Assembly: GCF_019635465.1 (NCBI RefSeq)
Contig: NZ_JAHBZK010000008.1
Coordinates: 62,001 to 126,000, forward strand
DNA length: 64,000 nucleotides
Reading direction: 5' to 3'
Source: Hydrogenophaga sp.
Lineage (GTDB): Bacteria > Pseudomonadota > Gammaproteobacteria > Burkholderiales > Burkholderiaceae_C
Shown here: positions 1 through 64,000 of the stretch, piece after piece
Position numbering within the stretch: the first letter of the stretch is position 1
Layout: each line of letters starts with the position of its first letter
The notes under the pieces: model-generated
What the model was told of the DNA's origin: nothing
Database searches by the model: none
What the model saw: only the letters and a program-made list of their open reading frames with translations
Made by a program: the position numbers and the translations under genes

Positions 1-1184
1 GCAAAGCACAGGTCGGCGGGACGTTCCGGCCGGAAGCGCTGCATCAGGTCGGCCCGGCCACAGACCACACCCACCGGGTAGCCGCCGGCCACCGTCTTGC
101 CGTAGGTCACCATGTCGGCCTTCACGCCGAAGTATTCCTGCGCGCCACCCGGCGCCAGCCGGAATCCCAGGAACACCTCGTCAAAGATCAGCACGATGCC
201 GCGCTCGGTGCACACCTCGCGCAATCGCTTGAGCCACTGGGTGTAGGCGGCGCGGTCGTAACCCGCGCTGCGCATGCCGTTCAGCAGGGTCGAGTCGCCC
301 GGGGCGTTGCGGTTGGGGTGCAGGGCCTGCAGCGGGTTCACCAGCACGCAGGCGATGTCGCGACGGTGGCGCAGCACTTGCAGGCAGCGCTCGTCCATAT
401 CTTTGAGCGTGTAGGTCTCGCGCGGCGGCAGTGGGTTACCCGGGCCGGGCTGCACGTCTTCCCACCAGCCGTGGTACGCGCCACAAAAGCGCACCAGGTT
501 CTTCTTGCGCGTGTGGTACCGCGCCAGTCGCACCGCCTGCATCACCGCTTCGGTGCCGCTCATGTGGAAGGACACCTGGTCCTGGCCCGAGATGGCGCGC
601 AGGCGCTCAATGTTGCTGGCCACCACCGGGTGGTAGGCACCCAGCACCGGACCGAGCTCGAGCCCGATCTTCGCGCCTTCGTCCATGCAGGCCTTGTAGA
701 AGTCGACGCCGAACACGTTGACGCCGTACGAACCAGTGAGATCGAGGAAGCGGTTGCCGTCCAGGTCTTCCACCGTCACGCCCTGCGCGCTGCGCACAAA
801 GGCGCCCACCTTGAGGCGCTCGCGCAGGTAGGGGCTGAAAGGGAATGGCACCCGGTAGGCGCCGGTGAACTGCAGATCGGCCAGGCCTTCGCGTGCCTGC
901 GCGCTCAGGGCCAGCGACTGCGCGTAGCGCTCGGCGTAGCCCGCACACAGCAGGTCAAAGGCTGCTTTGCGCTGCGCCGCCAGCGCGTCGTCGGCACCGT
1001 CGGCGCGGAAGAACTGCTGTTCATCGAAGGCGTAGCCCGGCAGCCAGCGCGCCAGGCGCTTGGCCATGCGCGAATGCCCGGCCAGCGAGCGGTGCTTGGC
1101 GCGCGAGAGTTCGACGCGTTGCATCAGGTAGGGCAGCGCCAGCAGCAAGGAGCCGGCCGGCACGGCGTAAGGCAGCAGAGACAT
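1..1184 (-). CDS. Class III PLP-dependent aminotransferase (HemL-like), partial
   Basis: The reading frame runs from an ATG at 1184 off the left edge of the window, giving 394 codons with the C-terminus missing. The fold-type I aminotransferase class III signature is visible: an FDEVFLGFR segment carrying the cofactor-contacting Asp, and TYGKTVAGGYPVG with the Schiff-base Lys at about residue 363. The closest style is glutamate-1-semialdehyde aminomutase, but roughly 130 residues precede the usual aminotransferase start, including a hydrophobic N-terminus (MSLLPYAVPAGSLLLALPYL) and a basic helical stretch. It is therefore unlikely to be the housekeeping HemL. It is transcribed divergently from the phosphatidylserine decarboxylase gene, about 60 bp away. 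The substrate is unknown. Confidence 0.85.
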   Translation of the reverse strand, partial: MSLLPYAVPAGSLLLALPYLMQRVELSRAKHRSLAGHSRMAKRLARWLPGYAFDEQQFFRADGADDALAAQRKAAFDLLCAGYAERYAQSLALSAQAREGLADLQFTGAYRVPFPFSPYLRERLKVGAFVRSAQGVTVEDLDGNRFLDLTGSYGVNVFGVDFYKACMDEGAKIGLELGPVLGAYHPVVASNIERLRAISGQDQVSFHMSGTEAVMQAVRLARYHTRKKNLVRFCGAYHGWWEDVQPGPGNPLPPRETYTLKDMDERCLQVLRHRRDIACVLVNPLQALHPNRNAPGDSTLLNGMRSAGYDRAAYTQWLKRLREVCTERGIVLIFDEVFLGFRLAPGGAQEYFGVKADMVTYGKTVAGGYPVGVVCGRADLMQRFRPERPADLCF

Positions 1185-1242
1185 TCAGGGACATCCCGAA
1201 GTGGTGATGTCCGCACTTGTATGGCCATTGCATGACTCCCCC

Positions 1243-2199
1243 ATGAAAGTCCAGCGACAAAACACCCTCACCCCACCATCCGTCGACACGCCGAACACCG
1301 GCTTCTGGCAGCGCCAGTTGCGCCGGTTCGCGCTCAACGAGGACCTGAACTTCCTGCTCACCAACCGGGTGCCGCGCATCGCGCTCACGCGCTTCACGGG
1401 CTGGTTCAGCGGCATTCGCCAGCCGCTGGTGCGCGACGCATCGATGGCGGTGTGGAAGGCCTTCACCGACCTGGACCTCAGCGACGCGAAGAAGACCCGC
1501 TTCGACAGCCTGCACGACTGCTTCACACGCGAACTGCGCGACGGCGCCCGAGCGCTGGACCCCGACCCGACCGCGCTGCTGAGCCCTTGCGACGCCATCG
1601 TCGGCGCCTGCGGTCGCATTGCCGACTCGCCAGAGGCCCAGGTGTTTCAGGCCAAAGGCTTTCCCTACGCGCTGCATGAGCTCATTGGCGATTCACCACG
1701 CGCACGCGAGGCCATCGAGGCCGTGCGCGGCGGCACCTACGTCACCTTGCGGCTGACCTCGGCGATGTACCACCGCTTCCACGCGCCCGATGCCCTCACG
1801 CTCGATCACGTCACGCACTTCAGTGGCGACACCTGGAACGTCAACCCGATCGCACTCGCGCGGGTGGAGAAACTGTTCTGCCGCAACGAGCGGGCCGCGC
1901 TGTACACACGGCTGGCCGACGGCACACCGCTGCTGATGGTGCCGGTGGCCGCCATCCTGGTGGCCAGCCTGCGCCTGCGCGCCTTGCCACTGGCCTTGAA
2001 CACGCGCTACCGTGGCGCCGATGAACTGAGCTGTGACGCCAGGTATTCGCGCGGCGAGGAGATGGGGCACTTCGAGCACGGCTCCACCATCCTGGTGTTT
2101 GCGCCGCCCGGCGTGGCGCTCGCCGACGGCATACAGAGCGGGCGGGTGATGCGCATGGGCCAGGTGCTGCTGCAACGCACGCCCCGCCCGGACACATGA
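1243..2199 (+). CDS. psd: Phosphatidylserine decarboxylase family protein
   Basis: A 318-residue protein of the pyruvoyl-dependent phosphatidylserine decarboxylase family, which converts phosphatidylserine to phosphatidylethanolamine at the membrane. Family landmarks are the SPCDAIVG segment (catalytic Asp region), MYHRFHAP (catalytic His region) and the C-terminal self-cleavage site GHFEHGSTILVF. Ser281 of the GST triplet would become the pyruvoyl group. Bacterial enzymes usually have LGST at this point; here it is HGST. Start choice is uncertain: GTG 1201, ATG 1207 and ATG 1243 are all in frame, and 1243 best fits the family. No strong Shine-Dalgarno is seen. It is divergent from the aminotransferase and is followed by phoX. 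Confidence 0.88.
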   Translation: MKVQRQNTLTPPSVDTPNTGFWQRQLRRFALNEDLNFLLTNRVPRIALTRFTGWFSGIRQPLVRDASMAVWKAFTDLDLSDAKKTRFDSLHDCFTRELRDGARALDPDPTALLSPCDAIVGACGRIADSPEAQVFQAKGFPYALHELIGDSPRAREAIEAVRGGTYVTLRLTSAMYHRFHAPDALTLDHVTHFSGDTWNVNPIALARVEKLFCRNERAALYTRLADGTPLLMVPVAAILVASLRLRALPLALNTRYRGADELSCDARYSRGEEMGHFEHGSTILVFAPPGVALADGIQSGRVMRMGQVLLQRTPRPDT

Positions 2200-2217
2200 A
2201 CGTCACGCGAATGTCAT
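2200..2217 (+). promoter_or_regulatory. Candidate Pho box upstream of phoX
   Basis: Two direct half-sites, ACGTCAC and ATGTCAT, are spaced 4 bp apart (11-bp period). They resemble the PhoB box CTGTCAT-N4-CTGTCAT with 4/7 and 6/7 matches. The site begins directly after the psd stop codon and ends 46 bp before the phoX ATG. Phosphate-starvation control would fit the product, but the match is imperfect. Confidence 0.4.
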
Positions 2218-2263
2218 CGGCACACCCGAGCATTCGCCACGCTTTTCACCAACCCCACGCGAC

Positions 2264-4432
2264 ATGCACCACGACGATCTGCGCCCCGGCGCCCTGTTCA
2301 ACGACGAAGACTCCAACACCAGCGCCAACCTGCCCTTCGAGCAGGTGCTGGCCACGCGGCTGAGCCGCCGCAGCCTGTTGCGCGGTGGTGCTGCCGCCAC
2401 CGCGGCCGCAGGCGCTGCCCTGACCGGTTGCGCCACCCCCATGGCCAGCGGCGAAGGCCCGGCACCCGTTGCCAAACTGGGCTTTCAGCCGGTGCCCCAC
2501 AGCCTGGCCGACAGCGTCATCGTGCCGCCGGGCTACACCGCGCAGGTGATCTACGCGCTGGGCGACCCGCTGGGCGCCGACGTGCCGGCCTTCAAGAACG
2601 ATGGCACCGACGAACGTTGGGACCTGCGTGCCGGCGATCACCACGACGGCATGGAATGGTTCGGCCTCGATGCACAGGGCAAGCCCTCTGACACCTTTGC
2701 GTCGCGCGGCCTGCTGGCCATGAACCACGAGGCCACCACCGACGAGAAGCGCTCGTCCTTCTTCATCCACGCCGACGGCGGCACCGCCAACCTTCCGCGC
2801 CCGGGCGCCGAGATCGACAAGGAACTGATGATCCACGGCCTGTCGGTGGTGGAGATCCAGCGCAACCCCAAAGGTTGGTCCTACCAGCCGGCCTCGGCCT
2901 TCAACCGCCGCGTCACCACGCTGAGCGAGGCCGTGATCACCGGCCCGGCCGCCGGCAGTGCCCACCTCGTGACCCCGTTCAGCCCGGGCGGCACCAAGGC
3001 GCGCGGCACCCTCAACAACTGCGGCGCCGGTCGCACGCCCTGGGGCACCTATGTGTCGGGCGAAGAGAACTGGTACGGCTACTTCTTCCGTGACGCACAG
3101 GACGACACGCGCCGCAACGACCCCCAGATGACGGCCGCGCTCAACCGCTATGGCCGCAAGGCCGGCGCCGCCAGCCGCCACGGCTGGGAGAGCGGTGGCA
3201 CCGATGACCGCTACAGCCGCTGGAACATCAGCGCCACCGGCGCGTCGGCCCGCGACGACTGGCGCAACGAGTTCCACACCTTCGGCTGGGTGGTCGAGCT
3301 CGACCCTTACAGCCCCAACACGCTCATCACCAAACGCACCGCGCTGGGCCGCTTCGCGCACGAGAACGTGACCTTCGCCAAGGCCACCGCCGGTGAACCG
3401 GTGGTGGCCTACATGGGCTGCGACGCGCGCGGCGAGTACATCTACAAGTTCGTCTCCAGCGAGAAATGGGACCCGGCCGACGCCCACGCGCGCAACCGCC
3501 TGGTGGCCGGTGACAAGTACCTCGACCGCGGCACCCTGTACGTGGCGCGCTTCAACGCCGACGGCAGCGGCGACTGGCTCGAGCTCTCGCTCAAGAACCC
3601 CGCCGTCAAGGACTTCAAGGGCTTCGACTTCAAGAACGCCGCCGACATCTGCGTGTTCACCCGCCTGGCCGCCGACGCCGCTGGCGCGACCAAGATGGAC
3701 CGCCCCGAGTGGGCCGGGGTGAACCCGAAGAACGGCGAGGTCTACATCACGCTGACCAACAACAGCCAGCGCAGCAGCGCCACGGTGGACGCGGCCAACC
3801 CGCGCGCCTACACCGATATGAAGGGCAGCAAGACGCAAAAGGGCAACGTCAACGGCCACATCGTGCGCCTGGCCGAAGCCAGACCGGCCGACGCCAGCTT
3901 CCGCTGGGACATCTTCCTGTTCGCCTCACAGGCCGATGGCGACAAGACCAACGTGAACCTGTCGAACCTAACCGACGAGAACGACCTGTCGTCGCCCGAC
4001 GGTCTGGTGTTCAGCAAGGCCACCGGCGTGTGCTGGATCGAAACCGACGACGGCGCCTACACCGACGTCACCAACTGCATGCTGCTGGCTGCCCTGCCGG
4101 GCAAAGTGGGCGACGGCGGCGCGCGCCAGGTCACCTCCGGCGACAAGACCGTCACCACCCAGGCCGGCAAGCCGCAGACGCCGGCCACGCTGCGCCGGTT
4201 CCTGGTGGGTCCCAAGGGCGCCGAGATCACCGGCATCACCGAAACGCCCGACGGCCGCGCGCTGTTCATCAACATCCAGCACGCGGGTGAGAACACCAAG
4301 ATGGCCGACGTGAACGACCCGGACAAGTACGAAAGCCAGTGGCCCGCGAACGCCGGCTACGGCGCCGGCAAGCGGCCACGCTCGGCCACGATCGTCATCA
4401 CCAGGAACGATGGCGGGGTGATCGGGACCTGA
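2264..4432 (+). CDS. phoX: PhoX-family phosphatase (DUF839), Tat-exported lipoprotein
   Basis: A 722-residue member of the PhoX/DUF839 family, Ca/Fe-dependent alkaline phosphatases that release phosphate from organic esters outside the cytoplasm. The N-terminus has a twin-arginine motif (SRRSLL, residues 34-39), an Ala-rich hydrophobic stretch and a lipobox-like LTGC with Cys56. Tat export followed by lipidation is therefore likely. Long PhoX-type segments follow, such as LLAMNHEATTDEK and SSPDGLVFSK, and the length is normal for the bacterial PhoX-like family. The gene follows psd on the same strand after 64 bp and is preceded by a candidate Pho box. Family assignment is secure; phosphatase activity of this member is inferred. 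Confidence 0.9.
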   Translation: MHHDDLRPGALFNDEDSNTSANLPFEQVLATRLSRRSLLRGGAAATAAAGAALTGCATPMASGEGPAPVAKLGFQPVPHSLADSVIVPPGYTAQVIYALGDPLGADVPAFKNDGTDERWDLRAGDHHDGMEWFGLDAQGKPSDTFASRGLLAMNHEATTDEKRSSFFIHADGGTANLPRPGAEIDKELMIHGLSVVEIQRNPKGWSYQPASAFNRRVTTLSEAVITGPAAGSAHLVTPFSPGGTKARGTLNNCGAGRTPWGTYVSGEENWYGYFFRDAQDDTRRNDPQMTAALNRYGRKAGAASRHGWESGGTDDRYSRWNISATGASARDDWRNEFHTFGWVVELDPYSPNTLITKRTALGRFAHENVTFAKATAGEPVVAYMGCDARGEYIYKFVSSEKWDPADAHARNRLVAGDKYLDRGTLYVARFNADGSGDWLELSLKNPAVKDFKGFDFKNAADICVFTRLAADAAGATKMDRPEWAGVNPKNGEVYITLTNNSQRSSATVDAANPRAYTDMKGSKTQKGNVNGHIVRLAEARPADASFRWDIFLFASQADGDKTNVNLSNLTDENDLSSPDGLVFSKATGVCWIETDDGAYTDVTNCMLLAALPGKVGDGGARQVTSGDKTVTTQAGKPQTPATLRRFLVGPKGAEITGITETPDGRALFINIQHAGENTKMADVNDPDKYESQWPANAGYGAGKRPRSATIVITRNDGGVIGT

Positions 4433-4439
4433 GCACGGG

Positions 4440-4943
4440 TCAAGGCAGGCTGCGGGGCGACGCCTGAAGACGGCGCGCCGCAGCCGTCAGCAGGATGCGT
4501 GAGTACAGCTTGTGAAAGCCCAGCAGCGCACCGAACGCCCAACCCATGCCACCACGCTTGCGCTGCACCACGGCCGAACCGAAGCGCAGCCGCGTGCCTG
4601 AGCCGTCAGGCAGCGGCGCCACCATGAACCACGAACGCGTGCGGCCCGCGGCCAACACAGCCTGATCGGCCATTCGCGACTCGACCTGCCAGGCGGCGAA
4701 CTGCGAGCGCTCGCCCCGCGCCAACGCATGCGCCTGTTCGTCGGTGGAAGGAAAGTGGGACAGGTGGGCAAGCAGCCAGCGCTCCAGCTTGAAGGCGGGC
4801 GAGGTGTAGAACGCCGCCATGAAACCGGCCAAGGTCACGGCCTGTGGCACCGTGACTTCGTAGCAGTCAGCATGGTCGCCGCGGGTGCGGTACGCCATGA
4901 GCAAGGCGTTGTCAGGCAAAGCAGCCGGCTGAACGCGGTTCAT
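4440..4943 (-). CDS. Conserved hypothetical protein coupled to uvrD
   Basis: A 167-residue protein I do not recognise with certainty. The ATG at 4943-4941 overlaps the uvrD stop in an ATGA arrangement, so this start is favoured over an in-frame ATG at 4982 that lies inside uvrD. The sequence contains a small hydrophobic stretch (TLAGFMAAFYTSPAF), a polar centre, and a C-terminal segment GGMGWAFGALLGFHKLYSRI. No signal peptide or catalytic motif is evident. The overlap indicates translational coupling with the helicase, but nothing in the sequence links it to DNA repair. It converges on phoX with 7 bp between the stops. Confidence 0.75.
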   Translation of the reverse strand: MNRVQPAALPDNALLMAYRTRGDHADCYEVTVPQAVTLAGFMAAFYTSPAFKLERWLLAHLSHFPSTDEQAHALARGERSQFAAWQVESRMADQAVLAAGRTRSWFMVAPLPDGSGTRLRFGSAVVQRKRGGMGWAFGALLGFHKLYSRILLTAAARRLQASPRSLP

Positions 4944-7297
4944 TCGATCGGCGTGAGCTTGGCCACGCTCAGCGCCAGCCACTTGGTGCCATGGCGCGCG
5001 AAGTTCACCTGGGCGCGCGCGTCGTCGCCCGCGCCTTCAACCGAAAGCACCTTGCCCTCGCCGAACTTGTTGTGAAACACCGCCATGCCGGCCTTGATTG
5101 GCGTGCCCCGGTCGGGCTCGGGCGCGGGGGCGCTCGCCGCCTTCCAGCCCGGTGTCCAGGCCGGTTGCGGCGCCTGCTGGGCCATGGCGCGGTGCCCACC
5201 CCACCCGGCGCTGCCCATGCCACCCCAGCCCGAGGGTTGGGGTGGCGTGAGCCACTTCAGGCAGGCCTCCGGCAGCTCATCGAAGAAGCGGCTCTTGAGG
5301 TTGTAGCGGGTCTGCCCGTGCAGCAAGCGCGTCTGTGAATGGCTGAGGTACAGGCGCTTGCGCGCACGGGTGATGGCCACGTACATCAGGCGGCGTTCTT
5401 CCTCCAGGCCATCTCGGTCGCTCATGGCGTTTTCGTGCGGGAACAGGCCTTCCTCCAGACCGGTGATGAACACGCAGTCGAATTCAAGCCCCTTGGCCGC
5501 GTGCACCGTCATCAATTGCACGGCCGATTGGCCGGCCTGCGCCTGGTGATCGCCGGATTCGAGTGCGGCATGCGACAGGAAAGCGGCCAGTGGGCTGAGC
5601 GTTTCGCCGGTGTCGGTATCGGGAGTGGGCAAGGCGTCGGCAATGGGAGTTGTCAGGTCCAGCCCCTGGCTGGCCGGGCTTTGCGTGAGCGCCACCGCCT
5701 CGCGCCCGAAGCCTTCCTGCATCACGAAGCTCTCGGCGGCGTTGACCAGTTCCTCCAGGTTTTCCACCCGCTCCTGGCCCTCGCGCTCCTGGCGGTAGTG
5801 GTCGAGCAGGCCGCTGTGCTCCAGCACCAGCTCCACGATGTCCTTGAGGTTGCTGCCCTCGCTTTGCTCACGCACCACATCGAGCTTGGCGACAAAGCCG
5901 GCAATGGCGGTGCCGGCACGCCCGGTGACACCGCTGACGGCGTCGTGCAACGAACAACCCGCGGCGCGTGCCACGTCCTGCAACTGCTCGACACTGCGCG
6001 CGCCGATGCCGCGCGGCGGGAAGTTCACCACGCGCAGAAAGCTGGTGTCGTCGCGCGGGTTCTCGATCAGGCGCAGGTAGGCCAGTGCGTGCTTGATCTC
6101 GGCGCGCTCGAAGAACCGCAAACCACCGTACACGCGGTACGGCAGGCCGGCATTGAACAGCGCGGTCTCGACCACCCGGCTCTGCGCATTGCTGCGGTAG
6201 AGCACGGCCACCTCGTCGTTGGGTGTGCCTTCGCGGGTGAGCGCCTTGATCTCGTCGACCATCCACTGCGCCTCGGCGAAGTCGCTGGGTGCCTCGTACA
6301 CCCGCACCGGTTCGCCGGCACCGGCGTCGGTGCGCAGGTTCTTGCCCAGGCGGCGCTGGTTGTGGCCGATGAGGTGGTTCGCCGCGTCGAGGATGTTGCT
6401 CACGCTGCGGTAGTTCTGCTCCAGCTTGATCTGGTGCATCACGCGGTACTCACGCACGAAGTCGGCCATGTTGCCGACGCGCGCACCCCGAAAGGCGTAG
6501 ATGCTCTGGTCGTCGTCGCCCACCGCAAAGATGGCATTGCCCGGCCCGGGAAGACCTTCGATCGGCGGCGGCGCGAACAGTTTGAGCCAGGCGTACTGCA
6601 GCTTGTTGGTGTCCTGGAACTCGTCAATCAGCAGATGCCGGAAGCGACGCTGGTAGTGCACGCGGATCACATCGTTGTCGCGCAGCAGCTCGTAGCTGCG
6701 CAGCATGAGCTCACCGAAGTCGACCACGCCCTCGCGCTGGCATTGCTCGTCGTACAGCGCATACAGCTCGACCTTGCGCCGTGTCTCCTCGTCGCGCGCG
6801 GGCACGTCGCGCGCACGCAGTCCTTCTTCTTTGCAGCCGGCGATGAACCACTGCACCTGCCTGGGCGGAAAGCGCTCGTCGTCCACGTTGTGCTGTTTGC
6901 ACAGGCGCTTGATGGCCGAGAGCTGGTCCTGGGTGTCGAGGATCTGGAAAGTGGCCGGCAGCGCCGCGGCCTGGTGGTGCGCGCGCAGCAAGCGGTTGCA
7001 CAGGCCGTGGAAGGTGCCGATCCACATGCCGCGCACATTGACCGGCAGCATGGCCGTCAGCCGCGTGGTCATCTCGCGCGCGGCCTTGTTGGTGAAGGTG
7101 ACCGCCATCACGCCACCCGGGCCGATCTGCCCGGTCTGCAGCAGCCATGCAATGCGCGTGGTCAGCACCCGCGTCTTGCCCGATCCGGCCCCGGCCAGGA
7201 TGAGCGCGTGCTCGGCGGGCAAGGTGACGGCGGCGGCCTGTTCGGGGTTGAGGCCAGCGATCAGCGGCGAGGGTTGCGCGGGGGTATCGAACAGCAT
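4940..7297 (-). CDS. uvrD: ATP-dependent DNA helicase UvrD/PcrA
   Basis: A 785-residue superfamily 1A 3'-5' DNA helicase acting in nucleotide excision and mismatch repair and in clearing replication obstacles. The motifs appear in order: Walker A AGAGSGKT, motif Ia [10 protein letters not shown], Walker [10 protein letters not shown], motif [16 protein letters not shown], motif IV LEQNYRS, motif [12 protein letters not shown] and motif [15 protein letters not shown]. The C-terminal tail ends with a [14 protein letters not shown] segment typical of UvrD/PcrA, which interacts with partners such as RNA polymerase. Start is the ATG at 7297. It overlaps the downstream hypothetical gene by 4 bp and is divergent from guaC. 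Confidence 0.96.
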
Positions 7298-7399
7298 CGC
7301 GGGATTGTAGAAAGGCCCCGATGAGCCAGACAGACCATACGGACCGCCATACGCACCGCCATATGGGTTTCATACAGCGCACGTTCGGGCACATCGGCC

Positions 7400-7405
7400 T
7401 AGAAT
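7400..7405 (+). promoter_or_regulatory. -10 box (TAGAAT) of guaC
   Basis: TAGAAT matches the -10 consensus in 5 of 6 positions and recurs before several genes in this window. Transcription would start near 7411, right at the base of the hairpin described next. No convincing -35 hexamer is visible 16-18 bp upstream. Confidence 0.5.
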
Positions 7406-7410
7406 CGCGC

Positions 7411-7445
7411 ACCGGGCCCAAGATTCTTGCGCCCGGTTTCTTTTT
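7411..7445 (+). terminator. Hairpin with U-tract in the guaC leader (possible attenuator)
   Basis: ACCGGGC (7411-7417) pairs with GCCCGGT (7431-7437) across a 13-nt loop that itself holds AAGATTCTT, and is followed by TTCTTTTT. This is a textbook intrinsic terminator shape, on the same strand as guaC and 74 bp before its ATG. It could terminate readthrough from the left, attenuate guaC, or act as a stabilising 5'-end hairpin. Confidence 0.6.
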
Positions 7446-7518
7446 GCCCGTTGGCGGCACAAAGACCGGCCAGGCCAAGCGCTCATCTGTTCAACAACAG
7501 TTCTCCGGAGCCTGGTCC

Positions 7519-8496
7519 ATGGAAATCTTCGACTACGACAACATCCTGTTGCTGCCGCGCAAGTGCCGCGTGCAAAGCCGCGCCGAGTGCGACGCCGGTG
7601 TGGAACTTGGCGGGCGCCGCTTTCGCCTGCCGGTGGTGCCGGCCAACATGAAGACGGTGGTCGACGAGACCATCTGCGTCTGGCTGGCGCGCAACGGCTA
7701 TTTCTATGTAATGCACCGCTTCGACCTGGACAACCTCAAGTTCGTGCGGGACATGCACGCCCAGGGTGTGTTCGCTTCGATTTCCCTGGGCGTGAAAGCG
7801 CCCGACTACGCAACGGTGGATGCGCTGGTGGCCGAAGGCCTGAGCCCCGAGTACGTCACGATCGACATTGCGCACGGGCACGCCGACAGCGTCAAGGAGA
7901 TGATTGCGCACCTCAAGGCGCGGCTGCCCAAGACCTTCGTGATCGCGGGCAACGTGGCCACCCCCGAGGCGGTGATCGATCTGGAGAACTGGGGCGCCGA
8001 CGCCACCAAGGTCGGCGTCGGCCCCGGCAAGGTCTGCATCACCAAGCTCAAAACCGGTTTCGGCACCGGCGGCTGGCAACTCAGCGCGCTCAAGTGGTGC
8101 GCGCGCGTGGCGACCAAACCCATCATTGCCGACGGCGGCATCCGCAGCCACGGCGACATTGCCAAGAGTGTGCGCTTTGGCGCCAGCATGGTGATGATCG
8201 GCTCGCTGTTTGCCGGGCACGAGGAGTCGCCCGGGCAGACGGTGGAAGTCGACGGCGTGCTCTACAAGGAGTACTACGGCTCGGCGAGCGACTTCAACAA
8301 GGGCGAGTACAAGCACGTCGAAGGCAAACGCATCCTTGAGCCCATCAAGGGCAGGTTGGCCGACACGCTGACCGAAATGGAGCAGGACGTACAGAGCTCG
8401 ATCAGCTACGCCGGTGGCACGAAGCTGCTCGACATCCGCAAGGTGAACTATGTGATCCTGGGCGGCGACAACGCCGGCGAGCACCTGCTGATGTGA
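7519..8496 (+). CDS. guaC: GMP reductase
   Basis: A 325-residue NADPH-dependent GMP reductase of the IMPDH/GMPR TIM-barrel family, converting GMP to IMP and ammonia in purine salvage. Catalytic Cys lies in [11 protein letters not shown], and the phosphate-binding loop in [16 protein letters not shown] and GASMVMIGS. The absence of a CBS-domain insertion separates it from IMP dehydrogenase. The N-terminus [16 protein letters not shown] resembles the Bacillus-type (GuaC2) enzyme. ATG 7519 is chosen because GGAG lies 8 bp upstream and the family begins here; the frame is open upstream to 7321 but that part has no family similarity. It is convergent with the hydrolase gene. Confidence 0.95.
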
Positions 8497-8509
8497 GCGC
8501 CCGGCCGGC

Positions 8510-9394
8510 TCACACGCCGAGCAGCTCGCGCGCCAGGGCGTGCAGTCGGTGCTTCGGTGTCACCAGCGCTTCCAGCACGCTGAAGTGATTGAGCCCGGGC
8601 AGGTCTTCGCTGACCGGCACCACCTCGCGACCCCAGGCGGCCTGCAACAGGCCGTTCTGTCGGCGGAATTCGCTGCTCTCGTCGCCGCCAGCCACCGCAT
8701 ACAGGCGGCCGCGACCGGCGCGCAGCCCCGGTGACGGCAAACGGGCCGGGCTGGCCTTCTTCACCTGCGCCAGGGTGAGCTTGAGCGATGGCTGCACGAA
8801 GGGCGCATGCCGCAGTGGCTCCAGATCGAACACACCCGAGATCGACAGGGCGTTGTTCACCAGCGCGGCCGGCAGGTCGGCACCCACCTGCGCCCACTGG
8901 CAGGCCAGCATCATGGCGGCGAGGTGCCCACCGGCGGAATGCCCCGCCACCGTGATGCGGGTGGCGTCACCCCCATGAGCGCCGATGTGGCGGTGCGTCC
9001 AGGCCAGCGCCTTGACCATCTGCAAGGCGATGTCGGGAATCGTGACCGCCGGGCACAGCGCGTAATTGACCACCACCACGCACACACCCAGGCGCTGGAA
9101 CACGGGGGCGATGAACGAGTGGTCGGACTTGTCCAGGCTTCGCCAGTAGCCGCCGTGGATGAAGAACAGCACCGGCGCCGAGCCACCCCCTGCGGGCACC
9201 AGCGCCGGGAAGATGTCGAGCAACTCCCCCGCGCCGTGGCCGTATCGCAGGTCGGTCAGTGCGGGACCGGTCTGGCGCGCCTCGGCCGACGTATCGGCCC
9301 AGTGTGCGAAGTGCCGGGCATGGTCTGGCACCAGGGCCCGGTTGTTGTATTCGCTGTCCAGCCACAGGGGATCGGGGTTGAAGCGCAGGTTCAT
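8510..9394 (-). CDS. Alpha/beta hydrolase (esterase/kynurenine formamidase-like)
   Basis: A 294-residue serine hydrolase. The oxyanion-hole motif FFIHGGYWRS and nucleophile elbow VAGHSAGGHL mark the hormone-sensitive-lipase/BD-FAE type fold, and a C-terminal GLNHFSVLE carries the likely catalytic His. HGGYW together with the N-terminal DSEYNNRALVPDH resembles arylformamidase-like proteins, but the substrate is not determined. Start is ATG 9394 or the in-frame ATG 9412. It is divergent from the GntR regulator with a 20-bp palindrome between them, suggesting that regulator controls it. Confidence 0.88.
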   Translation of the reverse strand: MNLRFNPDPLWLDSEYNNRALVPDHARHFAHWADTSAEARQTGPALTDLRYGHGAGELLDIFPALVPAGGGSAPVLFFIHGGYWRSLDKSDHSFIAPVFQRLGVCVVVVNYALCPAVTIPDIALQMVKALAWTHRHIGAHGGDATRITVAGHSAGGHLAAMMLACQWAQVGADLPAALVNNALSISGVFDLEPLRHAPFVQPSLKLTLAQVKKASPARLPSPGLRAGRGRLYAVAGGDESSEFRRQNGLLQAAWGREVVPVSEDLPGLNHFSVLEALVTPKHRLHALARELLGV

Positions 9395-9440
9395 GGCCGG
9401 CGATTGTGTCATGGGGGTGGGGGTACGCGACCGTCGGTCG

Positions 9441-9462
9441 CCCCAGGCCGAAACACCTGGGG
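9441..9462. repeat. Inverted repeat between hydrolase and GntR genes
   Basis: CCCCAGG (9441-9447) and CCTGGGG (9456-9462) form 7-bp arms separated by 8 bp. It lies 11 bp from the larger palindrome at 9473 and may be part of the control region. No T-tract follows, so a terminator is unlikely. Confidence 0.4.
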
Positions 9463-9472
9463 TATGCTGCGC

Positions 9473-9492
9473 GAATTCCGTATACAGAATTC
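9473..9492. promoter_or_regulatory. 20-bp palindromic operator, probably for the GntR regulator
   Basis: GAATTCCGTATACAGAATTC is an inverted repeat centred on GTATAC, with a single non-matching base pair in each half. It lies between the divergent hydrolase and GntR genes, 22 bp before the GntR ATG. FCD-type GntR proteins bind short palindromes of this kind, and GTATAC cores are common. Autoregulation plus control of the hydrolase is inferred. Confidence 0.6.
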
Positions 9493-9514
9493 GTAACCCC
9501 TTGTTGACCCACGC

Positions 9515-10252
9515 ATGAGCGCCCAGTTGCACCAGATCGAGACCTCGCCCGACCTCGTCGAGCGGGTGTACCGCGCATTGCTCGACGCCATCTGCACGGG
9601 CGCACTGCGGCCCGGGCAGCGGGTGATGCAGGAAGAGTTGGCCGAGCAACTGGCGGTGTCGCGCCAGCCCGTGATGCAGGCACTGCGGCTGCTGCGCAAG
9701 GACGGTTTTGTGCGGGACGCCCCGCTGATCAGCGGCCCGAGCGCCCGTACGCGCGGGCTGCAGGTGTGCCCGCTCGATGCCGACCTGATCGCGCAGGTTT
9801 ACCAGGTGCGTGGAGCACTGGATCTGCTCGCGGTGCGCCTGGCCGCCGCCCAAAGGGTGCGCATCGACCCCGCCATCTTCGAGGCCGGCCGGCTCGCGGT
9901 CGAGCGCGCCGAGATCAAGGCCATGATCGACGCCGACGCCGCCTTTCACACCGCCATCTATGCCGCCGCCGGCAATCCGCTGATTGCGCAGACCGCGCAG
10001 TTGCACTGGCAGCACATTCGGCGCGCGATGGGCGTGGCCCTGCAGTCGTATCAGATCCGCAAGCCCGTGTGGGAAGAGCACGAGGCGATCGCCGCAGCCA
10101 TTGCCGACGGCGACGCGATGCGCGCCACACAGCTCATGAGCGAGCACACCGGCAAGGCCGCCTCGGCGCTGACCGCTCTGATGACCCAACCTGAGTCCGC
10201 GGCGGCGACTGCCGCAACCGATCAACTCCGTGGTCGTCGACAGCTTCTGTAG
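9515..10252 (+). CDS. GntR family transcriptional regulator (FadR/FCD subfamily)
   Basis: A 245-residue regulator with an N-terminal winged helix (about residues 10-75, including EELAEQLAVSRQPVMQALRLL) and a C-terminal all-helical FCD ligand domain. The metal/ligand residues typical of FCD proteins are visible: DADAAFH, an EEHEAI histidine and a SEHTGK histidine. Such proteins sense carboxylic acids or other small metabolites. It is preceded by a palindromic operator and divergent from an alpha/beta hydrolase, and it is followed by its own terminator. The 3-hydroxyacid dehydrogenase downstream has a separate promoter, so shared control is possible but not shown. Confidence 0.93.
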   Translation: MSAQLHQIETSPDLVERVYRALLDAICTGALRPGQRVMQEELAEQLAVSRQPVMQALRLLRKDGFVRDAPLISGPSARTRGLQVCPLDADLIAQVYQVRGALDLLAVRLAAAQRVRIDPAIFEAGRLAVERAEIKAMIDADAAFHTAIYAAAGNPLIAQTAQLHWQHIRRAMGVALQSYQIRKPVWEEHEAIAAAIADGDAMRATQLMSEHTGKAASALTALMTQPESAAATAATDQLRGRRQLL

Positions 10253-10265
10253 TCGATCCACTTGC

Positions 10266-10303
10266 ACGCGGTCCCGGCAATGGCCGGTGACCGCGCTTTT
10301 TTT
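10266..10303 (+). terminator. Intrinsic terminator of the GntR gene
   Basis: GCGGTC (10268-10273) pairs with GACCGC (10289-10294), with inner CGGC/GCCGG pairing and an AATG loop, followed by a run of seven T (10297-10303). It lies 14 bp after the GntR stop. Confidence 0.8.
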
Positions 10304-10314
10304 GATACCCCCTC

Positions 10315-10320
10315 TAGAAT
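10315..10320 (+). promoter_or_regulatory. -10 box (TAGAAT)
   Basis: TAGAAT sits 28 bp upstream of the GTG start of the dehydrogenase and directly after the GntR terminator, so it probably drives an independent transcript. No clear -35 is seen. Confidence 0.5.
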
Positions 10321-10348
10321 CGTCCGCTTTGCCCCGACGCCCATCCCC

Positions 10349-11257
10349 GTGAGCCAGAACACCACTCCCTCCTCGCCTTCCGACAAGCCTCGCGTTGCCG
10401 TGCTGGGCATCGGCATGATGGGCTTTCCCATGGCCCGTCGTCTGTGCGAGGCCGGCTACACGCTGAGCGCCTGGAACCGCTCGCGCACCAAGGCTGAGCG
10501 CCTGCAGCCGTTCGGCGCCCGCGTGGCCGATACACCGGCCGACGCGGTGCGGGGCGCCGACATCGTGATCACGCTGCTCGAGAACGGCGATGTCGTTGAG
10601 GACGTGCTGTTTCGCCAGGGCATGACGGACGGTCTGTCCGCGGGCGCCCTGGTGATCGACATGTCGTCGATCCAGCCGCGCCAGGCACGCGACCACGCTG
10701 CGCGCCTGGCCGCGCTGGGGGCACAGCACCTGGACGCGCCTGTCTCCGGTGGTACGGTGGGCGCCGAGGCCGGCACGCTGGCCATCATGATCGGCGGCAA
10801 GGCGGCAGACGTGGAACGCGCGCGCGCCGTGTTCGAGGTGCTGGGGCGCGCCACGCACGTCGGCTCGCACGGCGCCGGACAATTGGCCAAACTGGCCAAC
10901 CAGATGATCGTGGGCATCACCATCGGCGCGGTCGCCGAGGCGCTGCTGTTGTGCGAGAAAGGCGGCGCCGACATGGCCAAGGTCAAGCAGGCCATCACCG
11001 GTGGTTTTGCCGACAGCCGCATTCTTCAAGTGCACGGCCAACGCATGATCGAGCGCGACTTCACCAAGCGCGGCGCGATGTCGGTGCAGCTCAAGGACAT
11101 GCGCAACGCGCTCACCACCGCCGCCGAAGTCGGCTTCGAAGCCCCCATCACCAGCCTGTTCGAAAAGCTGTTCGCCGAGGCCGTCGACCATGGCTTGTCC
11201 GAGCTCGACCATTCGGCCCTGTTCGTCGAACTGGCCAGCCGAAACGGCATGGCCTGA
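10349..11257 (+). CDS. NAD(P)-dependent 3-hydroxyisobutyrate dehydrogenase-family oxidoreductase
   Basis: A 302-residue member of the beta-hydroxyacid dehydrogenase family (HIBADH, tartronate semialdehyde reductase, GLYR). The N-terminal Rossmann fold begins VAVLGIGMMGFPMARRL. The substrate motif is DAPVSGGTVGAEAGTL, and the catalytic Lys lies in GAGQLAKLANQM. These enzymes oxidise or reduce small 3-hydroxyacids. A GTG at 10349 is chosen because it follows the TAGAAT promoter; the frame is open further upstream but runs into the preceding terminator. The exact substrate cannot be read from sequence. Confidence 0.9.
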   Translation: MSQNTTPSSPSDKPRVAVLGIGMMGFPMARRLCEAGYTLSAWNRSRTKAERLQPFGARVADTPADAVRGADIVITLLENGDVVEDVLFRQGMTDGLSAGALVIDMSSIQPRQARDHAARLAALGAQHLDAPVSGGTVGAEAGTLAIMIGGKAADVERARAVFEVLGRATHVGSHGAGQLAKLANQMIVGITIGAVAEALLLCEKGGADMAKVKQAITGGFADSRILQVHGQRMIERDFTKRGAMSVQLKDMRNALTTAAEVGFEAPITSLFEKLFAEAVDHGLSELDHSALFVELASRNGMA

Positions 11258-11271
11258 CGCACGGGTTTCGC

Positions 11272-11277
11272 TAGAAT
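11272..11277 (+). promoter_or_regulatory. -10 box (TAGAAT) of tRNA-Ala
   Basis: TAGAAT lies 12 bp before the first base of the tRNA, the spacing expected for a tRNA transcript with a short leader. Confidence 0.55.
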
Positions 11278-11288
11278 CCGCACCCAGT

Positions 11289-11364
<76 letters not shown>

Positions 11365-11374
11365 AGAATTCTGA

Positions 11375-11405
11375 AAGGCCTTGTTTCACAAGGCCTTTTT
11401 CTTTC
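11375..11405 (+). terminator. Intrinsic terminator after tRNA-Ala
   Basis: AAGGCCTTG (11375-11383) pairs perfectly with CAAGGCCTT (11389-11397) across a 5-nt loop, followed by TTTTTCTTT. It ends the tRNA transcript. Confidence 0.9.
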
Positions 11406-11483
11406 CTCTGGCCCATTCGCCACGGTGACGCGCCTGCAAGCAGACTGGCCGTGTCGCCGCAACGGGGTCGCCCAGGCCACGCA

Positions 11484-12323
11484 ATGCACATGAACGAGAC
11501 ACCCGACGCTTCAACCGCCCACTCGGGCGCACCCGCACCGGTTGACCCCCTGTTCCTCGCTACGGTCAGCATCTCGACCTTCGAGGGAGCGCAAGCGTTG
11601 ACCAACGCCAGCGGCTTCTTCTTCGAGCGCGATCAACGCCTGTTCCTGGTGACCAGCCGCCACGTGGTGATCGACGAGCCCAGCCAGCATCACCCCGATC
11701 GCATCGAGATCACGCTGCACCTGGACGCGCAGGACCTGACGCAATGCACCGGCTTTTCAATGCTGCTGTACGCAGACGGCGTGGCGGTCTGGCGCCAGGG
11801 CGCTGACGGTGGTGGCGAGATCGACGTGGCCACGCTGGAAATCGATCGCACAGCCCTGCCGCCGGAGGCCATCGTGCATGCGTTCTCACCTGAGCATCTG
11901 CTGGACGATTTCGACCGTGTGGCCCCGGACGCCGCGCTGTGCATCGCGGGTTTTCCGCTGGGGTTTGGCGATGCTGTGCACCAGTTGCCGGTGCTGCGGC
12001 ATGGCGGCCTGGCGTCGCCCTTCGGCATCCGCTTCCAGGGCAAGGGTTACTTCCTCACCGACGCGCGCACTCACCGCGGCTGCAGCGGGGCGCCGGTGGT
12101 CATGCGCATGGCGCAGGCCGACGCACAGAACATCGGTGCCCTGCCCTGGGTCTTGCTGGGGGTGCACTCGGCACGCCTGGACATGGGCAACCGCGATCTG
12201 CAGCAGGATGAGTCGCTGGGTCTCAATTGCGCCTGGTACGCCGACATCCTGCTGACGCTGACGCAAGCGCCAGATGACGCGACGCACAACGCGACGGATG
12301 ACGCCGCGGCCGGCGAAGACTGA
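11484..12323 (+). CDS. Trypsin-like serine peptidase domain protein, no signal peptide
   Basis: A 279-residue protein with a chymotrypsin-fold peptidase pattern: His60 in LVTSRHVV, Asp114 in GEIDVATLEI and Ser201 in RGCSGAPVV. The order and spacing fit an active triad like that of HtrA/S1-type enzymes, but there is no PDZ domain, no signal peptide and no membrane segment. It is therefore predicted to be cytoplasmic unless the start is wrong. The frame stays open upstream through the tRNA gene, which cannot be coding, so ATG 11484 is the first sensible start (another ATG follows at 11490). It converges on the PNPOx-like gene with 5 bp between stops. The substrate is unknown. Confidence 0.8.
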   Translation: MHMNETPDASTAHSGAPAPVDPLFLATVSISTFEGAQALTNASGFFFERDQRLFLVTSRHVVIDEPSQHHPDRIEITLHLDAQDLTQCTGFSMLLYADGVAVWRQGADGGGEIDVATLEIDRTALPPEAIVHAFSPEHLLDDFDRVAPDAALCIAGFPLGFGDAVHQLPVLRHGGLASPFGIRFQGKGYFLTDARTHRGCSGAPVVMRMAQADAQNIGALPWVLLGVHSARLDMGNRDLQQDESLGLNCAWYADILLTLTQAPDDATHNATDDAAAGED

Positions 12324-12328
12324 CGCCT

Positions 12329-12937
12329 TCAGTACAGCGTGGCGGCCTGCCGGGCGGGCAGCTCACCGTCGTAGCGCTGGCCGTCGATGCCGCCAGCAGA
12401 CAGCTCGGCCAGCATCTGCCCTGGCGTTGGCACCTCGCCCGCAGAGGCGTGATCGGCCGACCACAAGGATGCGCGCTGCACCGCACGCGCACACTGGAAG
12501 AACACCGAGTCGATGGCGATCTCGAGCACGCACTTCGGCGCCTGGCCCTGCATGGCCAGCGCGGCCAGCAGCGCGGGGTCGGTGCCGATGCGCGCTCGGC
12601 CATTGACCCTCAGCGTCTCGCGCACACCGGGCACGAAGAAGATGAGCGCCATGCGCGGGTCGTGCAGCAGGTTGCGCAGGCTGTCGACGCGGTTGTTGCC
12701 ACGGCGTTCCGGCAGCAGCAAGGTCTGGTCGTCGACGATGCGCACCAGCGGCGCCGGGTCGCCCCGGGGTGAGGCATCCAGCCCGCCCGGGCCCACGGTT
12801 GCCAGCACCGCAAAGGGCGAGCGCTGGATCCATTGCCGATAGGCCGCACTCAGGCGCGGCGTCTCTTTGACGCGCGAAGCCTCGCCCACAGGGCCAAACA
12901 GCGCGTCGAGTTCCGATTCGGTGCTCAGGTAGGTCAT
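12329..12937 (-). CDS. Pyridoxamine 5'-phosphate oxidase family protein (FMN-binding split barrel)
   Basis: A 202-residue PNPOx-like flavin-binding protein. The segments SPFAVLATVGPGGLDASPRGD and LLLPERRGNNRVDSLRNLL are typical of the subfamily that reduces or binds small substrates with FMN or F420, rather than true PdxH. Its length is usual for that group. ATG at 12937 is preferred over in-frame starts farther upstream, which overlap the nrdJ coding end. It follows nrdJ on the same strand with about 19 bp between them and may be cotranscribed. Specific function is unknown. Confidence 0.85.
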   Translation of the reverse strand: MTYLSTESELDALFGPVGEASRVKETPRLSAAYRQWIQRSPFAVLATVGPGGLDASPRGDPAPLVRIVDDQTLLLPERRGNNRVDSLRNLLHDPRMALIFFVPGVRETLRVNGRARIGTDPALLAALAMQGQAPKCVLEIAIDSVFFQCARAVQRASLWSADHASAGEVPTPGQMLAELSAGGIDGQRYDGELPARQAATLY

Positions 12938-12956
12938 GTCGTCGAAAGGTGTGTTG

Positions 12957-15401
12957 TCAACCGCAGCTGCCCAGGTAGCCGCAGGACGTGCAATGGTCGC
13001 AGCCATCCTTGCGGATGAGGGCGCGCGCGCCGCATTCGGGGCATTTGCGCCCACCCATGAGTCCGTTGGCGACTGACGCCACCGCGGTGGCGGCCGATGT
13101 TGCGGCCGGCGCTACCGCCGCCAGCACGGGTGCCGACGGCGCACCACTGCGGCGCTCCAGAATGGTCTGCACCGCGAAGGCGATGGCCGCGACCTCGGAG
13201 TCGTGCCACATGGGCACTTGCGCACCGTCCTCGCGCACACGGTGTCCCAGGCGCACAGGACCGCGGTCCCACACCACCTTGCGCATGTCGCTCAGCGCCC
13301 GGTCCAGAAAACCGCCACGCGCGGCCAGCGACAGCAGCCGCATGCTGGCGGTGATCCATTGCTGCGACTCGGCGCGCTGCCCCACCGGCATGAAGAACTC
13401 GATCGCTCGCTCGCCGGCAGGGTGACCATCGGCCGACGTCACCGGCAGGAACGACACCACGATGTAGGTGGTCTGCTCACCCTCATGGGTCCAGTAGCTG
13501 ATCTTCTCCACCACGGCATTGAGCCCACCTGGCGGACGCCGCTCGATCACCCGACGCATGGGATCGGGCGGCGGGGGTGATTCGCTCGCAGCGGGCGTGT
13601 CTTCGGTCTGCAGCACCGCGCCCAGGATGTCGTTCGGTCGGTAAGTGGCGAGCCCCTTGAGGCCCGAGCGCCACGCCTTGAGGTACAGGTCCTTGAAGGC
13701 GTCGTAGGAAAAGTCGGCGGGCACATTCACCGTCTTGCTGATGGCCGTGTCCACATAGGGTTGCACCGCCGCCATCATGTTCAGGTGACCATCAACGCCC
13801 ATCTGCAGCGCCGAGACAAACGCGGGCGGCAGCTGCGAGACATCGCGCCCCAGCGCCTGCCACACCCGCCAGGCGTGGTCTTGCACCTCGTACTCGCGCA
13901 TGCTGCCGTCGGGCTCACGTTTGCGACGGGTGTAAGTCCAGGAGAACGCGGGCTCGATGCCATTGGAGGCGTTGTCGGCAAAGGCGAGGCTCACCGTGCC
14001 CGTGGGGGCGATCGACAGCAGATGGCTGTTGCGAATGCCATAGGTCCGGATGTCCGCCTGCAGCGACGCTGGCAGGCGGCTGGCAAACGTGCCCTCGGCC
14101 AGATAGGTATCTGCGTCGAAGCGCGGGAAGGCGCCTTTCTCGCGTGCCAGCGCCACCGAGGCAGCGTAGGCCGCATCGCGAAGGCGCTCGGCGATCTGCC
14201 GTGCCATCGCCACCCCATCCGGGGCGTCGTAGCGCAGCCCCATCAGGATGAGCGCATCGCCCAGGCCGGTGAACCCGACGCCGATGCGCCGCTTGGCCAC
14301 GGCCTCGGCCTGTTGCTGCGGCAGTGGCCAATGGGTGAGGTCGAGCACGTTGTCGAGCGCACGCACCTGCACCGAGACCACCTCGGCGAAAGCCTCGAAA
14401 TCAAATGAAGCTGGTCCGCCGACGTCGAACGGATGGCGCACGAAACGCGGCAGGATCACCGGGCCGAGGTCGCAGCAGCCATAGGGCGGTAGCGGCTGTT
14501 CGCCGCAAGGATTGGTGGCCGAGATGTGCTCGATGGCGCGCAGGTTGTTGTCGCGGTCAATGGCGTCGAGAAACAGGATGCCGGGCTCGGCGAAGTCGTA
14601 GGCAGAGCGCATCACCGTGTCCCACAGCTCGCGCGCGTTCACTGTTTCGTAGACCCACTGGCCGTCTTCCCGCTGGAACGCGCCGGCATCCAGCTGAGCC
14701 TGGCCAGGGTGGGCGGCGTGCACCAGTTGCCATTCGGCGCCGTTGACCACCGCCTGCAGGAAGCTGTCGGGCACGCCGATCGACACGTTGAAATTGTTCC
14801 AGCGACCTGGCGTGCGCTTGGCGGTGATGAACTCTCGCACGTCGGGGTGATCGATGCGCAGCACACCCATCTGGGCACCGCGGCGTGCTCCGGCGCTCTC
14901 GACCGTCGCACAGGACTGATCAAACACATTGATGTAGCTGCAGGGGCCCGAGGCCACCGATGCCGTGCCCCTCACGCGCGCGCCGCGCGGGCGGATGCGC
15001 GAGAAGTCATAGCCGACCCCGCCGCCCCGCCGCATGGTTTCGGCGGCTTCGCGCAAGGCCTCATAAATGCCCGGGAAGCCGGCTTCGTCGACACCCTGAA
15101 TGCTGTCGCCCACAGGCTGTACGAAGCAGTTGATGAGCGTGGCCTGGATGCCGGCGCCCGCCGCGCTCATGATGCGCCCGGCGCCGATGCCACCGCGATC
15201 GAGCTGTTCGCGAAAGCGCGCGGTCCAGGTGTCGCGCAAAGCCGGCGCCTCGACCGAGGCCAGCGCGCGGGCCACGCGGTCGAACAAGGCGTCGCGGGTG
15301 CGCTCGTCGCCCTTGAGGTACTTCTCGCGCAGCACGTCCTCGCTGATGGGCTGTGGTTCGAGCGCGGGCAGCAAATCGATGGCGGCAACGGGGCGGTTCA
15401 T
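12957..15401 (-). CDS. nrdJ: Adenosylcobalamin-dependent (class II) ribonucleoside-diphosphate reductase
   Basis: An 814-residue single-subunit class II ribonucleotide reductase that makes deoxyribonucleotides using vitamin B12 and so works with or without oxygen. The glycyl/thiyl-radical barrel is recognisable: ATLINCFVQP near the N-terminus holds one redox Cys, and ATNPCGEQPLPPYGCCDLG holds the radical Cys and Glu. SIAPTGTVSL is a conserved substrate loop. A TSCPD-like domain follows (about residues 600-720), then a C-terminal zinc-ribbon-like tail with CPEC and CTSC pairs that probably rereduces the active site. ATG 15401 is chosen; ATG 15410 is also in frame. Confidence 0.95.
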   Translation of the reverse strand: MNRPVAAIDLLPALEPQPISEDVLREKYLKGDERTRDALFDRVARALASVEAPALRDTWTARFREQLDRGGIGAGRIMSAAGAGIQATLINCFVQPVGDSIQGVDEAGFPGIYEALREAAETMRRGGGVGYDFSRIRPRGARVRGTASVASGPCSYINVFDQSCATVESAGARRGAQMGVLRIDHPDVREFITAKRTPGRWNNFNVSIGVPDSFLQAVVNGAEWQLVHAAHPGQAQLDAGAFQREDGQWVYETVNARELWDTVMRSAYDFAEPGILFLDAIDRDNNLRAIEHISATNPCGEQPLPPYGCCDLGPVILPRFVRHPFDVGGPASFDFEAFAEVVSVQVRALDNVLDLTHWPLPQQQAEAVAKRRIGVGFTGLGDALILMGLRYDAPDGVAMARQIAERLRDAAYAASVALAREKGAFPRFDADTYLAEGTFASRLPASLQADIRTYGIRNSHLLSIAPTGTVSLAFADNASNGIEPAFSWTYTRRKREPDGSMREYEVQDHAWRVWQALGRDVSQLPPAFVSALQMGVDGHLNMMAAVQPYVDTAISKTVNVPADFSYDAFKDLYLKAWRSGLKGLATYRPNDILGAVLQTEDTPAASESPPPPDPMRRVIERRPPGGLNAVVEKISYWTHEGEQTTYIVVSFLPVTSADGHPAGERAIEFFMPVGQRAESQQWITASMRLLSLAARGGFLDRALSDMRKVVWDRGPVRLGHRVREDGAQVPMWHDSEVAAIAFAVQTILERRSGAPSAPVLAAVAPAATSAATAVASVANGLMGGRKCPECGARALIRKDGCDHCTSCGYLGSCG

Positions 15402-15504
15402 GGGCCCCATTCTGCGGCGATTCACCATGGCGGACGTCGTCTGGCCGACGAAGACCGCAAGGTCGTCAGTGCCGCCTGTCAGGGCGACACCGACCCGGGG
15501 GACA

Positions 15505-17037
15505 TCAGCCGTTGGTCACCCGGAAGACGGCCACGGCTTCCACCAGGCGCTGGGCCTGCTGGCGCAGGCTCGAGGCCGCGGCGGCACTTTCTTCCACCAG
15601 CGCTGCGTTCTGCTGGGTCGCCTGGTCCATTTGCGTGACGGCGTCGCCCACCTGGTTGACGCCATCGCTTTGCTCGGTCGAAGCGGCACTAATTTCGGCG
15701 ACCAGATCGGTCACGCGGCGGATCGAGGACACGATCTCGGTCATGCGGCCACCGGCCTGGTCAACCAGCGTCGAGCCTTGTGCCACCTGATCGACACTGT
15801 TGCCGATCAGGTCCTTGATTTCCTTGGCGGCCTGGGCGCTGCGTTGCGCCAGGTTGCGCACTTCGCCGGCCACCACCGCAAAGCCGCGGCCTTGCTCGCC
15901 GGCGCGGGCGGCTTCGACCGCCGCGTTCAAGGCCAGGATGTTGGTCTGGAAGGCGATGCCGTCGATGACGCCGATGATGTCGGCGATCTTCTGGCTGCTG
16001 TGCTGGATGCCCTGCATGGTGGAGACCACCTCGCCGACCACTTCGCCACCGGCCACGGCCAGATCGCGCGCGGTCACCGCCAGCTGGTTGGCCTGACGCG
16101 CGTTGTCGGCGTTCATGCGCACGGTGGAACCCAGTTGTTCCATCGAAGCAGCTGTTTCTTCGAGGGCAGAGGCCTGCTGCTCGGTGCGCTGGCTCAGATC
16201 CTGGTTGCCCTGTGCAATCTGAGCGCTGGCCGAGGCCACGCTCTCGGCGTTGTGGCGAACCTCACCCACCACCTGCGACAGCTTGGCCTGCATGGCAGCC
16301 AGCGCCTTGAGCATGTCTGCAATTTCGTCGCTGCCCTGCGCCTGCACCCGCACGCTCAGGTCACCCGCGGCCACCCGATCGGCCACGTCGACGGCCTGGT
16401 CCACCCGGCGCGTGATCGCGCGGCTGAACACCACGCCGGCCACGGCACCACCGATGCAGACCACCGCCATGAGCGCCAGGCTCCAGACGGTCGCCTGGCG
16501 GGCACCGGCCTGGGCCTGCTCGGCCACCGCGGCGCTGTCTTCGCCGATGCGCTTGACCGCAGCGTCGAGCAGGCGAGCCGGTTCGCGGTCCATGCCATGC
16601 ACGGCCTTGTCGCCCACGCTGGCGTCCATGCCCGCGGCCTTGAACTGCTCGAAGGCGGCGCGGTAGTTGCCGCTCATCGTGGCGTGGGCCTGGCCGAACT
16701 GTTGGACCAGGTCGCGCGCTTCGCCGGGTGCCAGGTCGGCGGCGAGGCCTTTGGCCTCGGCCGCCAGGGCGACATCGGCCTTTTGAAAAGCGCCCCAGTA
16801 TTTGTCGAGTTGCGCCGGGTCCTTGCCGCGCAGCAGGGTGTTCTTCCACTCCTGGACCTGGGTCTTGAACTGGCTGAGCATGCCGCCCACGCGGATCGCG
16901 TTGCGGTGGCTGTTGGCCACATCCACCTGATAGGTCTGGATGGAGCCATTGAGGCGGTAAATGCCGAACAAGGCGGCGGCGGTCACCAGCGCCAGCGAGG
17001 CGACGATGGCCAGAGGGAGTTTCAACGAGAGCTTCAC
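15505..17037 (-). CDS. Methyl-accepting chemotaxis protein
   Basis: A 510-residue transmembrane chemoreceptor that relays ligand binding to the CheA-CheW flagellar system. It has TM1 (about residues 8-28), a periplasmic four-helix-bundle-like sensor (30-183), TM2 (184-204), a HAMP linker (205-257) and a signalling coiled coil. The strongly conserved hairpin tip AARAGEQGRGFAVVAGEVR is present. There is no C-terminal NWETF-type pentapeptide, so methylation enzymes would not tether here. A GTG start at 17037 (VKLSLKLPLAIV) places TM1 correctly. A partial sigma-28-like GCCGATAG lies upstream, but its spacing is wrong. Confidence 0.93.
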   Translation of the reverse strand: MKLSLKLPLAIVASLALVTAAALFGIYRLNGSIQTYQVDVANSHRNAIRVGGMLSQFKTQVQEWKNTLLRGKDPAQLDKYWGAFQKADVALAAEAKGLAADLAPGEARDLVQQFGQAHATMSGNYRAAFEQFKAAGMDASVGDKAVHGMDREPARLLDAAVKRIGEDSAAVAEQAQAGARQATVWSLALMAVVCIGGAVAGVVFSRAITRRVDQAVDVADRVAAGDLSVRVQAQGSDEIADMLKALAAMQAKLSQVVGEVRHNAESVASASAQIAQGNQDLSQRTEQQASALEETAASMEQLGSTVRMNADNARQANQLAVTARDLAVAGGEVVGEVVSTMQGIQHSSQKIADIIGVIDGIAFQTNILALNAAVEAARAGEQGRGFAVVAGEVRNLAQRSAQAAKEIKDLIGNSVDQVAQGSTLVDQAGGRMTEIVSSIRRVTDLVAEISAASTEQSDGVNQVGDAVTQMDQATQQNAALVEESAAAASSLRQQAQRLVEAVAVFRVTNG

Positions 17038-17187
17038 GATGCAAACCAAAAGACAAGGTTTCCCCACAGGGTAGAACCCCAACTATCGGCATTCGGGCGG
17101 GCTTTACGAATGTGAAAAGCAGGCAATCGACCCGGCATTTCCCCGGCGGTGACGACAGACGGTCTTGCCTTGGCGAGAACGTAGAAC

Positions 17188-17214
17188 TAAAGAAATCGGG
17201 CGGTCTGCCGATCA
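17188..17214 (+). promoter_or_regulatory. Sigma-28 (FliA) type promoter
   Basis: TAAA (17188-17191), a 15-bp spacer, then GCCGATCA (17207-17214) match the flagellar sigma-28 consensus TAAA-N15-GCCGATAA with one mismatch. It is 57 bp before the response-regulator ATG and points toward it, placing that gene in the motility/chemotaxis regulon. Confidence 0.7.
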
Positions 17215-17271
17215 GTGCAGACAACGCCGCCTTTGCGGCCGCTTACCTTGCATGCCCATCAGGAGTTGCAC

Positions 17272-18000
17272 ATGACCACCAACCCGGTGCCCCAACGCCA
17301 CAGGGTGCTGATCGTCGATGACGATCCCGGCATGGTCCACCTGCTCGCGCGCACCTTGCTGGACCTGACCCAGTTGCACTTTGCCGTGCGCGGCGACGAT
17401 GCCCTGCGCAAGCTGGGACAGCACAAACCCGATCTGCTGGTGATCGACGCCGAGCTGCCCGATCTGAACGGCTACGAAGTCATCGCCCGCATGCGCGAGA
17501 ACCCTGAACTGGCACACACCGCGGTGGTGATGGTCACCTCGCACGACGACGCATCCCACCGCCAGCGCGCGCTCGACGCCGGTGTGCTCGACTTCTTCAC
17601 CAAGCCCATCGACCGCGATCTCATTCGTGTGCGGGTGCAGCAGATCCTCAGCGGCGAGGCCATGGAGGTGATCGAGCTCGACGAGCGCCCGCTGCCCTTT
17701 CGGGACAAACCGACGGCAGTGGCGGCCCCGGCCGGCCCCGCCTTTGCGGTGACCGAACCCCTGGTTCACACGCCCGCAGCGCCAGCGTCCACGGCGCCGC
17801 CCGACGGCGTGCCGATCGACGTGCACGCCATCACGTCCGAGCTGTTCGAGCGCATGTCGGCCATCCTGTCGCAAGCCGAGACACTGCGCGAGCAAAAGCC
17901 CGACAACGCCCCGGCCAACGAGATCTACCCGATCCAGCGCATCCAGGAAGAATGTGCCGAGGTGATCCAGTTGCTGGTCACCATCAGCGGTGAGGACTGA
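17272..18000 (+). CDS. CheY-like response regulator with unknown C-terminal region
   Basis: A 242-residue protein. Residues 10-130 are a receiver domain with acidic pocket DDD (16-18), phospho-acceptor Asp59 in LLVIDAELP, Thr89 in VTS and Lys111 in TKP. There is no DNA-binding or GGDEF output. A Pro/Ala-rich linker (about 145-180) leads to a helical C-terminal region ending IQEECAEVIQLLVTISGED, which I cannot assign. The ATG at 17272 has AGGAGT about 6 bp upstream. A sigma-28-type promoter precedes it and the chemoreceptor gene is divergent, so a motility-related role is inferred. Confidence 0.9.
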   Translation: MTTNPVPQRHRVLIVDDDPGMVHLLARTLLDLTQLHFAVRGDDALRKLGQHKPDLLVIDAELPDLNGYEVIARMRENPELAHTAVVMVTSHDDASHRQRALDAGVLDFFTKPIDRDLIRVRVQQILSGEAMEVIELDERPLPFRDKPTAVAAPAGPAFAVTEPLVHTPAAPASTAPPDGVPIDVHAITSELFERMSAILSQAETLREQKPDNAPANEIYPIQRIQEECAEVIQLLVTISGED

Positions 18001-18093
18001 GTCGGCTCGCCACGCCCGGGCGGCGTGGCTCGCCCGGCACGGGAGGCCTTCACCCCATTCACAATTTGCGCCGTTTCAGTTCGCAAGAACGAT

Positions 18094-20202
18094 TCAGGCG
18101 CCGTGGTGATCAGCCCGGGACGGGGCCAGTGTGAACTCGGCCACCGTGCCCACGTCGGGCTGGCTGCGCAGGTGCACATCCCCACCGTGGTGGCGCACGA
18201 TGCGCAGCACCATGCTCAGACCCACGCCTGTGCCCTCGAACTGCCCCTTGGCGTGCATGCGCCTGAAGGGCTGGAACAGCCCGCGCGCGCGGTTCATGTC
18301 GAAGCCGGCGCCGTTGTCCGTTACCCGGTACCAGACCCTTCCATCCAGCTCAAAACTGTCCACCCGGACTCGGGCATGGGGCGAACGGGCGGTGTATTTC
18401 CAGGCGTTGTGCAACAGGTTCTGCCACACCTGCGCCACCAGATCGGCGTCGCCCCGGGCGGGCGGCAATGGGTCGTGGCGCATCTCGACCTGGCGTGAGC
18501 GGTCGGACGCGCTGACCAGGCGCCAGGTCTCTTCGACCAGGGCGTCCATGTCGATCGGGTCGCGACGCTGGACGCGTTGGTCGATCTGGGCCAGTTCGCA
18601 CAGCGCGTCGATCATGCTGTTCATGCGCCGAGTGGCCTTCTCAACCTGGTCGCTGTATTCGATCGCCTCTTCGGTATGGCCTTGGGTGAGGCGTTCGCGC
18701 AGCAGGCTCACGAATCCCTGGATCGCCAGCAGCGGCGCGCGCAGATCGTGGGCCACGGCGCGGGTGAATTCGCGCACACGCTGGTCTGCCACATCGGGTG
18801 AAGGCTCGGTGTCCGGCTCGCTCGGCACATCGATGCGCAGTTGCTCATAGGCCATGCGAAACACCGCGTCGCGGGCCAGGCGTTCGCTGACGTCGTGCAC
18901 GATGCACAGCACCACGCGCTGGTCACCCACGTTCATGAGCTCGGCGCTGATCAGGCAAGGCCGCGGATCACCGCTCACAGGGGTGACGGAGGCCGGCAGA
19001 CCATCGATTTCGCCGCGCACGTCGATGGCGCGCGCCATGCGCTTCAAGTTGTCCAGCCCGACGTGGTGAGCCAGCAACCGCAGCGGCTGTCCCACGACAT
19101 TGGCCTCGACCTCGCCCAGCAGCTCGATCAATGCCGGGTTGGCGTCGCGCACCACACCGCTGGCGTGGTCGATCACCAGCATGGGCTCCGTGTTGCGTGC
19201 AAAGGTGCGCTCCAGCAGGTCGTGCGCCTGCTGGAGCGATTGCTCGGCCCGACGCCGCCGCTCGCGCTCGCGCGCATGGGCCCGCGCGCGATACCGCAAC
19301 GCCCAAGCCGCGCCCAACAGCAATGCCAGCGCGGCGCCTGCAAGCACCCAGATCCAGCGCTGCTGCTCGCGCAGATCGCGCTCAAAGGCCACGCGCATGG
19401 CCACATCGGGTGACTGGCCGAGCCAGCGCTCGCGCAGCGCTGGCAAGGTGCCGTTGGCCTCCAGGCGCGCCAGCGCGCCTTGCAACTCATTGAACAGGGC
19501 CTCGTTGTCGTAGGCCACCGCCAACGCATAAGTCTGCAGGCTCAGACTGCCTGGCGCGGCCTCCACGCCGGCCACCTTTCCACTGGCCACCAAGGGGTCG
19601 GCATAGGCGCGCAACAGCAAGGCCATGTCGGCCTCGCCCCGCTGCACCGCCTGCAATGCGCTCAGGGTATCGGGCGTGCGAACGAAGGGGCCACGAATGC
19701 CCGACATCCAGCGCGAGAGCGTCTCGCGCATGGGTTCGCGGTCCAGCACCGCAATGCGATGACCATCCAGGTCCTGCAAGGTTGCGGGCGCGGTGCGTCC
19801 ACTGGGCAGATAGACCGCGAAATCAAGCGCCGCATGGCCCGGCAAAAAGCGTGAGTACGCGCGGCGTTCGATGGTCTGCACCATGGCCACCACGTCCACC
19901 CGGCCAGCGCGGAACGCCTCGACCGTGGCGGCCCAGGGCTGCAACTGGATATCAGCCTCGGCATTGAGCTCGCGCGCAACCGCGCGCATCAGGTCGATCT
20001 GGAACCCGACTGGCTGGCCTTGCGCATCGAGCGACTCGAATGGGGCAAACGCCTCATCGCCCCCGTAATGGAGCACGCGCGCCTGCACGGTGGTGAGCGC
20101 GCAAACCAGCGTCAGGGCCAGGCTCACCCAACGGACATGTCGACGCAGGGCCCCGTTGGCGCGTGAGGAATCGGTCGGGGTACCCGGCGACAAGGTCGGC
20201 AT
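18094..20202 (-). CDS. Hybrid periplasmic-sensing histidine kinase (SBP_bac_3-TM-PAS-HisKA-HATPase)
   Basis: A 702-residue membrane sensor kinase. After a hydrophobic N-terminal segment comes a solute-binding-protein-type domain (about residues 40-265; YGGDEAFAPFESLDAQGQP is typical), then a TM helix (WIWVLAGAALALLLGAAWAL), a short coiled coil, a PAS domain (about 330-440), and HisKA with His485 in RAVAHDLRAPLLA. The ATPase N box QVWQNLLHNAWKYT and G boxes DNGAGFDM and GTGVGLSMV follow. BvgS-like sensing of an amino-acid-like ligand is plausible. No receiver domain is attached and no partner regulator is adjacent on the same strand. ATG 20202 is preferred over 20241. Confidence 0.92.
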   Translation of the reverse strand: MPTLSPGTPTDSSRANGALRRHVRWVSLALTLVCALTTVQARVLHYGGDEAFAPFESLDAQGQPVGFQIDLMRAVARELNAEADIQLQPWAATVEAFRAGRVDVVAMVQTIERRAYSRFLPGHAALDFAVYLPSGRTAPATLQDLDGHRIAVLDREPMRETLSRWMSGIRGPFVRTPDTLSALQAVQRGEADMALLLRAYADPLVASGKVAGVEAAPGSLSLQTYALAVAYDNEALFNELQGALARLEANGTLPALRERWLGQSPDVAMRVAFERDLREQQRWIWVLAGAALALLLGAAWALRYRARAHARERERRRRAEQSLQQAHDLLERTFARNTEPMLVIDHASGVVRDANPALIELLGEVEANVVGQPLRLLAHHVGLDNLKRMARAIDVRGEIDGLPASVTPVSGDPRPCLISAELMNVGDQRVVLCIVHDVSERLARDAVFRMAYEQLRIDVPSEPDTEPSPDVADQRVREFTRAVAHDLRAPLLAIQGFVSLLRERLTQGHTEEAIEYSDQVEKATRRMNSMIDALCELAQIDQRVQRRDPIDMDALVEETWRLVSASDRSRQVEMRHDPLPPARGDADLVAQVWQNLLHNAWKYTARSPHARVRVDSFELDGRVWYRVTDNGAGFDMNRARGLFQPFRRMHAKGQFEGTGVGLSMVLRIVRHHGGDVHLRSQPDVGTVAEFTLAPSRADHHGA

Positions 20203-20326
20203 GCGGTCTCGCGTGGATGGCGCAACCGGGGCCCCGGTCACATCCGCTTACGGTGCCACAAGGTGCCCCACTTCCGCGACCGCCCGGCACCGATTACCGG
20301 GGTATCCGTCGGATTTGCGCCACGCC

Positions 20327-21535
20327 TCAGGGTTTGAGCGCGAAGCCGGCGATCTGCTTGTAGTTATCGGAGATGGCGCGCAACTCGTCCTGGCTGATGA
20401 GGTCGTCGATGCTGGCAAAGGGTTGCCCTCCGCTCAGCTCATCGGCTTTCATGATGATGAAGTCCGGTGGCAACGTGCGGTTGGTCTGCACCACCCGCGC
20501 GGTGGCGGCGATGCGCGCTGCTTCGTAGCGCCGCAAGGCTTGCTCGGGCTCATCCGGCGCGGCGGCCAATTCATCGGCCAGGGTGCGCGCGTCGATCAGC
20601 GCCTGCGCCGACCCGTTGGAGCCGCGCGGGTACATCGGGTGCGCGGCGTCGCCCATCAGGGTGATCGGGCCATCGCCCCAACGGTTCAGCGGGTCCTTGT
20701 CGACCATGGGGTACTCGAAGATCTGCTGCGCGCCGGCGATCAGCGCCGGCACGTCCAGCCAGTCGTATCGCCAGCCGTCAAAAATGGGCAGGATGTCGTC
20801 GGCTCGCCCGGGCCTGTTCCAGTCGTTCATGGGCTTGGCAGGGTCGCGCAGTTCGGCCACCCAGTTGATCAGCTGGTTGCCCTGGCCGTCGACGTTGTCG
20901 ACGATGGGATAGATCACCATCTTGCCGGTGTCGATGCTGCCAATGCGGATGTAGCTTTGGCCGGTCAGGATCGGCTTGTGCACTGTCACGCCCCGCCAGG
21001 TGTTGATGCCCGCGTAGCAGACGCGATCGTCGGGCACCAGTTGGCGGCGAATCAGCGAGTTCACGCCATCGCAGGCGACAACGATGTCGGCCTGAACCTC
21101 TTGGCCATTGTCAAACTGCAACCGCACGCCGCTCGCACCACGCGAAATGCCGACACAACGGTGCGCGGTGTGCAGCCGATGTGCGCCCAGACGCTGCATG
21201 GCCGCCTGCCATAGCACCCCGTGCAACTTGCCACGGTGGATACCCAACTCGGGCAGGTCATAGCCCGCATGCCGCCCACGCGGCTCGCTGAAGACGTACT
21301 GGCCCCAGCGGTTGAAGAAGACGCTCTCGCGGTTTTCGATCGCCAGCGCCAGCAACGAATCGGTCAGCCCCAGGGCATCGAGCTCACGCATGGCGTGCGG
21401 CAGCAAGGTGATGCCCACGCCCAGCTCCTTCACCTCGGGCGCCGCTTCAAACACATCGCAGGTCAGTCCACGTTTGTGCAGCGCCAGCGCAAACGCCAGA
21501 CCGGCGATGCCTCCCCCCACCACGGCAATCTTCAT
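20327..21535 (-). CDS. FAD-dependent aromatic monooxygenase (PhzS/salicylate hydroxylase-like)
   Basis: A 402-residue group A flavoprotein monooxygenase. FAD-binding GxGxxG is at the start (KIAVVGGGIAGLAFALAL), the DG motif is VVACDGVNSLIRRQL and the GD motif is ITLMGDAAHPMYPRGSNG. These enzymes hydroxylate aromatic rings with NAD(P)H and oxygen. The overall form resembles PhzS-type oxidoreductases; the substrate is unknown. ATG 21535 is preferred, with GGGAG 7 bp upstream. An alternative ATG at 21553 overlaps the stop of the upstream Bug gene (ATGA). The two genes form an operon divergent from a MarR regulator, suggesting uptake and oxidation of one aromatic compound. Confidence 0.9.
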   Translation of the reverse strand: MKIAVVGGGIAGLAFALALHKRGLTCDVFEAAPEVKELGVGITLLPHAMRELDALGLTDSLLALAIENRESVFFNRWGQYVFSEPRGRHAGYDLPELGIHRGKLHGVLWQAAMQRLGAHRLHTAHRCVGISRGASGVRLQFDNGQEVQADIVVACDGVNSLIRRQLVPDDRVCYAGINTWRGVTVHKPILTGQSYIRIGSIDTGKMVIYPIVDNVDGQGNQLINWVAELRDPAKPMNDWNRPGRADDILPIFDGWRYDWLDVPALIAGAQQIFEYPMVDKDPLNRWGDGPITLMGDAAHPMYPRGSNGSAQALIDARTLADELAAAPDEPEQALRRYEAARIAATARVVQTNRTLPPDFIIMKADELSGGQPFASIDDLISQDELRAISDNYKQIAGFALKP

Positions 21536-21549
21536 GTGCCCGCTCCCGA

Positions 21550-22518
21550 TCATTCGGCCTTGATGCCCTGCGCCTTGATCAAGGCAGCCCAGCGGTCGGC
21601 GTCGCGCGCCACCAGTTGGGCAAAACCGTCCGGCGAATCCGTCGCCGGGTCCATGCCTTGTCCTTCAAATGCCTTCTTCACGTCGTCGCTTCGCAGGATG
21701 TCGTTGATCTCGCGATTGAGCGCGTTCACCTGCGGGGCCGGCATGCCCTTGGGTGCAAACACGCCGTACCACATGTCCACGTTCACCTTGCCGATGCCAC
21801 TCTCGCTCAAGGTAGGCACATCCGGCAGCAAGGGGTGCCGTTTGTCGCTGCCGATGGCCAGGGCCACCAAACGCCCATTGCGCACCTGCGGCAAGGCCAC
21901 ATGAATCGGCAGGAACATGGCTTCGATCTGCCCTCCCAGCAGATCGGTGAGGGCCGGTCCGGTGCCCCGGTAAGGAATGTGTGTGAGGAACACCTTGGCG
22001 GTGTTCTTGAGCAGCTCCATCGACAGGTGGTGCGGCGTGCCCACCCCGGGCGAGGCGTAGTTGAGCTTTCCCGGCGCCTTGCGCGCTGCGGCAAGCAGAT
22101 CCGCCGCGGTTTTGAAGCCGGTGCGCGGGTGCGTGACCAGAATCAGTTGCCCCCAGCTGGTCAGGCTCACGGGCTGCAGGTCGCGCAAGGGGTCGAACGG
22201 CAGTTGCGGATAGAGGCTGCGGTTCATGACCAGGGTGCTCACGCTCACCAGCAAGGTGTTGCCGTCCGGCGCTGAACGCACCACCGCTTCGGTGCCGATA
22301 TTCCCCGATGCTCCGGCGCGGTTGTCCACGATCACCGGGCGCTTGAGCCGCTCCGACAGCCTGGGGCCGATGGAGCGCGCGATCAGGTCAATGCCGGTGC
22401 CGGGCGTGAAGGGCACGATCAGCCGCAGCGGTGCGTCCTGCGCCGTGGCCACACCGGTGGCACCCAGCAGCGACGTCGCCAGCAGGGCGCGACGCGAGAT
22501 CGGGAAAGCGGAATGCAT
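21550..22518 (-). CDS. Bug-family tripartite tricarboxylate transporter substrate-binding protein
   Basis: A 322-residue periplasmic solute receptor of the TctC/Bug family, hugely expanded in Burkholderiales. The signal peptide contains SRRALL followed by a hydrophobic core and an ATAQ cleavage region. Family segments include RLIVPFTPGTGIDLIARS, VVDNRAGASGNIG and IPYRGTGPALTDLLGGQI. Start ATG 22518 has AGGAGA 8 bp upstream. Orphan Bug proteins often lack adjacent TctAB membrane genes, as here. It is followed by the flavin monooxygenase and divergent from marR, with a palindrome in the promoter. Confidence 0.93.
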   Translation of the reverse strand: MHSAFPISRRALLATSLLGATGVATAQDAPLRLIVPFTPGTGIDLIARSIGPRLSERLKRPVIVDNRAGASGNIGTEAVVRSAPDGNTLLVSVSTLVMNRSLYPQLPFDPLRDLQPVSLTSWGQLILVTHPRTGFKTAADLLAAARKAPGKLNYASPGVGTPHHLSMELLKNTAKVFLTHIPYRGTGPALTDLLGGQIEAMFLPIHVALPQVRNGRLVALAIGSDKRHPLLPDVPTLSESGIGKVNVDMWYGVFAPKGMPAPQVNALNREINDILRSDDVKKAFEGQGMDPATDSPDGFAQLVARDADRWAALIKAQGIKAE

Positions 22519-22536
22519 GACCTTGTCTCCTATTGT

Positions 22537-22546
22537 TAGCATGCTA
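22537..22546. promoter_or_regulatory. Palindromic operator TAGCATGCTA (MarR-type)
   Basis: A perfect 10-bp palindrome, flanked by a direct CTATTG repeat, lies between the divergent Bug and MarR genes, 18 bp from the Bug start. MarR regulators typically bind such short palindromes to repress both directions until an aromatic ligand is bound. Confidence 0.6.
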
Positions 22547-22581
22547 CCTATTGTCGCGCAAACGGACCATCTGCGCATCCG

Positions 22582-22587
22582 TAGAAT
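22582..22587 (+). promoter_or_regulatory. -10 box (TAGAAT) of marR gene
   Basis: TAGAAT lies 25 bp before the MarR ATG. It is about 35 bp from the TAGCATGCTA palindrome, close enough for repression. Confidence 0.45.
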
Positions 22588-22612
22588 CCCGGTCGCCCGA
22601 TCCAATCCGCCC

Positions 22613-23122
22613 ATGCTCGCCGACCTCTACCAACGCCCAGGATTCCTGCTGCGGCGCACACACCAGATTTCCGCTGCCGTTTTCGAGTCGGCATGCGCCG
22701 AGGTCGGTCTGACGCCTGCGCAATATGGGGTGCTGACGGTGCTGGCGACCGAGCCCGGATTGGACCAGACGCGCCTGGCGCGAGCGCTCGCCTTCGACAA
22801 AGTCACTGTGATGCGCGTGCTCAAGGGCCTGGAAGAACGCGGGCTGGTTTCCCGGGAGCGCTCCAGCGTCAGCCGGCGGCAGATGACGGTCGCACTCACA
22901 CCGCAAGGGGTCTCACTGCTCGACGCCGCTCGAGCGCCAGCAGAAGAGGCCTACCAGCGCCTGTTGTCGCCCCTCACGCCGGTGCAGCGAAGGCAGCTCA
23001 TCGAGCTGTTGCAAACACTTACCGAAGGGCTGGCCGACGAGGCACGTGCGCCCTTTGTGCCCCTGCAGCCGCAGGACGAAGTCCCCTCAAAGCGTCCATC
23101 TCGCGCCCGCCGCCCGACCTGA
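22613..23122 (+). CDS. MarR family transcriptional regulator
   Basis: A 169-residue winged-helix regulator. The DNA-binding core is TRLARALAFDKVTVMRVLKGLEERG, followed by the wing SSVSRRQMTVALTPQG. Helical dimerisation segments flank it. The tail is basic and disordered (KRPSRARRPT). MarR proteins in such loci sense phenolic or aromatic acids. It is divergent from the Bug-monooxygenase pair, and the shared 94-bp intergenic region holds a palindromic operator. ATG 22613 is chosen because the promoter-like TAGAAT directly precedes it; the frame is open farther upstream without family similarity. Confidence 0.93.
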   Translation: MLADLYQRPGFLLRRTHQISAAVFESACAEVGLTPAQYGVLTVLATEPGLDQTRLARALAFDKVTVMRVLKGLEERGLVSRERSSVSRRQMTVALTPQGVSLLDAARAPAEEAYQRLLSPLTPVQRRQLIELLQTLTEGLADEARAPFVPLQPQDEVPSKRPSRARRPT

Positions 23123-23225
23123 AGCAGAGCGGTTGGCCCGGCGATTGCTAAGGCTGTGCCGTGGCGGAGCACGGTGCTCCACCGCACCGATTCGGACTCG
23201 CGCGGACGGAGGCAAGGACGTGCAC

Positions 23226-23843
23226 ATGATGGACAACCCGCAGTCGCTGTCGATGCAAGCCGACGGGTCGCCCGCCACCATTTCGTGGGCGTCACCCGCC
23301 TATCAGGGCGTGTGGGCCCGCACCCTGCTGGAAACGCCGGGCGGGCGAGACACCGGCGCCAATGTGCGGTGGTTTCAGACCGCGCGCTGGCAGGGCGCCA
23401 TCGACGCGGACGGTCATGTGATCACGGGTTTGATCGAAGGCCCCGCAGTGGCCCACAGCGTGTTCCAGACACCGGACCGCATCGTGCAAACAGGTCTGCG
23501 CGACAGGCACCTGGCCATCTGGGAGCGGATGCCGCAATCACTGGGCCGACGCATCACGCTGGCGCGGCGCGGCAGCGACGGTGCACCGACCGAGGAACGA
23601 TTGCTCGTTTGTGGTGACTTTCTGCTGCACGTTGCACCCACGGCCAATCAACAGGTTGCACTCAGGTTCGGCCGGATCAGCGAGGACGGGCAAACCTGGC
23701 AAGTCGAGCTGGACAGCCATCACGCATCCGCCGGCAGCGCGCTGCCCTGGCGGCTGCAACGGCTTGGCATGGACCTCGCCGTGGTCAGCGCAGACAGCCT
23801 GCTGACCGGCGCATGGGAGGTAATGGAATGGATGGAAGGGTGA
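23226..23843 (+). CDS. Conserved hypothetical protein, possibly HRI1/lipocalin-like
   Basis: A 205-residue soluble protein with no signal peptide or membrane segment. The pattern GVWARTLLETPGGRDTG followed by VRWFQTARWQGAID, with regularly alternating beta-rich segments, recalls the HRI1-type beta-barrel family, but this is from memory and only moderately convincing. Start is ATG 23226 (or the next codon, 23229), with AAGGA 7 bp upstream. GC content is like that of the neighbours. The next gene follows after about 100 bp on the same strand. Function is unknown. Confidence 0.75.
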   Translation: MMDNPQSLSMQADGSPATISWASPAYQGVWARTLLETPGGRDTGANVRWFQTARWQGAIDADGHVITGLIEGPAVAHSVFQTPDRIVQTGLRDRHLAIWERMPQSLGRRITLARRGSDGAPTEERLLVCGDFLLHVAPTANQQVALRFGRISEDGQTWQVELDSHHASAGSALPWRLQRLGMDLAVVSADSLLTGAWEVMEWMEG

Positions 23844-23945
23844 CGAGCCAAGGCGGAGAGCGCCACGCAGAGCGCACCTGATGGAACGACCGATGGCCTG
23901 CCGACACTCAGGCGGCTCATTCGTCGATTTTCCGAAGGACTCTCA

Positions 23946-24869
23946 ATGCAACGCCTTTCCAGCCAACGGTTCGTTTCCAGCGTCAAGCCATCCCAGAATG
24001 CAAGCACACTGCCCCCCGCCATTGCCCGGCCGCAGGCCAGAACGCTGGTCACCATGACCGTACTCGGCGCGCTGATCGACAGTCCAGTAGGGGCAGCGGG
24101 TGTCGAACGGTTCACGTTCCAGCGCACGTCCGACTGCGTCAGCCATAGCCGAAACTTGAAGCACAACATTGCCGCCGACTTGAAGCAGCAAGGTGTGGTC
24201 ATCGAAGTTCCGCCAAAGTCTGGGTTGAGAGCGTTCGTCAAACGGGTGACCCAGATCGACCTGTCGGCTTCTCGGCCCGCAACCAGCGCTCAGCAATTGG
24301 CCGAGCTGTGCGACACGCACGGACCCGTTTCGTTGATCCTGCAGGGACTGATCGCCCCCGGCCAAGGCGACGACGTCTACCAGCTCCACCACAGCGTCGT
24401 CATGTTGGGTAGCTTCGTCGAAGGTGGGCGCACGATTGGGGTGCTGATGGATCCCAACAATCTGCAAACCAACAAGGTAATGAGCACCATCAAGCAATGG
24501 CGCGAGGATCAAGGTCTTCTGGCGCCACTGCACGAAATGACCAAAGATCAGATGTCGGCTCTCGACAAATGGCTCGGCGACCAGCAACCGCCCATGGCGT
24601 TCGGGCAGGTGGCGTTTGGCCTCGTCGATTTGCAGGCCGCCGTCGAACGATCGGACGCTCTGTATGTCGAACGATCACGCTTCAACGACCACGAGGCTGG
24701 CATGGCCATCCAACCCAACCGTGTCGAGTTCGACCCGGACGCACGCGTGGTTCAGCCGTTGCTGACGCATGAGACCGTGGAGCGACTCCGCCAGGAAATC
24801 AGACACGACCCCACCATCGTGACGACGTCCTGGGATGACGCGGTACCCATGCGCAGCGACGAGCTGTGA
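23946..24869 (+). CDS. Unknown protein with possible papain/C39-like Cys-His-Asp arrangement
   Basis: A 307-residue protein I do not recognise. AGGA lies 7 bp before ATG 23946. GC in sampled stretches is about 53-58%, well below the local 66-70%, suggesting later acquisition. The N-terminal 50 residues are Ser/Thr/Pro-rich and look disordered. Cys64 (TSDCVSHSRNL), His149 (YQLHHSVVMLGS) and Asp169 (VLMDPNN) occur in the order and context of bacterial papain-like/C39-type peptidases, whose His is followed by a hydrophobic strand and Gly and then a DP. No signal peptide or HTH is visible. An effector, toxin or peptidase role is inference only. Confidence 0.7.
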   Translation: MQRLSSQRFVSSVKPSQNASTLPPAIARPQARTLVTMTVLGALIDSPVGAAGVERFTFQRTSDCVSHSRNLKHNIAADLKQQGVVIEVPPKSGLRAFVKRVTQIDLSASRPATSAQQLAELCDTHGPVSLILQGLIAPGQGDDVYQLHHSVVMLGSFVEGGRTIGVLMDPNNLQTNKVMSTIKQWREDQGLLAPLHEMTKDQMSALDKWLGDQQPPMAFGQVAFGLVDLQAAVERSDALYVERSRFNDHEAGMAIQPNRVEFDPDARVVQPLLTHETVERLRQEIRHDPTIVTTSWDDAVPMRSDEL

Positions 24870-24892
24870 GTGCTGCGACGCCCGTCGCGGTA

Positions 24893-26572
24893 TCAGCGGG
24901 GGCGATGTGTGCCGAACGGGCGGGCGCCTGAGCCCGCCGCACGGGCACCGCGATCGCTGGACGGACGGCGATCGCCGCCGCGCCCAGCCTCACCTCGCTG
25001 CCCGCCAAACCGGTTGTCGCCACGGGGGGCAAAGCGCTCGTCGCCACGGGGGGCAAAGCGCTCGTCGCCGCGAGGCGCGAATCGCTCGTCACCTCGACGC
25101 GCGAAACGATCGCCTGCGGGAGGCGCGAACCTGTCTTGCGCGGCTGGTGCAAAGCGGTCACCACCACGCCCACCGCGCCGATCTCCCGGGCGACCACGGC
25201 TTTCGCGCGCGGGCTGAGGCGGGCGCTCACGCGGCTCCAGCCCGGGAACGACTTCGGCCTTGAAGCGCTGCTTGGTGTAGGCCTCGATGTCAAAAATGCG
25301 GCGGCGGTCGCGGAACTCGGCGAAGGTCACGGCCAGGCCGTCACGACCGGCACGACCCGTGCGACCAATGCGGTGCGTGTAGTCCTCGGCCTTCATCGGC
25401 AGGCCGAAGTTGAACACGTGGGTGATGGTGGGCACGTCGATGCCCCGTGCCGCCACGTCGGTGGCCACCAGGATCTGCACCTGGCCATTGCGCAGCGCCA
25501 TCAGGCGACGGTTGCGCAGACCCTGGCTCAGCGCGCCATGCAAGGCCACCGCGGCAAAGCCGGCCTGTTGCAGTTCCTCCGCCAGCCCGTCGCACTCGAT
25601 CTGCGTGCTGGCGAACACGATGGCCTGGTCAATGCTGGCGTCACGCAGCCAGTGGTCGAGCAACTTGCGCTTGTGGACCGGGCTGTCAGCCCAGAACAGC
25701 ACCTGTTTGATGTTGGCGTGCTTTTCCTGCGGGGTGTCGATCTGCACGCGCTGCACGTGGCTGCCGTTGTCGTGCATGACGCGCAGACCCAGTTGCTGGA
25801 TGCGCGGTGCGAAAGTGGCGCTGAACATCAGCGTGCGCTGGCGACTGGCGGTCAGCGCGTGAATTTCGGCCAGGTCGTCGGCAAAGCCCAGGTCGAGCAT
25901 GCGGTCGGCTTCGTCGACCACCAGGCACTGCACCTCGTCGAGCTTGAGCTGCATCGAGCGCTGCAGGTCGAGCAGGCGACCCGGGGTGGCAACAACCACG
26001 TCGGCGTTCTGCAGGCGCTGGATCTGCATCTGGTAGGGCATGCCCCCCACCACGGTGGCGATGCGCAGGCCACGGCAGTGGCGCACCAGATCGATGGCGT
26101 CATGCGCCACCTGCTGCGCCAGTTCACGCGTGGGGCACAGCACCAGGGCCAGCGGCGTGGCCGCCTTGAAATGGCGAGCCAGCATGGGGTTCTTGCGCTT
26201 GGGCGCCTTGGGCGCCGATTCGCCGCGGGCGGCGGCATCGGCAGCCTGGCGCTCGCGTTCGGCCCGTTCGGCTTGCGCGCGCTCGGCCTTTTCGCCAATC
26301 ACGGCGTTCAGCACGGGCAGCAGAAACGCAGCCGTCTTGCCGCTGCCGGTCTGGCTGGAGACCATCAGGTCGGCGTACCGGCCGCCATCGGTTCGGGGCA
26401 AGGCCAGGGGAACCACCCGGGCTTGCACAGCGGTCGGCTGGGTGTAGCCCAGGTCGGCCACCGCGGCCACCAGTTCAGGGGCCAGGCCGAGTGCCGCAAA
26501 GGCGCTCGCGTCAACGGGGGTAGAGGTTTGCACAGGCGCGTCGTCGCCCTGCGCTTCAAAAGCGTCGCTCAT
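24893..26572 (-). CDS. DEAD-box ATP-dependent RNA helicase, RhlE-like, with RGG-type repeat tail
   Basis: A 559-residue DEAD-box helicase that remodels RNA in ribosome assembly, decay or cold adaptation. Visible motifs are Q motif (YTQPTAVQ), I SQTGSGKTAAF, Ia PTRELAQQ, II VVDEADRML, III SATFAP, V VATDVAARGIDVP and VI HRIGRTGRAGRDG. Between I and Ia lies a charged insertion rich in Glu/Arg/Ala. The C-terminus (about 430-559) is Arg/Gly-rich, with four near-identical octads RFAPRGDE encoded by a 24-bp tandem repeat, probably RNA-binding. ATG 26572 has AGGAAA upstream. A structured leader precedes it. Confidence 0.94.
   Translation of the reverse strand: MSDAFEAQGDDAPVQTSTPVDASAFAALGLAPELVAAVADLGYTQPTAVQARVVPLALPRTDGGRYADLMVSSQTGSGKTAAFLLPVLNAVIGEKAERAQAERAERERQAADAAARGESAPKAPKRKNPMLARHFKAATPLALVLCPTRELAQQVAHDAIDLVRHCRGLRIATVVGGMPYQMQIQRLQNADVVVATPGRLLDLQRSMQLKLDEVQCLVVDEADRMLDLGFADDLAEIHALTASRQRTLMFSATFAPRIQQLGLRVMHDNGSHVQRVQIDTPQEKHANIKQVLFWADSPVHKRKLLDHWLRDASIDQAIVFASTQIECDGLAEELQQAGFAAVALHGALSQGLRNRRLMALRNGQVQILVATDVAARGIDVPTITHVFNFGLPMKAEDYTHRIGRTGRAGRDGLAVTFAEFRDRRRIFDIEAYTKQRFKAEVVPGLEPRERPPQPARESRGRPGDRRGGRGGDRFAPAAQDRFAPPAGDRFARRGDERFAPRGDERFAPRGDERFAPRGDNRFGGQRGEAGRGGDRRPSSDRGARAAGSGARPFGTHRPR
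25017..25100. repeat. 24-bp tandem repeats within the DEAD-box helicase gene
   Basis: About three to four copies of a 24-bp unit (CACGGGGGGCAAAGCGCTCG is part of it) run in tandem, two of them nearly identical. Each encodes one RFAPRGDE octad on the minus strand. Copy number may vary between strains by slippage. Confidence 0.8.
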
Positions 26573-26650
26573 GTCGTTTCCTGCGCCCATTCAAGAGGCG
26601 CATGCAACGGAGGACCGAACAGGGGAATTGATTGCCCCGGGGTGTCGGTT

Positions 26651-26684
26651 CCGTTTGTGGTTACACAACATCAACCACAAACGG
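26651..26684 (-). promoter_or_regulatory. Perfect 12-bp inverted repeat in the helicase leader
   Basis: CCGTTTGTGGTT (26651-26662) and AACCACAAACGG (26673-26684) flank a 10-nt loop. There is no T-run on either side, so it is not an intrinsic terminator. It lies 79 bp upstream of the helicase start, between that gene and the pit terminator. It could be a 5'-UTR regulatory stem-loop or a protein operator. Confidence 0.6.
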
Positions 26685-26765
26685 TCCGCCCGGTGGCGGT
26701 GGCCCTGAACGCTGACGCCGTGATGGCGGGCGGTGTGGAGGGCCGGGTGTGTGAGGCCAATGCAC

Positions 26766-26790
26766 GAAAAACCCGCCAGCTTTGGCGGGT
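26766..26790 (-). terminator. Intrinsic terminator of the pit gene
   Basis: On the minus strand ACCCGCCA (26790-26783) pairs with TGGCGGGT (26778-26771) over a 4-nt loop, followed by TTTTCG. It lies about 60 bp downstream of the pit stop. Confidence 0.85.
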
Positions 26791-26852
26791 GCCGCGATTG
26801 TCGCACAGATTCGGGAAAACCCGAAGCGGAAATCTCAATCAACCGCGCGGGA

Positions 26853-28433
26853 TCACCCCAGAACCGCAGCCACCATATGAAACAACAAGGCGGCAAGCAC
26901 CGCGGTGGCGGGCACCGTCACGATCCAGGCGGCGACGATACGCATCACCACCGACCGCTTGACGATCTCCTTCTTGTAGGCCTTCTTGAACGCCCGGCGC
27001 TCGGGCTTGGCGAACACGGCACCGTCCACACCTCGCAGCTTGGCGCGCTGCTTCATGTCGGCCAGCATCTGTTTCTTCTCGGTCACTTCGGCGGCCTCGA
27101 AGCGCAGCATGTAGGCCTCGACCTCTTCACGGTCGGCACCCTGGTGCGCAGCGCGCACGGCCGCTTCCATCTTGGCGTAGTTGACTTTGAGCAGTTCGCG
27201 CAGGAAGCCCACCCCAAACACCGCACCAATGGAGATGTGCGTCGTGGAAACCGGCATGCCCAGCTGCGACGCCAGGATCACAGTGATGGTGGCCGCCATG
27301 GCGATGGCATAGGCGCGCATCTGGTCCAGTTCGGTAATCTCTTTGCCCACCGTCCGGATCAGTTTGGCGCCGTACAACGCCAGCCCGACCGACAGGCCCA
27401 GGGCACCCAGCACCATGATCCACAGCGGCGTGCCGGCCTTGGTGGCGATGGCGCCGGCCTTGACCGCTTCAAAAATGGCGGCCAGCGGACCGATGGCGTT
27501 GGCCACGTCGTTCGCGCCATGGGCAAAGCTCAGCAAGGCGGCCGAGCACACCAGCGGCCAGGTGAACAGGTGGTTCACGCCGTCCTTGCTGTTGTCCTGA
27601 CGCAGAGCCTGGCGTGCGATCGGGGCGCGAATCAGCAACCACACCACCACAGCCAATCCAGCTCCCCCAAACACGGCGACGGGAAAGCCGACCTTGACCA
27701 CCTGGCTGACACCCTTGAGCAGCATGTAGGTGCCATAGGCCCACACCATCAGGGCGATCAGCACCGGCACGACGCGTGCCGCGGCCTCCGTCTTCTCGGC
27801 CCGATAGGTCACGCTGCGCTTGATGAGGTAGAGAAATCCCGCCGCGATCAGACCACCCAGCACGGGAGAGATCACCCAACTGGCGACGATGGCACCGATG
27901 GTCGGCCAGTTGACCAGCCCCCAGCCGCCAGCCGCAATGCCCGCTCCCATCACCGCACCGATGATGGAGTGCGTGGTGGACACGGGTGCCCCCAGCGCCG
28001 TGGCCAGGTTCAGCCACAGCGCGCCCGCCAGCAAGGCCGCAAACATCACCCAGGCAAACAGCGTCGGGTCGGCAATGTCGCGTGGGTCGATGATGGCGCC
28101 CTTGATGGTGCCCACCACGTCACCGCCAGCGACGATGGCGCCCAGGGCTTCGAACACCGCCGCCACGATGATGGCCCACCCCATGGTGAGCGCGCCCGAC
28201 CCGACCGCCGGGCCCATGTTGTTGGCGACGTCGTTGGCACCGATGTTCATCGCCATGTAAGCGCCCACCGCTGCAGACAGGATGAGCAGCCACACGGCCG
28301 TGCGCCCAAGCCCGGTGTCAGCGGCCCCAGTCAAGGAGGCGTAGACACCCACCAGAAACAGAAAGGCCACCGCGGTGGCCAACTGGATCGCCTCGAAATG
28401 GCGGCTGAAGACGGAGCGGGACTTCTTGGTCAT
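26853..28433 (-). CDS. pit: Inorganic phosphate transporter, PiT family
   Basis: A 526-residue multi-pass membrane protein of the PiT family, importing metal-phosphate or phosphate with protons at low affinity. The duplicated signature is clear: NIGANDVANNMGP near residue 65 and AHGANDVANAIGPLA in the second half. Each is accompanied by a GxPVSTTH motif (LGAPVSTTHSIIG and LGMPVSTTHISIG). A long charged cytoplasmic loop lies between about residues 440 and 500. It has its own terminator. A Pho-box-like pair of repeats lies in reverse orientation directly before the ATG. There is no PhoU-like gene alongside. Confidence 0.95.
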   Translation of the reverse strand: MTKKSRSVFSRHFEAIQLATAVAFLFLVGVYASLTGAADTGLGRTAVWLLILSAAVGAYMAMNIGANDVANNMGPAVGSGALTMGWAIIVAAVFEALGAIVAGGDVVGTIKGAIIDPRDIADPTLFAWVMFAALLAGALWLNLATALGAPVSTTHSIIGAVMGAGIAAGGWGLVNWPTIGAIVASWVISPVLGGLIAAGFLYLIKRSVTYRAEKTEAAARVVPVLIALMVWAYGTYMLLKGVSQVVKVGFPVAVFGGAGLAVVVWLLIRAPIARQALRQDNSKDGVNHLFTWPLVCSAALLSFAHGANDVANAIGPLAAIFEAVKAGAIATKAGTPLWIMVLGALGLSVGLALYGAKLIRTVGKEITELDQMRAYAIAMAATITVILASQLGMPVSTTHISIGAVFGVGFLRELLKVNYAKMEAAVRAAHQGADREEVEAYMLRFEAAEVTEKKQMLADMKQRAKLRGVDGAVFAKPERRAFKKAYKKEIVKRSVVMRIVAAWIVTVPATAVLAALLFHMVAAVLG

Positions 28434-28448
28434 GTGCAGGCTTTGTGA

Positions 28449-28466
28449 ATGTCACCGTATTGTCAT
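28449..28466 (+). promoter_or_regulatory. Pho-box-like repeats in the pit promoter (reverse orientation)
   Basis: ATGTCAC (28449-28455) and TTGTCAT (28460-28466) repeat with an 11-bp period, matching CTGTCAT-N4-CTGTCAT at 5/7 and 6/7. The site is 16 bp upstream of the pit start but oriented away from pit. A PhoB site placed like this would fit repression of low-affinity uptake during phosphate starvation. That is inference. Confidence 0.35.
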
Positions 28467-28505
28467 GCAAGCCGCGCGCGATACCCCCGCCCGCGAGGCG
28501 GCCTG

Positions 28506-29090
28506 TCAGCGCAGGAAGTTGGCGCGGTAGTGCTCCAGCTCGTCGATCGATTCGTGCACATCCGCCAGTGCAGTGTGCATCTGGCGCTTCTTGAAGGCGT
28601 CGACCACGGCCGGCTGCCAGCGCTTGGCCAGCTCTTTGAGCGTGCTGACGTCGATGTTGCGGTAGTGAAACCAGGCTTCCAGTCGCGGCATGTACTTCAC
28701 CAGAAAGCGCCGGTCCTGCCCGATCGTGTTGCCACACATGGGCGACGCCTGCTTAGGGGCGTAGCGGGCGATGAAATCCAGCAACTGCTGTTCGGCGTCG
28801 GCTTCGCTGACGGTGCTGGCGCGCACCTTGTCGATCAGGCCGCTGCGCCCATGCGTGCCCTTGTTCCAGGCATCCATGCCATCGAGCACTGCGTCGGGCT
28901 GGTGCACCACGATGACAGGCCCCTCGACGCGCGGCGTCAGCTGGGGCCCGGTGATCACCACCGCGATTTCCAGCAGACGCTCCTTCTCCGGGTCGAGCCC
29001 GCTCATCTCGCAATCGATCCAGACCAGGTTCTGGTCGTTCTTGCTCAGTGTGGGTTGGGGCGTGGACGTGTCGGTTGCGGGCTCGGTCAT
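28506..29090 (-). CDS. orn: Oligoribonuclease
   Basis: A 194-residue DEDDh 3'-5' exoribonuclease that degrades dinucleotides and short RNA, including pGpG from c-di-GMP turnover. Exo I is [20 protein letters not shown] with the Asp/Glu pair. Exo II lies around [15 protein letters not shown], and exo III has [17 protein letters not shown] with the catalytic His and Asp. Start is ATG 29090; a second ATG at 29099 adds three residues. It is divergent from the M48 peptidase gene. Orn is generally essential in proteobacteria. Confidence 0.96.
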
Positions 29091-29176
29091 GGCCGCCATT
29101 GTCCCCGATGTGCCGGGATGGGCATGCGCCCACCAGGGCGGGACCTGCGCAGCCGGGCGGATAGACTTCCCGCCCC

Positions 29177-30439
29177 ATGGATGCCTCAGCGCTCGCCTTC
29201 ACCACCGTTTTCTGCGCCCTGCTCGTCGCCGGCCTGTTGGTTCGCGCCTACCTGGCGGGCCGCCAGATGCGCCACGTCGCGCGGCACCGAGACCAGGTGC
29301 CCGCCCCCTTCAACCACACCATCGGCCTCGACGCCCACCGCAAGGCCGCCGACTACACCATCGCCAAGACGCGCTTCGGCCTGCTGGAAACCGCGTTCGA
29401 GGCGGCCGTGCTGGTGGGCTGGACCTTGATGGGCGGCCTGGACTGGCTCAATCAAACGCTGCTCGTCAGCATGGGGCCGGGCTTGTGGCAGCAACTGACC
29501 CTGGTGGCGTGCTTCGCCGTCATCGGTGGCCTCGTTGGACTGCCCTTCGCCTGGTACGCGACTTTCCGGCTGGAGGCGCGGTTCGGCTTCAACAAGATGG
29601 GGCTCAGCCTGTGGCTGGTCGACGGTCTCAAAGGCGCTGTCATCGGCGCGGTCATCGGCCTGCCGGTGTTGGCACTGGTCCTGTGGCTCATGGGCACGGC
29701 CGGGCCCACCTGGTGGCTCTGGGCCTGGGGGGTCTGGATGGGTTTCAACCTGCTGGCCCTGGTGCTCTACCCCACCCTCATCGCGCCCTTGTTCAACAAG
29801 TTCGAGCCGCTGACGGACGACACGATCAGAGCGCGCGTGAACGCCCTCATGGCCCGTTGCGGGTTCTCGGCACAAGGCTTGTTCGTGATGGACGGCAGCA
29901 AACGCAGCGCGCACGCCAATGCCTATTTCACGGGCTTCGGCGCCGCCAAGCGCGTGGTGTTCTTCGACACCCTGCTGAATCAGCTCTCGCCCGATGAAAT
30001 CGATGCGGTGCTCGCGCACGAGCTGGGGCACTATCGTCGCCGTCATATCCTCAAACGCATCGTCATGCTGTTCGGCTTGAGCCTGCTGGGCTTTGCCGCA
30101 CTGGGCTGGGCGTCATCCCAGGCCTGGTTCTTCATCGGGCTGGGCGTGCAGCCTTCCCTGCAGGCCCCCAACGATGCGTTGGCGCTCATTCTCTTCGTGC
30201 TGACGGTGCCGTTGCTGACGTACTTTCTGTCGCCACTGATGGCGCAGATCTCACGACGCCACGAGTTCGAAGCCGACGCCTTCGCCATGGAAAAGACCCG
30301 GGGCAGTGATCTGGCCAGTGCATTGCTCAAGCTGTACCAGGACAACGCCAGCACGGTCACCCCCGACCCCCTCTACGCCAGCTTCTACTATTCACACCCG
30401 CCGGCCAGCGAGCGGCTGGCGCGCCTGCAGACCGCATGA
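29177..30439 (+). CDS. M48 family metallopeptidase (Ste24/CAAX protease-like)
   Basis: A 420-residue integral-membrane zinc protease of the Ste24 type. Several TM helices occupy residues 1-210 and 285-350. The zinc motif is [13 protein letters not shown] (HExxH), and the distal Glu lies in [28 protein letters not shown] is the typical family C-terminus. Bacterial members take part in membrane protein quality control. Its stop overlaps the next start by ATGA, forming an operon with the PCD and rsgA genes. Confidence 0.93.
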
Positions 30440-30765
30440 CCATGAACCCCATTCACCAGAACCGACGCGCACTGAGCGCCACCGAGATCGTCACCCAGCT
30501 CACCCAGCTCAATGGCGCCACGCCAGATGGCTGGAAGCTCATCGACGGCGCGCTGGAGCGCACGTTCGCCTTTGCCAACTACCACGAGACCATGGCGTTC
30601 GTGAACGCGGTCGCCTGGATCGCGCACCGCGAAGACCACCACCCGGACATCGCGTTTGGCTACAACCGCTGCACGTTGCGATTCAACACACACGATGTCA
30701 ACGGCATCTCGGCGAGCGATTTCTTCTGCGCCAGCGCCGTCAACGCCTTGCAGGGCAACGGATGA
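30436..30765 (+). CDS. phhB: 4a-hydroxytetrahydrobiopterin dehydratase (PCD)
   Basis: A 109-residue pterin-4a-carbinolamine dehydratase that recycles the pterin cofactor of phenylalanine hydroxylase; the family also occurs where no such hydroxylase exists. The signature HREDHHPDIAFGYNRCTL holds the paired catalytic His, and a third His follows in FNTHDVNGIS. Length is normal. It overlaps the upstream protease gene and the downstream rsgA gene by ATGA at both ends, so it is translationally coupled. ATG 30442 is an alternative start. Confidence 0.94.
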   Translation: MTMNPIHQNRRALSATEIVTQLTQLNGATPDGWKLIDGALERTFAFANYHETMAFVNAVAWIAHREDHHPDIAFGYNRCTLRFNTHDVNGISASDFFCASAVNALQGNG

Positions 30766-31676
30766 GTGAACGTCGCACCGGCCGGGTGGTGACGGCCCAT
30801 GGCCGCCATTGCCTGGTCGAGAGCGACAACGGTCAGCGCGTGCTGTGCCACCCGCGCGGCAAGAAGAACGCGGTGGTGGTTGGCGACACGGTGCAATGGA
30901 CGCGCAGCGGAGATGAAGGCCTCATTGAACAGGTCGATCCGCGGCGCAATCTGCTCTACAGGCAAGACGAGCTGAGGACCAAGTCGTTTGCCGCCAATGT
31001 TGATCAGGTGCTGGTGCTGCTGGCTGCCGACCCTGTGTACTCGGACATGCAGCTTGCGCGCGCCCTGATCGCGGCCGAAGCAGCGCAGATCGACGCGGTC
31101 GTGGCGCTGAACAAGCACGACCTGCGCGAGGCCTTTGACAGCGCGTGGTCCCGCCTGGCACCCCTGCGGCGCATGGGGCTGAGCGTACTGGCGGTGGGGC
31201 TGCGCGACGGCCATGGGCTCGACGAGCTCGTGGCCCGGTTGCGGGGGCGCAGCACCCTGGTGCTGGGCCCGTCGGGCGTTGGCAAGAGTACGCTGGTGAA
31301 CCAACTGGTGCCTGATGCGGGCGCTCAAACCGGCGAAGTGTCCCAGGCGTTGAACTCCGGCCGTCACACGACCACATCGACCACCTGGTACTGGACAGAC
31401 CCATCCCGAACCACGGCCTTGATCGATTCGCCAGGCTTTCAGTCGTTTGGCCTGTTTCACATTGACGCGACCGAGCTCGCCGGCCTCATGCCCGACCTGC
31501 GCGCTGCGCTGGGGCAGTGCCGCTTCTACAACTGCACCCACCGACACGAGCCTGGCTGCGGTGTGCGCACGCACGTGGGCGCGGACCCTGCCGATGACCC
31601 GCTGGCCATCGACGAAACGCGCTACCGCCTGTACACGGAACTCTTCGACGAGCTCGCTGCCAAGCCCGCCTACTGA
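30762..31676 (+). CDS. rsgA: Ribosome small subunit-dependent GTPase A
   Basis: A 304-residue circularly permuted GTPase that matures the 30S subunit. The N-terminal OB fold (about 1-70) is followed by G4 (ALNKHDL), then G1 GPSGVGKSTLVN, G2 region (GRHTTT) and G3 (DSPGF), the permuted order being diagnostic. The C-terminal zinc finger is CRFYNCTHRHEPGC. ATG 30762 overlaps the PCD stop (ATGA); the open frame upstream is out-of-frame shadow of the protease. It is the last gene of the operon. Confidence 0.96.
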   Translation: MSERRTGRVVTAHGRHCLVESDNGQRVLCHPRGKKNAVVVGDTVQWTRSGDEGLIEQVDPRRNLLYRQDELRTKSFAANVDQVLVLLAADPVYSDMQLARALIAAEAAQIDAVVALNKHDLREAFDSAWSRLAPLRRMGLSVLAVGLRDGHGLDELVARLRGRSTLVLGPSGVGKSTLVNQLVPDAGAQTGEVSQALNSGRHTTTSTTWYWTDPSRTTALIDSPGFQSFGLFHIDATELAGLMPDLRAALGQCRFYNCTHRHEPGCGVRTHVGADPADDPLAIDETRYRLYTELFDELAAKPAY

Positions 31677-31701
31677 TCGCCCAACAGTGCCGGCCACCCC
31701 G

Positions 31702-32631
31702 TCAGAAGCGGGCCAGTGTCAACAGTGCGAGCAAGAGCATCCAGAGCACGACCGCTCGCCAGACCAGGCCCACCACACTGCCGAGATGCGCCAGCTGTGG
31801 GTCGGGACGCAAGCCAGGTTCCGAATCATCCGAAGGGTCTGAATCGGTCGCCTGGGGTGTCAGGTTCACGTTCAATGCGCCCGATGTGGCCGCCAACACG
31901 ACTCCGTCGCTGCCCGGCGCAAACCGGTCGGCATCTGCACGCCAGCTGCCAACCGCCTCCTCGAAATTTCCCACAACGGCAAATCCCAGGGCGGTGGCGC
32001 GCGCCGGCCAGTGATCGACCCAGCGCCACGCAGTGGCGGCCGCGTCCCGCAACGACTGGCTGGGCGTCCCATCGGGGCGCGCGCGCCAGTTGCGAGACAG
32101 GTACTCGGCCAGCCGGTAGAGCACGGCCCCCGCCGGGCCCAGACCGATCACCCACAAGACGATGAAACAGAAAAACACCCCGAACACGTGACGGTGCGCG
32201 GCCAGAACGGAATGCTCAATGACCTGGCGCAGCAGTTCCGTGCGCGGAAGGCTGGCCGCGTCCACGCGCAGCCATTGGGCGAGCTGCTCGCGCGCCGCTC
32301 GCTCGTCGCCCTCCTCCAGGCTGCGCCGGATCTGGCTGAAGTGGTGACTGAACTGGCGAAACCCCAGGGTCACATAGAGCACCGCCACGCTCCACATGAA
32401 GGCGAAGATCGCGCCGATCTGCCACAGCGCGTGGTACACGAGCGCGGCCACCGCAGAGGGAAACACCACCGCCAGCGCCCAGGCCACCCAGCCGTGCCCA
32501 TGACCACCAGCGTCCAGGTTGCGGCGCACGCTGCGGCTCCAGCCACGCAGCATGGCGTGCACCGGGTTGTTGAATGCGAGGGGACGGGCCTGCTCGATGA
32601 GCAAAGCCAGGAGGACGGCCAGGAAACCCAT
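31702..32631 (-). CDS. CobD/CbiB family membrane protein
   Basis: A 309-residue membrane protein of the CobD/CbiB superfamily, which includes adenosylcobinamide-phosphate synthase. There are TM-like stretches at about 1-20, 50-90 and 155-175, and a C-terminal one (VVLWMLLLALLTLARF). FRQFSHHFSQIRRSLEEGDERAAREQLA is characteristic of the betaproteobacterial members. No other cobalamin genes lie nearby, and the C-terminal 70 residues include an acidic low-complexity linker. A true role in B12 synthesis is not established. Confidence 0.85.
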   Translation of the reverse strand: MGFLAVLLALLIEQARPLAFNNPVHAMLRGWSRSVRRNLDAGGHGHGWVAWALAVVFPSAVAALVYHALWQIGAIFAFMWSVAVLYVTLGFRQFSHHFSQIRRSLEEGDERAAREQLAQWLRVDAASLPRTELLRQVIEHSVLAAHRHVFGVFFCFIVLWVIGLGPAGAVLYRLAEYLSRNWRARPDGTPSQSLRDAAATAWRWVDHWPARATALGFAVVGNFEEAVGSWRADADRFAPGSDGVVLAATSGALNVNLTPQATDSDPSDDSEPGLRPDPQLAHLGSVVGLVWRAVVLWMLLLALLTLARF

Positions 32632-32670
32632 GCGCCGATGATAGTGGCCGGGCGCGGCGGGGCCAGCGAA

Positions 32671-33354
32671 TCAAGCCGCCAGGAACCGATAGAGGTTGCG
32701 CAGCATGCCCGCGGTCGCGCCCCAGATGAAGCGTTCGCGGCTGCCGTCGTGCCAGGGCATGGAGTACCACTCGCGCACCGCACCGTCGAACTCAAAGGCG
32801 TGGCGACGGTGGTGCCTCGGGTCCATAAGGAAGGTCAGCGGCACCTCGAAGACATCGTCCACCTCGTGTGGATTCGGCCGCAGTTCGAAGTCAGGCTGGA
32901 CCAGCGCCACCACGGGCGTGATGTGAAAGGCGGTGCCGGTGATGTACTCCGGCAAGGTACCGACCACCTCGACATGCCCGGCAGGCAAACCGATCTCTTC
33001 GTCCGCCTCCCGCAACGCAGCCGCCACGGCGTCGGCGTCGGTGGGATCGACCTTGCCACCCGGAAAAGCAATCTGGCCTGAATGGGTGGACAGATGGGGT
33101 GTGCGCTGGGTCAGCAACAGGCGCAGGTCCTCGCGCATCACCAGCGGCAGCAACACCGCTGCATCGGCCGGCTCGCGGTCGGCAAAACGGCGCTCTCGAA
33201 CAAGCTCCGGCGTCCACACGGGCGGCCGCTCGAACTGGGCCCTCAGGCCGTCTGGGGTCAAGCGGTGCGCAGGTGCAGGCGCCAGACCCTCACTGGCACC
33301 CGTGGCCACCACAGGCACAGTGCGTGGATCGAAAGGGGGCAGTCGCTGGACCAT
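32671..33354 (-). CDS. CoA pyrophosphatase (NUDIX hydrolase, NudL-like)
   Basis: A 227-residue Nudix enzyme. The CoA-specific upstream motif LLLTQRTPHLSTHSGQIAFP directly precedes the Nudix box GGKVDPTDADAVAAALREAD (followed by EEIGL), the combination that defines coenzyme A diphosphatases. They cleave CoA or oxidised CoA into phosphopantetheine and 3',5'-ADP. An N-terminal extension of about 70 residues is usual in betaproteobacteria. It stands between the CbiB-like gene and the rplS terminator, on the same strand as both neighbours. Confidence 0.92.
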   Translation of the reverse strand: MVQRLPPFDPRTVPVVATGASEGLAPAPAHRLTPDGLRAQFERPPVWTPELVRERRFADREPADAAVLLPLVMREDLRLLLTQRTPHLSTHSGQIAFPGGKVDPTDADAVAAALREADEEIGLPAGHVEVVGTLPEYITGTAFHITPVVALVQPDFELRPNPHEVDDVFEVPLTFLMDPRHHRRHAFEFDGAVREWYSMPWHDGSRERFIWGATAGMLRNLYRFLAA

Positions 33355-33374
33355 GGTGGTGCGGTGGGCAGAAA

Positions 33375-33402
33375 CAAAAAGGCCGCTCCGGAGAGCGGCC
33401 TT
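33375..33402 (-). terminator. Intrinsic terminator of the rpsP-rimM-trmD-rplS operon
   Basis: On the minus strand AAGGCCGCTC pairs with GAGCGGCCTT over a 4-nt loop, followed by TTTGTTTC. It lies 16 bp past the rplS stop. Confidence 0.9.
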
Positions 33403-33417
33403 GGCGCGGATGCCGGA

Positions 33418-33774
<357 letters not shown>

Positions 33775-33931
33775 TGCAAAGTTCCAACGATCATGGCCGC
33801 GCTGCACTAAAGGCCGCGAATCCGGTGCGTCGTTCACCTGTGGGGTGAACGGCTGTTCAGTCACCCAGACCTGGGTGGAACAGCAGCGATCCCGGTCGCG
33901 GCGGCCGGCCAGAGGATCGAAAAGCCCGCCA

Positions 33932-34708
33932 TTATAGCGTGCGGTTTTGTTGCAGGAAAGCCTCGTCCTGGTCGTCCAGCCATCCCTTTTGCCGGGCCTG
34001 CGTCAGCAGCTCCGGGCGGTGACACGCCGAGAGGGTCAGACTCGCCTCTCGCCGGTGCCGGGCGATGCGCTCGTGGTGACCACCCAGCAACACGGCCGGG
34101 ACGGCAACCGGACCGCCCGGACCCGCCCACACCTCAGGACGGGTGTAGTGGGGGCTGTCCAGAAGTCCATCGATCGCATCGTTGAAGCTGTCCTGCTGGT
34201 GGCTGCCTTCATCGCCCAGCACACCCGGCTGCAGCCTCGCCACCGCGTCCAGCAGGGCCATGGCAGCCACCTCGCCACCGGACAAGACGAAGTCCCCCAG
34301 ACTGATCTGTTGATCCACACAGGCGTCGATGAAGCGCTGATCAACACCTTCATAGCGCCCGCAGATCAGGATTGCGCCAGAACTGGCCGACCATCGAACC
34401 ACGCTGGCGTGATCCAGCCGATCGCCAATGGGCGAGAACAAGACCACCGGCGCACGCGCGTCGTCTGCCTCGGCGCGATCAGCCCGGATGGCCTGCAGGC
34501 AGCGCCACAGCGGCTCGGCCATCATCACCATGCCTGGCCCACCCCCGAACGGTCGATCGTCCACTCGCCGATAGTTGCCCTCGGCGAAGTCACGCGGCTG
34601 CCAGAGTCGCACATCCACCCGGTGCGATTCGAACGCGCGGCGCGTGATGCCATGCGCCAGAAACGGCGCAAACAGCTCGGGAAACAGGGTGACGACGTCG
34701 AAGCGCAT
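33932..34708 (-). CDS. trmD: tRNA (guanine-N1)-methyltransferase
   Basis: A 258-residue SPOUT methyltransferase making m1G37 in tRNAs reading CNN and some other codons, which prevents frameshifting. [13 protein letters not shown] is the classic N-terminus. The trefoil knot contains [14 protein letters not shown] and [15 protein letters not shown], and RPEVWAG follows. ATG 34708 is preferred over ATG 34717, three codons upstream. It lies between rimM and rplS in the usual order. The product is normally essential. Confidence 0.98.
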
Positions 34709-34741
34709 GGCGCGCATTGTGGCGGCGAGTGTGCCCGGGCG

Positions 34742-35329
34742 TCAGTAGTCGGGCTGCCAGTCCACCGTGACACGCCGCGCCGCACGGTCGACTTTGTCGA
34801 CATAGGCGTCCACAAAAGGGATCAGGCGCTCGGCCGTGCGCGTCTCGCCGTCTACGACTTCGTCATAGGCCAGCACCAGCACGTCGGTAGGACCCGTGCT
34901 CAGCAGGTCACGAACCGTGCCCAGAGCGACACCTTCGCGGTTCACGACCGAAAGACCGATCAGATCGACCCAGTAGTACTCGCCTTCGGCGGGCTCCGGA
35001 AACGCACTGCGCGGCAGGCTGATGCGGCAACCCTTGAGCGCTTCGGCCGACGTACGGTCTTCGACACCCTCGATCTGCGCAACAAGGCCATCTGCGTGCG
35101 CCTTGAGCGTCTTGATGTGAACCTGAACGCAGCCCTGAAAAGCAGAAAAGCCGCGCGCGAAACGGGCTTCGGGCGGCTGCAGGAACCAGTCGGTGCTGGC
35201 AGACAGCGCCTCGGTATCGGCGCTGTGGGGGTGGATGCGAACCCACCCCTTGATGCCCCAGGCATCGAGAACGCGCCCCAGTTCGACGGCGTCGGCCGGC
35301 AGGACCGACGCGACCAGGGCCGCGTTCAT
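34742..35329 (-). CDS. rimM: Ribosome maturation factor RimM
   Basis: A 195-residue 30S maturation factor acting with S19 on the 16S 3' domain. The N-terminal RimM barrel begins ELGRVLDAWGIKGWVRIHP, and the PRC-barrel part contains GEYYWVDLIGLSVVNREG and TDVLVLAYDE. RLIPFVDAYVDKVD is the conserved C-terminus. It starts 8 bp after the rpsP stop and belongs to the rpsP-rimM-trmD-rplS operon. Confidence 0.97.
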   Translation of the reverse strand: MNAALVASVLPADAVELGRVLDAWGIKGWVRIHPHSADTEALSASTDWFLQPPEARFARGFSAFQGCVQVHIKTLKAHADGLVAQIEGVEDRTSAEALKGCRISLPRSAFPEPAEGEYYWVDLIGLSVVNREGVALGTVRDLLSTGPTDVLVLAYDEVVDGETRTAERLIPFVDAYVDKVDRAARRVTVDWQPDY

Positions 35330-35337
35330 GCCGGCGC

Positions 35338-35592
35338 TCAGGCGGCGGCTTTGGTGGCGGCCTGTTTGATCAGGCGCGACACGGTCTCGGACGGGGTGGC
35401 ACCCACGCCGGTCCAGTAGGTCAGGCGGTCCTGTGCGATACGCAGGGGCTCTTCGCCGCCCTTGGCCAGGGGGTTGTAGAAGCCGATGCGCTCGATGAAG
35501 CGACCATCGCGACGGGCACGCTTGTCGGCCACGACGATGTTGTAGAACGGACGGGCCTTGGCGCCGCCGCGGGCAAGTCGAATGACGACCAT
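35338..35592 (-). CDS. rpsP: 30S ribosomal protein S16
   Basis: An 84-residue S16. [35 protein letters not shown] and [17 protein letters not shown] are family hallmarks. It is the first gene of the rpsP-rimM-trmD-rplS operon. A TATAAT promoter about 130 bp upstream and two hairpins in the leader precede it. Confidence 0.98.
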
Positions 35593-35615
35593 GATTTATC
35601 CTTCGGGTGGTTGCA

Positions 35616-35657
35616 GCCGGTCAGATTGAACCGGCCACCGCCGGGCTTTCAACCCGG
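35616..35657 (-). promoter_or_regulatory. Two hairpins in the rpsP leader
   Basis: GCCGGT/ACCGGC (35616-35635, 8-nt loop) and CCGGG/CCCGG (35641-35657, 7-nt loop) stand side by side in the roughly 120-nt rpsP leader. They may shape translation or autoregulation. Neither has a T-tract. Confidence 0.45.
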
Positions 35658-35722
35658 ACATTCCTGCAACGCCTGAGACACACGACTGACCACCCGGCCA
35701 GCGAAACGCTGCAAAGCCCGCG

Positions 35723-35750
35723 ATTATAGCCCGGCAGTCGATTCATCCAA
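35723..35750 (-). promoter_or_regulatory. Sigma-70 promoter of the rpsP operon
   Basis: On the minus strand TTGGAT (35750-35745) and a perfect TATAAT (35728-35723) are separated by 16 bp. Transcription would start near 35716, giving a leader of about 120 nt before rpsP. Confidence 0.7.
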
Positions 35751-35764
35751 GCCCACCGCCCAAT

Positions 35765-36295
35765 ATGCCGCTCATCCGACCCAGCCGCGACGAGGATCTC
35801 CCCGCAATCACCCGCATCTACGCCCATCACGTGCTGCACGGCACCGGCACCTTCGAAACCACCCCCCCCACCGAGGCAGAGATGGCGCAACGCCGGGCCG
35901 ACGTGCTGGGCAAACAACTGCCCTGGCTGGTCATCGAGGGCGAGGACGAGGTGGTGCTGGGCTATGCCTATGGCAACTGGTTCAAGCCGCGCCCGGCCTA
36001 CCGGTTCTCGGTCGAAGACTCGATCTACCTGGCCCCGGAAGCGGGCGGCAAGGGGCTGGGTCGCCTGCTGTTGGCCGAACTGGTCGCGGCGCTGGAGCGC
36101 CGCGGCGTGCGAAAGGTGATGGCGGTCATTGGCGATTCGGCGAACGCCGGCTCCATCGGCGTGCACAAGGCGCTGGGCTTCAGCCACGCCGGGGCCATCA
36201 AGGCCTGCGGCTGGAAGTTCGGCCGCTGGCTCGACATCGTCTTGATGGAAAAAGCCATCGGCGAGGGCGATACGTCCGCCCCCAAGGAGGATTGA
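35765..36295 (+). CDS. GNAT N-acetyltransferase (phosphinothricin/methionine sulfone acetyltransferase-like)
   Basis: A 176-residue GNAT-fold acetyltransferase of the Pat/YncA (MddA) group, which acetylates amino-acid analogues such as phosphinothricin or methionine sulfoximine. MPLIRPSRDEDLPAITRIY is the typical start. TFETTPPTEAEMAQR, YRFSVEDSIYL and the acetyl-CoA loop GKGLGRLLLAEL are also typical, with LGFSHAGAIKACGWKFGRWL at the end. It converges with nothing and is followed at once by the TM2 gene, whose ribosome-binding site lies in its last codons. Confidence 0.92.
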   Translation: MPLIRPSRDEDLPAITRIYAHHVLHGTGTFETTPPTEAEMAQRRADVLGKQLPWLVIEGEDEVVLGYAYGNWFKPRPAYRFSVEDSIYLAPEAGGKGLGRLLLAELVAALERRGVRKVMAVIGDSANAGSIGVHKALGFSHAGAIKACGWKFGRWLDIVLMEKAIGEGDTSAPKED

Positions 36296-36297
36296 GG

Positions 36298-36750
36298 GTG
36301 CGCCTGAAGAACAAGACGATGGCCGTGTGGCTTGCCCTGGTGGGTGGAGCCTTGGGCCTGCACCGCTTTTACCTGCGTGGCCTGGGTGACTGGATTGGCT
36401 GGCTGCACCCGGTACCCACCGCCCTGGGCCTGTACGGCATCGAACGGGTCCGTGCGCTGGGGCAGGACGACCAATTATCCTGGGTGCTTATTCCGTTGCT
36501 GGGCGTGAGCATTGCGGCGGCCTGCCTGACTGGCATCGTCTATGCGTTGGCCGACGAAGCGAAATGGAACCGCTGGTTCAATTCACCCGAGGCCTCGGCA
36601 ACGGCCGCAGGCCGCACCAACTGGTTGACCATCGTTGCCCTGGTGATGCTGCTGCTGGTGGGTACCATTGCCTTCATGGGCAGTCTGGCCTTCGGCATCC
36701 AGCGCTACTTCGAGTACCAGGTCGAAGAAGCCAGAAAGATCAGCCAGTAG
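36298..36750 (+). CDS. TM2 domain-containing membrane protein
   Basis: A 150-residue small membrane protein. The N-terminus RLKNKTMAVWLALVGGALGLHRFYLRG has the TM2/NINE motif (GLHRFYLG-type). TM-like segments follow at VLIPLLGVSIAAACLTGIVY and WLTIVALVMLLLVGTIAFMG. GTG 36298 is chosen because AAGGAGG lies 7 bp upstream; a TTG at 36292 is also in frame. It lies 2 bp after the GNAT stop, so the two are cotranscribed. Function is unknown. Confidence 0.85.
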   Translation: MRLKNKTMAVWLALVGGALGLHRFYLRGLGDWIGWLHPVPTALGLYGIERVRALGQDDQLSWVLIPLLGVSIAAACLTGIVYALADEAKWNRWFNSPEASATAAGRTNWLTIVALVMLLLVGTIAFMGSLAFGIQRYFEYQVEEARKISQ

Positions 36751-36786
36751 CGCCGTCGCCAGCTGGACGCCTGCAGGCCGGAGTGG

Positions 36787-37743
36787 TCAGTTGAGCCACC
36801 CCATCACGGCCATCACCAGGCTCAGCGTGAACAAGGCCGCCACCGTCGACAGCCCCATGCTGGCGGTGGTCAGTTCCTGGGCGGTCTGGTAGCGCTGCGC
36901 GAACAGGAACACATTGGCGCCGATGGGCAGCGCGGCGGCCACGACGATCACGGTCAATGGCAGACCCTCGATGCCCACCGCCCAGGCGCTCAGCCCGACC
37001 ACGACCGGCATCAGCAGGTTCTTCACAAAAACGATCTGCACCGCGGCGCGCCAGTGTCCGGCCAGCGGGGTGGCCGCCAGGTTCACACCCACCAGCACCA
37101 GCGCAATCGGCCCGAACGCATTCCCCAGCAGTTGCAAGGGCTTGTCGATCACGGTGGGCAACACCCAGCCCGTCTGCGCAAACAGCAGGCCACTGATGAT
37201 GGGCAGCGGGATGGGGTGGATCAGCGTGCCTTTGACGACCGACGCGAGCGATGCCCACAAGTGCGGAGGCGGTCCACCATCCTCACGAGCCTCGCGTGCC
37301 ACCACCCCCTCCAGCACGATGGAGCCCGCGCTGAGCAGGATAAGGGCATGCACCGACACCAGCGTCAGCAGGGTGACCAACGCCGCCTTGCCATAGGCCA
37401 GTTCGACCAGCGTGATGCCGATCATCACCATGTTGGAGAACACGCCAGCCAAGCCGATCACCACACTGCGCCGGTTGGCGCCACGCCAGGATACCGAAGC
37501 AGCGAGCAACACCAAGGCCGCCGGAAAGTAAGCCAGCACGGGCCGCAGATCCAGCGCCTCGACATGCACCGTGCTCATGGTGCGAAACAGCAGCGCCGGA
37601 ATCAGCACCAGAAACACGAGGTTGGACAAGTCGCGCACTGCGGCGTCGCGAATCCACTGCATGTGACCCGCCAGGTACCCCAGCCCGATCAGCAGAAAGA
37701 CCGGCGTGAGCGAAACGAAGACGGGGTGGGTGGCGAAGTTCAC
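36787..37743 (-). CDS. AEC (auxin efflux carrier) family transporter
   Basis: A 318-residue membrane protein with about ten TM helices in two repeats, fitting the AEC/BASS-like fold. The N-terminal LTPVFLLIGLGYLAG and DLSNLVFLVLIPALLFRTMS are typical, as is ALPIGANVFLFAQRYQ in the second half. Bacterial members export or import malate and related acids; the substrate here is not known. It is convergent with the TM2 gene and follows the Fur-type/Cys-rich pair on the same strand after about 43 bp. Confidence 0.9.
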   Translation of the reverse strand: MNFATHPVFVSLTPVFLLIGLGYLAGHMQWIRDAAVRDLSNLVFLVLIPALLFRTMSTVHVEALDLRPVLAYFPAALVLLAASVSWRGANRRSVVIGLAGVFSNMVMIGITLVELAYGKAALVTLLTLVSVHALILLSAGSIVLEGVVAREAREDGGPPPHLWASLASVVKGTLIHPIPLPIISGLLFAQTGWVLPTVIDKPLQLLGNAFGPIALVLVGVNLAATPLAGHWRAAVQIVFVKNLLMPVVVGLSAWAVGIEGLPLTVIVVAAALPIGANVFLFAQRYQTAQELTTASMGLSTVAALFTLSLVMAVMGWLN

Positions 37744-37785
37744 CGCCGGATGGTATCGCCGGGGCGGCGACGCGTTGGCCGAGGG

Positions 37786-38028
37786 TCAATGCGCATGGCG
37801 CAGGCCACAGAACTTGCCCAGTGCCAGGCCCTTGCAGGTCACCGTGAGCTCGGCATAACACTGCTTCTCGCCCTTGCCGGCCTCAAGGCAGCGCGCCGCC
37901 GCCTCGTGTGCCACGGCCATGGCGCGGTGGCGCGCAATGTCTTCCTTGAGTTCGGCGTCGCTGTGCTGCGCCTGGGCCAACCCTACCAGCGAGCAGCTAG
38001 CCAGCCATGTCAACAACGGGCGTTTCAT
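37786..38028 (-). CDS. Small exported Cys-rich protein coupled to the Fur-type regulator
   Basis: An 80-residue protein with a clear signal peptide (MKRPLLTWLASCSLVGLAQA, cleavage after AQA). The mature part of about 60 residues has four Cys (RCLEAG, KQCYAEL, VTCKGL, KFCGL) and ends HAH. Its ATG overlaps the regulator stop (ATGA), so it is coupled to that gene. The Cys/His content, periplasmic address and linkage to a zinc-type regulator suggest metal or redox handling. The family is not recognised. Confidence 0.8.
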   Translation of the reverse strand: MKRPLLTWLASCSLVGLAQAQHSDAELKEDIARHRAMAVAHEAAARCLEAGKGEKQCYAELTVTCKGLALGKFCGLRHAH

Positions 38029-38579
38029 CGGGAGGTCCTTTCAATGGTGGTTGATCCTGATTCGTCCCGGCGCGCGCAGTCGGCGCAGCGTCCGTGCAGG
38101 TGCAGTTGGACTTGTTCAACGGCATGGCCTTCGCGCGCGAGCGCCAGCAGAAGACCATTGAACGCCGCGTGCACCGCCGCTTCATCGGTGGACACCGGCA
38201 GGTCGCGTCGACACACCCGGCAGTGCAGCTGCGGCGAAGCCGATCGCGGAGCGTCGGGCAAGCCGCGCACGCCCTCCGCCACCAGAGTGAAGCGCCATTG
38301 GCGCTCATCGTCGGTGTGGCGCGCCAGCACATCCGCCGACACGAAGCGGTCCAACAGGCGGTAGACGGTGACGCGGTCAACGTGGCACCCACGCGCCTTC
38401 AACAACGCCGCCACCTGGCTGTGCGTGAGCGCCAGGGTCGGTCTGGCCAGAAAGACGCCCAGCACCGCGCGCGTGGCCAGCGTGCGCCGCAACCCGGCGG
38501 CACTGAGCCGCCCCAGCAACTGCGCAATCAGGGCATCGTCCTGCGCAGGGGAGTGGATAGGGAGATGGGCGCGGGTCAT
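38025..38579 (-). CDS. Fur family transcriptional regulator (Zur-like)
   Basis: A 184-residue Fur-fold metalloregulator. The winged helix includes RLSAAGLRRTLATRAVLGVF and VDRVTVYRLLDRFVSADVL. Structural zinc Cys pairs CRVC and CADC sit in the C-terminal half, and His residues lie in VQLHLHGRC. Paired CxxC motifs favour the Zur or Fur type over Mur/PerR. ATG 38579 is 7 bp from a 35-bp dyad; ATG 38612 and GTG 38624 are in frame but would lie within or beyond that dyad. It is coupled to the Cys-rich protein gene and divergent from an EamA transporter gene. Zinc specificity is inferred. Confidence 0.88.
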   Translation of the reverse strand: MTRAHLPIHSPAQDDALIAQLLGRLSAAGLRRTLATRAVLGVFLARPTLALTHSQVAALLKARGCHVDRVTVYRLLDRFVSADVLARHTDDERQWRFTLVAEGVRGLPDAPRSASPQLHCRVCRRDLPVSTDEAAVHAAFNGLLLALAREGHAVEQVQLHLHGRCADCARRDESGSTTIERTSR

Positions 38580-38586
38580 GGTGGCC

Positions 38587-38621
38587 GCCACTTTAACGCA
38601 ACTTTGTTGCATTAAAGTGGC
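38587..38621. promoter_or_regulatory. 35-bp dyad, likely Fur/Zur-type operator
   Basis: Two 16-bp arms flank TTT: GCCACTTTAACGCAAC (38587-38602) and GTTGCATTAAAGTGGC (38606-38621), with only one mismatched pair. It sits between the divergent Fur-type regulator and EamA transporter genes, directly before the regulator ATG. The length and AT/GC pattern fit a Fur-family dimer-of-dimers site. Confidence 0.75.
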
Positions 38622-38695
38622 CACACTTCCCGCCAGGTGACTGCAAGCTCAGGGCACGGTGCCTACACTGGCGCCCTTTGGCCTCAGGGGCTCCC

Positions 38696-39565
38696 TTGCC
38701 TGTCTCACACCTGCTGCTTGCGCTTTCGGTCGTTGCCATCTGGGGCACCAACTTCGTGGTGATCCGCTGGGGATTGGACGGGCTACCACCCTTCTTGTTC
38801 GCCACCCTGCGCTTTGCGCTGTCGGCCCTGCCATGGGTGTTGTTCGTGCCTCGCCCGGCGGCTTCGTGGCGGGCCATGGCGGCCTTCGGGGTGTTTCTGG
38901 GTGCGGGGCAGTTTGGTCTGCTGTTCTTTGCCATTGACGGCTGGATCTCGCCCGGCCTGGCCTCGCTGGTGGTGCAGGTGCAGGTGTTCTTCACCATCGG
39001 CCTGTCGCTGTGGTTGATGCGCGAGCGCGTGTGCGGCTTTCACCTCATCGGGCTGGCCCTGGCCCTGTGCGGTCTGGGCGTGATCGTGGCCAACCTCGAT
39101 GCCACGGTCACCATCACCGGACTGGCCCTGATCCTCGGTGCGGCCTTCTTCTGGGCGTCGGCCAACCTGGTGGTCAAGTCGGTGGGTCAGGTGAACATGC
39201 TGCACTTCATGGTCTGGAGCTGCCTGTTCGCCGTGCCGCCATTGCTGGCGATTTCGCTGGCGGTCGAGGGCCCTGATCGCATCCTGCACGCACTGCAGAC
39301 AGCCGACGCGACCGCCTGGGCGAGCGTGGCCTGGCAGGTCGTCGGCAATTCGCTGTTCGGCTTTGGCGCCTGGAACTGGCTGCTGTCGCGCCACCCGGCG
39401 GCCACCGTCACGCCCATGGCCCTGCTGGTGCCCGTGTTCGGCATGGCGGCGTCGGCCTTCACGCTGGGCGAGGCCATGCCCGCCTGGAAGCTGGGTGCCT
39501 GTGCGCTGGTGCTGGGCGGCCTGACGGTGATTGTGTTCTGGCCGCGCTGGCGGCCCGGGCGCTGA
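38696..39565 (+). CDS. EamA/DMT family transporter
   Basis: A 289-residue ten-helix drug/metabolite transporter with two EamA repeats. ALSVVAIWGTNFVVIRWGLD is the classic first helix, and AAFFWASANLVVKSVG begins the second repeat. Such carriers export amino acids or related metabolites. A TTG at 38696 with AGGGG upstream is chosen (TTG 38678 is an alternative); no ATG is suitably placed. The gene is divergent from the Fur-type regulator across the 35-bp dyad, so metal-responsive expression is possible. The substrate is unknown. Confidence 0.88.
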   Translation: MPVSHLLLALSVVAIWGTNFVVIRWGLDGLPPFLFATLRFALSALPWVLFVPRPAASWRAMAAFGVFLGAGQFGLLFFAIDGWISPGLASLVVQVQVFFTIGLSLWLMRERVCGFHLIGLALALCGLGVIVANLDATVTITGLALILGAAFFWASANLVVKSVGQVNMLHFMVWSCLFAVPPLLAISLAVEGPDRILHALQTADATAWASVAWQVVGNSLFGFGAWNWLLSRHPAATVTPMALLVPVFGMAASAFTLGEAMPAWKLGACALVLGGLTVIVFWPRWRPGR

Positions 39566-39582
39566 GCTGGGGCCAGTTCACA

Positions 39583-40119
39583 CTACTTCGCCAGCCGCGC
39601 GAAGGTCTTGCGGAACTTGGCCACCTTGGGTGCCGCCACCGCCATGCAGTAACCCTGGTGCGGGTTGCGCTCGAAGAAGTCCTGGTGGTAGGCCTCGGCG
39701 GGCCAGTAGTTGTCCAGTGGAAGCACCTCGGTCACCACGGGGCGGCCGAATGCCTTGTCGGCTTCAAGTTCGGCCAGGATGGCTTTGGCCTCGGCGGCCT
39801 GCTCGGGCGTGGTGAAGTAGATGCCGCTGCGGTACTGCGTGCCCACGTCATTGCCCTGCCGGTTGAGTGTGGTCGGGTCGTGCACCACGAAAAAGATCTC
39901 GAGAAGTTCACGCGTACTCACCACGGCCGGGTCGTACTCGAGCCGCACCACTTCGTTGTGGCCGGTGGTACCGGTGCAGACCTGCTCGTAGCTAGGCTGC
40001 TTGACGTGGCCATTGGCGTAGCCCGATTCGACGTCGGTCACGCCCTGCACTTCCTTGTAGACCGCTTCGGTGCACCAGAAGCAGCCACCACCCAGCACCA
40101 GAACCTGCTTGTCGCTCAT
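39583..40119 (-). CDS. msrA: Peptide-methionine (S)-S-oxide reductase
   Basis: A 178-residue MsrA that repairs methionine-S-sulfoxide in proteins. The catalytic GGGCFWCTEAVYKEVQGV is at the N-terminus. YANGHVKQPSYEQVCTGTTG and NPHQGYCMAV, with a resolving-Cys candidate, complete the family pattern. There is no signal peptide, so it is cytoplasmic. ATG 40119 is chosen, since the ten extra upstream residues are not conserved. It is convergent with the EamA gene. Confidence 0.96.
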   Translation of the reverse strand: MSDKQVLVLGGGCFWCTEAVYKEVQGVTDVESGYANGHVKQPSYEQVCTGTTGHNEVVRLEYDPAVVSTRELLEIFFVVHDPTTLNRQGNDVGTQYRSGIYFTTPEQAAEAKAILAELEADKAFGRPVVTEVLPLDNYWPAEAYHQDFFERNPHQGYCMAVAAPKVAKFRKTFARLAK

Positions 40120-40182
40120 TGCCATCTCCTTGGGCTTCACGGCGCCCAACTGCGTGTGAGTCGCAGCCGGCGGCCAGACCTT

Positions 40183-41082
40183 TCAGGTCGCCGATTCTGC
40201 GGGTTGCGCAAAGTCCCGCACCGCGTCGAGGAATGCGCGCAAGGCGGCACCCTCGGCGTCGGCCCGCCACAGACAACGGGTTTCGTAGGGCGGCGATTCG
40301 CCCTGCAAGGGCACAAAAGCCGCGCCTGGCAAACCCGCCTGCTGCAAGGCCGCAGGCACCATCGACACGCCCAGGCCCTGCGCCACGAGCGACACCACAC
40401 TCAACCAATGACGCAGTTCGAAGCGCACGTCGGGCTCGAAGCCGTGGTCGGCGCACAGGGCCAGCAAACGGTCGTGGTAGTCGGGCGAGACGGCACGCGC
40501 AATCGAAACGAAGGGCTCGCCCGCCAAGGCCGACGGCAGCACACGCCGCTTCGTCGCCAGGGGATGGCCCGCCGGCACGCAGGCCACGAAGGCCTGACGC
40601 GAGACCAGCACCTGCGCACAGCCGGGCGGCACCCGCGTGGTGTGCACAAAGCCGGCATCCAGGCGGTTGTGCTGCAACTCGATGAGTTGGTCGCTGGAGC
40701 TCATCTCGCGCAACACCAGCTTCAGACGCGGATGGCGCTGCGCAAACGCACGCAGCACCTGCGGTAGCCCCCGGTACAGCACCGTGCCGGCAAAACCGAC
40801 GCGCAATTGCCCACTGACCCCCTGCGCCACCTCGCGAGCCTCGCGGGCGGCCGCGCCAGCCGCGTCGACCAGCGCCCGCGCGCGCGGCACCAGGGCCTGC
40901 CCCGCCGGCGTCAGCGCCACGCCGCGGCTGTTGCGCACGAACAGCGGCGCGCCGACCGAGGCTTCGAGCTGCTGGATCGTCAGCGACAGCGGCGGTTGTG
41001 TCATGGACAGGCGCGCCGCGGCGCGCCCGAAGTGCAACTCCTCGGCCAGCACCAGAAAGCAGCGCAGGTGGCGGAACTCCAT
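40183..41082 (-). CDS. LysR family transcriptional regulator
   Basis: A 299-residue LysR-type regulator. The N-terminal HTH is typical (LHFGRAAARLSMTQPPLSLT, then IQQLEASVGAPLFVR), followed by a substrate-binding periplasmic-protein-like domain (SGQLRVGFAGTVLYRGLPQV). The divergent partner is a glutaryl-CoA dehydrogenase gene 100 bp away, so control of that gene is likely, perhaps with glutarate or a related acid as effector. ATG 41082 is chosen over a TTG one codon earlier. An ATCGC-N11-GCGAT dyad lies just upstream. Confidence 0.95.
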   Translation of the reverse strand: MEFRHLRCFLVLAEELHFGRAAARLSMTQPPLSLTIQQLEASVGAPLFVRNSRGVALTPAGQALVPRARALVDAAGAAAREAREVAQGVSGQLRVGFAGTVLYRGLPQVLRAFAQRHPRLKLVLREMSSSDQLIELQHNRLDAGFVHTTRVPPGCAQVLVSRQAFVACVPAGHPLATKRRVLPSALAGEPFVSIARAVSPDYHDRLLALCADHGFEPDVRFELRHWLSVVSLVAQGLGVSMVPAALQQAGLPGAAFVPLQGESPPYETRCLWRADAEGAALRAFLDAVRDFAQPAESAT

Positions 41083-41097
41083 CAATTCACCATTTGA

Positions 41098-41118
41098 ATC
41101 GCCGAATACAGGAGCGAT
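41098..41118. promoter_or_regulatory. LysR-type dyad ATCGC-N11-GCGAT
   Basis: ATCGC (41098-41102) and GCGAT (41114-41118) flank 11 bp, the layout of a LysR recognition site. It lies 16 bp upstream of the regulator start and 63 bp from the gcdH start. Confidence 0.5.
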
Positions 41119-41181
41119 ATTAGACAGCTATGGCAACCCGGCGGACAATCGCGCGATTTCCACCGCATCCGGAGACAAGCC

Positions 41182-42375
41182 ATGCTCGCGCCCGTTAAGA
41201 ACAAAGCCCGCTTCAGCTGGGAAGACCCGTTCCAGCTCGATTCCCAGCTCAGCGACGACGAGCGCGCGGTGCGCGACGCCGCCCACACCTACTGCCAGGA
41301 GCGCCTGGCCCCGCGCGTGACCGAGGCCTTCCGTCACGAAAAGACCGACCCGGCCATCTTTCGCGAAATGGGCGAGCTCGGCCTGCTGGGTGTGACCATC
41401 CCCGAGCAATACGGCGGTGCCGGCCTCAACTACGTCTGCTACGGCCTGGTGGCGCGCGAGGTCGAGCGCATCGACTCGGGCTACCGCTCGATGATGAGCG
41501 TGCAGAGCTCGCTGGTGATGGTGCCGATCAACGAGTTCGGCACCGAAGCGCAGAAGCAGAAATACCTGCCCAAGCTGGCCAGCGGCGAGTGGATCGGCTG
41601 CTTTGGCCTGACCGAACCCAATCACGGCTCCGACCCCGGCAGCATGGTCACGCGCGCCAAAAAGGTTGACGGCGGCTACAGCCTGTCCGGCGCCAAGATG
41701 TGGATCACCAACAGCCCGATCGCCGACGTGTTCGTGGTCTGGGCCAAGGACGACGAAGGCGCCATCCGCGGCTTCATTCTGGAGAAGGGCTGGAAAGGCC
41801 TGTCCGCACCCGCCATCCACAGCAAGGTCGGCCTGCGCGCCTCCATCACCGGCGAAATCGTCATGGACGGCGTGTTCGTGCCGGAGGAAAACGCCTTCCC
41901 CGAGGTGCGCGGCCTCAAAGGCCCGTTCACCTGCCTCAACAGCGCACGCTACGGCATCGCCTGGGGCGCGCTGGGCGCGGCCGAAGACTGCTATTTCCGC
42001 GCCCGCCAGTACGTGATGGACCGCCAGCAGTTCGGCCGCCCGCTGGCCGCCAACCAGCTGGTGCAGAAAAAGCTGGCCGACATGCTGACCGAGATCAGCC
42101 TGGGCCTGCAGGGTTGCCTGCGCCTGGGGCGCATGAAGGACGAAGGCACGGCGGCGGTGGAGGTGACCTCCATCCTCAAGCGCAACAGCTGCGGCAAGGC
42201 CCTGGACATTGCGCGCCTGGCGCGCGACATGATGGGCGGCAACGGCATCAGCGACGAGTTCGGCGTGGCGCGTCACTTGGTCAACCTCGAGGTGGTCAAC
42301 ACTTACGAGGGCACGCACGACATCCACGCCCTGATCCTGGGTCGCGCGATCACGGGCATCGCTGCGTTCAACTGA
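41182..42375 (+). CDS. gcdH: Glutaryl-CoA dehydrogenase (acyl-CoA dehydrogenase family)
   Basis: A 397-residue FAD enzyme converting glutaryl-CoA to crotonyl-CoA and CO2 in lysine, tryptophan and benzoate breakdown. [36 protein letters not shown] and [18 protein letters not shown] are close to known GCDHs. The catalytic base is Glu376 in [25 protein letters not shown] lies 8 bp before ATG 41182. The divergent LysR gene is the probable regulator. No CoA transferase for glutarate is in view on the right side, where a K+/H+ antiporter follows. Confidence 0.95.
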
Positions 42376-42428
42376 TCCGGACGTCTCGCCCTGTCAGAAG
42401 CCGGCACGGTTTCTGATAGGTTCGGCGG

Positions 42429-43910
42429 GTGATCCTCTCGCTCGACTTTCTTGCTCTGCCACTGCTGGCGGGTGCCGCGCTGGTCTTCTTCAGCGTGCTG
42501 GCCGGCGTCGTGTCTGCGCGCGCCGGCTTCTCCTTTCTGCTGGTGTTTCTGGTCGTCGGCATGCTGGCCGGCGAAGACGGGCCCGGCGGCTTGCGCTTCG
42601 ACGACTTCCGGCTGAGTTTCTGGGTCGGCAACGTGGCGCTTGCGGTGATCCTGCTTGATGGCGGGCTGCGCACCGAACTCACCACCTTTCGCACCGGGCT
42701 GCGCCCTGCCCTGGTGCTGGCCACACTTGGGGTGCTGGTCAGCGCCGGCATCACCGGCGCCGCAGCGCACTGGCTGCTGCACCTGGACTGGCCCATGGCC
42801 TTGCTGGTGGGCGCCATCGTCGGCTCCACCGACGCCGCAGCGGTGTTCTCGCTGCTCAAGTCGTCCGGCGTGAAGCTCAACGAACGCGTGGCCGCCACGC
42901 TGGAGATCGAGTCGGGCCTGAACGACCCGATGGCTGTTTTCCTCACGCTCACCTTCATCGGCATCGCCCTGATCTACGGCGCCGGTGGCAATGCACCGGG
43001 TGTGTCGGCGCTCGACATCGTGTGGTCGCTGGCCCAGCAATTCGGCTGGGGCACGGCGGCGGGCCTGGGCAGCGGCTGGGGCATGGCCGAGCTGCTCAAA
43101 CGGCTGGGGCGCGGCGTTGATGGTGGCGGCGGCATCCGCGCGCTGCTCATCGTCTCGGGTGGTCTGGCGGTGTTTGCGGCCACCACCTGGCTGGGCGGTT
43201 CGGGCTTTCTGGCCGTCTACGTAATGGGCGTGGTGGCAGGCAACCGCGCACGCCGACTGGTGCGCTCCTCGCTCTCGGCCATGGACGGCTACGCCTGGCT
43301 GGCGCAGGCCGGCATGTTCCTGCTGCTCGGTCTGCTGGTCACGCCCAGCGCCATGCTGGGCATGGTGCTGCCCGCGGTGGGCGTGTCGCTGGTACTCATG
43401 GTGATCGCCCGCCCGGTCTCGGTGTGGTTGTGCCTCAAGCCATTCCGGTTTGCCAGCAACGAGATTCACTACATCTCGTGGGTGGGCCTGCGCGGGGCCG
43501 TGCCCATCGTGCTGGCGGTGTTTCCGGTGATGGCGGCGGTGCCCGGGGCGCAGGCCTACCTCAATGTGGCGCTGGTGGTCGTGCTGACCTCGCTGCTATT
43601 GCAGGGTTCGACCATCGCCTGGGCCGCTCACCGCACCGGCGTCGTGCTGCCCGACCTGGACGACACCGAGCAGGCGCGTCTGGTGTTCGGTGACTTCGTG
43701 ATGGACGCCAAGACACCCCTCGAAGAGCTCTGCGCCTTCTACGGCCTGCCGGTGCCGGCAGAGTCGAACCAGTCGGTCGGTCAGTGGCTGCGTGGCGAGC
43801 TGCTGCGCCCACCCGTGGTGGGCGACGCCGCCCAGCTGGGCAAGGCCGAGATCAGCGTGCGCGAGATGGCCGCCGATCGCATCACCCGCGTCGGCATCAA
43901 GCTGGGCTGA
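42429..43910 (+). CDS. nhaP2: Potassium/proton antiporter, CPA1 family (NhaP2/CvrA)
   Basis: A 493-residue antiporter with 12 or so TM helices, exchanging cytoplasmic K+ (or Na+) for protons. ALLVGAIVGSTDAAAVFSLL and ATLEIESGLNDPMAVFLTL contain the family's essential acidic residues. The soluble C-terminal region (about 400-493) resembles the TrkA-C/CorC-type regulatory tail of NhaP2. The start is GTG 42429. It is downstream of gcdH on the same strand after 53 bp, but functional linkage is not evident. Confidence 0.92.
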   Translation: MILSLDFLALPLLAGAALVFFSVLAGVVSARAGFSFLLVFLVVGMLAGEDGPGGLRFDDFRLSFWVGNVALAVILLDGGLRTELTTFRTGLRPALVLATLGVLVSAGITGAAAHWLLHLDWPMALLVGAIVGSTDAAAVFSLLKSSGVKLNERVAATLEIESGLNDPMAVFLTLTFIGIALIYGAGGNAPGVSALDIVWSLAQQFGWGTAAGLGSGWGMAELLKRLGRGVDGGGGIRALLIVSGGLAVFAATTWLGGSGFLAVYVMGVVAGNRARRLVRSSLSAMDGYAWLAQAGMFLLLGLLVTPSAMLGMVLPAVGVSLVLMVIARPVSVWLCLKPFRFASNEIHYISWVGLRGAVPIVLAVFPVMAAVPGAQAYLNVALVVVLTSLLLQGSTIAWAAHRTGVVLPDLDDTEQARLVFGDFVMDAKTPLEELCAFYGLPVPAESNQSVGQWLRGELLRPPVVGDAAQLGKAEISVREMAADRITRVGIKLG

Positions 43911-44001
43911 GTCAGCGCCACCGGCGCGGCTTGCGTCACACCCGGTCATGACTTTCTTTACCTGGGCGACACGCGACGGCCAGAGGGCTCGGGTATATTA
44001 C

Positions 44002-44015
44002 TAACCCGTCGGTCA
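44002..44015. promoter_or_regulatory. TetR-type operator near TATATTA box
   Basis: TAACCCGTCGGTCA, a partial inverted repeat with half-sites TAACC and GGTCA, lies 14 bp before the TetR ATG. It follows immediately a TATATTA -10-like box (43994-44000). It resembles AcrR-type operators in RND pump promoters, so autoregulation is inferred. Confidence 0.5.
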
Positions 44016-44029
44016 TTAACTACCTGCCC

Positions 44030-44713
44030 ATGCCCCGCTCCCAACCCGCCCCGCTTGCCGATCCGGCCTCCGCGCCGGGTGCGCGCCGCGCGCGGCGCAA
44101 GGAGGCCCGCCCGGGCGAGCTCATCGACGCCGCCCTGGCCCTGTTCGTGGAAAAGGGTTTCGCCGCCACCCGGGTGGAAGAAGTCGCGGCGCGCGCCGGC
44201 GTCTCCAAAGGCACGCTGTTCCTCTACTTTCCGAGCAAGGAAGACCTGTTCAAGGCCGTGGTGCGCGAGACGCTGGCTGGGCGCTTTACCGAGTGGAACG
44301 CCGAGTTCGACGTGTTTGAAGGCGACAGCGTGGCGCTGGTGCAGTACGCCATGCGCTCCTGGTGGGAGCGCATCGGCATGACGCCGGCGTCGGGCATCAC
44401 CAAGCTGGTGATGAGCGAGGCCGGCACCTTTCCCGAGATCGCCAGCTTCTACCAGCAGGAGGTGATCAACCCGGGCCTGGACCTGGTGCGCCGCATCCTG
44501 CAGCGTGGTGTGGATCGGGGAGAGTTCCGCCCACTCGACCTCGACCACGCGGTCTACAGCCTGATCGCCCCGATGATCTTTCTGCTGATGTGGAAACACT
44601 CGATGGCACCTTGCTGCCCATCGTCGCAACAGCTCGACCCGGTCACCTTCATCGACACCCAGGTCGACCTCATCCTGCACGGCATGCTCAAGCCGTCGAC
44701 ACCCCGCCGCTGA
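44030..44713 (+). CDS. TetR/AcrR family repressor of the RND efflux operon
   Basis: A 227-residue TetR-type regulator. After a disordered basic N-terminus, the HTH is FAATRVEEVAARAGVSKGTL followed by LYFPSKEDLF. The ligand-binding helical domain contains WWERIGMTPASGITKLVMSEAG, the AefR-like C-terminal domain type. It is the first gene of the efflux operon; the adaptor gene starts 9 bp after its stop. A TetR-type partial palindrome overlaps its own promoter, so drug-responsive autorepression is likely. Confidence 0.93.
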   Translation: MPRSQPAPLADPASAPGARRARRKEARPGELIDAALALFVEKGFAATRVEEVAARAGVSKGTLFLYFPSKEDLFKAVVRETLAGRFTEWNAEFDVFEGDSVALVQYAMRSWWERIGMTPASGITKLVMSEAGTFPEIASFYQQEVINPGLDLVRRILQRGVDRGEFRPLDLDHAVYSLIAPMIFLLMWKHSMAPCCPSSQQLDPVTFIDTQVDLILHGMLKPSTPRR

Positions 44714-44721
44714 GAACCTCC

Positions 44722-45885
44722 ATGACCGTCTCCCGCACACGTCGTCTCATCTACTGGCTGCTGCCGGTGCTGCTGGTGGTGGCCCTGGGCCTGGGTGTGG
44801 TGCGCGCGCTGGGCAAGCGCGCCAACCAGGCCGAACAGGCCAAGACGGCGGCTCAGGCCCTGCAGACCGCGCCGGTCTACGAAATGAGCGAACGCGACAT
44901 GGTGCGCGTTCGCAAGCTGAGCCTGCAACGTGCCATCCCGGTCTCGGGCTCGATTGAGGCGCTGCAAACCGCAGTCATCAAGGCCCGCGTGGCAGGTGAG
45001 GTTCAGGGTCTGCGCAAACGCGAAGGCGACAGCGTTGCCGAAGGCGAAGTCGTGGCGCGCATCGACCCCACCGACGCCCAGGCCCGGGTGCGCCAGGCGG
45101 CGCAACAGGCCGAGTCGGCACAGGCGCAGGTGCGCATCGCCCAGCGCAGCCTGAGCAACAACCAGGCACTGGTTCAACAAGGGTTCATCTCGGCCACCGC
45201 ACTGGAAACGTCACAGGCCAACCTGGCGGCCGCCGAGGCCACACACCGGGCGGCCGTTGCCGCGCTCGACATCGCCCGCAAAGGCCTGGCCGACACCACC
45301 TTGCGCGCGCCCATCGCAGGCCAGGTCTCAGCCCGCGCAGTGCAGAACGGCGAGCGCGTCGGCGTGGACGCGCGCGTGCTGGAGATCGTGGACCTGTCGG
45401 CCTTCGAGATGGAGGCCGCGCTTAGCCCGGCCGACGCAGCTTCGGTGCAGGTGGGCCAATCGGCGCGGCTGCAGGTGGAAGGCTTGAGCACCCCGCTGCA
45501 GGCTACGGTGGCGCGCATCAACCCCAGCGTGCAGGCGGGCAGCCGCAGCGTGCTGGTGTACCTGCATGTGCCGGCACAGACCGGGTTGCGCCAGGGCTTG
45601 TTTGCGCGCGGCGACATCGTGGCCGATACCGTCGAGGCCATGGCCGTGCCAGTCTCGGCGGTGCGCAACGACCGCCCGGATGCCTACGTGCAGGTGGTGC
45701 GCGACGGTGTGGTGCGCCACGTCACGCTGGTGGCCGCACCCCTCGGCCAGGTGGAGGGTGTGCCCTATCAGGCCGTGCCGATGCTGGCTGAGGGTGACGT
45801 GGTGCTCGCGGGCACGGCCGGCGCCATTCGCGACGGCACCCAGGTGAAGCTGCCCGGCGCGACCGCACCCGCCGCCGGCAACTGA
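44722..45885 (+). CDS. RND efflux periplasmic adaptor (membrane fusion) protein
   Basis: A 387-residue HlyD/AcrA-family adaptor. One N-terminal TM anchor (LIYWLLPVLLVVALGLGVVR) is present, with no lipobox. The lipoyl/hairpin region spans about residues 75-190, with a long coiled coil (ARVRQAAQQAESAQAQVRIA). The beta-barrel domain and the membrane-proximal domain follow, including LRAPIAGQVSARAVQNGERV. It connects the RND pump to the outer-membrane channel. It is the second gene in the operon, and ATG 44722 lies 9 bp after the tetR stop. Confidence 0.93.
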   Translation: MTVSRTRRLIYWLLPVLLVVALGLGVVRALGKRANQAEQAKTAAQALQTAPVYEMSERDMVRVRKLSLQRAIPVSGSIEALQTAVIKARVAGEVQGLRKREGDSVAEGEVVARIDPTDAQARVRQAAQQAESAQAQVRIAQRSLSNNQALVQQGFISATALETSQANLAAAEATHRAAVAALDIARKGLADTTLRAPIAGQVSARAVQNGERVGVDARVLEIVDLSAFEMEAALSPADAASVQVGQSARLQVEGLSTPLQATVARINPSVQAGSRSVLVYLHVPAQTGLRQGLFARGDIVADTVEAMAVPVSAVRNDRPDAYVQVVRDGVVRHVTLVAAPLGQVEGVPYQAVPMLAEGDVVLAGTAGAIRDGTQVKLPGATAPAAGN

Positions 45886-45901
45886 GCGGACGACACGCAC
45901 C

Positions 45902-48900
45902 ATGTGGTTCACCCAGGTCTCGCTGCGCAACCCGGTGTTCGCCACCATGGTGATGCTCGCCTTTGTGGTGCTGGGCGTGTTCTCCTACCAGCGGCTGCAG
46001 GTCGATCAGTTCCCCAACATCGACTTTCCGGTGGTGGTGGTCACCACCGCCTACCCGGGCGCGTCACCGGAGATCGTTGAATCCGAGGTGACCAAGAAAG
46101 TCGAAGAGGCCGTCAACGCCATCGCCGGCGTCAACACGCTCACCTCGCGCAGCTACGAGGGCAGCTCGGTGGTGATCATCGAGTTCCAGCTCACGGTCGA
46201 CGGCCGCAAGGCCGCCGACGACGTGCGCGAGCGCATCGGCATCCTTCGACCGCAGTTGCGCGACGAGGTGGAAGAGCCGCGCGTGCTGCGCTTCGACCCG
46301 GCCAGCCGCGCCATCTGGTCGGTCGCGGTGGTGCCCAAGGCGGTCGACGGCAAGGCGCCCTCGGCTGTCGAGCTCACCACCTGGGCGGAGCAGGTGCTCA
46401 AGAAGCGGCTGGAGAACGTGCGTGGCGTGGGTGCGGTCAACCTGGTGGGCGGCACCAGTCGCGCCATCAACATCGAACTCGACCCGGTGGCCATGCAGGC
46501 CCTGGGCGTCACCACCGACCAGGTCAACGCCGCCGTGCGCAGTGAAAACCAGGACCTGCCGGTGGGCACGCTCAAGACCCGCGATGCCGAGCGCGTGGTG
46601 CAGGTGCTCTCGCGCCTGACCAACCCGCGCGACTTCGGCAACATCATCGTGGCGCGACGCAACGGCACGCCGGTGCGGCTGAGCCAGGTGGCCCGGGTGA
46701 GCGACGGCACCGAAGAGGTGGAAAGCCTGGCGCTCTACAACGGCCAGCGCACCCTGCTGCTGCAGGTGCAGAAATCGCAGGACGAAAACACCATCGCGGT
46801 GGTCGACGGCCTCAACGCCGCGATCCAGGCGGTGCAGGCCGAATTGCCGGCCGGCGTCACGCTCGAGCCCATCGCCGACGGCTCGCGCCCGATCCGCGTG
46901 TCGGTGCAGAACGTGCGGCAGACGCTGATCGAGGGCGCCATCCTCACGGTGCTGATCGTCTTCCTGTTCCTGAACTCATGGCGCTCGACCGTCATCACCG
47001 GCCTGACGCTGCCGATTGCCGTCATCGGCACCTTCTTCGTGATGAACCTGCTGGGCTTCACCATCAACATGATCACGCTGATGGCGCTCACGCTCTCGGT
47101 CGGTCTGTTGATCGACGACGCCATCGTGGTGCGCGAGAACATCGTGCGTCACGTGCAGATGGGCAAGAAGCCCTTCCAGGCCGCCATGGACGGCACGCAG
47201 GAGATCGGTCTGGCGGTGCTGGCCACCACACTGTCCATCGTGGCGGTGTTCCTGCCCATCGGGTTCATGGGCGGCATCATCGGCAAGTTCTTCCACCAGT
47301 TCGGCATCACCATGGTGGCGGCGGTGCTGATCTCCATGTTCGTGAGCTTCACGCTCGACCCGATGCTGTCCTCGGTCTGGCACGACCCGGCCATCGACGC
47401 GCACGGCAAGCCGCCGGGCAACAGCTTCTACGACCGCACCATCGGCCGCCTGTTGCACTGGTTCGACCGCTTCCAGGAGGATTTGTCCGATGGCTATCAG
47501 GCGGCGCTGCGCTGGTCGCTGCGTCATCGCCTGGCCACGCTGGCCCTGGCGGTGGGGGTGTTCATCGCCAGCATCGCCATGCTGCCCCTGCTGGGCAGCG
47601 AGTTCGTGCCCAAGGCCGACTACTCCGAGACCTCGGTGAGCTTCAACACGCCGGTGGGCTCGTCCATCCAGGCCACCGAAGCCAAGGCCCGCGAGGTCGA
47701 GGCCATCCTGCGCGAGTTCCCCGAGGTTCGCTACACGCTCACCACCATCAACACCGGCAACGCACAAGGGCCGATGTATGCCAGCGTCTACGTGCGACTG
47801 GTCGACCGCAAGGAGCGCACGCGCAATGCCGATGCCATGTCGGCCGTGCTGCGCGAGCGGCTGCGCAGCGTGCCCGGCATCACCGTCACACACGTCGGCC
47901 TGCTCGACGCAGTGGGGGGCAACAAGCAGATCGAGTTCTCGCTGCAGGGCGACGACCTCGGCGAACTGGAACGCATCAGCCGGCTGGTGACCGAGAAATT
48001 GCGCCCGATCGTTGGCCTCGTCGACCTGGACGCCAGCGTCAAGCCCGACAAGCCCACGGTGGACGTGGTGCTCAACCGCGATCTCGCCTCCGACCTCGGC
48101 CTCAGCACCAGCGGCGTCGGCAACAGCCTGCGCACCCTGGTGGCCGGCACCACCGTGGGCAACTGGCGCGCACAGAACGGCGAAACCTACGACGTGATCG
48201 TGCGCTTGTCGCCCGAGGCCCGGCAGCGCACCACCGACCTGGCGCAGGTCCCCTTGCTGGTGGGCACCGCCAGTGACGGCACCGCGCGCACGGTGGCGCT
48301 GTCGCAGGTCGCGCAGATCGTCGACACCACCGGCCCCAACCAGATCAACCGACGCAACCTCAACCGCGAGGTCTCGTTCAATGCCAACGTGTTCGGCCGC
48401 TCGGCCGGCGACGTGACCGCCGACATGCGCCGCGAGCTCGACAGCATCGCCCTGCCCCCCGGCTACCGATACGAGTTCGGTGGCTCGACCAAGAACATGC
48501 AGGAGTCGTTTGCCTATGCGCTGTCGGCGCTGGCGCTGGCCATCGTGTTCATCTACATGATCCTGGCCAGCCAGTTCCAGAGTTTCCTGCAACCGCTCTC
48601 GCTCATGACTTCGCTGCCGCTGACCCTCATCGGCGTGGTGCTGGCGCTGATGATGTTCGGTTCGACCATGAGCATGTTCTCGGTGATCGGCATCGTGCTG
48701 CTGATGGGCCTGGTCACCAAGAACGCCATCTTGCTGGTGGACTTCGCCATCCGCGCCCGCGAGGGCAAGGCCGGCGGCCCGCCGCTGCCGCGCGACGAAG
48801 CCCTGCTGCTGGCCGCCAAGGTGCGTTTGCGCCCCATCCTGATGACCACGCTGGCCATGGTCTTCGGCATGGTGCCGCTGGCCTTCGCCCTGTCTGAAGG

Positions 48901-49078
48901 TTCCGAGCAGCGTGCCCCCATGGGCCAGGCCGTGATCGGCGGCGTCATCACTTCCTCGCTACTGACGCTGGTGGTGGTGCCGGTGGTGTACGGCTACCTC
49001 GACGACCTCACCAACTGGCTGCGCCGTCTGGTCGGCCTGCCCCCTGCCATTGCCGCCCCTGACGAGGCGACCTCCTAA
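45902..49078 (+). CDS. RND efflux pump, HAE1 family inner-membrane transporter
   Basis: A 1058-residue trimeric proton-driven multidrug pump of the AcrB/MexB superfamily. TM1 ([20 protein letters not shown]) and the porter loops are followed by TM4 [20 protein letters not shown], whose adjacent Asp pair relays protons. TM10 has [14 protein letters not shown] with the essential Lys. The family length and internal duplication (TM2-6 and TM8-12) are normal. It is closest in style to MdtB/MdtC or MexF-like pumps; the substrate is unknown. It is transcribed with the adaptor, the PCMT-like protein, the rhodanese and TolC. Confidence 0.95.
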
Positions 49079-49116
49079 AATTTCCCGGTTTTGCCGAACC
49101 CCGACTGGAGAACCCC

Positions 49117-49806
49117 ATGACCCCCGCGATGAGCCTGGACCAAGCGCGTTTCAACATGATCGAGCAACAGATCCGACCCTGGGAGGTGCTCGACGCCCGT
49201 GTGCTCGACTTGCTGTCGCGCGTGCGGCGCGAAGACTTTGTGCCCGCCGCGCAGCGCGCGCTGGCATTTGCTGACCTCGAACTGCCCCTGACCCACCCGG
49301 CGCAAGACGGTGTCTGCATGCTGGCACCCAGGGTGCAGGCCCGCCTGGTGCAGGACCTCGCCCTCAAGCCGACCGACAAGGTGCTCGAGATCGGCACCGG
49401 CAGCGGCTACACCGCGGCGCTGATGGCCAGCCTCGCGCAGCGCGTGGTGTCGATCGAAATCGACGCGGCCATTGCACAAGGCGCCCGCGACAACCTGCAG
49501 CGTGCCGGCATCACCAACGTCGACGTACGCACGGCCGACGCCGCCGCCAGCGACTTTGCCACCTGCAAGGCGGATGCGCCGTTCGACGCCATCGTGCTTG
49601 GCGGCTCAGTGGCCGAGGTGCCGTCTGCCCTGCTGGCGCTGCTGGCGCCGGGCGGCCGCCTGGCGGCCATCACCGGCGACGAACCCATGATGCGCGCCAC
49701 CTTCATCACCCACGCGGGCACCGGCCACTTCGTGACCGCACAACCCTGGGACACGGTGGCGGCGCGCCTGCAGCACTTCCCGGCGCCCTCGCGCTTCCGC
49801 TTCTGA
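49117..49806 (+). CDS. PCMT-family SAM methyltransferase-like protein (divergent)
   Basis: A 229-residue protein of the protein-L-isoaspartate O-methyltransferase family. The SAM motif KVLEIGTGSGYTAALMASLA is intact. The usual isoaspartate-binding loop GQTISQPY is missing and replaced by LTHPAQDGVCMLAPRVQARL, so repair activity is doubtful. It is inserted between an RND pump gene and a rhodanese/TolC pair, an arrangement that appears to be a standing feature of related betaproteobacteria. ATG 49117 is used; ATG 49129 is also possible. Its role in efflux is unknown. Confidence 0.85.
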   Translation: MTPAMSLDQARFNMIEQQIRPWEVLDARVLDLLSRVRREDFVPAAQRALAFADLELPLTHPAQDGVCMLAPRVQARLVQDLALKPTDKVLEIGTGSGYTAALMASLAQRVVSIEIDAAIAQGARDNLQRAGITNVDVRTADAAASDFATCKADAPFDAIVLGGSVAEVPSALLALLAPGGRLAAITGDEPMMRATFITHAGTGHFVTAQPWDTVAARLQHFPAPSRFRF

Positions 49807-49815
49807 GCCCCCGCC

Positions 49816-50160
49816 ATGCACGCGATCACACCCGCCCATCTGGACGACTGGCTGCGCCAGCACACTGTCCCCGGCCGCCCGGCGCCCATCGTGCTCGATG
49901 TGCGCGAGCCGGCCGAACTGCAAACGGCCTGCGTCAGCGCCGACGGCTTCGAGCTGCGCCACATGCCGATGCGCAGCGTGCCCGCGCGCCTGCACGAGCT
50001 CGAGCGCGACCACCCCATCGCCTGCCTGTGCCACCACGGTGGTCGCAGCGCGCAGGTCACGCAATTCCTGCTGAACCAAGGCTTCACGCAGGTAGTCAAC
50101 ATCCACGGCGGCATCGACGCCTGGGCGCTGCAGCGCGACCCGTCGATCCCCCGCTACTGA
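49816..50160 (+). CDS. Single-domain rhodanese-like protein
   Basis: A 114-residue rhodanese domain. VLDVREPAELQ is the CH2A-type start, and the active-site loop is LCHHGGRSAQ with Cys followed five residues on by Arg, as in sulfurtransferases of the GlpE type. There is no signal peptide. It starts 9 bp after the PCMT-like stop and ends 39 bp before the tolC gene, within the efflux operon. A substrate is not evident; thiosulfate or a persulfide carrier role is inferred. Confidence 0.92.
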   Translation: MHAITPAHLDDWLRQHTVPGRPAPIVLDVREPAELQTACVSADGFELRHMPMRSVPARLHELERDHPIACLCHHGGRSAQVTQFLLNQGFTQVVNIHGGIDAWALQRDPSIPRY

Positions 50161-50199
50161 TCCACTCCCCTTCCATCCCTCCCTGCCAAGGAACCGCCC

Positions 50200-51546
50200 A
50201 TGCCTGCCCAGCTTCTCCGACCCTTTGCTCGACTGAGCCCGCTGATGCTGGCCGCCAGCCTGGCCCTGGGCGGTGCATCGGCGGCGCAGGCACAGAGCCT
50301 GTCGCAACTCTTCGACGCGGCGCGCGGGTTCGACGCCACCTACCTGGCCGCGCGCTCGCAGTACGACGCCAACCTGGCACAGGCCGCCCAAGCGCGCGCT
50401 GGCCTGCTGCCCGAGGTCGGCCTGGGCGCCGGCGCCAACTGGACGCGCCGCGACAGCAGCGTCAGCCAGCTTGACGGCACCAGCAACAGCCAGAACGTGA
50501 CGTTGTCGGCCAGCCAGCCGCTGTACCGCCCCGCCAACAAGCTCGCCTACGACCAGGCGCAGCGCTCCATCGACATCGCCCAGGCGCAGCTGACCCAGGC
50601 CGAACAGGACCTGATCCTGCGCACCTCGCAGGCCTACTTCGATGTGCTCGCCGCACAGGACACCCTCACCTTCGTGCAGGCGCAAAAGAAGGCGGTGGCC
50701 GAGCAACTGGCCGCCGCCAAACGCAACTTCGAGGTGGGCACGGCCACCGTCACCGACGCACGCGAAGCGCAGGCCAGCTATGACCTCGTCATCGCCCAGG
50801 AGCTGGCGGCCGAGAACGATCTGCGCGTCAAGAAGCTCACGCTCGACCAGCTCGTGGGCCGCAGCAGCGTGGTGCCGCAGCCGCTGGCCACGCCGGTCAA
50901 CCTGCCCCCGCTGCAACCGGCCGAACCCCAGGCCTGGCTGGACCGCGCCGGCGCCAATCACCCCTCAGTGCTGCAGGCCCAGCGCAACCTTGAGATCGCA
51001 CAGCTGGAAACCCAGCGCGCCGAAGCAGGCCACAAGCCCACCCTGGATCTTGTCGGTCAATACCAGGTCAGCCGTTCGCCGTCGAGCACGCAAGGCATTT
51101 CGGGCAATGTGCGCACCAACAACGCCACGGTGGGCCTGCAGTTCAACCTGCCGCTGTTCGCTGGCTATGCCATCCAGAACCGGGTGAAGCAAACACTGGC
51201 GCTGGAAGAGAAGGCCCGCGTCGATCTGGAGTCGGCCCGCCGCGGCGTCGACCTTGCCACGCGCAGCGCCTTCCTCGGCGTGGTCTCTGGCCAGAGCCAG
51301 GTCAAGGCACTGGAAGCCGCCGAAGCCTCCAGCCAGAGCGCCCTCGAAGCCAACCAGCTGGGCTACCAGGTCGGCGTGCGCATCAACATCGACGTGCTCA
51401 ACGCGCAGAGCCAGCTCTACCAGACCAAGCGCGACCTCGCACAGGCCCGCTACAACGTGCTGCTGGGCACCCTGCGCCTCAAGCAGGCCAGCGGCGAACT
51501 CACGCCCTCCGATCTGCAACCGATCGACGCGCTGCTGACCCGCTGA
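50200..51546 (+). CDS. tolC: TolC family outer membrane efflux protein
   Basis: A 448-residue outer-membrane channel with a signal peptide (LMLAASLALGGASAAQAQ). Two OEP repeats contain the long helices, including LTQAEQDLILRTSQAYFDVL, ARDAREAQ-like TVTDAREAQASYDLVIAQ, and INIDVLNAQSQLYQTKRDLA. This last segment is typical of TolC helix H7/H8 regions. It completes the tripartite RND system from the same operon. SD-like AAGGA lies about 9 bp before ATG 50200. Confidence 0.94.
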   Translation: MPAQLLRPFARLSPLMLAASLALGGASAAQAQSLSQLFDAARGFDATYLAARSQYDANLAQAAQARAGLLPEVGLGAGANWTRRDSSVSQLDGTSNSQNVTLSASQPLYRPANKLAYDQAQRSIDIAQAQLTQAEQDLILRTSQAYFDVLAAQDTLTFVQAQKKAVAEQLAAAKRNFEVGTATVTDAREAQASYDLVIAQELAAENDLRVKKLTLDQLVGRSSVVPQPLATPVNLPPLQPAEPQAWLDRAGANHPSVLQAQRNLEIAQLETQRAEAGHKPTLDLVGQYQVSRSPSSTQGISGNVRTNNATVGLQFNLPLFAGYAIQNRVKQTLALEEKARVDLESARRGVDLATRSAFLGVVSGQSQVKALEAAEASSQSALEANQLGYQVGVRINIDVLNAQSQLYQTKRDLAQARYNVLLGTLRLKQASGELTPSDLQPIDALLTR

Positions 51547-51660
51547 TGCCCCTTCGCGGCGGGAGTGGCCTGCGCGCGCTCTCCACCGGTCGACAGGTCC
51601 CCCATTGCGCTGAAGCACAATGCCGGCTCTTGTCGACCCACGCCCCCGAGCCTCCAATCA

Positions 51661-52908
51661 ATGACCCTTGGTGATGGCCTTCACCGCGCAGCGCAATGGG
51701 CGCTGGTGATCGTTTTCCTGGCATTCCCCCTGTCGCTGGCCGTGGCCAACCTGGCGCTGGTACTGACCCTGGCACTGTGGCTGGCCTCGTTGGTGAGCCC
51801 CGTTGCCCGGGCGCAATGCCTGGCGGCCCTGCGCAATCCGATGGCAGCACCCGCTCTGGCGCTGTTTGGCTGGGTGTTGCTGGCCACGGCCTGGTCGCCC
51901 GTGCCCGCCACAGGCGCGCTCGCCATGGCCCTCAAGTACCTCAAGCTGGGCCTGGTGCCCATGTTCCTGGCGCTGCTGCAAACGCCCTGGGTGCGCCGGC
52001 GTTGTTGGCAGGCGTTCGGGCTGGCGTTGATGTTCACACTGGTGGTCACCTGGTTGAACGTGTGGTTCGACTTTTCGTGGACGCGCACGCACAACCAGGG
52101 GTTCGGCGTCGACCACACAGTGGTCAAGGACTACATCTCGCAGGGCGTGATGATGTGCGTCTTCGCCTCGATGTGCGCGTTTGTCGCCGTCACTCATGTG
52201 CGGCGCCGCGTCCGTATCGCGGCGTTGGTCGTCTGGCTGCTGGCCAGCGTCAGCGTGCTGGCGCTGCTGCAGGGTCGCACGGGTTACCTGGCGTGGGCGG
52301 TATCGACGGCCGCGTTTCTGATCAGCCTCGGACTGGCGCGCTCACTGGGTCGCGGCCTGCTGGCCGCAGTGGGCGTGGCGGCCCTGTTCGCCCTGGTGGT
52401 AACGGCGTCGCCGCTGCTGCAGGAACGCGCCACAACCGCGTTGAGCGAGGCCAACACCGCAGACGGAACCACCATCACCTCGATCGGCGCCCGACTGTCC
52501 ATGGCCAGGCTGGTGCTGGAACTGGCCCCGGACGCGCTCTGGTTGGGCCATGGGACCGGCGCGTACCCGGTACAAGCCGAGAAGGTCTTCACCGACAAGG
52601 ATTTTTGCGACGTGGCGTGCCCGCACCCGCACAACCAGTTCCTGTTCTTCCTGTTCGATCAGGGCCTGGTCGGGCTGGTGCTCTTTCTGTGGTTCATTGC
52701 CGCGATGGCGAGGTCATCGTGGCGCGCGTCGCCCCAACGCCGTGCCCTGGGGCTGGCGTTCACCGGCACCCTGTGCGCGGCATGCGTGTCGCACAGTTCG
52801 CTGTGGCTGTCCACCGAAAGCCACTGCCTGATCCTGATGGGCGCGCTGGTGATGGCCTCGCTCGGGCCACAGCGCGCAAGACCCGGGTCCGCCGTCATCG
52901 CCGCCTAG
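51661..52908 (+). CDS. O-antigen ligase-like (WaaL/RfaL) membrane protein
   Basis: A 415-residue polytopic protein of the Wzy_C/WaaL family, which joins undecaprenyl-linked O-antigen to lipid A-core or polymerises it. There are about ten TM segments. The periplasmic-loop motifs TGAYPVQAEKVF and CPHPHNQFLFFLFDQGL match those around the catalytic His in O-antigen ligases (GHG and HPHN). ATG 51661 is chosen. The stop codon TAG is formed by the CTAG at the left edge of a MITE-like element. The neighbouring GT2 genes and phosphomannomutase support a lipopolysaccharide or capsule role. Confidence 0.88.
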   Translation: MTLGDGLHRAAQWALVIVFLAFPLSLAVANLALVLTLALWLASLVSPVARAQCLAALRNPMAAPALALFGWVLLATAWSPVPATGALAMALKYLKLGLVPMFLALLQTPWVRRRCWQAFGLALMFTLVVTWLNVWFDFSWTRTHNQGFGVDHTVVKDYISQGVMMCVFASMCAFVAVTHVRRRVRIAALVVWLLASVSVLALLQGRTGYLAWAVSTAAFLISLGLARSLGRGLLAAVGVAALFALVVTASPLLQERATTALSEANTADGTTITSIGARLSMARLVLELAPDALWLGHGTGAYPVQAEKVFTDKDFCDVACPHPHNQFLFFLFDQGLVGLVLFLWFIAAMARSSWRASPQRRALGLAFTGTLCAACVSHSSLWLSTESHCLILMGALVMASLGPQRARPGSAVIAA

Positions 52909-53179
52909 TGTTCTGTCCCGCAAATAACGGGCATTTCGCTGCGCCGAATCGGGGCGCAGGCTAGGCGTGGGCGCAGGTCAAGCCTGGGCGGCTTGACCTG
53001 TGGCCGCAACGACGCATGCGCCCCGATTCGACGCAGCCCGGAGGGTTCGGCGCCTGCGGGGCTCTCGCCGGGCGCCCATAGGGGATCAAGACGTCCAGTC
53101 TTGACCCCCTTTGAGCACCCACCGATAGCTCCCGCATCCATCGAACGAAATGCCAGTTATTTGCGGGACAGAACACTAG
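52905..53179. mobile_element. MITE-like non-autonomous element with 30-bp TIRs in a CTAG target
   Basis: Inverted ends beginning TGTTCTGTCCCGCAAATAAC run inward from 52909 and from 53175. The arms total 30 bp with one mismatch, or 34 bp counting the flanking CTAG at 52905-52908 and 53176-53179. The 267-bp interior has no open frame of interest. It holds nested palindromes: 52939-52958 with 53017-53036 (20 bp, one mismatch), CAGGTCAAGC/GCTTGACCTG (52974-53000), and GGGGATCAAGAC with GTCTTGACCCC (53081-53108). CTAG duplication fits IS5- or IS630/Tc1-type transposases. No transposase gene is in the window. Confidence 0.85.
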
Positions 53180-53973
53180 CGCCGCGCAAGCACCTGCCCC
53201 GCGCCCAGGCGGTCGTAGCGCAAGGCCGCGTAGCGGAAGAAGCACTCCAGCGCGATGAAAAAGCAAAACAGAAAGCCTTCGGCACCGCACAGGAAGCCGC
53301 GGCGGAAGATGTAAAGCCGCACGAAGATGGCAAACGCGGAGGCCATGCCCCGCAGCACGCCACCCCGTTTGCCTTGTTCGGCGCGCTTGGAGGCACCGAG
53401 CTGCACATACTGCGCAAGCTTGAGCAGGCTGTCATAGACCGTCTCGCGGGAGTAGTGCAGCAGCCGGTTGCGAAACCGGTGGCAAGGCACCTGCGCACGG
53501 CGCAGCACGCCGTCTTCGTGCACCACGCCAGCAAAGTGGCTCAGGTTGTCGGCGCGAAACAGGCGTCGAATGCCACCGGTGGACTTCATCAAGGTCAGCG
53601 CCCGGCCATAGGCCACCTGGTTCCACTGCACCTCCCACACCGCGTCTTCGCCTGACTGCACGGCACGCGAGATCTCGTCGGCCAGTTCAGGGGGAACGAT
53701 TTCGTCGGCGTCGAGAAAGAACACGTAGTCGCAGCGCACGTGTTCGAGCAGCCGGTTGCGCTGCACCGCGAAGCCCTGCCAGTCGGCGTTGAGATGCACC
53801 TCGGCGCCCGCCTCGGCCGCCACCTCGCGCGTGCCGTCGGTGCTGCCGCTGTCAAAGACGATGATCTGGTCAGCAAACCTTGCCGACGCAATGCACGCCG
53901 CAATGCGGCGCGACTCGTTGACCGCCAGAATGCCCACACACAGGGTGGGCCGCGTTTCAGGAACGGGGTTCAT
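53176..53973 (-). CDS. Glycosyltransferase family 2 (WaaE/KdtX-like)
   Basis: A 265-residue GT-A fold glycosyltransferase. LCVGILAVNESRRIAACI, DQIIVFDSGSTDGTREVA and FLDADEIVPPEL (DxD-type motif) are classic for the LPS core beta-1,4-glucosyltransferase type. A hydrophobic C-terminus (GFLFCFFIALECFFRYAALR) suggests membrane association. The start ATG 53973 lies inside the upstream GT gene (17-bp overlap). The TAG stop lies in the CTAG at the right edge of the MITE-like element. Acceptor and donor sugars are unknown. Confidence 0.9.
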   Translation of the reverse strand: MNPVPETRPTLCVGILAVNESRRIAACIASARFADQIIVFDSGSTDGTREVAAEAGAEVHLNADWQGFAVQRNRLLEHVRCDYVFFLDADEIVPPELADEISRAVQSGEDAVWEVQWNQVAYGRALTLMKSTGGIRRLFRADNLSHFAGVVHEDGVLRRAQVPCHRFRNRLLHYSRETVYDSLLKLAQYVQLGASKRAEQGKRGGVLRGMASAFAIFVRLYIFRRGFLCGAEGFLFCFFIALECFFRYAALRYDRLGAGQVLARR

Positions 53974-54832
53974 ACGGTCTCCATTGCGCCAGGCCCATCC
54001 AGCGGCCGGCCATTCGCGCCAGCAGGCGCGGCGACCAGGCAATGGCACGCAGTGGCAAGGCCAGCGAGGTGGTCAGCAACACACGCCAGCGCTGGCTGCG
54101 CGCCAGGGCAAGCGATCGGTGCTTGACGGTGTAGGTGAGTTTGGACTGCGCGTGGTGATAGCCACGCAGGTACTCGCTGCGCCAAGGGGTGTTGCCCTTC
54201 ACCGAGCCCCGGGAGCGGTGGATCGCTTGCACGGCCGGCCACACGATCATCGGTCGCTGGTTCTGGAACAACCGCAGACAAAGGTCGTCGTCCTCGTAGT
54301 AGAGAAAGAAGCGCTCGTCGAAGAAACCCAGGTCACTGAAGCGCTCCATACGAAACAGCATGGCCGCACCCACCACGAAGCCGACACAGGCCGGCGCGTC
54401 GGCGCCCGGCCCCCTGGACGCCCACACCGTGCCCGGCCAGCGGTAGTTCGCTTCGGGTTGGCCCGAGGCGGCGCACAACTGCGGCGCGACGATGGCAGCG
54501 TCCGGCATGTCGTCGGCCACACGCACCAGTTCGCGCAGGCCATCGGGGGTAACTTCGCAGTCGGGGTTGAGCAAGAAGGCGTAGGGCGTCTTCACCTGCG
54601 CCAGCGCACGGTTGTTGGCGGCGCCAAAGCCGAGGTTGCGGCCATGCTCGAGCACCTGCGCCTGCGGCCAGCGCGAGCGAACCTGCCCGGGCGTACCGTC
54701 GCTGCTGCCGTTGTCGGACACCACGATGTGCGGGCAATGCGCCAGCAACGCGTGCAGCGCATCCAGGCAGTGGGCGCTGTGGAAGGTCACCAGCACCACG
54801 GTGACGCGATCAAGCGGATCGGGCATCGACAT
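53957..54832 (-). CDS. Glycosyltransferase family 2 (rhamnosyltransferase-like)
   Basis: A 291-residue GT2 enzyme. VTVVLVTFHSAHCLDALHAL, IVVSDNGSSDGTPGQV, GFGAANNRAL, and FLLNPDCEVTPDGL are typical of cytoplasmic rhamnosyl- or N-acetyl-sugar transferases used in O-antigen assembly. FFLYYEDDDLCLRLFQ carries the acidic catalytic region. It is transcribed with the phosphomannomutase gene (2 bp gap) and overlaps the next GT gene. The sugar specificity cannot be read from sequence. Confidence 0.9.
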   Translation of the reverse strand: MSMPDPLDRVTVVLVTFHSAHCLDALHALLAHCPHIVVSDNGSSDGTPGQVRSRWPQAQVLEHGRNLGFGAANNRALAQVKTPYAFLLNPDCEVTPDGLRELVRVADDMPDAAIVAPQLCAASGQPEANYRWPGTVWASRGPGADAPACVGFVVGAAMLFRMERFSDLGFFDERFFLYYEDDDLCLRLFQNQRPMIVWPAVQAIHRSRGSVKGNTPWRSEYLRGYHHAQSKLTYTVKHRSLALARSQRWRVLLTTSLALPLRAIAWSPRLLARMAGRWMGLAQWRPYEPRS

Positions 54833-54834
54833 GT

Positions 54835-56217
54835 TCAGTGCGCGCTCGCGCCCACCACCGCGTCCGGCTTGGCCTGCTTGAGCAACGCCAGCATGGCGGC
54901 CTCGATGCGATGCAGGGCCTCGGGCGTGTGGCCTTCAAATCGCAACACCAGCACCGGCGTGGTGTTGGAGGCGCGAATCAAGCCGAAGCCATCGGGCCAG
55001 TCCACCCGCACGCCGTCGATGGTCGAGACCTTGGCGGGTGCGTCGAATCGGGCCAGTTCCACCAAGGTCTTCACCACAGCGTGCGGCTCGCCCTCGGCAC
55101 AGCTCACGTTGAGTTCGGGCGTGCTGTGACTTGTGGGCAGCGCGTTGAGCACCGCGTTGGCGTCTGGGTGGCGACTGAGGATCTCCAGCAGACGCGCGCC
55201 GGCGTAAGTGCCGTCGTCGAAGCCGAACCAGCGCTCCTTGAAGAAGATGTGGCCGCTCATTTCACCGCCCAGAGGGCTGTCGAGCTCCTTCATGCGCGCC
55301 TTGATCAGCGAGTGACCCGTCTTGTAAATGTGCGGCACACCACCGGCAGCCTCGATGGCCGGGCCCAGGCGCTGCGAGCATTTCACGTCGTACAGGATGG
55401 CACCGCCGGGCACGCGCGAGAGCACGTCCTGCGCGAACAGCACCATCTGGCGGTCGGGGAAGATGTTCTGGCCGTCCTTGGTGACGATGCCCAGCCGGTC
55501 GCCATCGCCGTCAAATGCCAGTCCCAGTTCGGCGTCGGTGCTGGCCAGGGTGCGGATGAGGTCGCGCAGGTTCTCGGGCTTGCTGGGGTCGGGGTGGTGG
55601 TTGGGGAAATTGCCGTCGACTTCGCTGAACAGCTCGATCACCTCGCAGCCCAGCGCGCGAAACAGCGCGGGCGCCGAAGCCCCCGCCACACCATTGCCGC
55701 AATCCACGACGATCTTCATCGGTCGCGATAGGGTCACATCGCCGAGGATACGGTCGCGGTACGGGCCGGTTACGTTGACGTGGCGCACGCGCCCCCCCTC
55801 GGCACGCTCGCCGCCGTCGCGCTCGATCAGCTGGCGCAAGGCCTGGATGTCGTCGCCGTAGATGGCACGTCCCGCCATCACCATCTTGAAACCGTTGTAG
55901 TCCTTGGGGTTGTGGCTGCCGGTGACCTGGATGCCGCTGCTGCACAGCGTGGCAGCGGCGAAATACAGCATGGGCGTGGTCACCATGCCGACGTCGATCA
56001 CGTCCATGCCCGCCGCCACCAGGCCCCGGATCAGCGCGGCCGACAGCGCCGGACCGCTCAGTCGCCCATCGCGCCCCACCGCCACGCTGCGCTCACCTTG
56101 CTGGCGCGCCACCGTGCCGAAGGCCAGGCCCAGCGCCTCGGCCACACGCTCATCGAGGGTGTTGGGCACCACGCCGCGGACGTCATAGGCCTTGAAGATG
56201 GAGGCGGACACTTGCAT
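54835..56217 (-). CDS. manB: Phosphomannomutase/phosphoglucomutase
   Basis: A 460-residue alpha-D-phosphohexomutase of the AlgC/ManB type, interconverting hexose 6- and 1-phosphates for nucleotide sugar synthesis. The phosphoserine loop is VTGSHNPKDYNG (Ser101), the metal loop is LAFDGDGDRLGIV, the sugar loop is GGEMSGHIFF, and the phosphate loop at the end is RASNTTPVLVLRFEG. The ATG at 56217 has AGGAG upstream. It leads the minus-strand operon with the two GT2 genes and is divergent from the Ada-AlkA gene. Confidence 0.95.
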   Translation of the reverse strand: MQVSASIFKAYDVRGVVPNTLDERVAEALGLAFGTVARQQGERSVAVGRDGRLSGPALSAALIRGLVAAGMDVIDVGMVTTPMLYFAAATLCSSGIQVTGSHNPKDYNGFKMVMAGRAIYGDDIQALRQLIERDGGERAEGGRVRHVNVTGPYRDRILGDVTLSRPMKIVVDCGNGVAGASAPALFRALGCEVIELFSEVDGNFPNHHPDPSKPENLRDLIRTLASTDAELGLAFDGDGDRLGIVTKDGQNIFPDRQMVLFAQDVLSRVPGGAILYDVKCSQRLGPAIEAAGGVPHIYKTGHSLIKARMKELDSPLGGEMSGHIFFKERWFGFDDGTYAGARLLEILSRHPDANAVLNALPTSHSTPELNVSCAEGEPHAVVKTLVELARFDAPAKVSTIDGVRVDWPDGFGLIRASNTTPVLVLRFEGHTPEALHRIEAAMLALLKQAKPDAVVGASAH

Positions 56218-56335
56218 GCAGGAACTCCTGTTGGCTGGCAAAGCGGGCATTGTAGAAAGGGCCCGACATCCGGCCACGGGGATGATGTCCGGAAATGGCG
56301 AGTCGGGCCGTCCGATCGGACCTACCATGCCGCCC

Positions 56336-57847
56336 ATGGACAGCGCACCCACGCCCACCCCGCTCGACGACGACGCCCGCTACCTTGCGCTGTGCACCCG
56401 CGACGCGCGCTTTGACGGCCGCTTTTTCACCGGGGTCACCTCCACCGGCATCTACTGTCGCCCGGTTTGCGCGGTGCGCACCCCCAGGCGCGCCAATTGC
56501 CGCTTCTTCGACCACGCCGCGCAGGCCGAGCGCGCGGGTTTCCGACCCTGCATGCGCTGCCGCCCGGAGCTGGCCCCCCTGTCGCGCACCTGGTCAAGCC
56601 AGGACGCGGCGGAATTGCTGGTGCAGCACGCCAGCCGATTGCTCGACGACCCGGCGCACTGGCTGGGCGAGGACGGACCTGCGATGCAACGCCTGGCGGC
56701 CCGGCTGGGGGTGAGCGACCGCCATCTGCGCCGCGTGTTTGAAGCCCGACTCGGCGTCTCTCCCTTGCAAGTGCTGCACACCCGCCGCCTGCTGGCGGCC
56801 AAGCAGTTGCTCACCGACACCCGCCTGCCCATCACGGCGGTCGCGCAGGCCGCCGGCTTTGCCAGCCTGCGCCGCTTCAATGCGGCACTGCGCGAGCGCT
56901 ACGGTCTCAGCCCGATGGCCCTTCGTCGCGGCGGCGAGCTACCGGCGAACGGCCGCGCCATTGCCCTGGGTTGGCGCCCACCACTGGATGCGCCGGCCCT
57001 GCTCCGCTTTCTGGCCGATCGCCTGCTGCCCGGCGTCGACGCGATCGACATCACCGCCTTGCGCTACTGGCGCACCCTGAGGCTGAACGTGGGCGGCACC
57101 GAACACCACGGCTGGTTCGGCCTGCAGTTCGAGCCCGCACGCCAACGCGTCTGGCTGCACGCCAGCGACAGCCTGCTGCCGGCACTGCCCGCGCTGATCT
57201 GGCGCGTGCGGGCGCTGTGCGATCTGGACGCCGACCCGCAAGCCATCGACGCGGTGCTGGGTGCGCACTTTCCCGGTGGCACGGCCTTGCGCGTTCCCGG
57301 CGCGGTCGACGGATTCGAGCTGGCGGTGCGTGCGGTGCTGGGCCAGCAGGTGACGGTGGCCGCGGCACGCACCCTGGCTGGCCGTCTGGTGACGCGCTTT
57401 GGCGAGCTCATCGACACGCCCGACCCCACGCTGAACCGCATGTTTCCCACGCCACAGAGCCTGGCGGGCGCCGATCCGGATGCGCTGGGCAGTCTGGGCA
57501 TCGTGCGCCAGCGCCAATCCGCCATCCGGGCCTTGGCCGAGGCCGTGGCCAGCGGCGTGCTCGATCTGGGTCCGCACGCCGATCCGGTGGCCACCACCGC
57601 CGCACTGCAGGCCTTGCCCGGCATTGGCGCCTGGACCGCGCAGTACATCGCCATGCGGGCCCTGCGCTGGCCCGACGCCTGGCCGGCGGGCGACATCGCG
57701 CTGCACAACGCGCTCCAGCTCAGTGGCAGCCCGCGCGAACGCGAGCGTGCCTGCGAGGCTCTGGCACAACCCTGGCGCCCCTGGCGCAGCTACGCCGTGC
57801 TGCGCACCTGGGCGGGCTTCTACCAGCCCACCCCCCACCACCTGTGA
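56336..57847 (+). CDS. alkA: Ada-AlkA fusion: methylphosphotriester-sensing regulator and 3-methyladenine glycosylase
   Basis: A 503-residue three-part protein. Residues 1-80 are an Ada zinc domain with Cys40, Cys44, Cys71 and Cys74 (methyl acceptor among them). Residues about 85-180 form an AraC-type HTH (LGVSDRHLRRVFEARLGVSP). The C-terminal half is an AlkA-like HhH-GPD glycosylase (QQVTVAAARTLAGRLVTRFG; LPGIGAWTAQYIAMRAL), with the catalytic Asp in WPAGDIALHNAL. It both senses and removes alkylated bases. Ogt follows after 7 bp and completes the adaptive response. ATG 56336 is chosen. Confidence 0.95.
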   Translation: MDSAPTPTPLDDDARYLALCTRDARFDGRFFTGVTSTGIYCRPVCAVRTPRRANCRFFDHAAQAERAGFRPCMRCRPELAPLSRTWSSQDAAELLVQHASRLLDDPAHWLGEDGPAMQRLAARLGVSDRHLRRVFEARLGVSPLQVLHTRRLLAAKQLLTDTRLPITAVAQAAGFASLRRFNAALRERYGLSPMALRRGGELPANGRAIALGWRPPLDAPALLRFLADRLLPGVDAIDITALRYWRTLRLNVGGTEHHGWFGLQFEPARQRVWLHASDSLLPALPALIWRVRALCDLDADPQAIDAVLGAHFPGGTALRVPGAVDGFELAVRAVLGQQVTVAAARTLAGRLVTRFGELIDTPDPTLNRMFPTPQSLAGADPDALGSLGIVRQRQSAIRALAEAVASGVLDLGPHADPVATTAALQALPGIGAWTAQYIAMRALRWPDAWPAGDIALHNALQLSGSPRERERACEALAQPWRPWRSYAVLRTWAGFYQPTPHHL

Positions 57848-57854
57848 GATCGAC

Positions 57855-58361
57855 ATGCCTTTGCCCAAACACCTGGTGCGCTCGCGCATCGACACCCCGC
57901 TCGGCCCCATGACCGCTGCCGCCAGCCCGCTCGGTCTGGTGGGTCTGTGGTTCGACGACCAGCGTCATGGCCCTGCCGCCGAGCTCGTTGAGGGCTGGTC
58001 ACTCGCCCCCGATCACCCCGTGCTCGTCCGCACGCGGGAGCAGTTGGCGGCGTACTTCGACGAAGCCAGCGGCGCGTTCGATCTGCCGTTGGACCTGTCG
58101 CATGGCACGCCCTTCCAGCGTTCGGTGTGGCAGGCCCTGCTGGCACTGCCCTATGGCGCCACCTGCTCGTACGGTGCCGTCGCCGAACGCTTGCAGGCTC
58201 CGCAAGCGGTGCGCGCCGTCGCGGCGGCCATCGGCCGAAACCCGATCGGCATCGTTGTGCCCTGCCACCGGGTGCTCGGCGCCAACGGCGCGCTCACCGG
58301 CTATGCTGGCGGGCTTCACCGAAAGGCCGCGCTGCTGCAACTCGAGGCGCGCGCGCACTGA
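57855..58361 (+). CDS. ogt: Methylated-DNA-[protein]-cysteine S-methyltransferase
   Basis: A 168-residue suicidal O6-methylguanine repair protein. The active-site motif IVVPCHRVLGANGALTGYAG is exact, and TPFQRSVWQALLALPYGATC is the DNA-binding segment. There is no Ada regulatory domain, so it is of the Ogt type. It begins 7 bp after the Ada-AlkA stop, forming an alkylation-repair operon with that gene. The EamA transporter gene starts 2 bp after its stop, and the three are likely cotranscribed. Confidence 0.95.
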   Translation: MPLPKHLVRSRIDTPLGPMTAAASPLGLVGLWFDDQRHGPAAELVEGWSLAPDHPVLVRTREQLAAYFDEASGAFDLPLDLSHGTPFQRSVWQALLALPYGATCSYGAVAERLQAPQAVRAVAAAIGRNPIGIVVPCHRVLGANGALTGYAGGLHRKAALLQLEARAH

Positions 58362-58363
58362 CC

Positions 58364-59278
58364 ATGCCCCCCTCACTCCTGCTCGAATTCTTTGCCCTGG
58401 CTGCGCTCTGGGGCGCGTCCTTCCTGTTCATGCGCCTGGGCGCGGCCGAGTTCGGCCCGGTGCCCACTGCCGGTCTGCGCGTCGGCCTGGCCGCCCTGTG
58501 CCTTCTGCCGCTGCTGCTGCGCCCGCGCGTGCGCGCCGACTTTCGCGCGCGTTGGGGTCGCATCCTGTTTGTGGGCCTGCTCAACTCGGGCATCCCGTTC
58601 CTGCTGTTCGGCTTTGCGGTGCTGCACATCGCTACCGGGCAGACATCCATCCTCAATGCCACCGTGCCACTCACCGGCGCCCTGGTGGCTTGGTTGTGGC
58701 TCAAGGACAAACCCGGCGGCTCGCGCGTGCTCGGCCTGGTGATCGGCTTCGTCGGCGTGGCACTGCTGGTGCTGGGCAAGGCCGGCGTTAGCGCCCAGGG
58801 CATGGTGGGCAGCGGGGCCAACGCGGCTTCGCTGCTGGCCATGGGCGCGTGTCTGCTGGCGACGTTGTGCTACGGCATTGCGGCCAGCTTTACCAAGCGC
58901 TACCTCAGCGGTGTGGATCCCCTGGCCTCCGCCACCGGCAGCCAGATCGGCGCCACCCTGGGTCTGGCCTTGCCCATGTGGTGGCTCTGGCCCGAGCACC
59001 CGGTGAGTGCAGGCGCCTGGGGCGCCATCGCCGCGGTCGCCGTGCTGTGCACCGCCATCGCCTACATCCTGTATTTCCACCTGATCGAGCGCGCAGGGCC
59101 GGCACGCGCCCTGACCGTGACCTTCCTGATCCCGGTGTTCGCGCTGGGCTATGGCGCGGTGTTTCTGGGCGAGACCATCAGCGCGTGGATGGTGCTGTGC
59201 GGGCTCGTGATCATCAGTGGGACCGCCCTGTCCACGGGGCTGGTGAAACTGCCGTTTCTGGAGCGGCGGCACGCCTGA
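58364..59278 (+). CDS. EamA/DMT family transporter
   Basis: A 304-residue membrane protein with ten TM helices and two EamA repeats (LAALWGASFLFMRLG in repeat 1; ACLLATLCYGIAASFTKRYL in repeat 2). LTVTFLIPVFALGYGAVFLG is the classical C-terminal EamA motif. ATG 58364 begins 2 bp after the ogt stop. The link to alkylation repair is positional only; the substrate is unknown. Confidence 0.9.
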   Translation: MPPSLLLEFFALAALWGASFLFMRLGAAEFGPVPTAGLRVGLAALCLLPLLLRPRVRADFRARWGRILFVGLLNSGIPFLLFGFAVLHIATGQTSILNATVPLTGALVAWLWLKDKPGGSRVLGLVIGFVGVALLVLGKAGVSAQGMVGSGANAASLLAMGACLLATLCYGIAASFTKRYLSGVDPLASATGSQIGATLGLALPMWWLWPEHPVSAGAWGAIAAVAVLCTAIAYILYFHLIERAGPARALTVTFLIPVFALGYGAVFLGETISAWMVLCGLVIISGTALSTGLVKLPFLERRHA

Positions 59279-59306
59279 GTGCACCCACGGCGCCACCAGC
59301 AGGCAT

Positions 59307-59341
59307 GAAAAAACCGCCGGACCTTGCGGCTTCGGCGGTTT
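59307..59341 (-). terminator. Intrinsic terminator of the tRNA cluster
   Basis: On the minus strand AACCGCCG (59340-59333) pairs with CGGCGGTT (59319-59312) and is followed by TTTTT. It is located 9 bp past tRNA-Asp. From the plus side it could also end the EamA transcript, although T-richness is weaker there. Confidence 0.85.
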
Positions 59342-59349
59342 CTGGTATC

Positions 59350-59426
59350 TGGCGGAGTGGACGGGGCTCGAACCCGCGACCCCCGGCGTGACAGGCCGGT
59401 ATTCTAACCAACTGAACTACCACTCC
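59350..59426 (-). tRNA. tRNA-Asp (anticodon GTC)
   Basis: A 77-nt cloverleaf with encoded CCA. The acceptor GGAGTGG/CCACTCC is intact, the anticodon loop reads GTC (within CCTGTCACG), and the T-loop TTCGAGC is normal. It is the last tRNA of a minus-strand cluster downstream of gltX. Confidence 0.97.
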
Positions 59427-59493
59427 TGGCAGGCGGCTTTCGTTCTTGCGAACCAAGTGCCACGACTTGTGCCTACTTGCCTTGCGGCTTGTT

Positions 59494-59569
59494 TGGCGAC
59501 CCTACGGGGATTCGAACCCCGGTACTCACCGTGAAAGGGTGATGTCCTAGGCCTCTAGACGATAGGGTC
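59494..59569 (-). tRNA. tRNA-Glu (anticodon TTC)
   Basis: A 76-nt cloverleaf with encoded CCA. The acceptor begins GACCCTA, the anticodon loop contains TTC (within CCTTTCACG), and the T-loop TTCGAAT is normal. It lies in the same cluster as gltX, which charges it. Confidence 0.97.
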
Positions 59570-59651
59570 ATAACCTGGACGGAAGCCTCGCATTGTATCA
59601 GCGGCAGAAGCTTGATTTCTGCCGTCGCCACCATGCGCGACTTCGAATCTG

Positions 59652-59727
<76 letters not shown>

Positions 59728-59786
59728 ACAGGGTTCACTGCCTACCCCGTTGACCTGAATCACCGGTGCGTCGCAGCGAGCCTCGC

Positions 59787-59792
59787 ATTATA
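59787..59792 (-). promoter_or_regulatory. -10 box (TATAAT) of the tRNA cluster
   Basis: A perfect TATAAT on the minus strand lies 59 bp upstream of tRNA-Ala(GGC), in the short gap just after the gltX stop. It gives the tRNAs a promoter independent of gltX. No strong -35 is visible. Confidence 0.55.
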
Positions 59793-59802
59793 TGTCAGAA
59801 AT

Positions 59803-61185
59803 TCAGGCTTTTTGGAGACGTGCGAGAACGACGTCACGCGAATGCAGTTCCAGCACGGCATCCAGCGATGGCGTCTGCGCGGTGCCCATCACCAGCACGC
59901 GCACCGGCATGGCCAGTTGGGGCATCTTCAGGCCGTGGCCGGACAGCACTTGCTTGAGGGCCGCGGCGATGGCTGCCTTGTCCCAACTCACGTCACTCAA
60001 GGCCTGCGCCAGCGCCGCCAGCGCGGGCCGCACGGCGTCGGTGATGTGCTGGCCGCGCTCGGCTTCGTTGGGCACCACGTCGGTGTAGAAAGCAGCGGCC
60101 CAGTCGGCCAGCGCCACCGTGGTATCGCAGCGGTCCTTGAACAAACCACAAATGCGCGGCAGGCGGTCGTCGACCGCGATGCTGCGCTTGGCCAATTGCG
60201 CGGCCACCAATGGCGCGAGCACGTCATCGGTCAGCGCCTTCAGGTGCTGGGCATTGACCCAGCGCAGCTTGGCTTCGTCGAACTGCGCCGCGCTGCGACC
60301 GAGGTGATCCAGGTCGAACCACTCGAGGAACTGCGCACGACTGAAGATTTCGTCGTCGCCATGGCTCCAGCCCAGGCGTGCCAGGTAGTTGACCATCGCA
60401 TCGGGCAGGTAGCCCTCGTCGCGGTATTGCGTGACCGGCTTGGCGCCGTTGCGCTTGGACATCTTCTCGCCCTGCTCATTGAGCACCGTGGGCAAGTGCG
60501 CGTATACGGGCGGCTCCTTGCCGAGCGCGCGGAAGATGTTGATCTGGCGCGGGGTGTTGTTGACGTGGTCGTCGCCGCGAATCACGTGGGTGATGGCCAT
60601 GTCGATGTCGTCCACCACCACGCAGAAGTTGTAGGTGGGCGTGCCATCGGGGCGCGCAATGACGAGGTCGTCGAGCTCGTGGTTGCTGATCTCGATGCGG
60701 CCTTTGACCTTGTCGTCCCAGGCCACCACGCCGTCCTGCGGATTTTTGAAGCGCAGCACCGGCTTGGCATCGGCGGGAACAGGCGGCAACACCTTGCCGG
60801 GCTCGGGCCGCCAGGTGCCGTCGTAGCGCGGCTTTTGCTTGGCCGCCATCTGGCGCTCGCGCAGCGCGTCGAGTTCTTCCACGCTCATGTAGCAGGGATA
60901 TACCAGGCCCTGTGCCCGCATCTCTGCCAGCACCTCCTTGTAGCGCTCCATGCGCTGCATCTGGTAGTACGGCCCTTCATCCGGGTTCAAGCCCAGCCAG
61001 GCCATGCCTTCCAGGATGACGTCGACCGCTGCTTGCGAGGACCGCTCCAGGTCGGTGTCTTCGATACGCAGGATGAAGTCGCCCTGCTGCGAGCGCGCAA
61101 ACGCCCAGGGATACAGGGCCGAGCGGATGTTGCCGAGGTGGATGAAGCCGGTCGGCGACGGTGCAAAACGGGTACGGACTTTCAT
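59803..61185 (-). CDS. gltX: Glutamyl-tRNA synthetase
   Basis: A 460-residue class I aminoacyl-tRNA synthetase. The HIGH-type signature is [18 protein letters not shown], and the KMSKS-type loop is [13 protein letters not shown]. The anticodon-binding helical domain fills the last third. The enzyme charges tRNA-Glu for protein and haem synthesis. Its ATG overlaps the metZ stop (ATGA). The gene lies directly upstream of tRNA-Glu in the same orientation. Confidence 0.97.
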
Positions 61186-62393
61186 GGGAGCGTTTCCAGC
61201 CCGCGCGACAGGTCGGCCTGGATGTCAGTGATGTGTTCGAGGCCCACGGCTACGCGGATCAGGCCTTGCCCGATGCCGGCGGCCTGGCGTTGCGCTTCGG
61301 TCAGACGCCCATGGGAGGTACTGGCCGGGTGCGCGCAGAGCGTCTTGGTGTCACCCAGGTTGGTGGACAGCGACAGCACGCGCAGCGCGTCGAGCACATG
61401 AAACGCGCGCTGGCGGGCCTGCTCGGGCGACGAGGCCTTGACGTCGAAGGACAGCACCGCCCCACCCACGCCCGATTGCTGGCGCATGGCCAGCGCGTGC
61501 TGCGGGTGGCTCGCCAGCCCCGGGCAGAACACCCGCGACACGCCCGGGTGGGCCTCGAGCCACTGCGCCAGGGCCAGGGCATTGGCGCTCTGCGCGCGCA
61601 TGCGGATGTCCAGCGTCTCCAGACCCTTGAGCATCACCCAGGCATTGAAGGGCGACAGCGTCATGCCGGCGCTTTTGAGCACAGGCAGAAACTTCTCGGT
61701 GACCAGTTGCTGCGAGCCGCACAAGGCACCTGCCATCACGCGGCCTTGCCCGTCGAGGTACTTGGTGCCTGAATGCATCACGATGTCGGCACCCAACGCG
61801 ATGGGGCGTTGCAACGCGGGCGTGGCAAAGCAGTTGTCCACGCACAGCAGCGCGCCGGCGTTGTGGGCCAGGTCGGCCAGGGCGGCGATGTCGCACACCT
61901 CGGTGAGCGGGTTGGTGGGCGTCTCGGCAAACAACAGCCGCGTGTTGGGTTGGATGGCGGCGGCCCAGGCGGCCACATCCGATTGCGCCACGAAGCTTGA
62001 CTGCACGCCAAACTTGGCCAGATCGCTGCCGATGAGCTTGATGGTGGAGCCGAACATGGACCGCGAACACACCACGTGGTCGCCCGCCTTGAGCAGGCCC
62101 AGGCACATCAACAGGATGGCGGACATGCCCGAGGCGGTGGCCATGCAGGCCTCGGCCCCTTCGAGTGCGGCCAGGCGTTGCTCGAAACTGGCCGTGGTGG
62201 GGTTGCCGTAGCGCCCGTAGGTGAAGCCCTCCTCGTCGCCGGCAAAGCGCTGCGCTGCCGATTCGGCCGACGGCTGCACATAGCCGCTGGTGAGGTACAG
62301 CGCTTCGGAGTTTTCGCCAAAGGGCGAACGCTCGACCGCCTCGCGCACGGCGAGCGTGTCGCGGTGCAATGTCTTTCTCAACGCGTCGTCCAC
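61182..62393 (-). CDS. metZ: O-succinylhomoserine sulfhydrylase
   Basis: A 403-residue PLP enzyme of the Cys/Met metabolism family, converting O-succinylhomoserine and sulfide to homocysteine. [20 protein letters not shown] and [20 protein letters not shown] are typical MetZ starts. Phosphate-binding ATASGMSAI and the PLP Lys in [12 protein letters not shown] are in place. It follows purF by 3 bp and overlaps gltX, so the three genes are one transcription unit. MetZ is generally found next to purF in beta- and gammaproteobacteria. Confidence 0.95.
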
Positions 62394-62396
62394 GGC

Positions 62397-63899
62397 TCAG
62401 CTCTCCTGCGCGTTGGGCAGCGCCAGGCGCGAGGTATCGGTGTCGCCCTCTTCGTCCTGTGGTCGGCCGGCGTTGAGGCGCGCGATGTCGTCGGCGGTAA
62501 TGTCGCCGGTGACGTACACCCCGTCAAAGCACGAGGCATCGAAGCCGGCCAGCGCGGTGTTGAGCGAACCCACGGCCTGCTTCATGCCCTCGACGTCCTG
62601 GTAGATCAGCGCGTCGCAGCCGATGATCTGGCGCACCTCTTCGACCGTGCGGTCGTGGGCCACCAGCTCGTCGGGTGTGGGCATGTCGATGCCGTAGACG
62701 TTGGGGTAGCGCACCGGCGGTGCGGCACTGGCCAGATAGACCTTGCGCGCGCCGGCATCGCGGGCCATCTGCACGATCTCGCGGCTGGTGGTTCCGCGCA
62801 CGATGGAGTCGTCGACCAGCAGCACGTTGCGGCCCTTGAACTCACTGCCGATCACATTGAGCTTCTGGCGCACGCTCTTCTTGCGCACCGCCTGGCCCGG
62901 CATGATGAAGGTGCGGCCCACGTAGCGGTTCTTCACGAAGCCTTCGCGGTAGGGCAGACCCAGCAGACGGGCCAGCTCCATGGCGCTGGGGCGTGACGAT
63001 TCGGGGATCGGAATGACCACGTCGATGGCGTTGGGCGGCACGGTCGAGATCACGCGCTTGGCCAACGTGGTGCCCAGGTTCAGGCGCGCCTGGTACACCG
63101 AGATGCCGTTGATGGTGGAGTCGGGCCGGGCCAGGTACACGTACTCGAAGATGCAGGGTTTGAGCGCTGCATTCGATGCGCACCGCTCGGTGTGCACATC
63201 GCCCTCCAGATTCACGAACAGCGCCTCACCCGGCTCCAGGTCGCGCTCGACGTGGTAGCCCGTCCCTTCCAGCGTCACCGACTCGCTGGCCACCATGACA
63301 TTGCCATCGCTGTGCCCAAAGCACAGCGGACGGATGCCATAGGGATCGCGAAAAGCCAGCAGACCATGGCCGGCGATCAGTGCCACCACCGCGTAGGAAC
63401 CTTTGACGCGCGCATGCACCCCGCGCACCGCCGCAAACACGTCAGCGGGCTTGAGCGGCCCGCCTCGCGTGGCCTTCTCCAGCTCGTGCGCCAACACGTT
63501 GAGCAGCACCTCGGAATCGCTCTCGGTGTTGATGTGGCGGTGGTCGGTCTGGAAGAGCTCCTGTTTGAGCGCCTGTGCGTTGGTGAGGTTGCCGTTGTGC
63601 ACCAGCACCAGACCGAAGGGTGCGTTCACATAGAACGGCTGCGCTTCTTCTTCGCTGTAGGCATTGCCCGCCGTTGGGTAACGCACCTGGCCGAGACCGC
63701 AGTTGCCCGGCAATGCACGCATGTTGCGGGTACGGAAGACATCGCGCACCATGCCTTTGGCTTTGTGCATGAAGAACTTACGACCGAGCTGGGTGACGAT
63801 GCCCGCGGCGTCTTGCCCGCGGTGCTGCAACAGTAGCAAGGCGTCGTAGATCAGCTGGTTGACCGGTGTCTGACTGACGACACCAACGATTCCGCACAT
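62397..63899 (-). CDS. purF: Amidophosphoribosyltransferase
   Basis: A 500-residue enzyme committing PRPP to purine synthesis. The N-terminal Ntn glutamine amidotransferase starts with Cys2 (MCGIVGVVSQTP), which acts as nucleophile after Met removal. GQDAAGI, NGNLTNA and DSEVLLNVLA are conserved. The C-terminal PRT domain has the PRPP loop VLLVDDSIVRGTTSREIV. It lies 43 bp after the cvpA gene, the usual partner, and 3 bp before metZ. Confidence 0.97.
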   Translation of the reverse strand: MCGIVGVVSQTPVNQLIYDALLLLQHRGQDAAGIVTQLGRKFFMHKAKGMVRDVFRTRNMRALPGNCGLGQVRYPTAGNAYSEEEAQPFYVNAPFGLVLVHNGNLTNAQALKQELFQTDHRHINTESDSEVLLNVLAHELEKATRGGPLKPADVFAAVRGVHARVKGSYAVVALIAGHGLLAFRDPYGIRPLCFGHSDGNVMVASESVTLEGTGYHVERDLEPGEALFVNLEGDVHTERCASNAALKPCIFEYVYLARPDSTINGISVYQARLNLGTTLAKRVISTVPPNAIDVVIPIPESSRPSAMELARLLGLPYREGFVKNRYVGRTFIMPGQAVRKKSVRQKLNVIGSEFKGRNVLLVDDSIVRGTTSREIVQMARDAGARKVYLASAAPPVRYPNVYGIDMPTPDELVAHDRTVEEVRQIIGCDALIYQDVEGMKQAVGSLNTALAGFDASCFDGVYVTGDITADDIARLNAGRPQDEEGDTDTSRLALPNAQES

Positions 63900-63942
63900 G
63901 GTGTGCTCCTTGGACCTGGAAACGGGTAACTGGAAACGGGAT

Positions 63943-64000
63943 TCAGGGTATGTGCCGCGCCAACGGATCGGGCAGCAGCGGCTTGACGTTGTGCAAGGTG
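63943..64000 (-). CDS. cvpA: CvpA family protein, C-terminal end only (partial)
   Basis: The last 18 codons of a minus-strand reading frame enter from the right edge and end at a TGA (63945-63943). They read TLHNVKPLLPDPLARHIP. The ending and the position directly upstream of purF fit CvpA, a membrane protein (colicin V production/purine regulon). Only the tail is visible. Confidence 0.6.
   Translation of the reverse strand, partial: TLHNVKPLLPDPLARHIP

Follow-up and report, generated by a model that had tools for sequence, protein, structure and literature searches.

IS870 is a member of the IS5 family. IS630 reportedly prefers the TA in 5'-CTAG-3' as its target (Tenzen & Ohtsubo 1991, by title), and IS870 is said to require a 5'-CTAG-3' target that generates the stop codon of its ORF1 (Fournier et al. 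1993, by title). The GTAG-tagged REPs depend on another transposase class (RAYT). According to the available part of the source, the termini of these REPs often supply the TAG stop of flanking ORFs, as in the element described here, but they are palindromes of only 20-40 bp (PMC3733652). IS630 and ISY100, of the Tc1/mariner group, insert at TA with duplication of the TA, as given in the accessible portion of PMC2170065; they are autonomous, whereas our element carries no transposase. RUP of Streptococcus pneumoniae is similar to it in being a short non-autonomous element with the ends of an IS630 insertion sequence that inserts at TA, and this MITE has been proposed to be moved by IS630-Spn1 (PMC2229807, partial text). 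However, RUP is 107 bp long with 108 copies, and no use of host stop codons is mentioned in that partial text (PMC2229807). MITEPsy1 is also a short element at CTAG (or YTAA) sites, but the part of its source at hand describes a 100-bp element with a 4-nt duplication, thought to be derived from ISPsy2, which is listed in the IS5 family (PMC3189936). No report of IS630 MITEs at stop codons was found in a literature search by titles and abstract beginnings, a body of text that leaves most subscription journals uncovered. The element type is already known, and it is the location at a double stop that is unusually tidy.

The element lies in a window of 64,000 nucleotides from a Hydrogenophaga sp. 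genome (G000, hereafter the own genome; 3.9 Mb, 29 contigs, 88% complete). It is very probably a non-autonomous foldback MITE of the IS630 group (Tc1/mariner), inserted in the TA of a CTAG which once served the stops of two convergent genes (Table 1). Inverted arms of 34 nt (52905-52938 and 53146-53179; 97% complementary, spacing 207 nt) include a CTAG at both junctions (52905-52908 and 53176-53179). The mobile unit was read as the 269 bp from 52908 to 53176 (G...C) with a TA on either side, and its terminal repeats proper comprise 31 bp with 30 matches and one mismatch. The preliminary description, which had given inverted ends of 30 bp with CTAG on each side and a unit of about 267 bp, was therefore right about the ends and is refined in their length. 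With at most 3 mismatches tolerated, a motif of 19 bases from the ends matched the window only at the two element ends (0.00 expected from 100 shuffles). The internal palindromes and strong folding pointed out earlier were recovered as three inner inverted pairs (24 nt at 92%, 16 nt at 88% and 35 nt at 77% complementary) and as a fold of the 269 nt at -189.5 kcal/mol (z = -15.0; 0/200 shuffles equally good). The 269 bp are below the coding length for the 363-aa transposase of the related IS, and each ORF of at least 80 aa in the window ORF list that touches the element extends past its limits.

Table 1 Features of the element and its two flanking genes (window coordinates)
Feature	Position	Strand	Basis
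O-antigen-ligase-like gene (Wzy_C)	51565..52908	+	ORF; Pfam PF04932, E=1.1e-13; TAG stop 52906-52908
Left TA	52906..52907	.	First TA of the presumed target duplication, by IS630 analogy; C52905 = target base
Foldback MITE with IS630-type ends, 269 bp	52908..53176	.	Inverted repeats, copies, fold, IS end match
Left terminal inverted repeat	52908..52938	+	27/28 first bases = left end of L055 IS
Foldback, left arm	52938..53037	.	24-nt outer arms 52938-52961/53014-53037 enclosing hairpin 52969-53005
Foldback, right arm	53058..53132	.	Imperfect 35-nt hairpin; C13 copy has longer unbroken stem
Right terminal inverted repeat	53146..53176	-	28/28 first bases = left end of L055 IS
Right TA	53177..53178	.	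Second TA of the presumed target duplication, by IS630 analogy; G53179 = target base
GT2 glycosyltransferase gene, convergent	53176..54048	-	ORF; Pfam PF00535, E=1.4e-16; TAG stop 53178-53176

Only two full copies are present in the own genome. The second one (G000:C13:44070-44342) is likewise 269 bp long and 97% identical, with 9 substitutions in 269, and it sits between divergent called genes other than those at the window locus. A remnant of 33 bp consisting of the two element ends only (G000:C12:155534-155566, equal to L112:5535-5567) lies on the TAG stop of another called gene, and to judge from its sequence looks like a collapsed foldback. Both of these copies lack the TA on one side (CTCG, CTGG). 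The ends thus recur in the same genome, a check proposed in the preliminary description, and the 31-bp inverted repeats, the length of 269 bp and the second full copy plus remnant support its identification of a MITE. Elsewhere, G022 has a relative of 81 bp (L113), and another genus has partial ones (L149, L150). A search of plasmids with the 275-bp stretch gave nothing at E 1e-5, and viral contigs contained no exact match to a 20-base element end. Weak interior matches in relatives (L009, L011-L015, L020, L021, L024) were set aside as chance, there being no enclosing 16-base inverted repeat with at most one mismatch.

Most likely, the foldback origin of the element has brought the strong fold with it as a side effect. 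It could also be thought that the folded element was retained as a bidirectional terminator, or as a 3'-end protector of the two convergent transcripts, which its location between convergent genes and a z of -15 would suit. We consider this very unlikely, since terminator-like sites occur near chance (2 in 901 bases against a mean of 0.9 expected), and one of these two sites overlaps the right junction and the other lies inside the ligase gene, with no hairpin of this kind in the interior. Moreover, the fold of the window copy is weaker than that of its C13 sister (-189.5 vs -204.5 kcal/mol, the sister stretch being one base out of register), for which reason the window copy looks the more decayed of the two, and the sister stands between divergent genes. 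An Rfam search of the element returned one sub-threshold match and nothing more.

The TAG of the ligase-like gene is composed of the left TA and the first G of the element, and that of the GT2 gene, on the opposite strand, of the right TA and the last base of the element. The earlier assignment of the left CTAG to the ligase-like stop and of the right CTAG to the GT2 stop is hence borne out by the ORF coordinates. The GT2 C-terminus, LARR-stop, is also found in 5/23 same-genus relatives, and in two of these five (L032 and L043) the gene ends in CGCTAG with no element; both stops therefore look native. Of the other same-genus genomes, 23 have a GT2 match; in 13 of them the ligase and GT2 genes are co-directional, in 5 they are convergent about 1.1 kb apart, and the remaining 5 have no or only a weak ligase match in the fetched stretch (about 1.5 kb of flank). 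A directly convergent pair was seen in 0/23 of these loci with about 1.5 kb of flank, and because of this we infer the shared CTAG before insertion from the sequence of the locus itself. The exact empty site, with the two genes meeting at one CTAG as the preliminary description would expect in relatives, was not found among these 23 either. The same final picture, without any shared CTAG, would be left if one element had inserted behind the ligase stop and another at the GT2 stop, and recombination between them had deleted an intervening gene; the flanking TAs would then not be the product of one duplication. The five convergent relatives do have about 1.1 kb between the genes, alike behind the ligase stop in 5/5 and absent here. 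However, this course requires two insertions at two TAG stops in addition to the recombination, and the ligase here is only distantly similar to those of the five (38-61%, partial matches), for which reason the locus may have been rebuilt earlier. We give this history little probability and retain a single insertion as the preferred reading.

A possible parent was found in other genomes. Both G009 (L016) and a Pseudomonadota MAG (L055) carry a 1161-bp element at CTAG whose ends are similar to those of the MITE. With the left end of the L055 IS, the right end of the MITE agrees at 28/28 bases and its left end at 27/28, compared with 18 and 17 bases for the right end of that IS; the left end of the L016 IS matches the right end of the MITE at 26/28 bases. 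Since the likeness of either MITE end is to the left end of the IS and not to the right one, the MITE appears from sequence to have been built from two left ends of the 1161-bp IS. The L016 IS encodes a transposase of the IS630 family (NF033545, E=3.3e-76; Pfam DDE_3), the translated frame of the L055 IS is similar, and plasmids of Methylibium petroleiphilum PM1 (87.1%) and of Cupriavidus (81.2%) carry DNA relatives annotated as IS630 family transposase. Searches of the own genome (an assembly 88% complete) yielded no IS630 transposase associated with such ends. A transposase search of 12 genomes including this one gave matches in 7/12, strong ones in G009 and G023, and another search of the own genome gave one 21-bit match, below the cut-off. 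It is possible that an assembly gap hides the transposase, since G010, despite having IS ends at contig edges, gave no transposase match either. Of the earlier expectation of a parent IS with the same ends, the existence of such an IS is therefore supported by other genomes (L016, L055), and its presence in the same genome is not.

The transposase gene of this IS also ends at the target. The full-length IS copies compared were L016, L055 and three from plasmid records, of which two share a site; the 821-bp L056 is not among them. In 5/5 of these copies the 363-aa frame crosses the right end of the IS and stops at a TAG 1-3 bases outside the element. The frames without internal stop are L016:1576-2667, L055:6088-7179 and those of L367-L369, and their TAG is supplied by the target CTAG. 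In this respect the parent-type IS is like IS870, known to us by title, in which the target CTAG provides the stop of ORF1.

Directly observed are the ends, the copies, the likeness to the IS and, both at this locus and in sister elements, the junction stops; beside this we infer the following course of transposase-driven movement. If both MITE ends derive from the left end of the 1161-bp IS630-type IS, an IS630 transposase could for this reason act on the MITE in trans, excising it and pasting it into the TA of a CTAG, and the TA would be duplicated. With G as its first base and C as its last, the element would recreate CTAG at both junctions on insertion into a C-TA-G target, and a host gene on either strand using the target TAG as its stop would retain a stop. 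Here one target would have served two convergent genes, each afterwards having its own TAG, and the insertion would have been neutral to both.

The preliminary description had taken CTAG as the duplicated sequence; most likely it is TA, by analogy with the IS630 relationship, and the outcome for the stops is unchanged. At a CTAG target, the final sequence is identical whether TA was duplicated and the element has G...C ends or CTAG was duplicated and it has T...A ends, and under either reading a TAG would be rebuilt inward for the host genes. The sequences themselves lend TA duplication modest support. It is favoured because IS630-group elements duplicate TA, as stated in the accessible portion of PMC2170065, because the inner G/C is kept best, and because the outer bases of three elements are discordant. 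In 74 element ends the inner G/C was kept in 72, the T in 68, the A in 65 and the outer base in 65, and the inner base was still present in 12/13 ends without TA, as expected if it is part of the element. The discordant cases are L145 and L146 (TTAG/CTAG) and L128 (CTAG/CTAC), which mutation could also produce. That the same MITE is a 267-bp element with a 4-bp CTAG duplication would agree with C and G standing outside in 18 of the 21 two-ended elements (among 31) that have TA on both sides. In view of the IS630-group habit, the better preservation of inner than of outer bases (72 vs 65 of 74 ends) and the three discordant elements, we hold this to be unlikely. In a paralogous empty site within G224 (L280) there is a single TA; its filled counterpart L138 carries two MITEs side by side and three TAs, and the flanks of the two are 92-96% identical. 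Judged from these sequences, the pair confirms insertion with duplication, and as the empty site reads GTAG it is compatible with TA and CTAG duplication alike.

Elements with these ends were counted after de-duplication, 43 in all. Of them, 39 come from end searches blind to the flanks, run on 67 same-genus and 299 same-family genomes, and four (L055-L058) came from a pattern that included CTAG. L139 (an ortholog of L138) and L127 (the same copy as L130, on overlapping contig ends) were dropped, and L135 (one end mismatch) and 19 further stretches, mostly decayed or with other ends, stand outside the count. According to gene calls made by a simple codon-usage script instead of a standard gene finder, 17/43 lie on the TAG stop of a called gene, compared with 33/349 sampled CTAGs (p=1.7e-6; 60 stretches of 20 kb from 8 genomes, some of the 43 elements being from other genomes) and with 33/210 CTAGs outside genes (p=7.5e-4). 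The count was 16/39 without L055-L058, and 10/123 of the CTAGs in the element flanks are on stops. The host TAG predates the insertion in 9/9 left-stop and 8/8 right-stop cases with a readable opposite flank. Two convergent stops are occupied by 3/31 two-ended elements (the window element, L119 and L141), against 1/349 sampled CTAGs with stops on both strands. For L119 and L141, empty sites were sought by their flanks: L212-L214 match the right flank only, and L224 (G075), the ortholog of L119 with 76% DNA identity over the match, retains a half-degraded element, in which both genes keep their TAG and the left junction reads ATAG.

The excess at stops could mean that elements with IS630 ends actively prefer TAG stops or gene ends beyond CTAG itself, and the two comparisons with sampled CTAGs are what this would produce. 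However, gradual loss of harmful insertions explains the same excess, and a different high-copy CTAG MITE of 163 bp showed none: among the matches listed, 6/62 of its elements were on stops against 6/86 background CTAGs (p=0.38) and 6/45 outside genes (p=0.82), in 60 stretches from three genomes (G224, G310 and G379). Because of this second family, survival of harmless insertions is likelier than aiming for the first set, and an active preference seems quite unlikely to us. A general stop-codon excess of CTAG MITEs, as a broader candidate, is unsupported by the second family (6/62 vs 6/86). Its elements look young, since 53/62 keep both TAs (among the matches listed).

Of most interest is the two-way geometry of the stop codons, in which the same four bases act as the target, as host stop on two strands and as the transposase stop of the parent-type IS. 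We regard it as possible, if somewhat doubtful, that this amounts to an exchange of stops in two directions: the target TA+G would end the transposase outward, the G/C of the element would rebuild host stops inward on both strands, and convergent genes sharing a CTAG would be a near-cost-free harbour where elements accumulate. The locus is a countable example of how target choice can spare host genes from transposon harm. It also calls for caution in annotation, as stop codons at such junctions are partly mobile-element sequence.

Several other short elements were observed in the searches. A MITE family of 161-162 bp shares the ends of the window element (L133, L137, L148) and has a folded core of about 108 bp, which was not found in the window element. 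The same core recurs in elements of about 161-168 bp whose terminal repeats differ (L249, L250, L251, L258, L260, L256), being TGTGGTGTTCGACGCT in five elements and GTACTCCGACACAGGG in one. L057:3664-3825, from a contig titled Aquisalimonas sp. MAG, is 162 bp long; it shares the ends of the window element, and its core is partly similar to the 108-bp one. Another 162-bp element, L115:5361-5521 (G067:C22), is flanked by CCGG instead of CTAG on both sides, an identical change occurring twice, which is odd. The 163-bp CTAG MITE has the ends GGAGCCTGTCGGACTTTGG (L138:5378-5540) and at least dozens of matches per genome in G224, G310 and G379, and in several places it directly adjoins another MITE at one CTAG.
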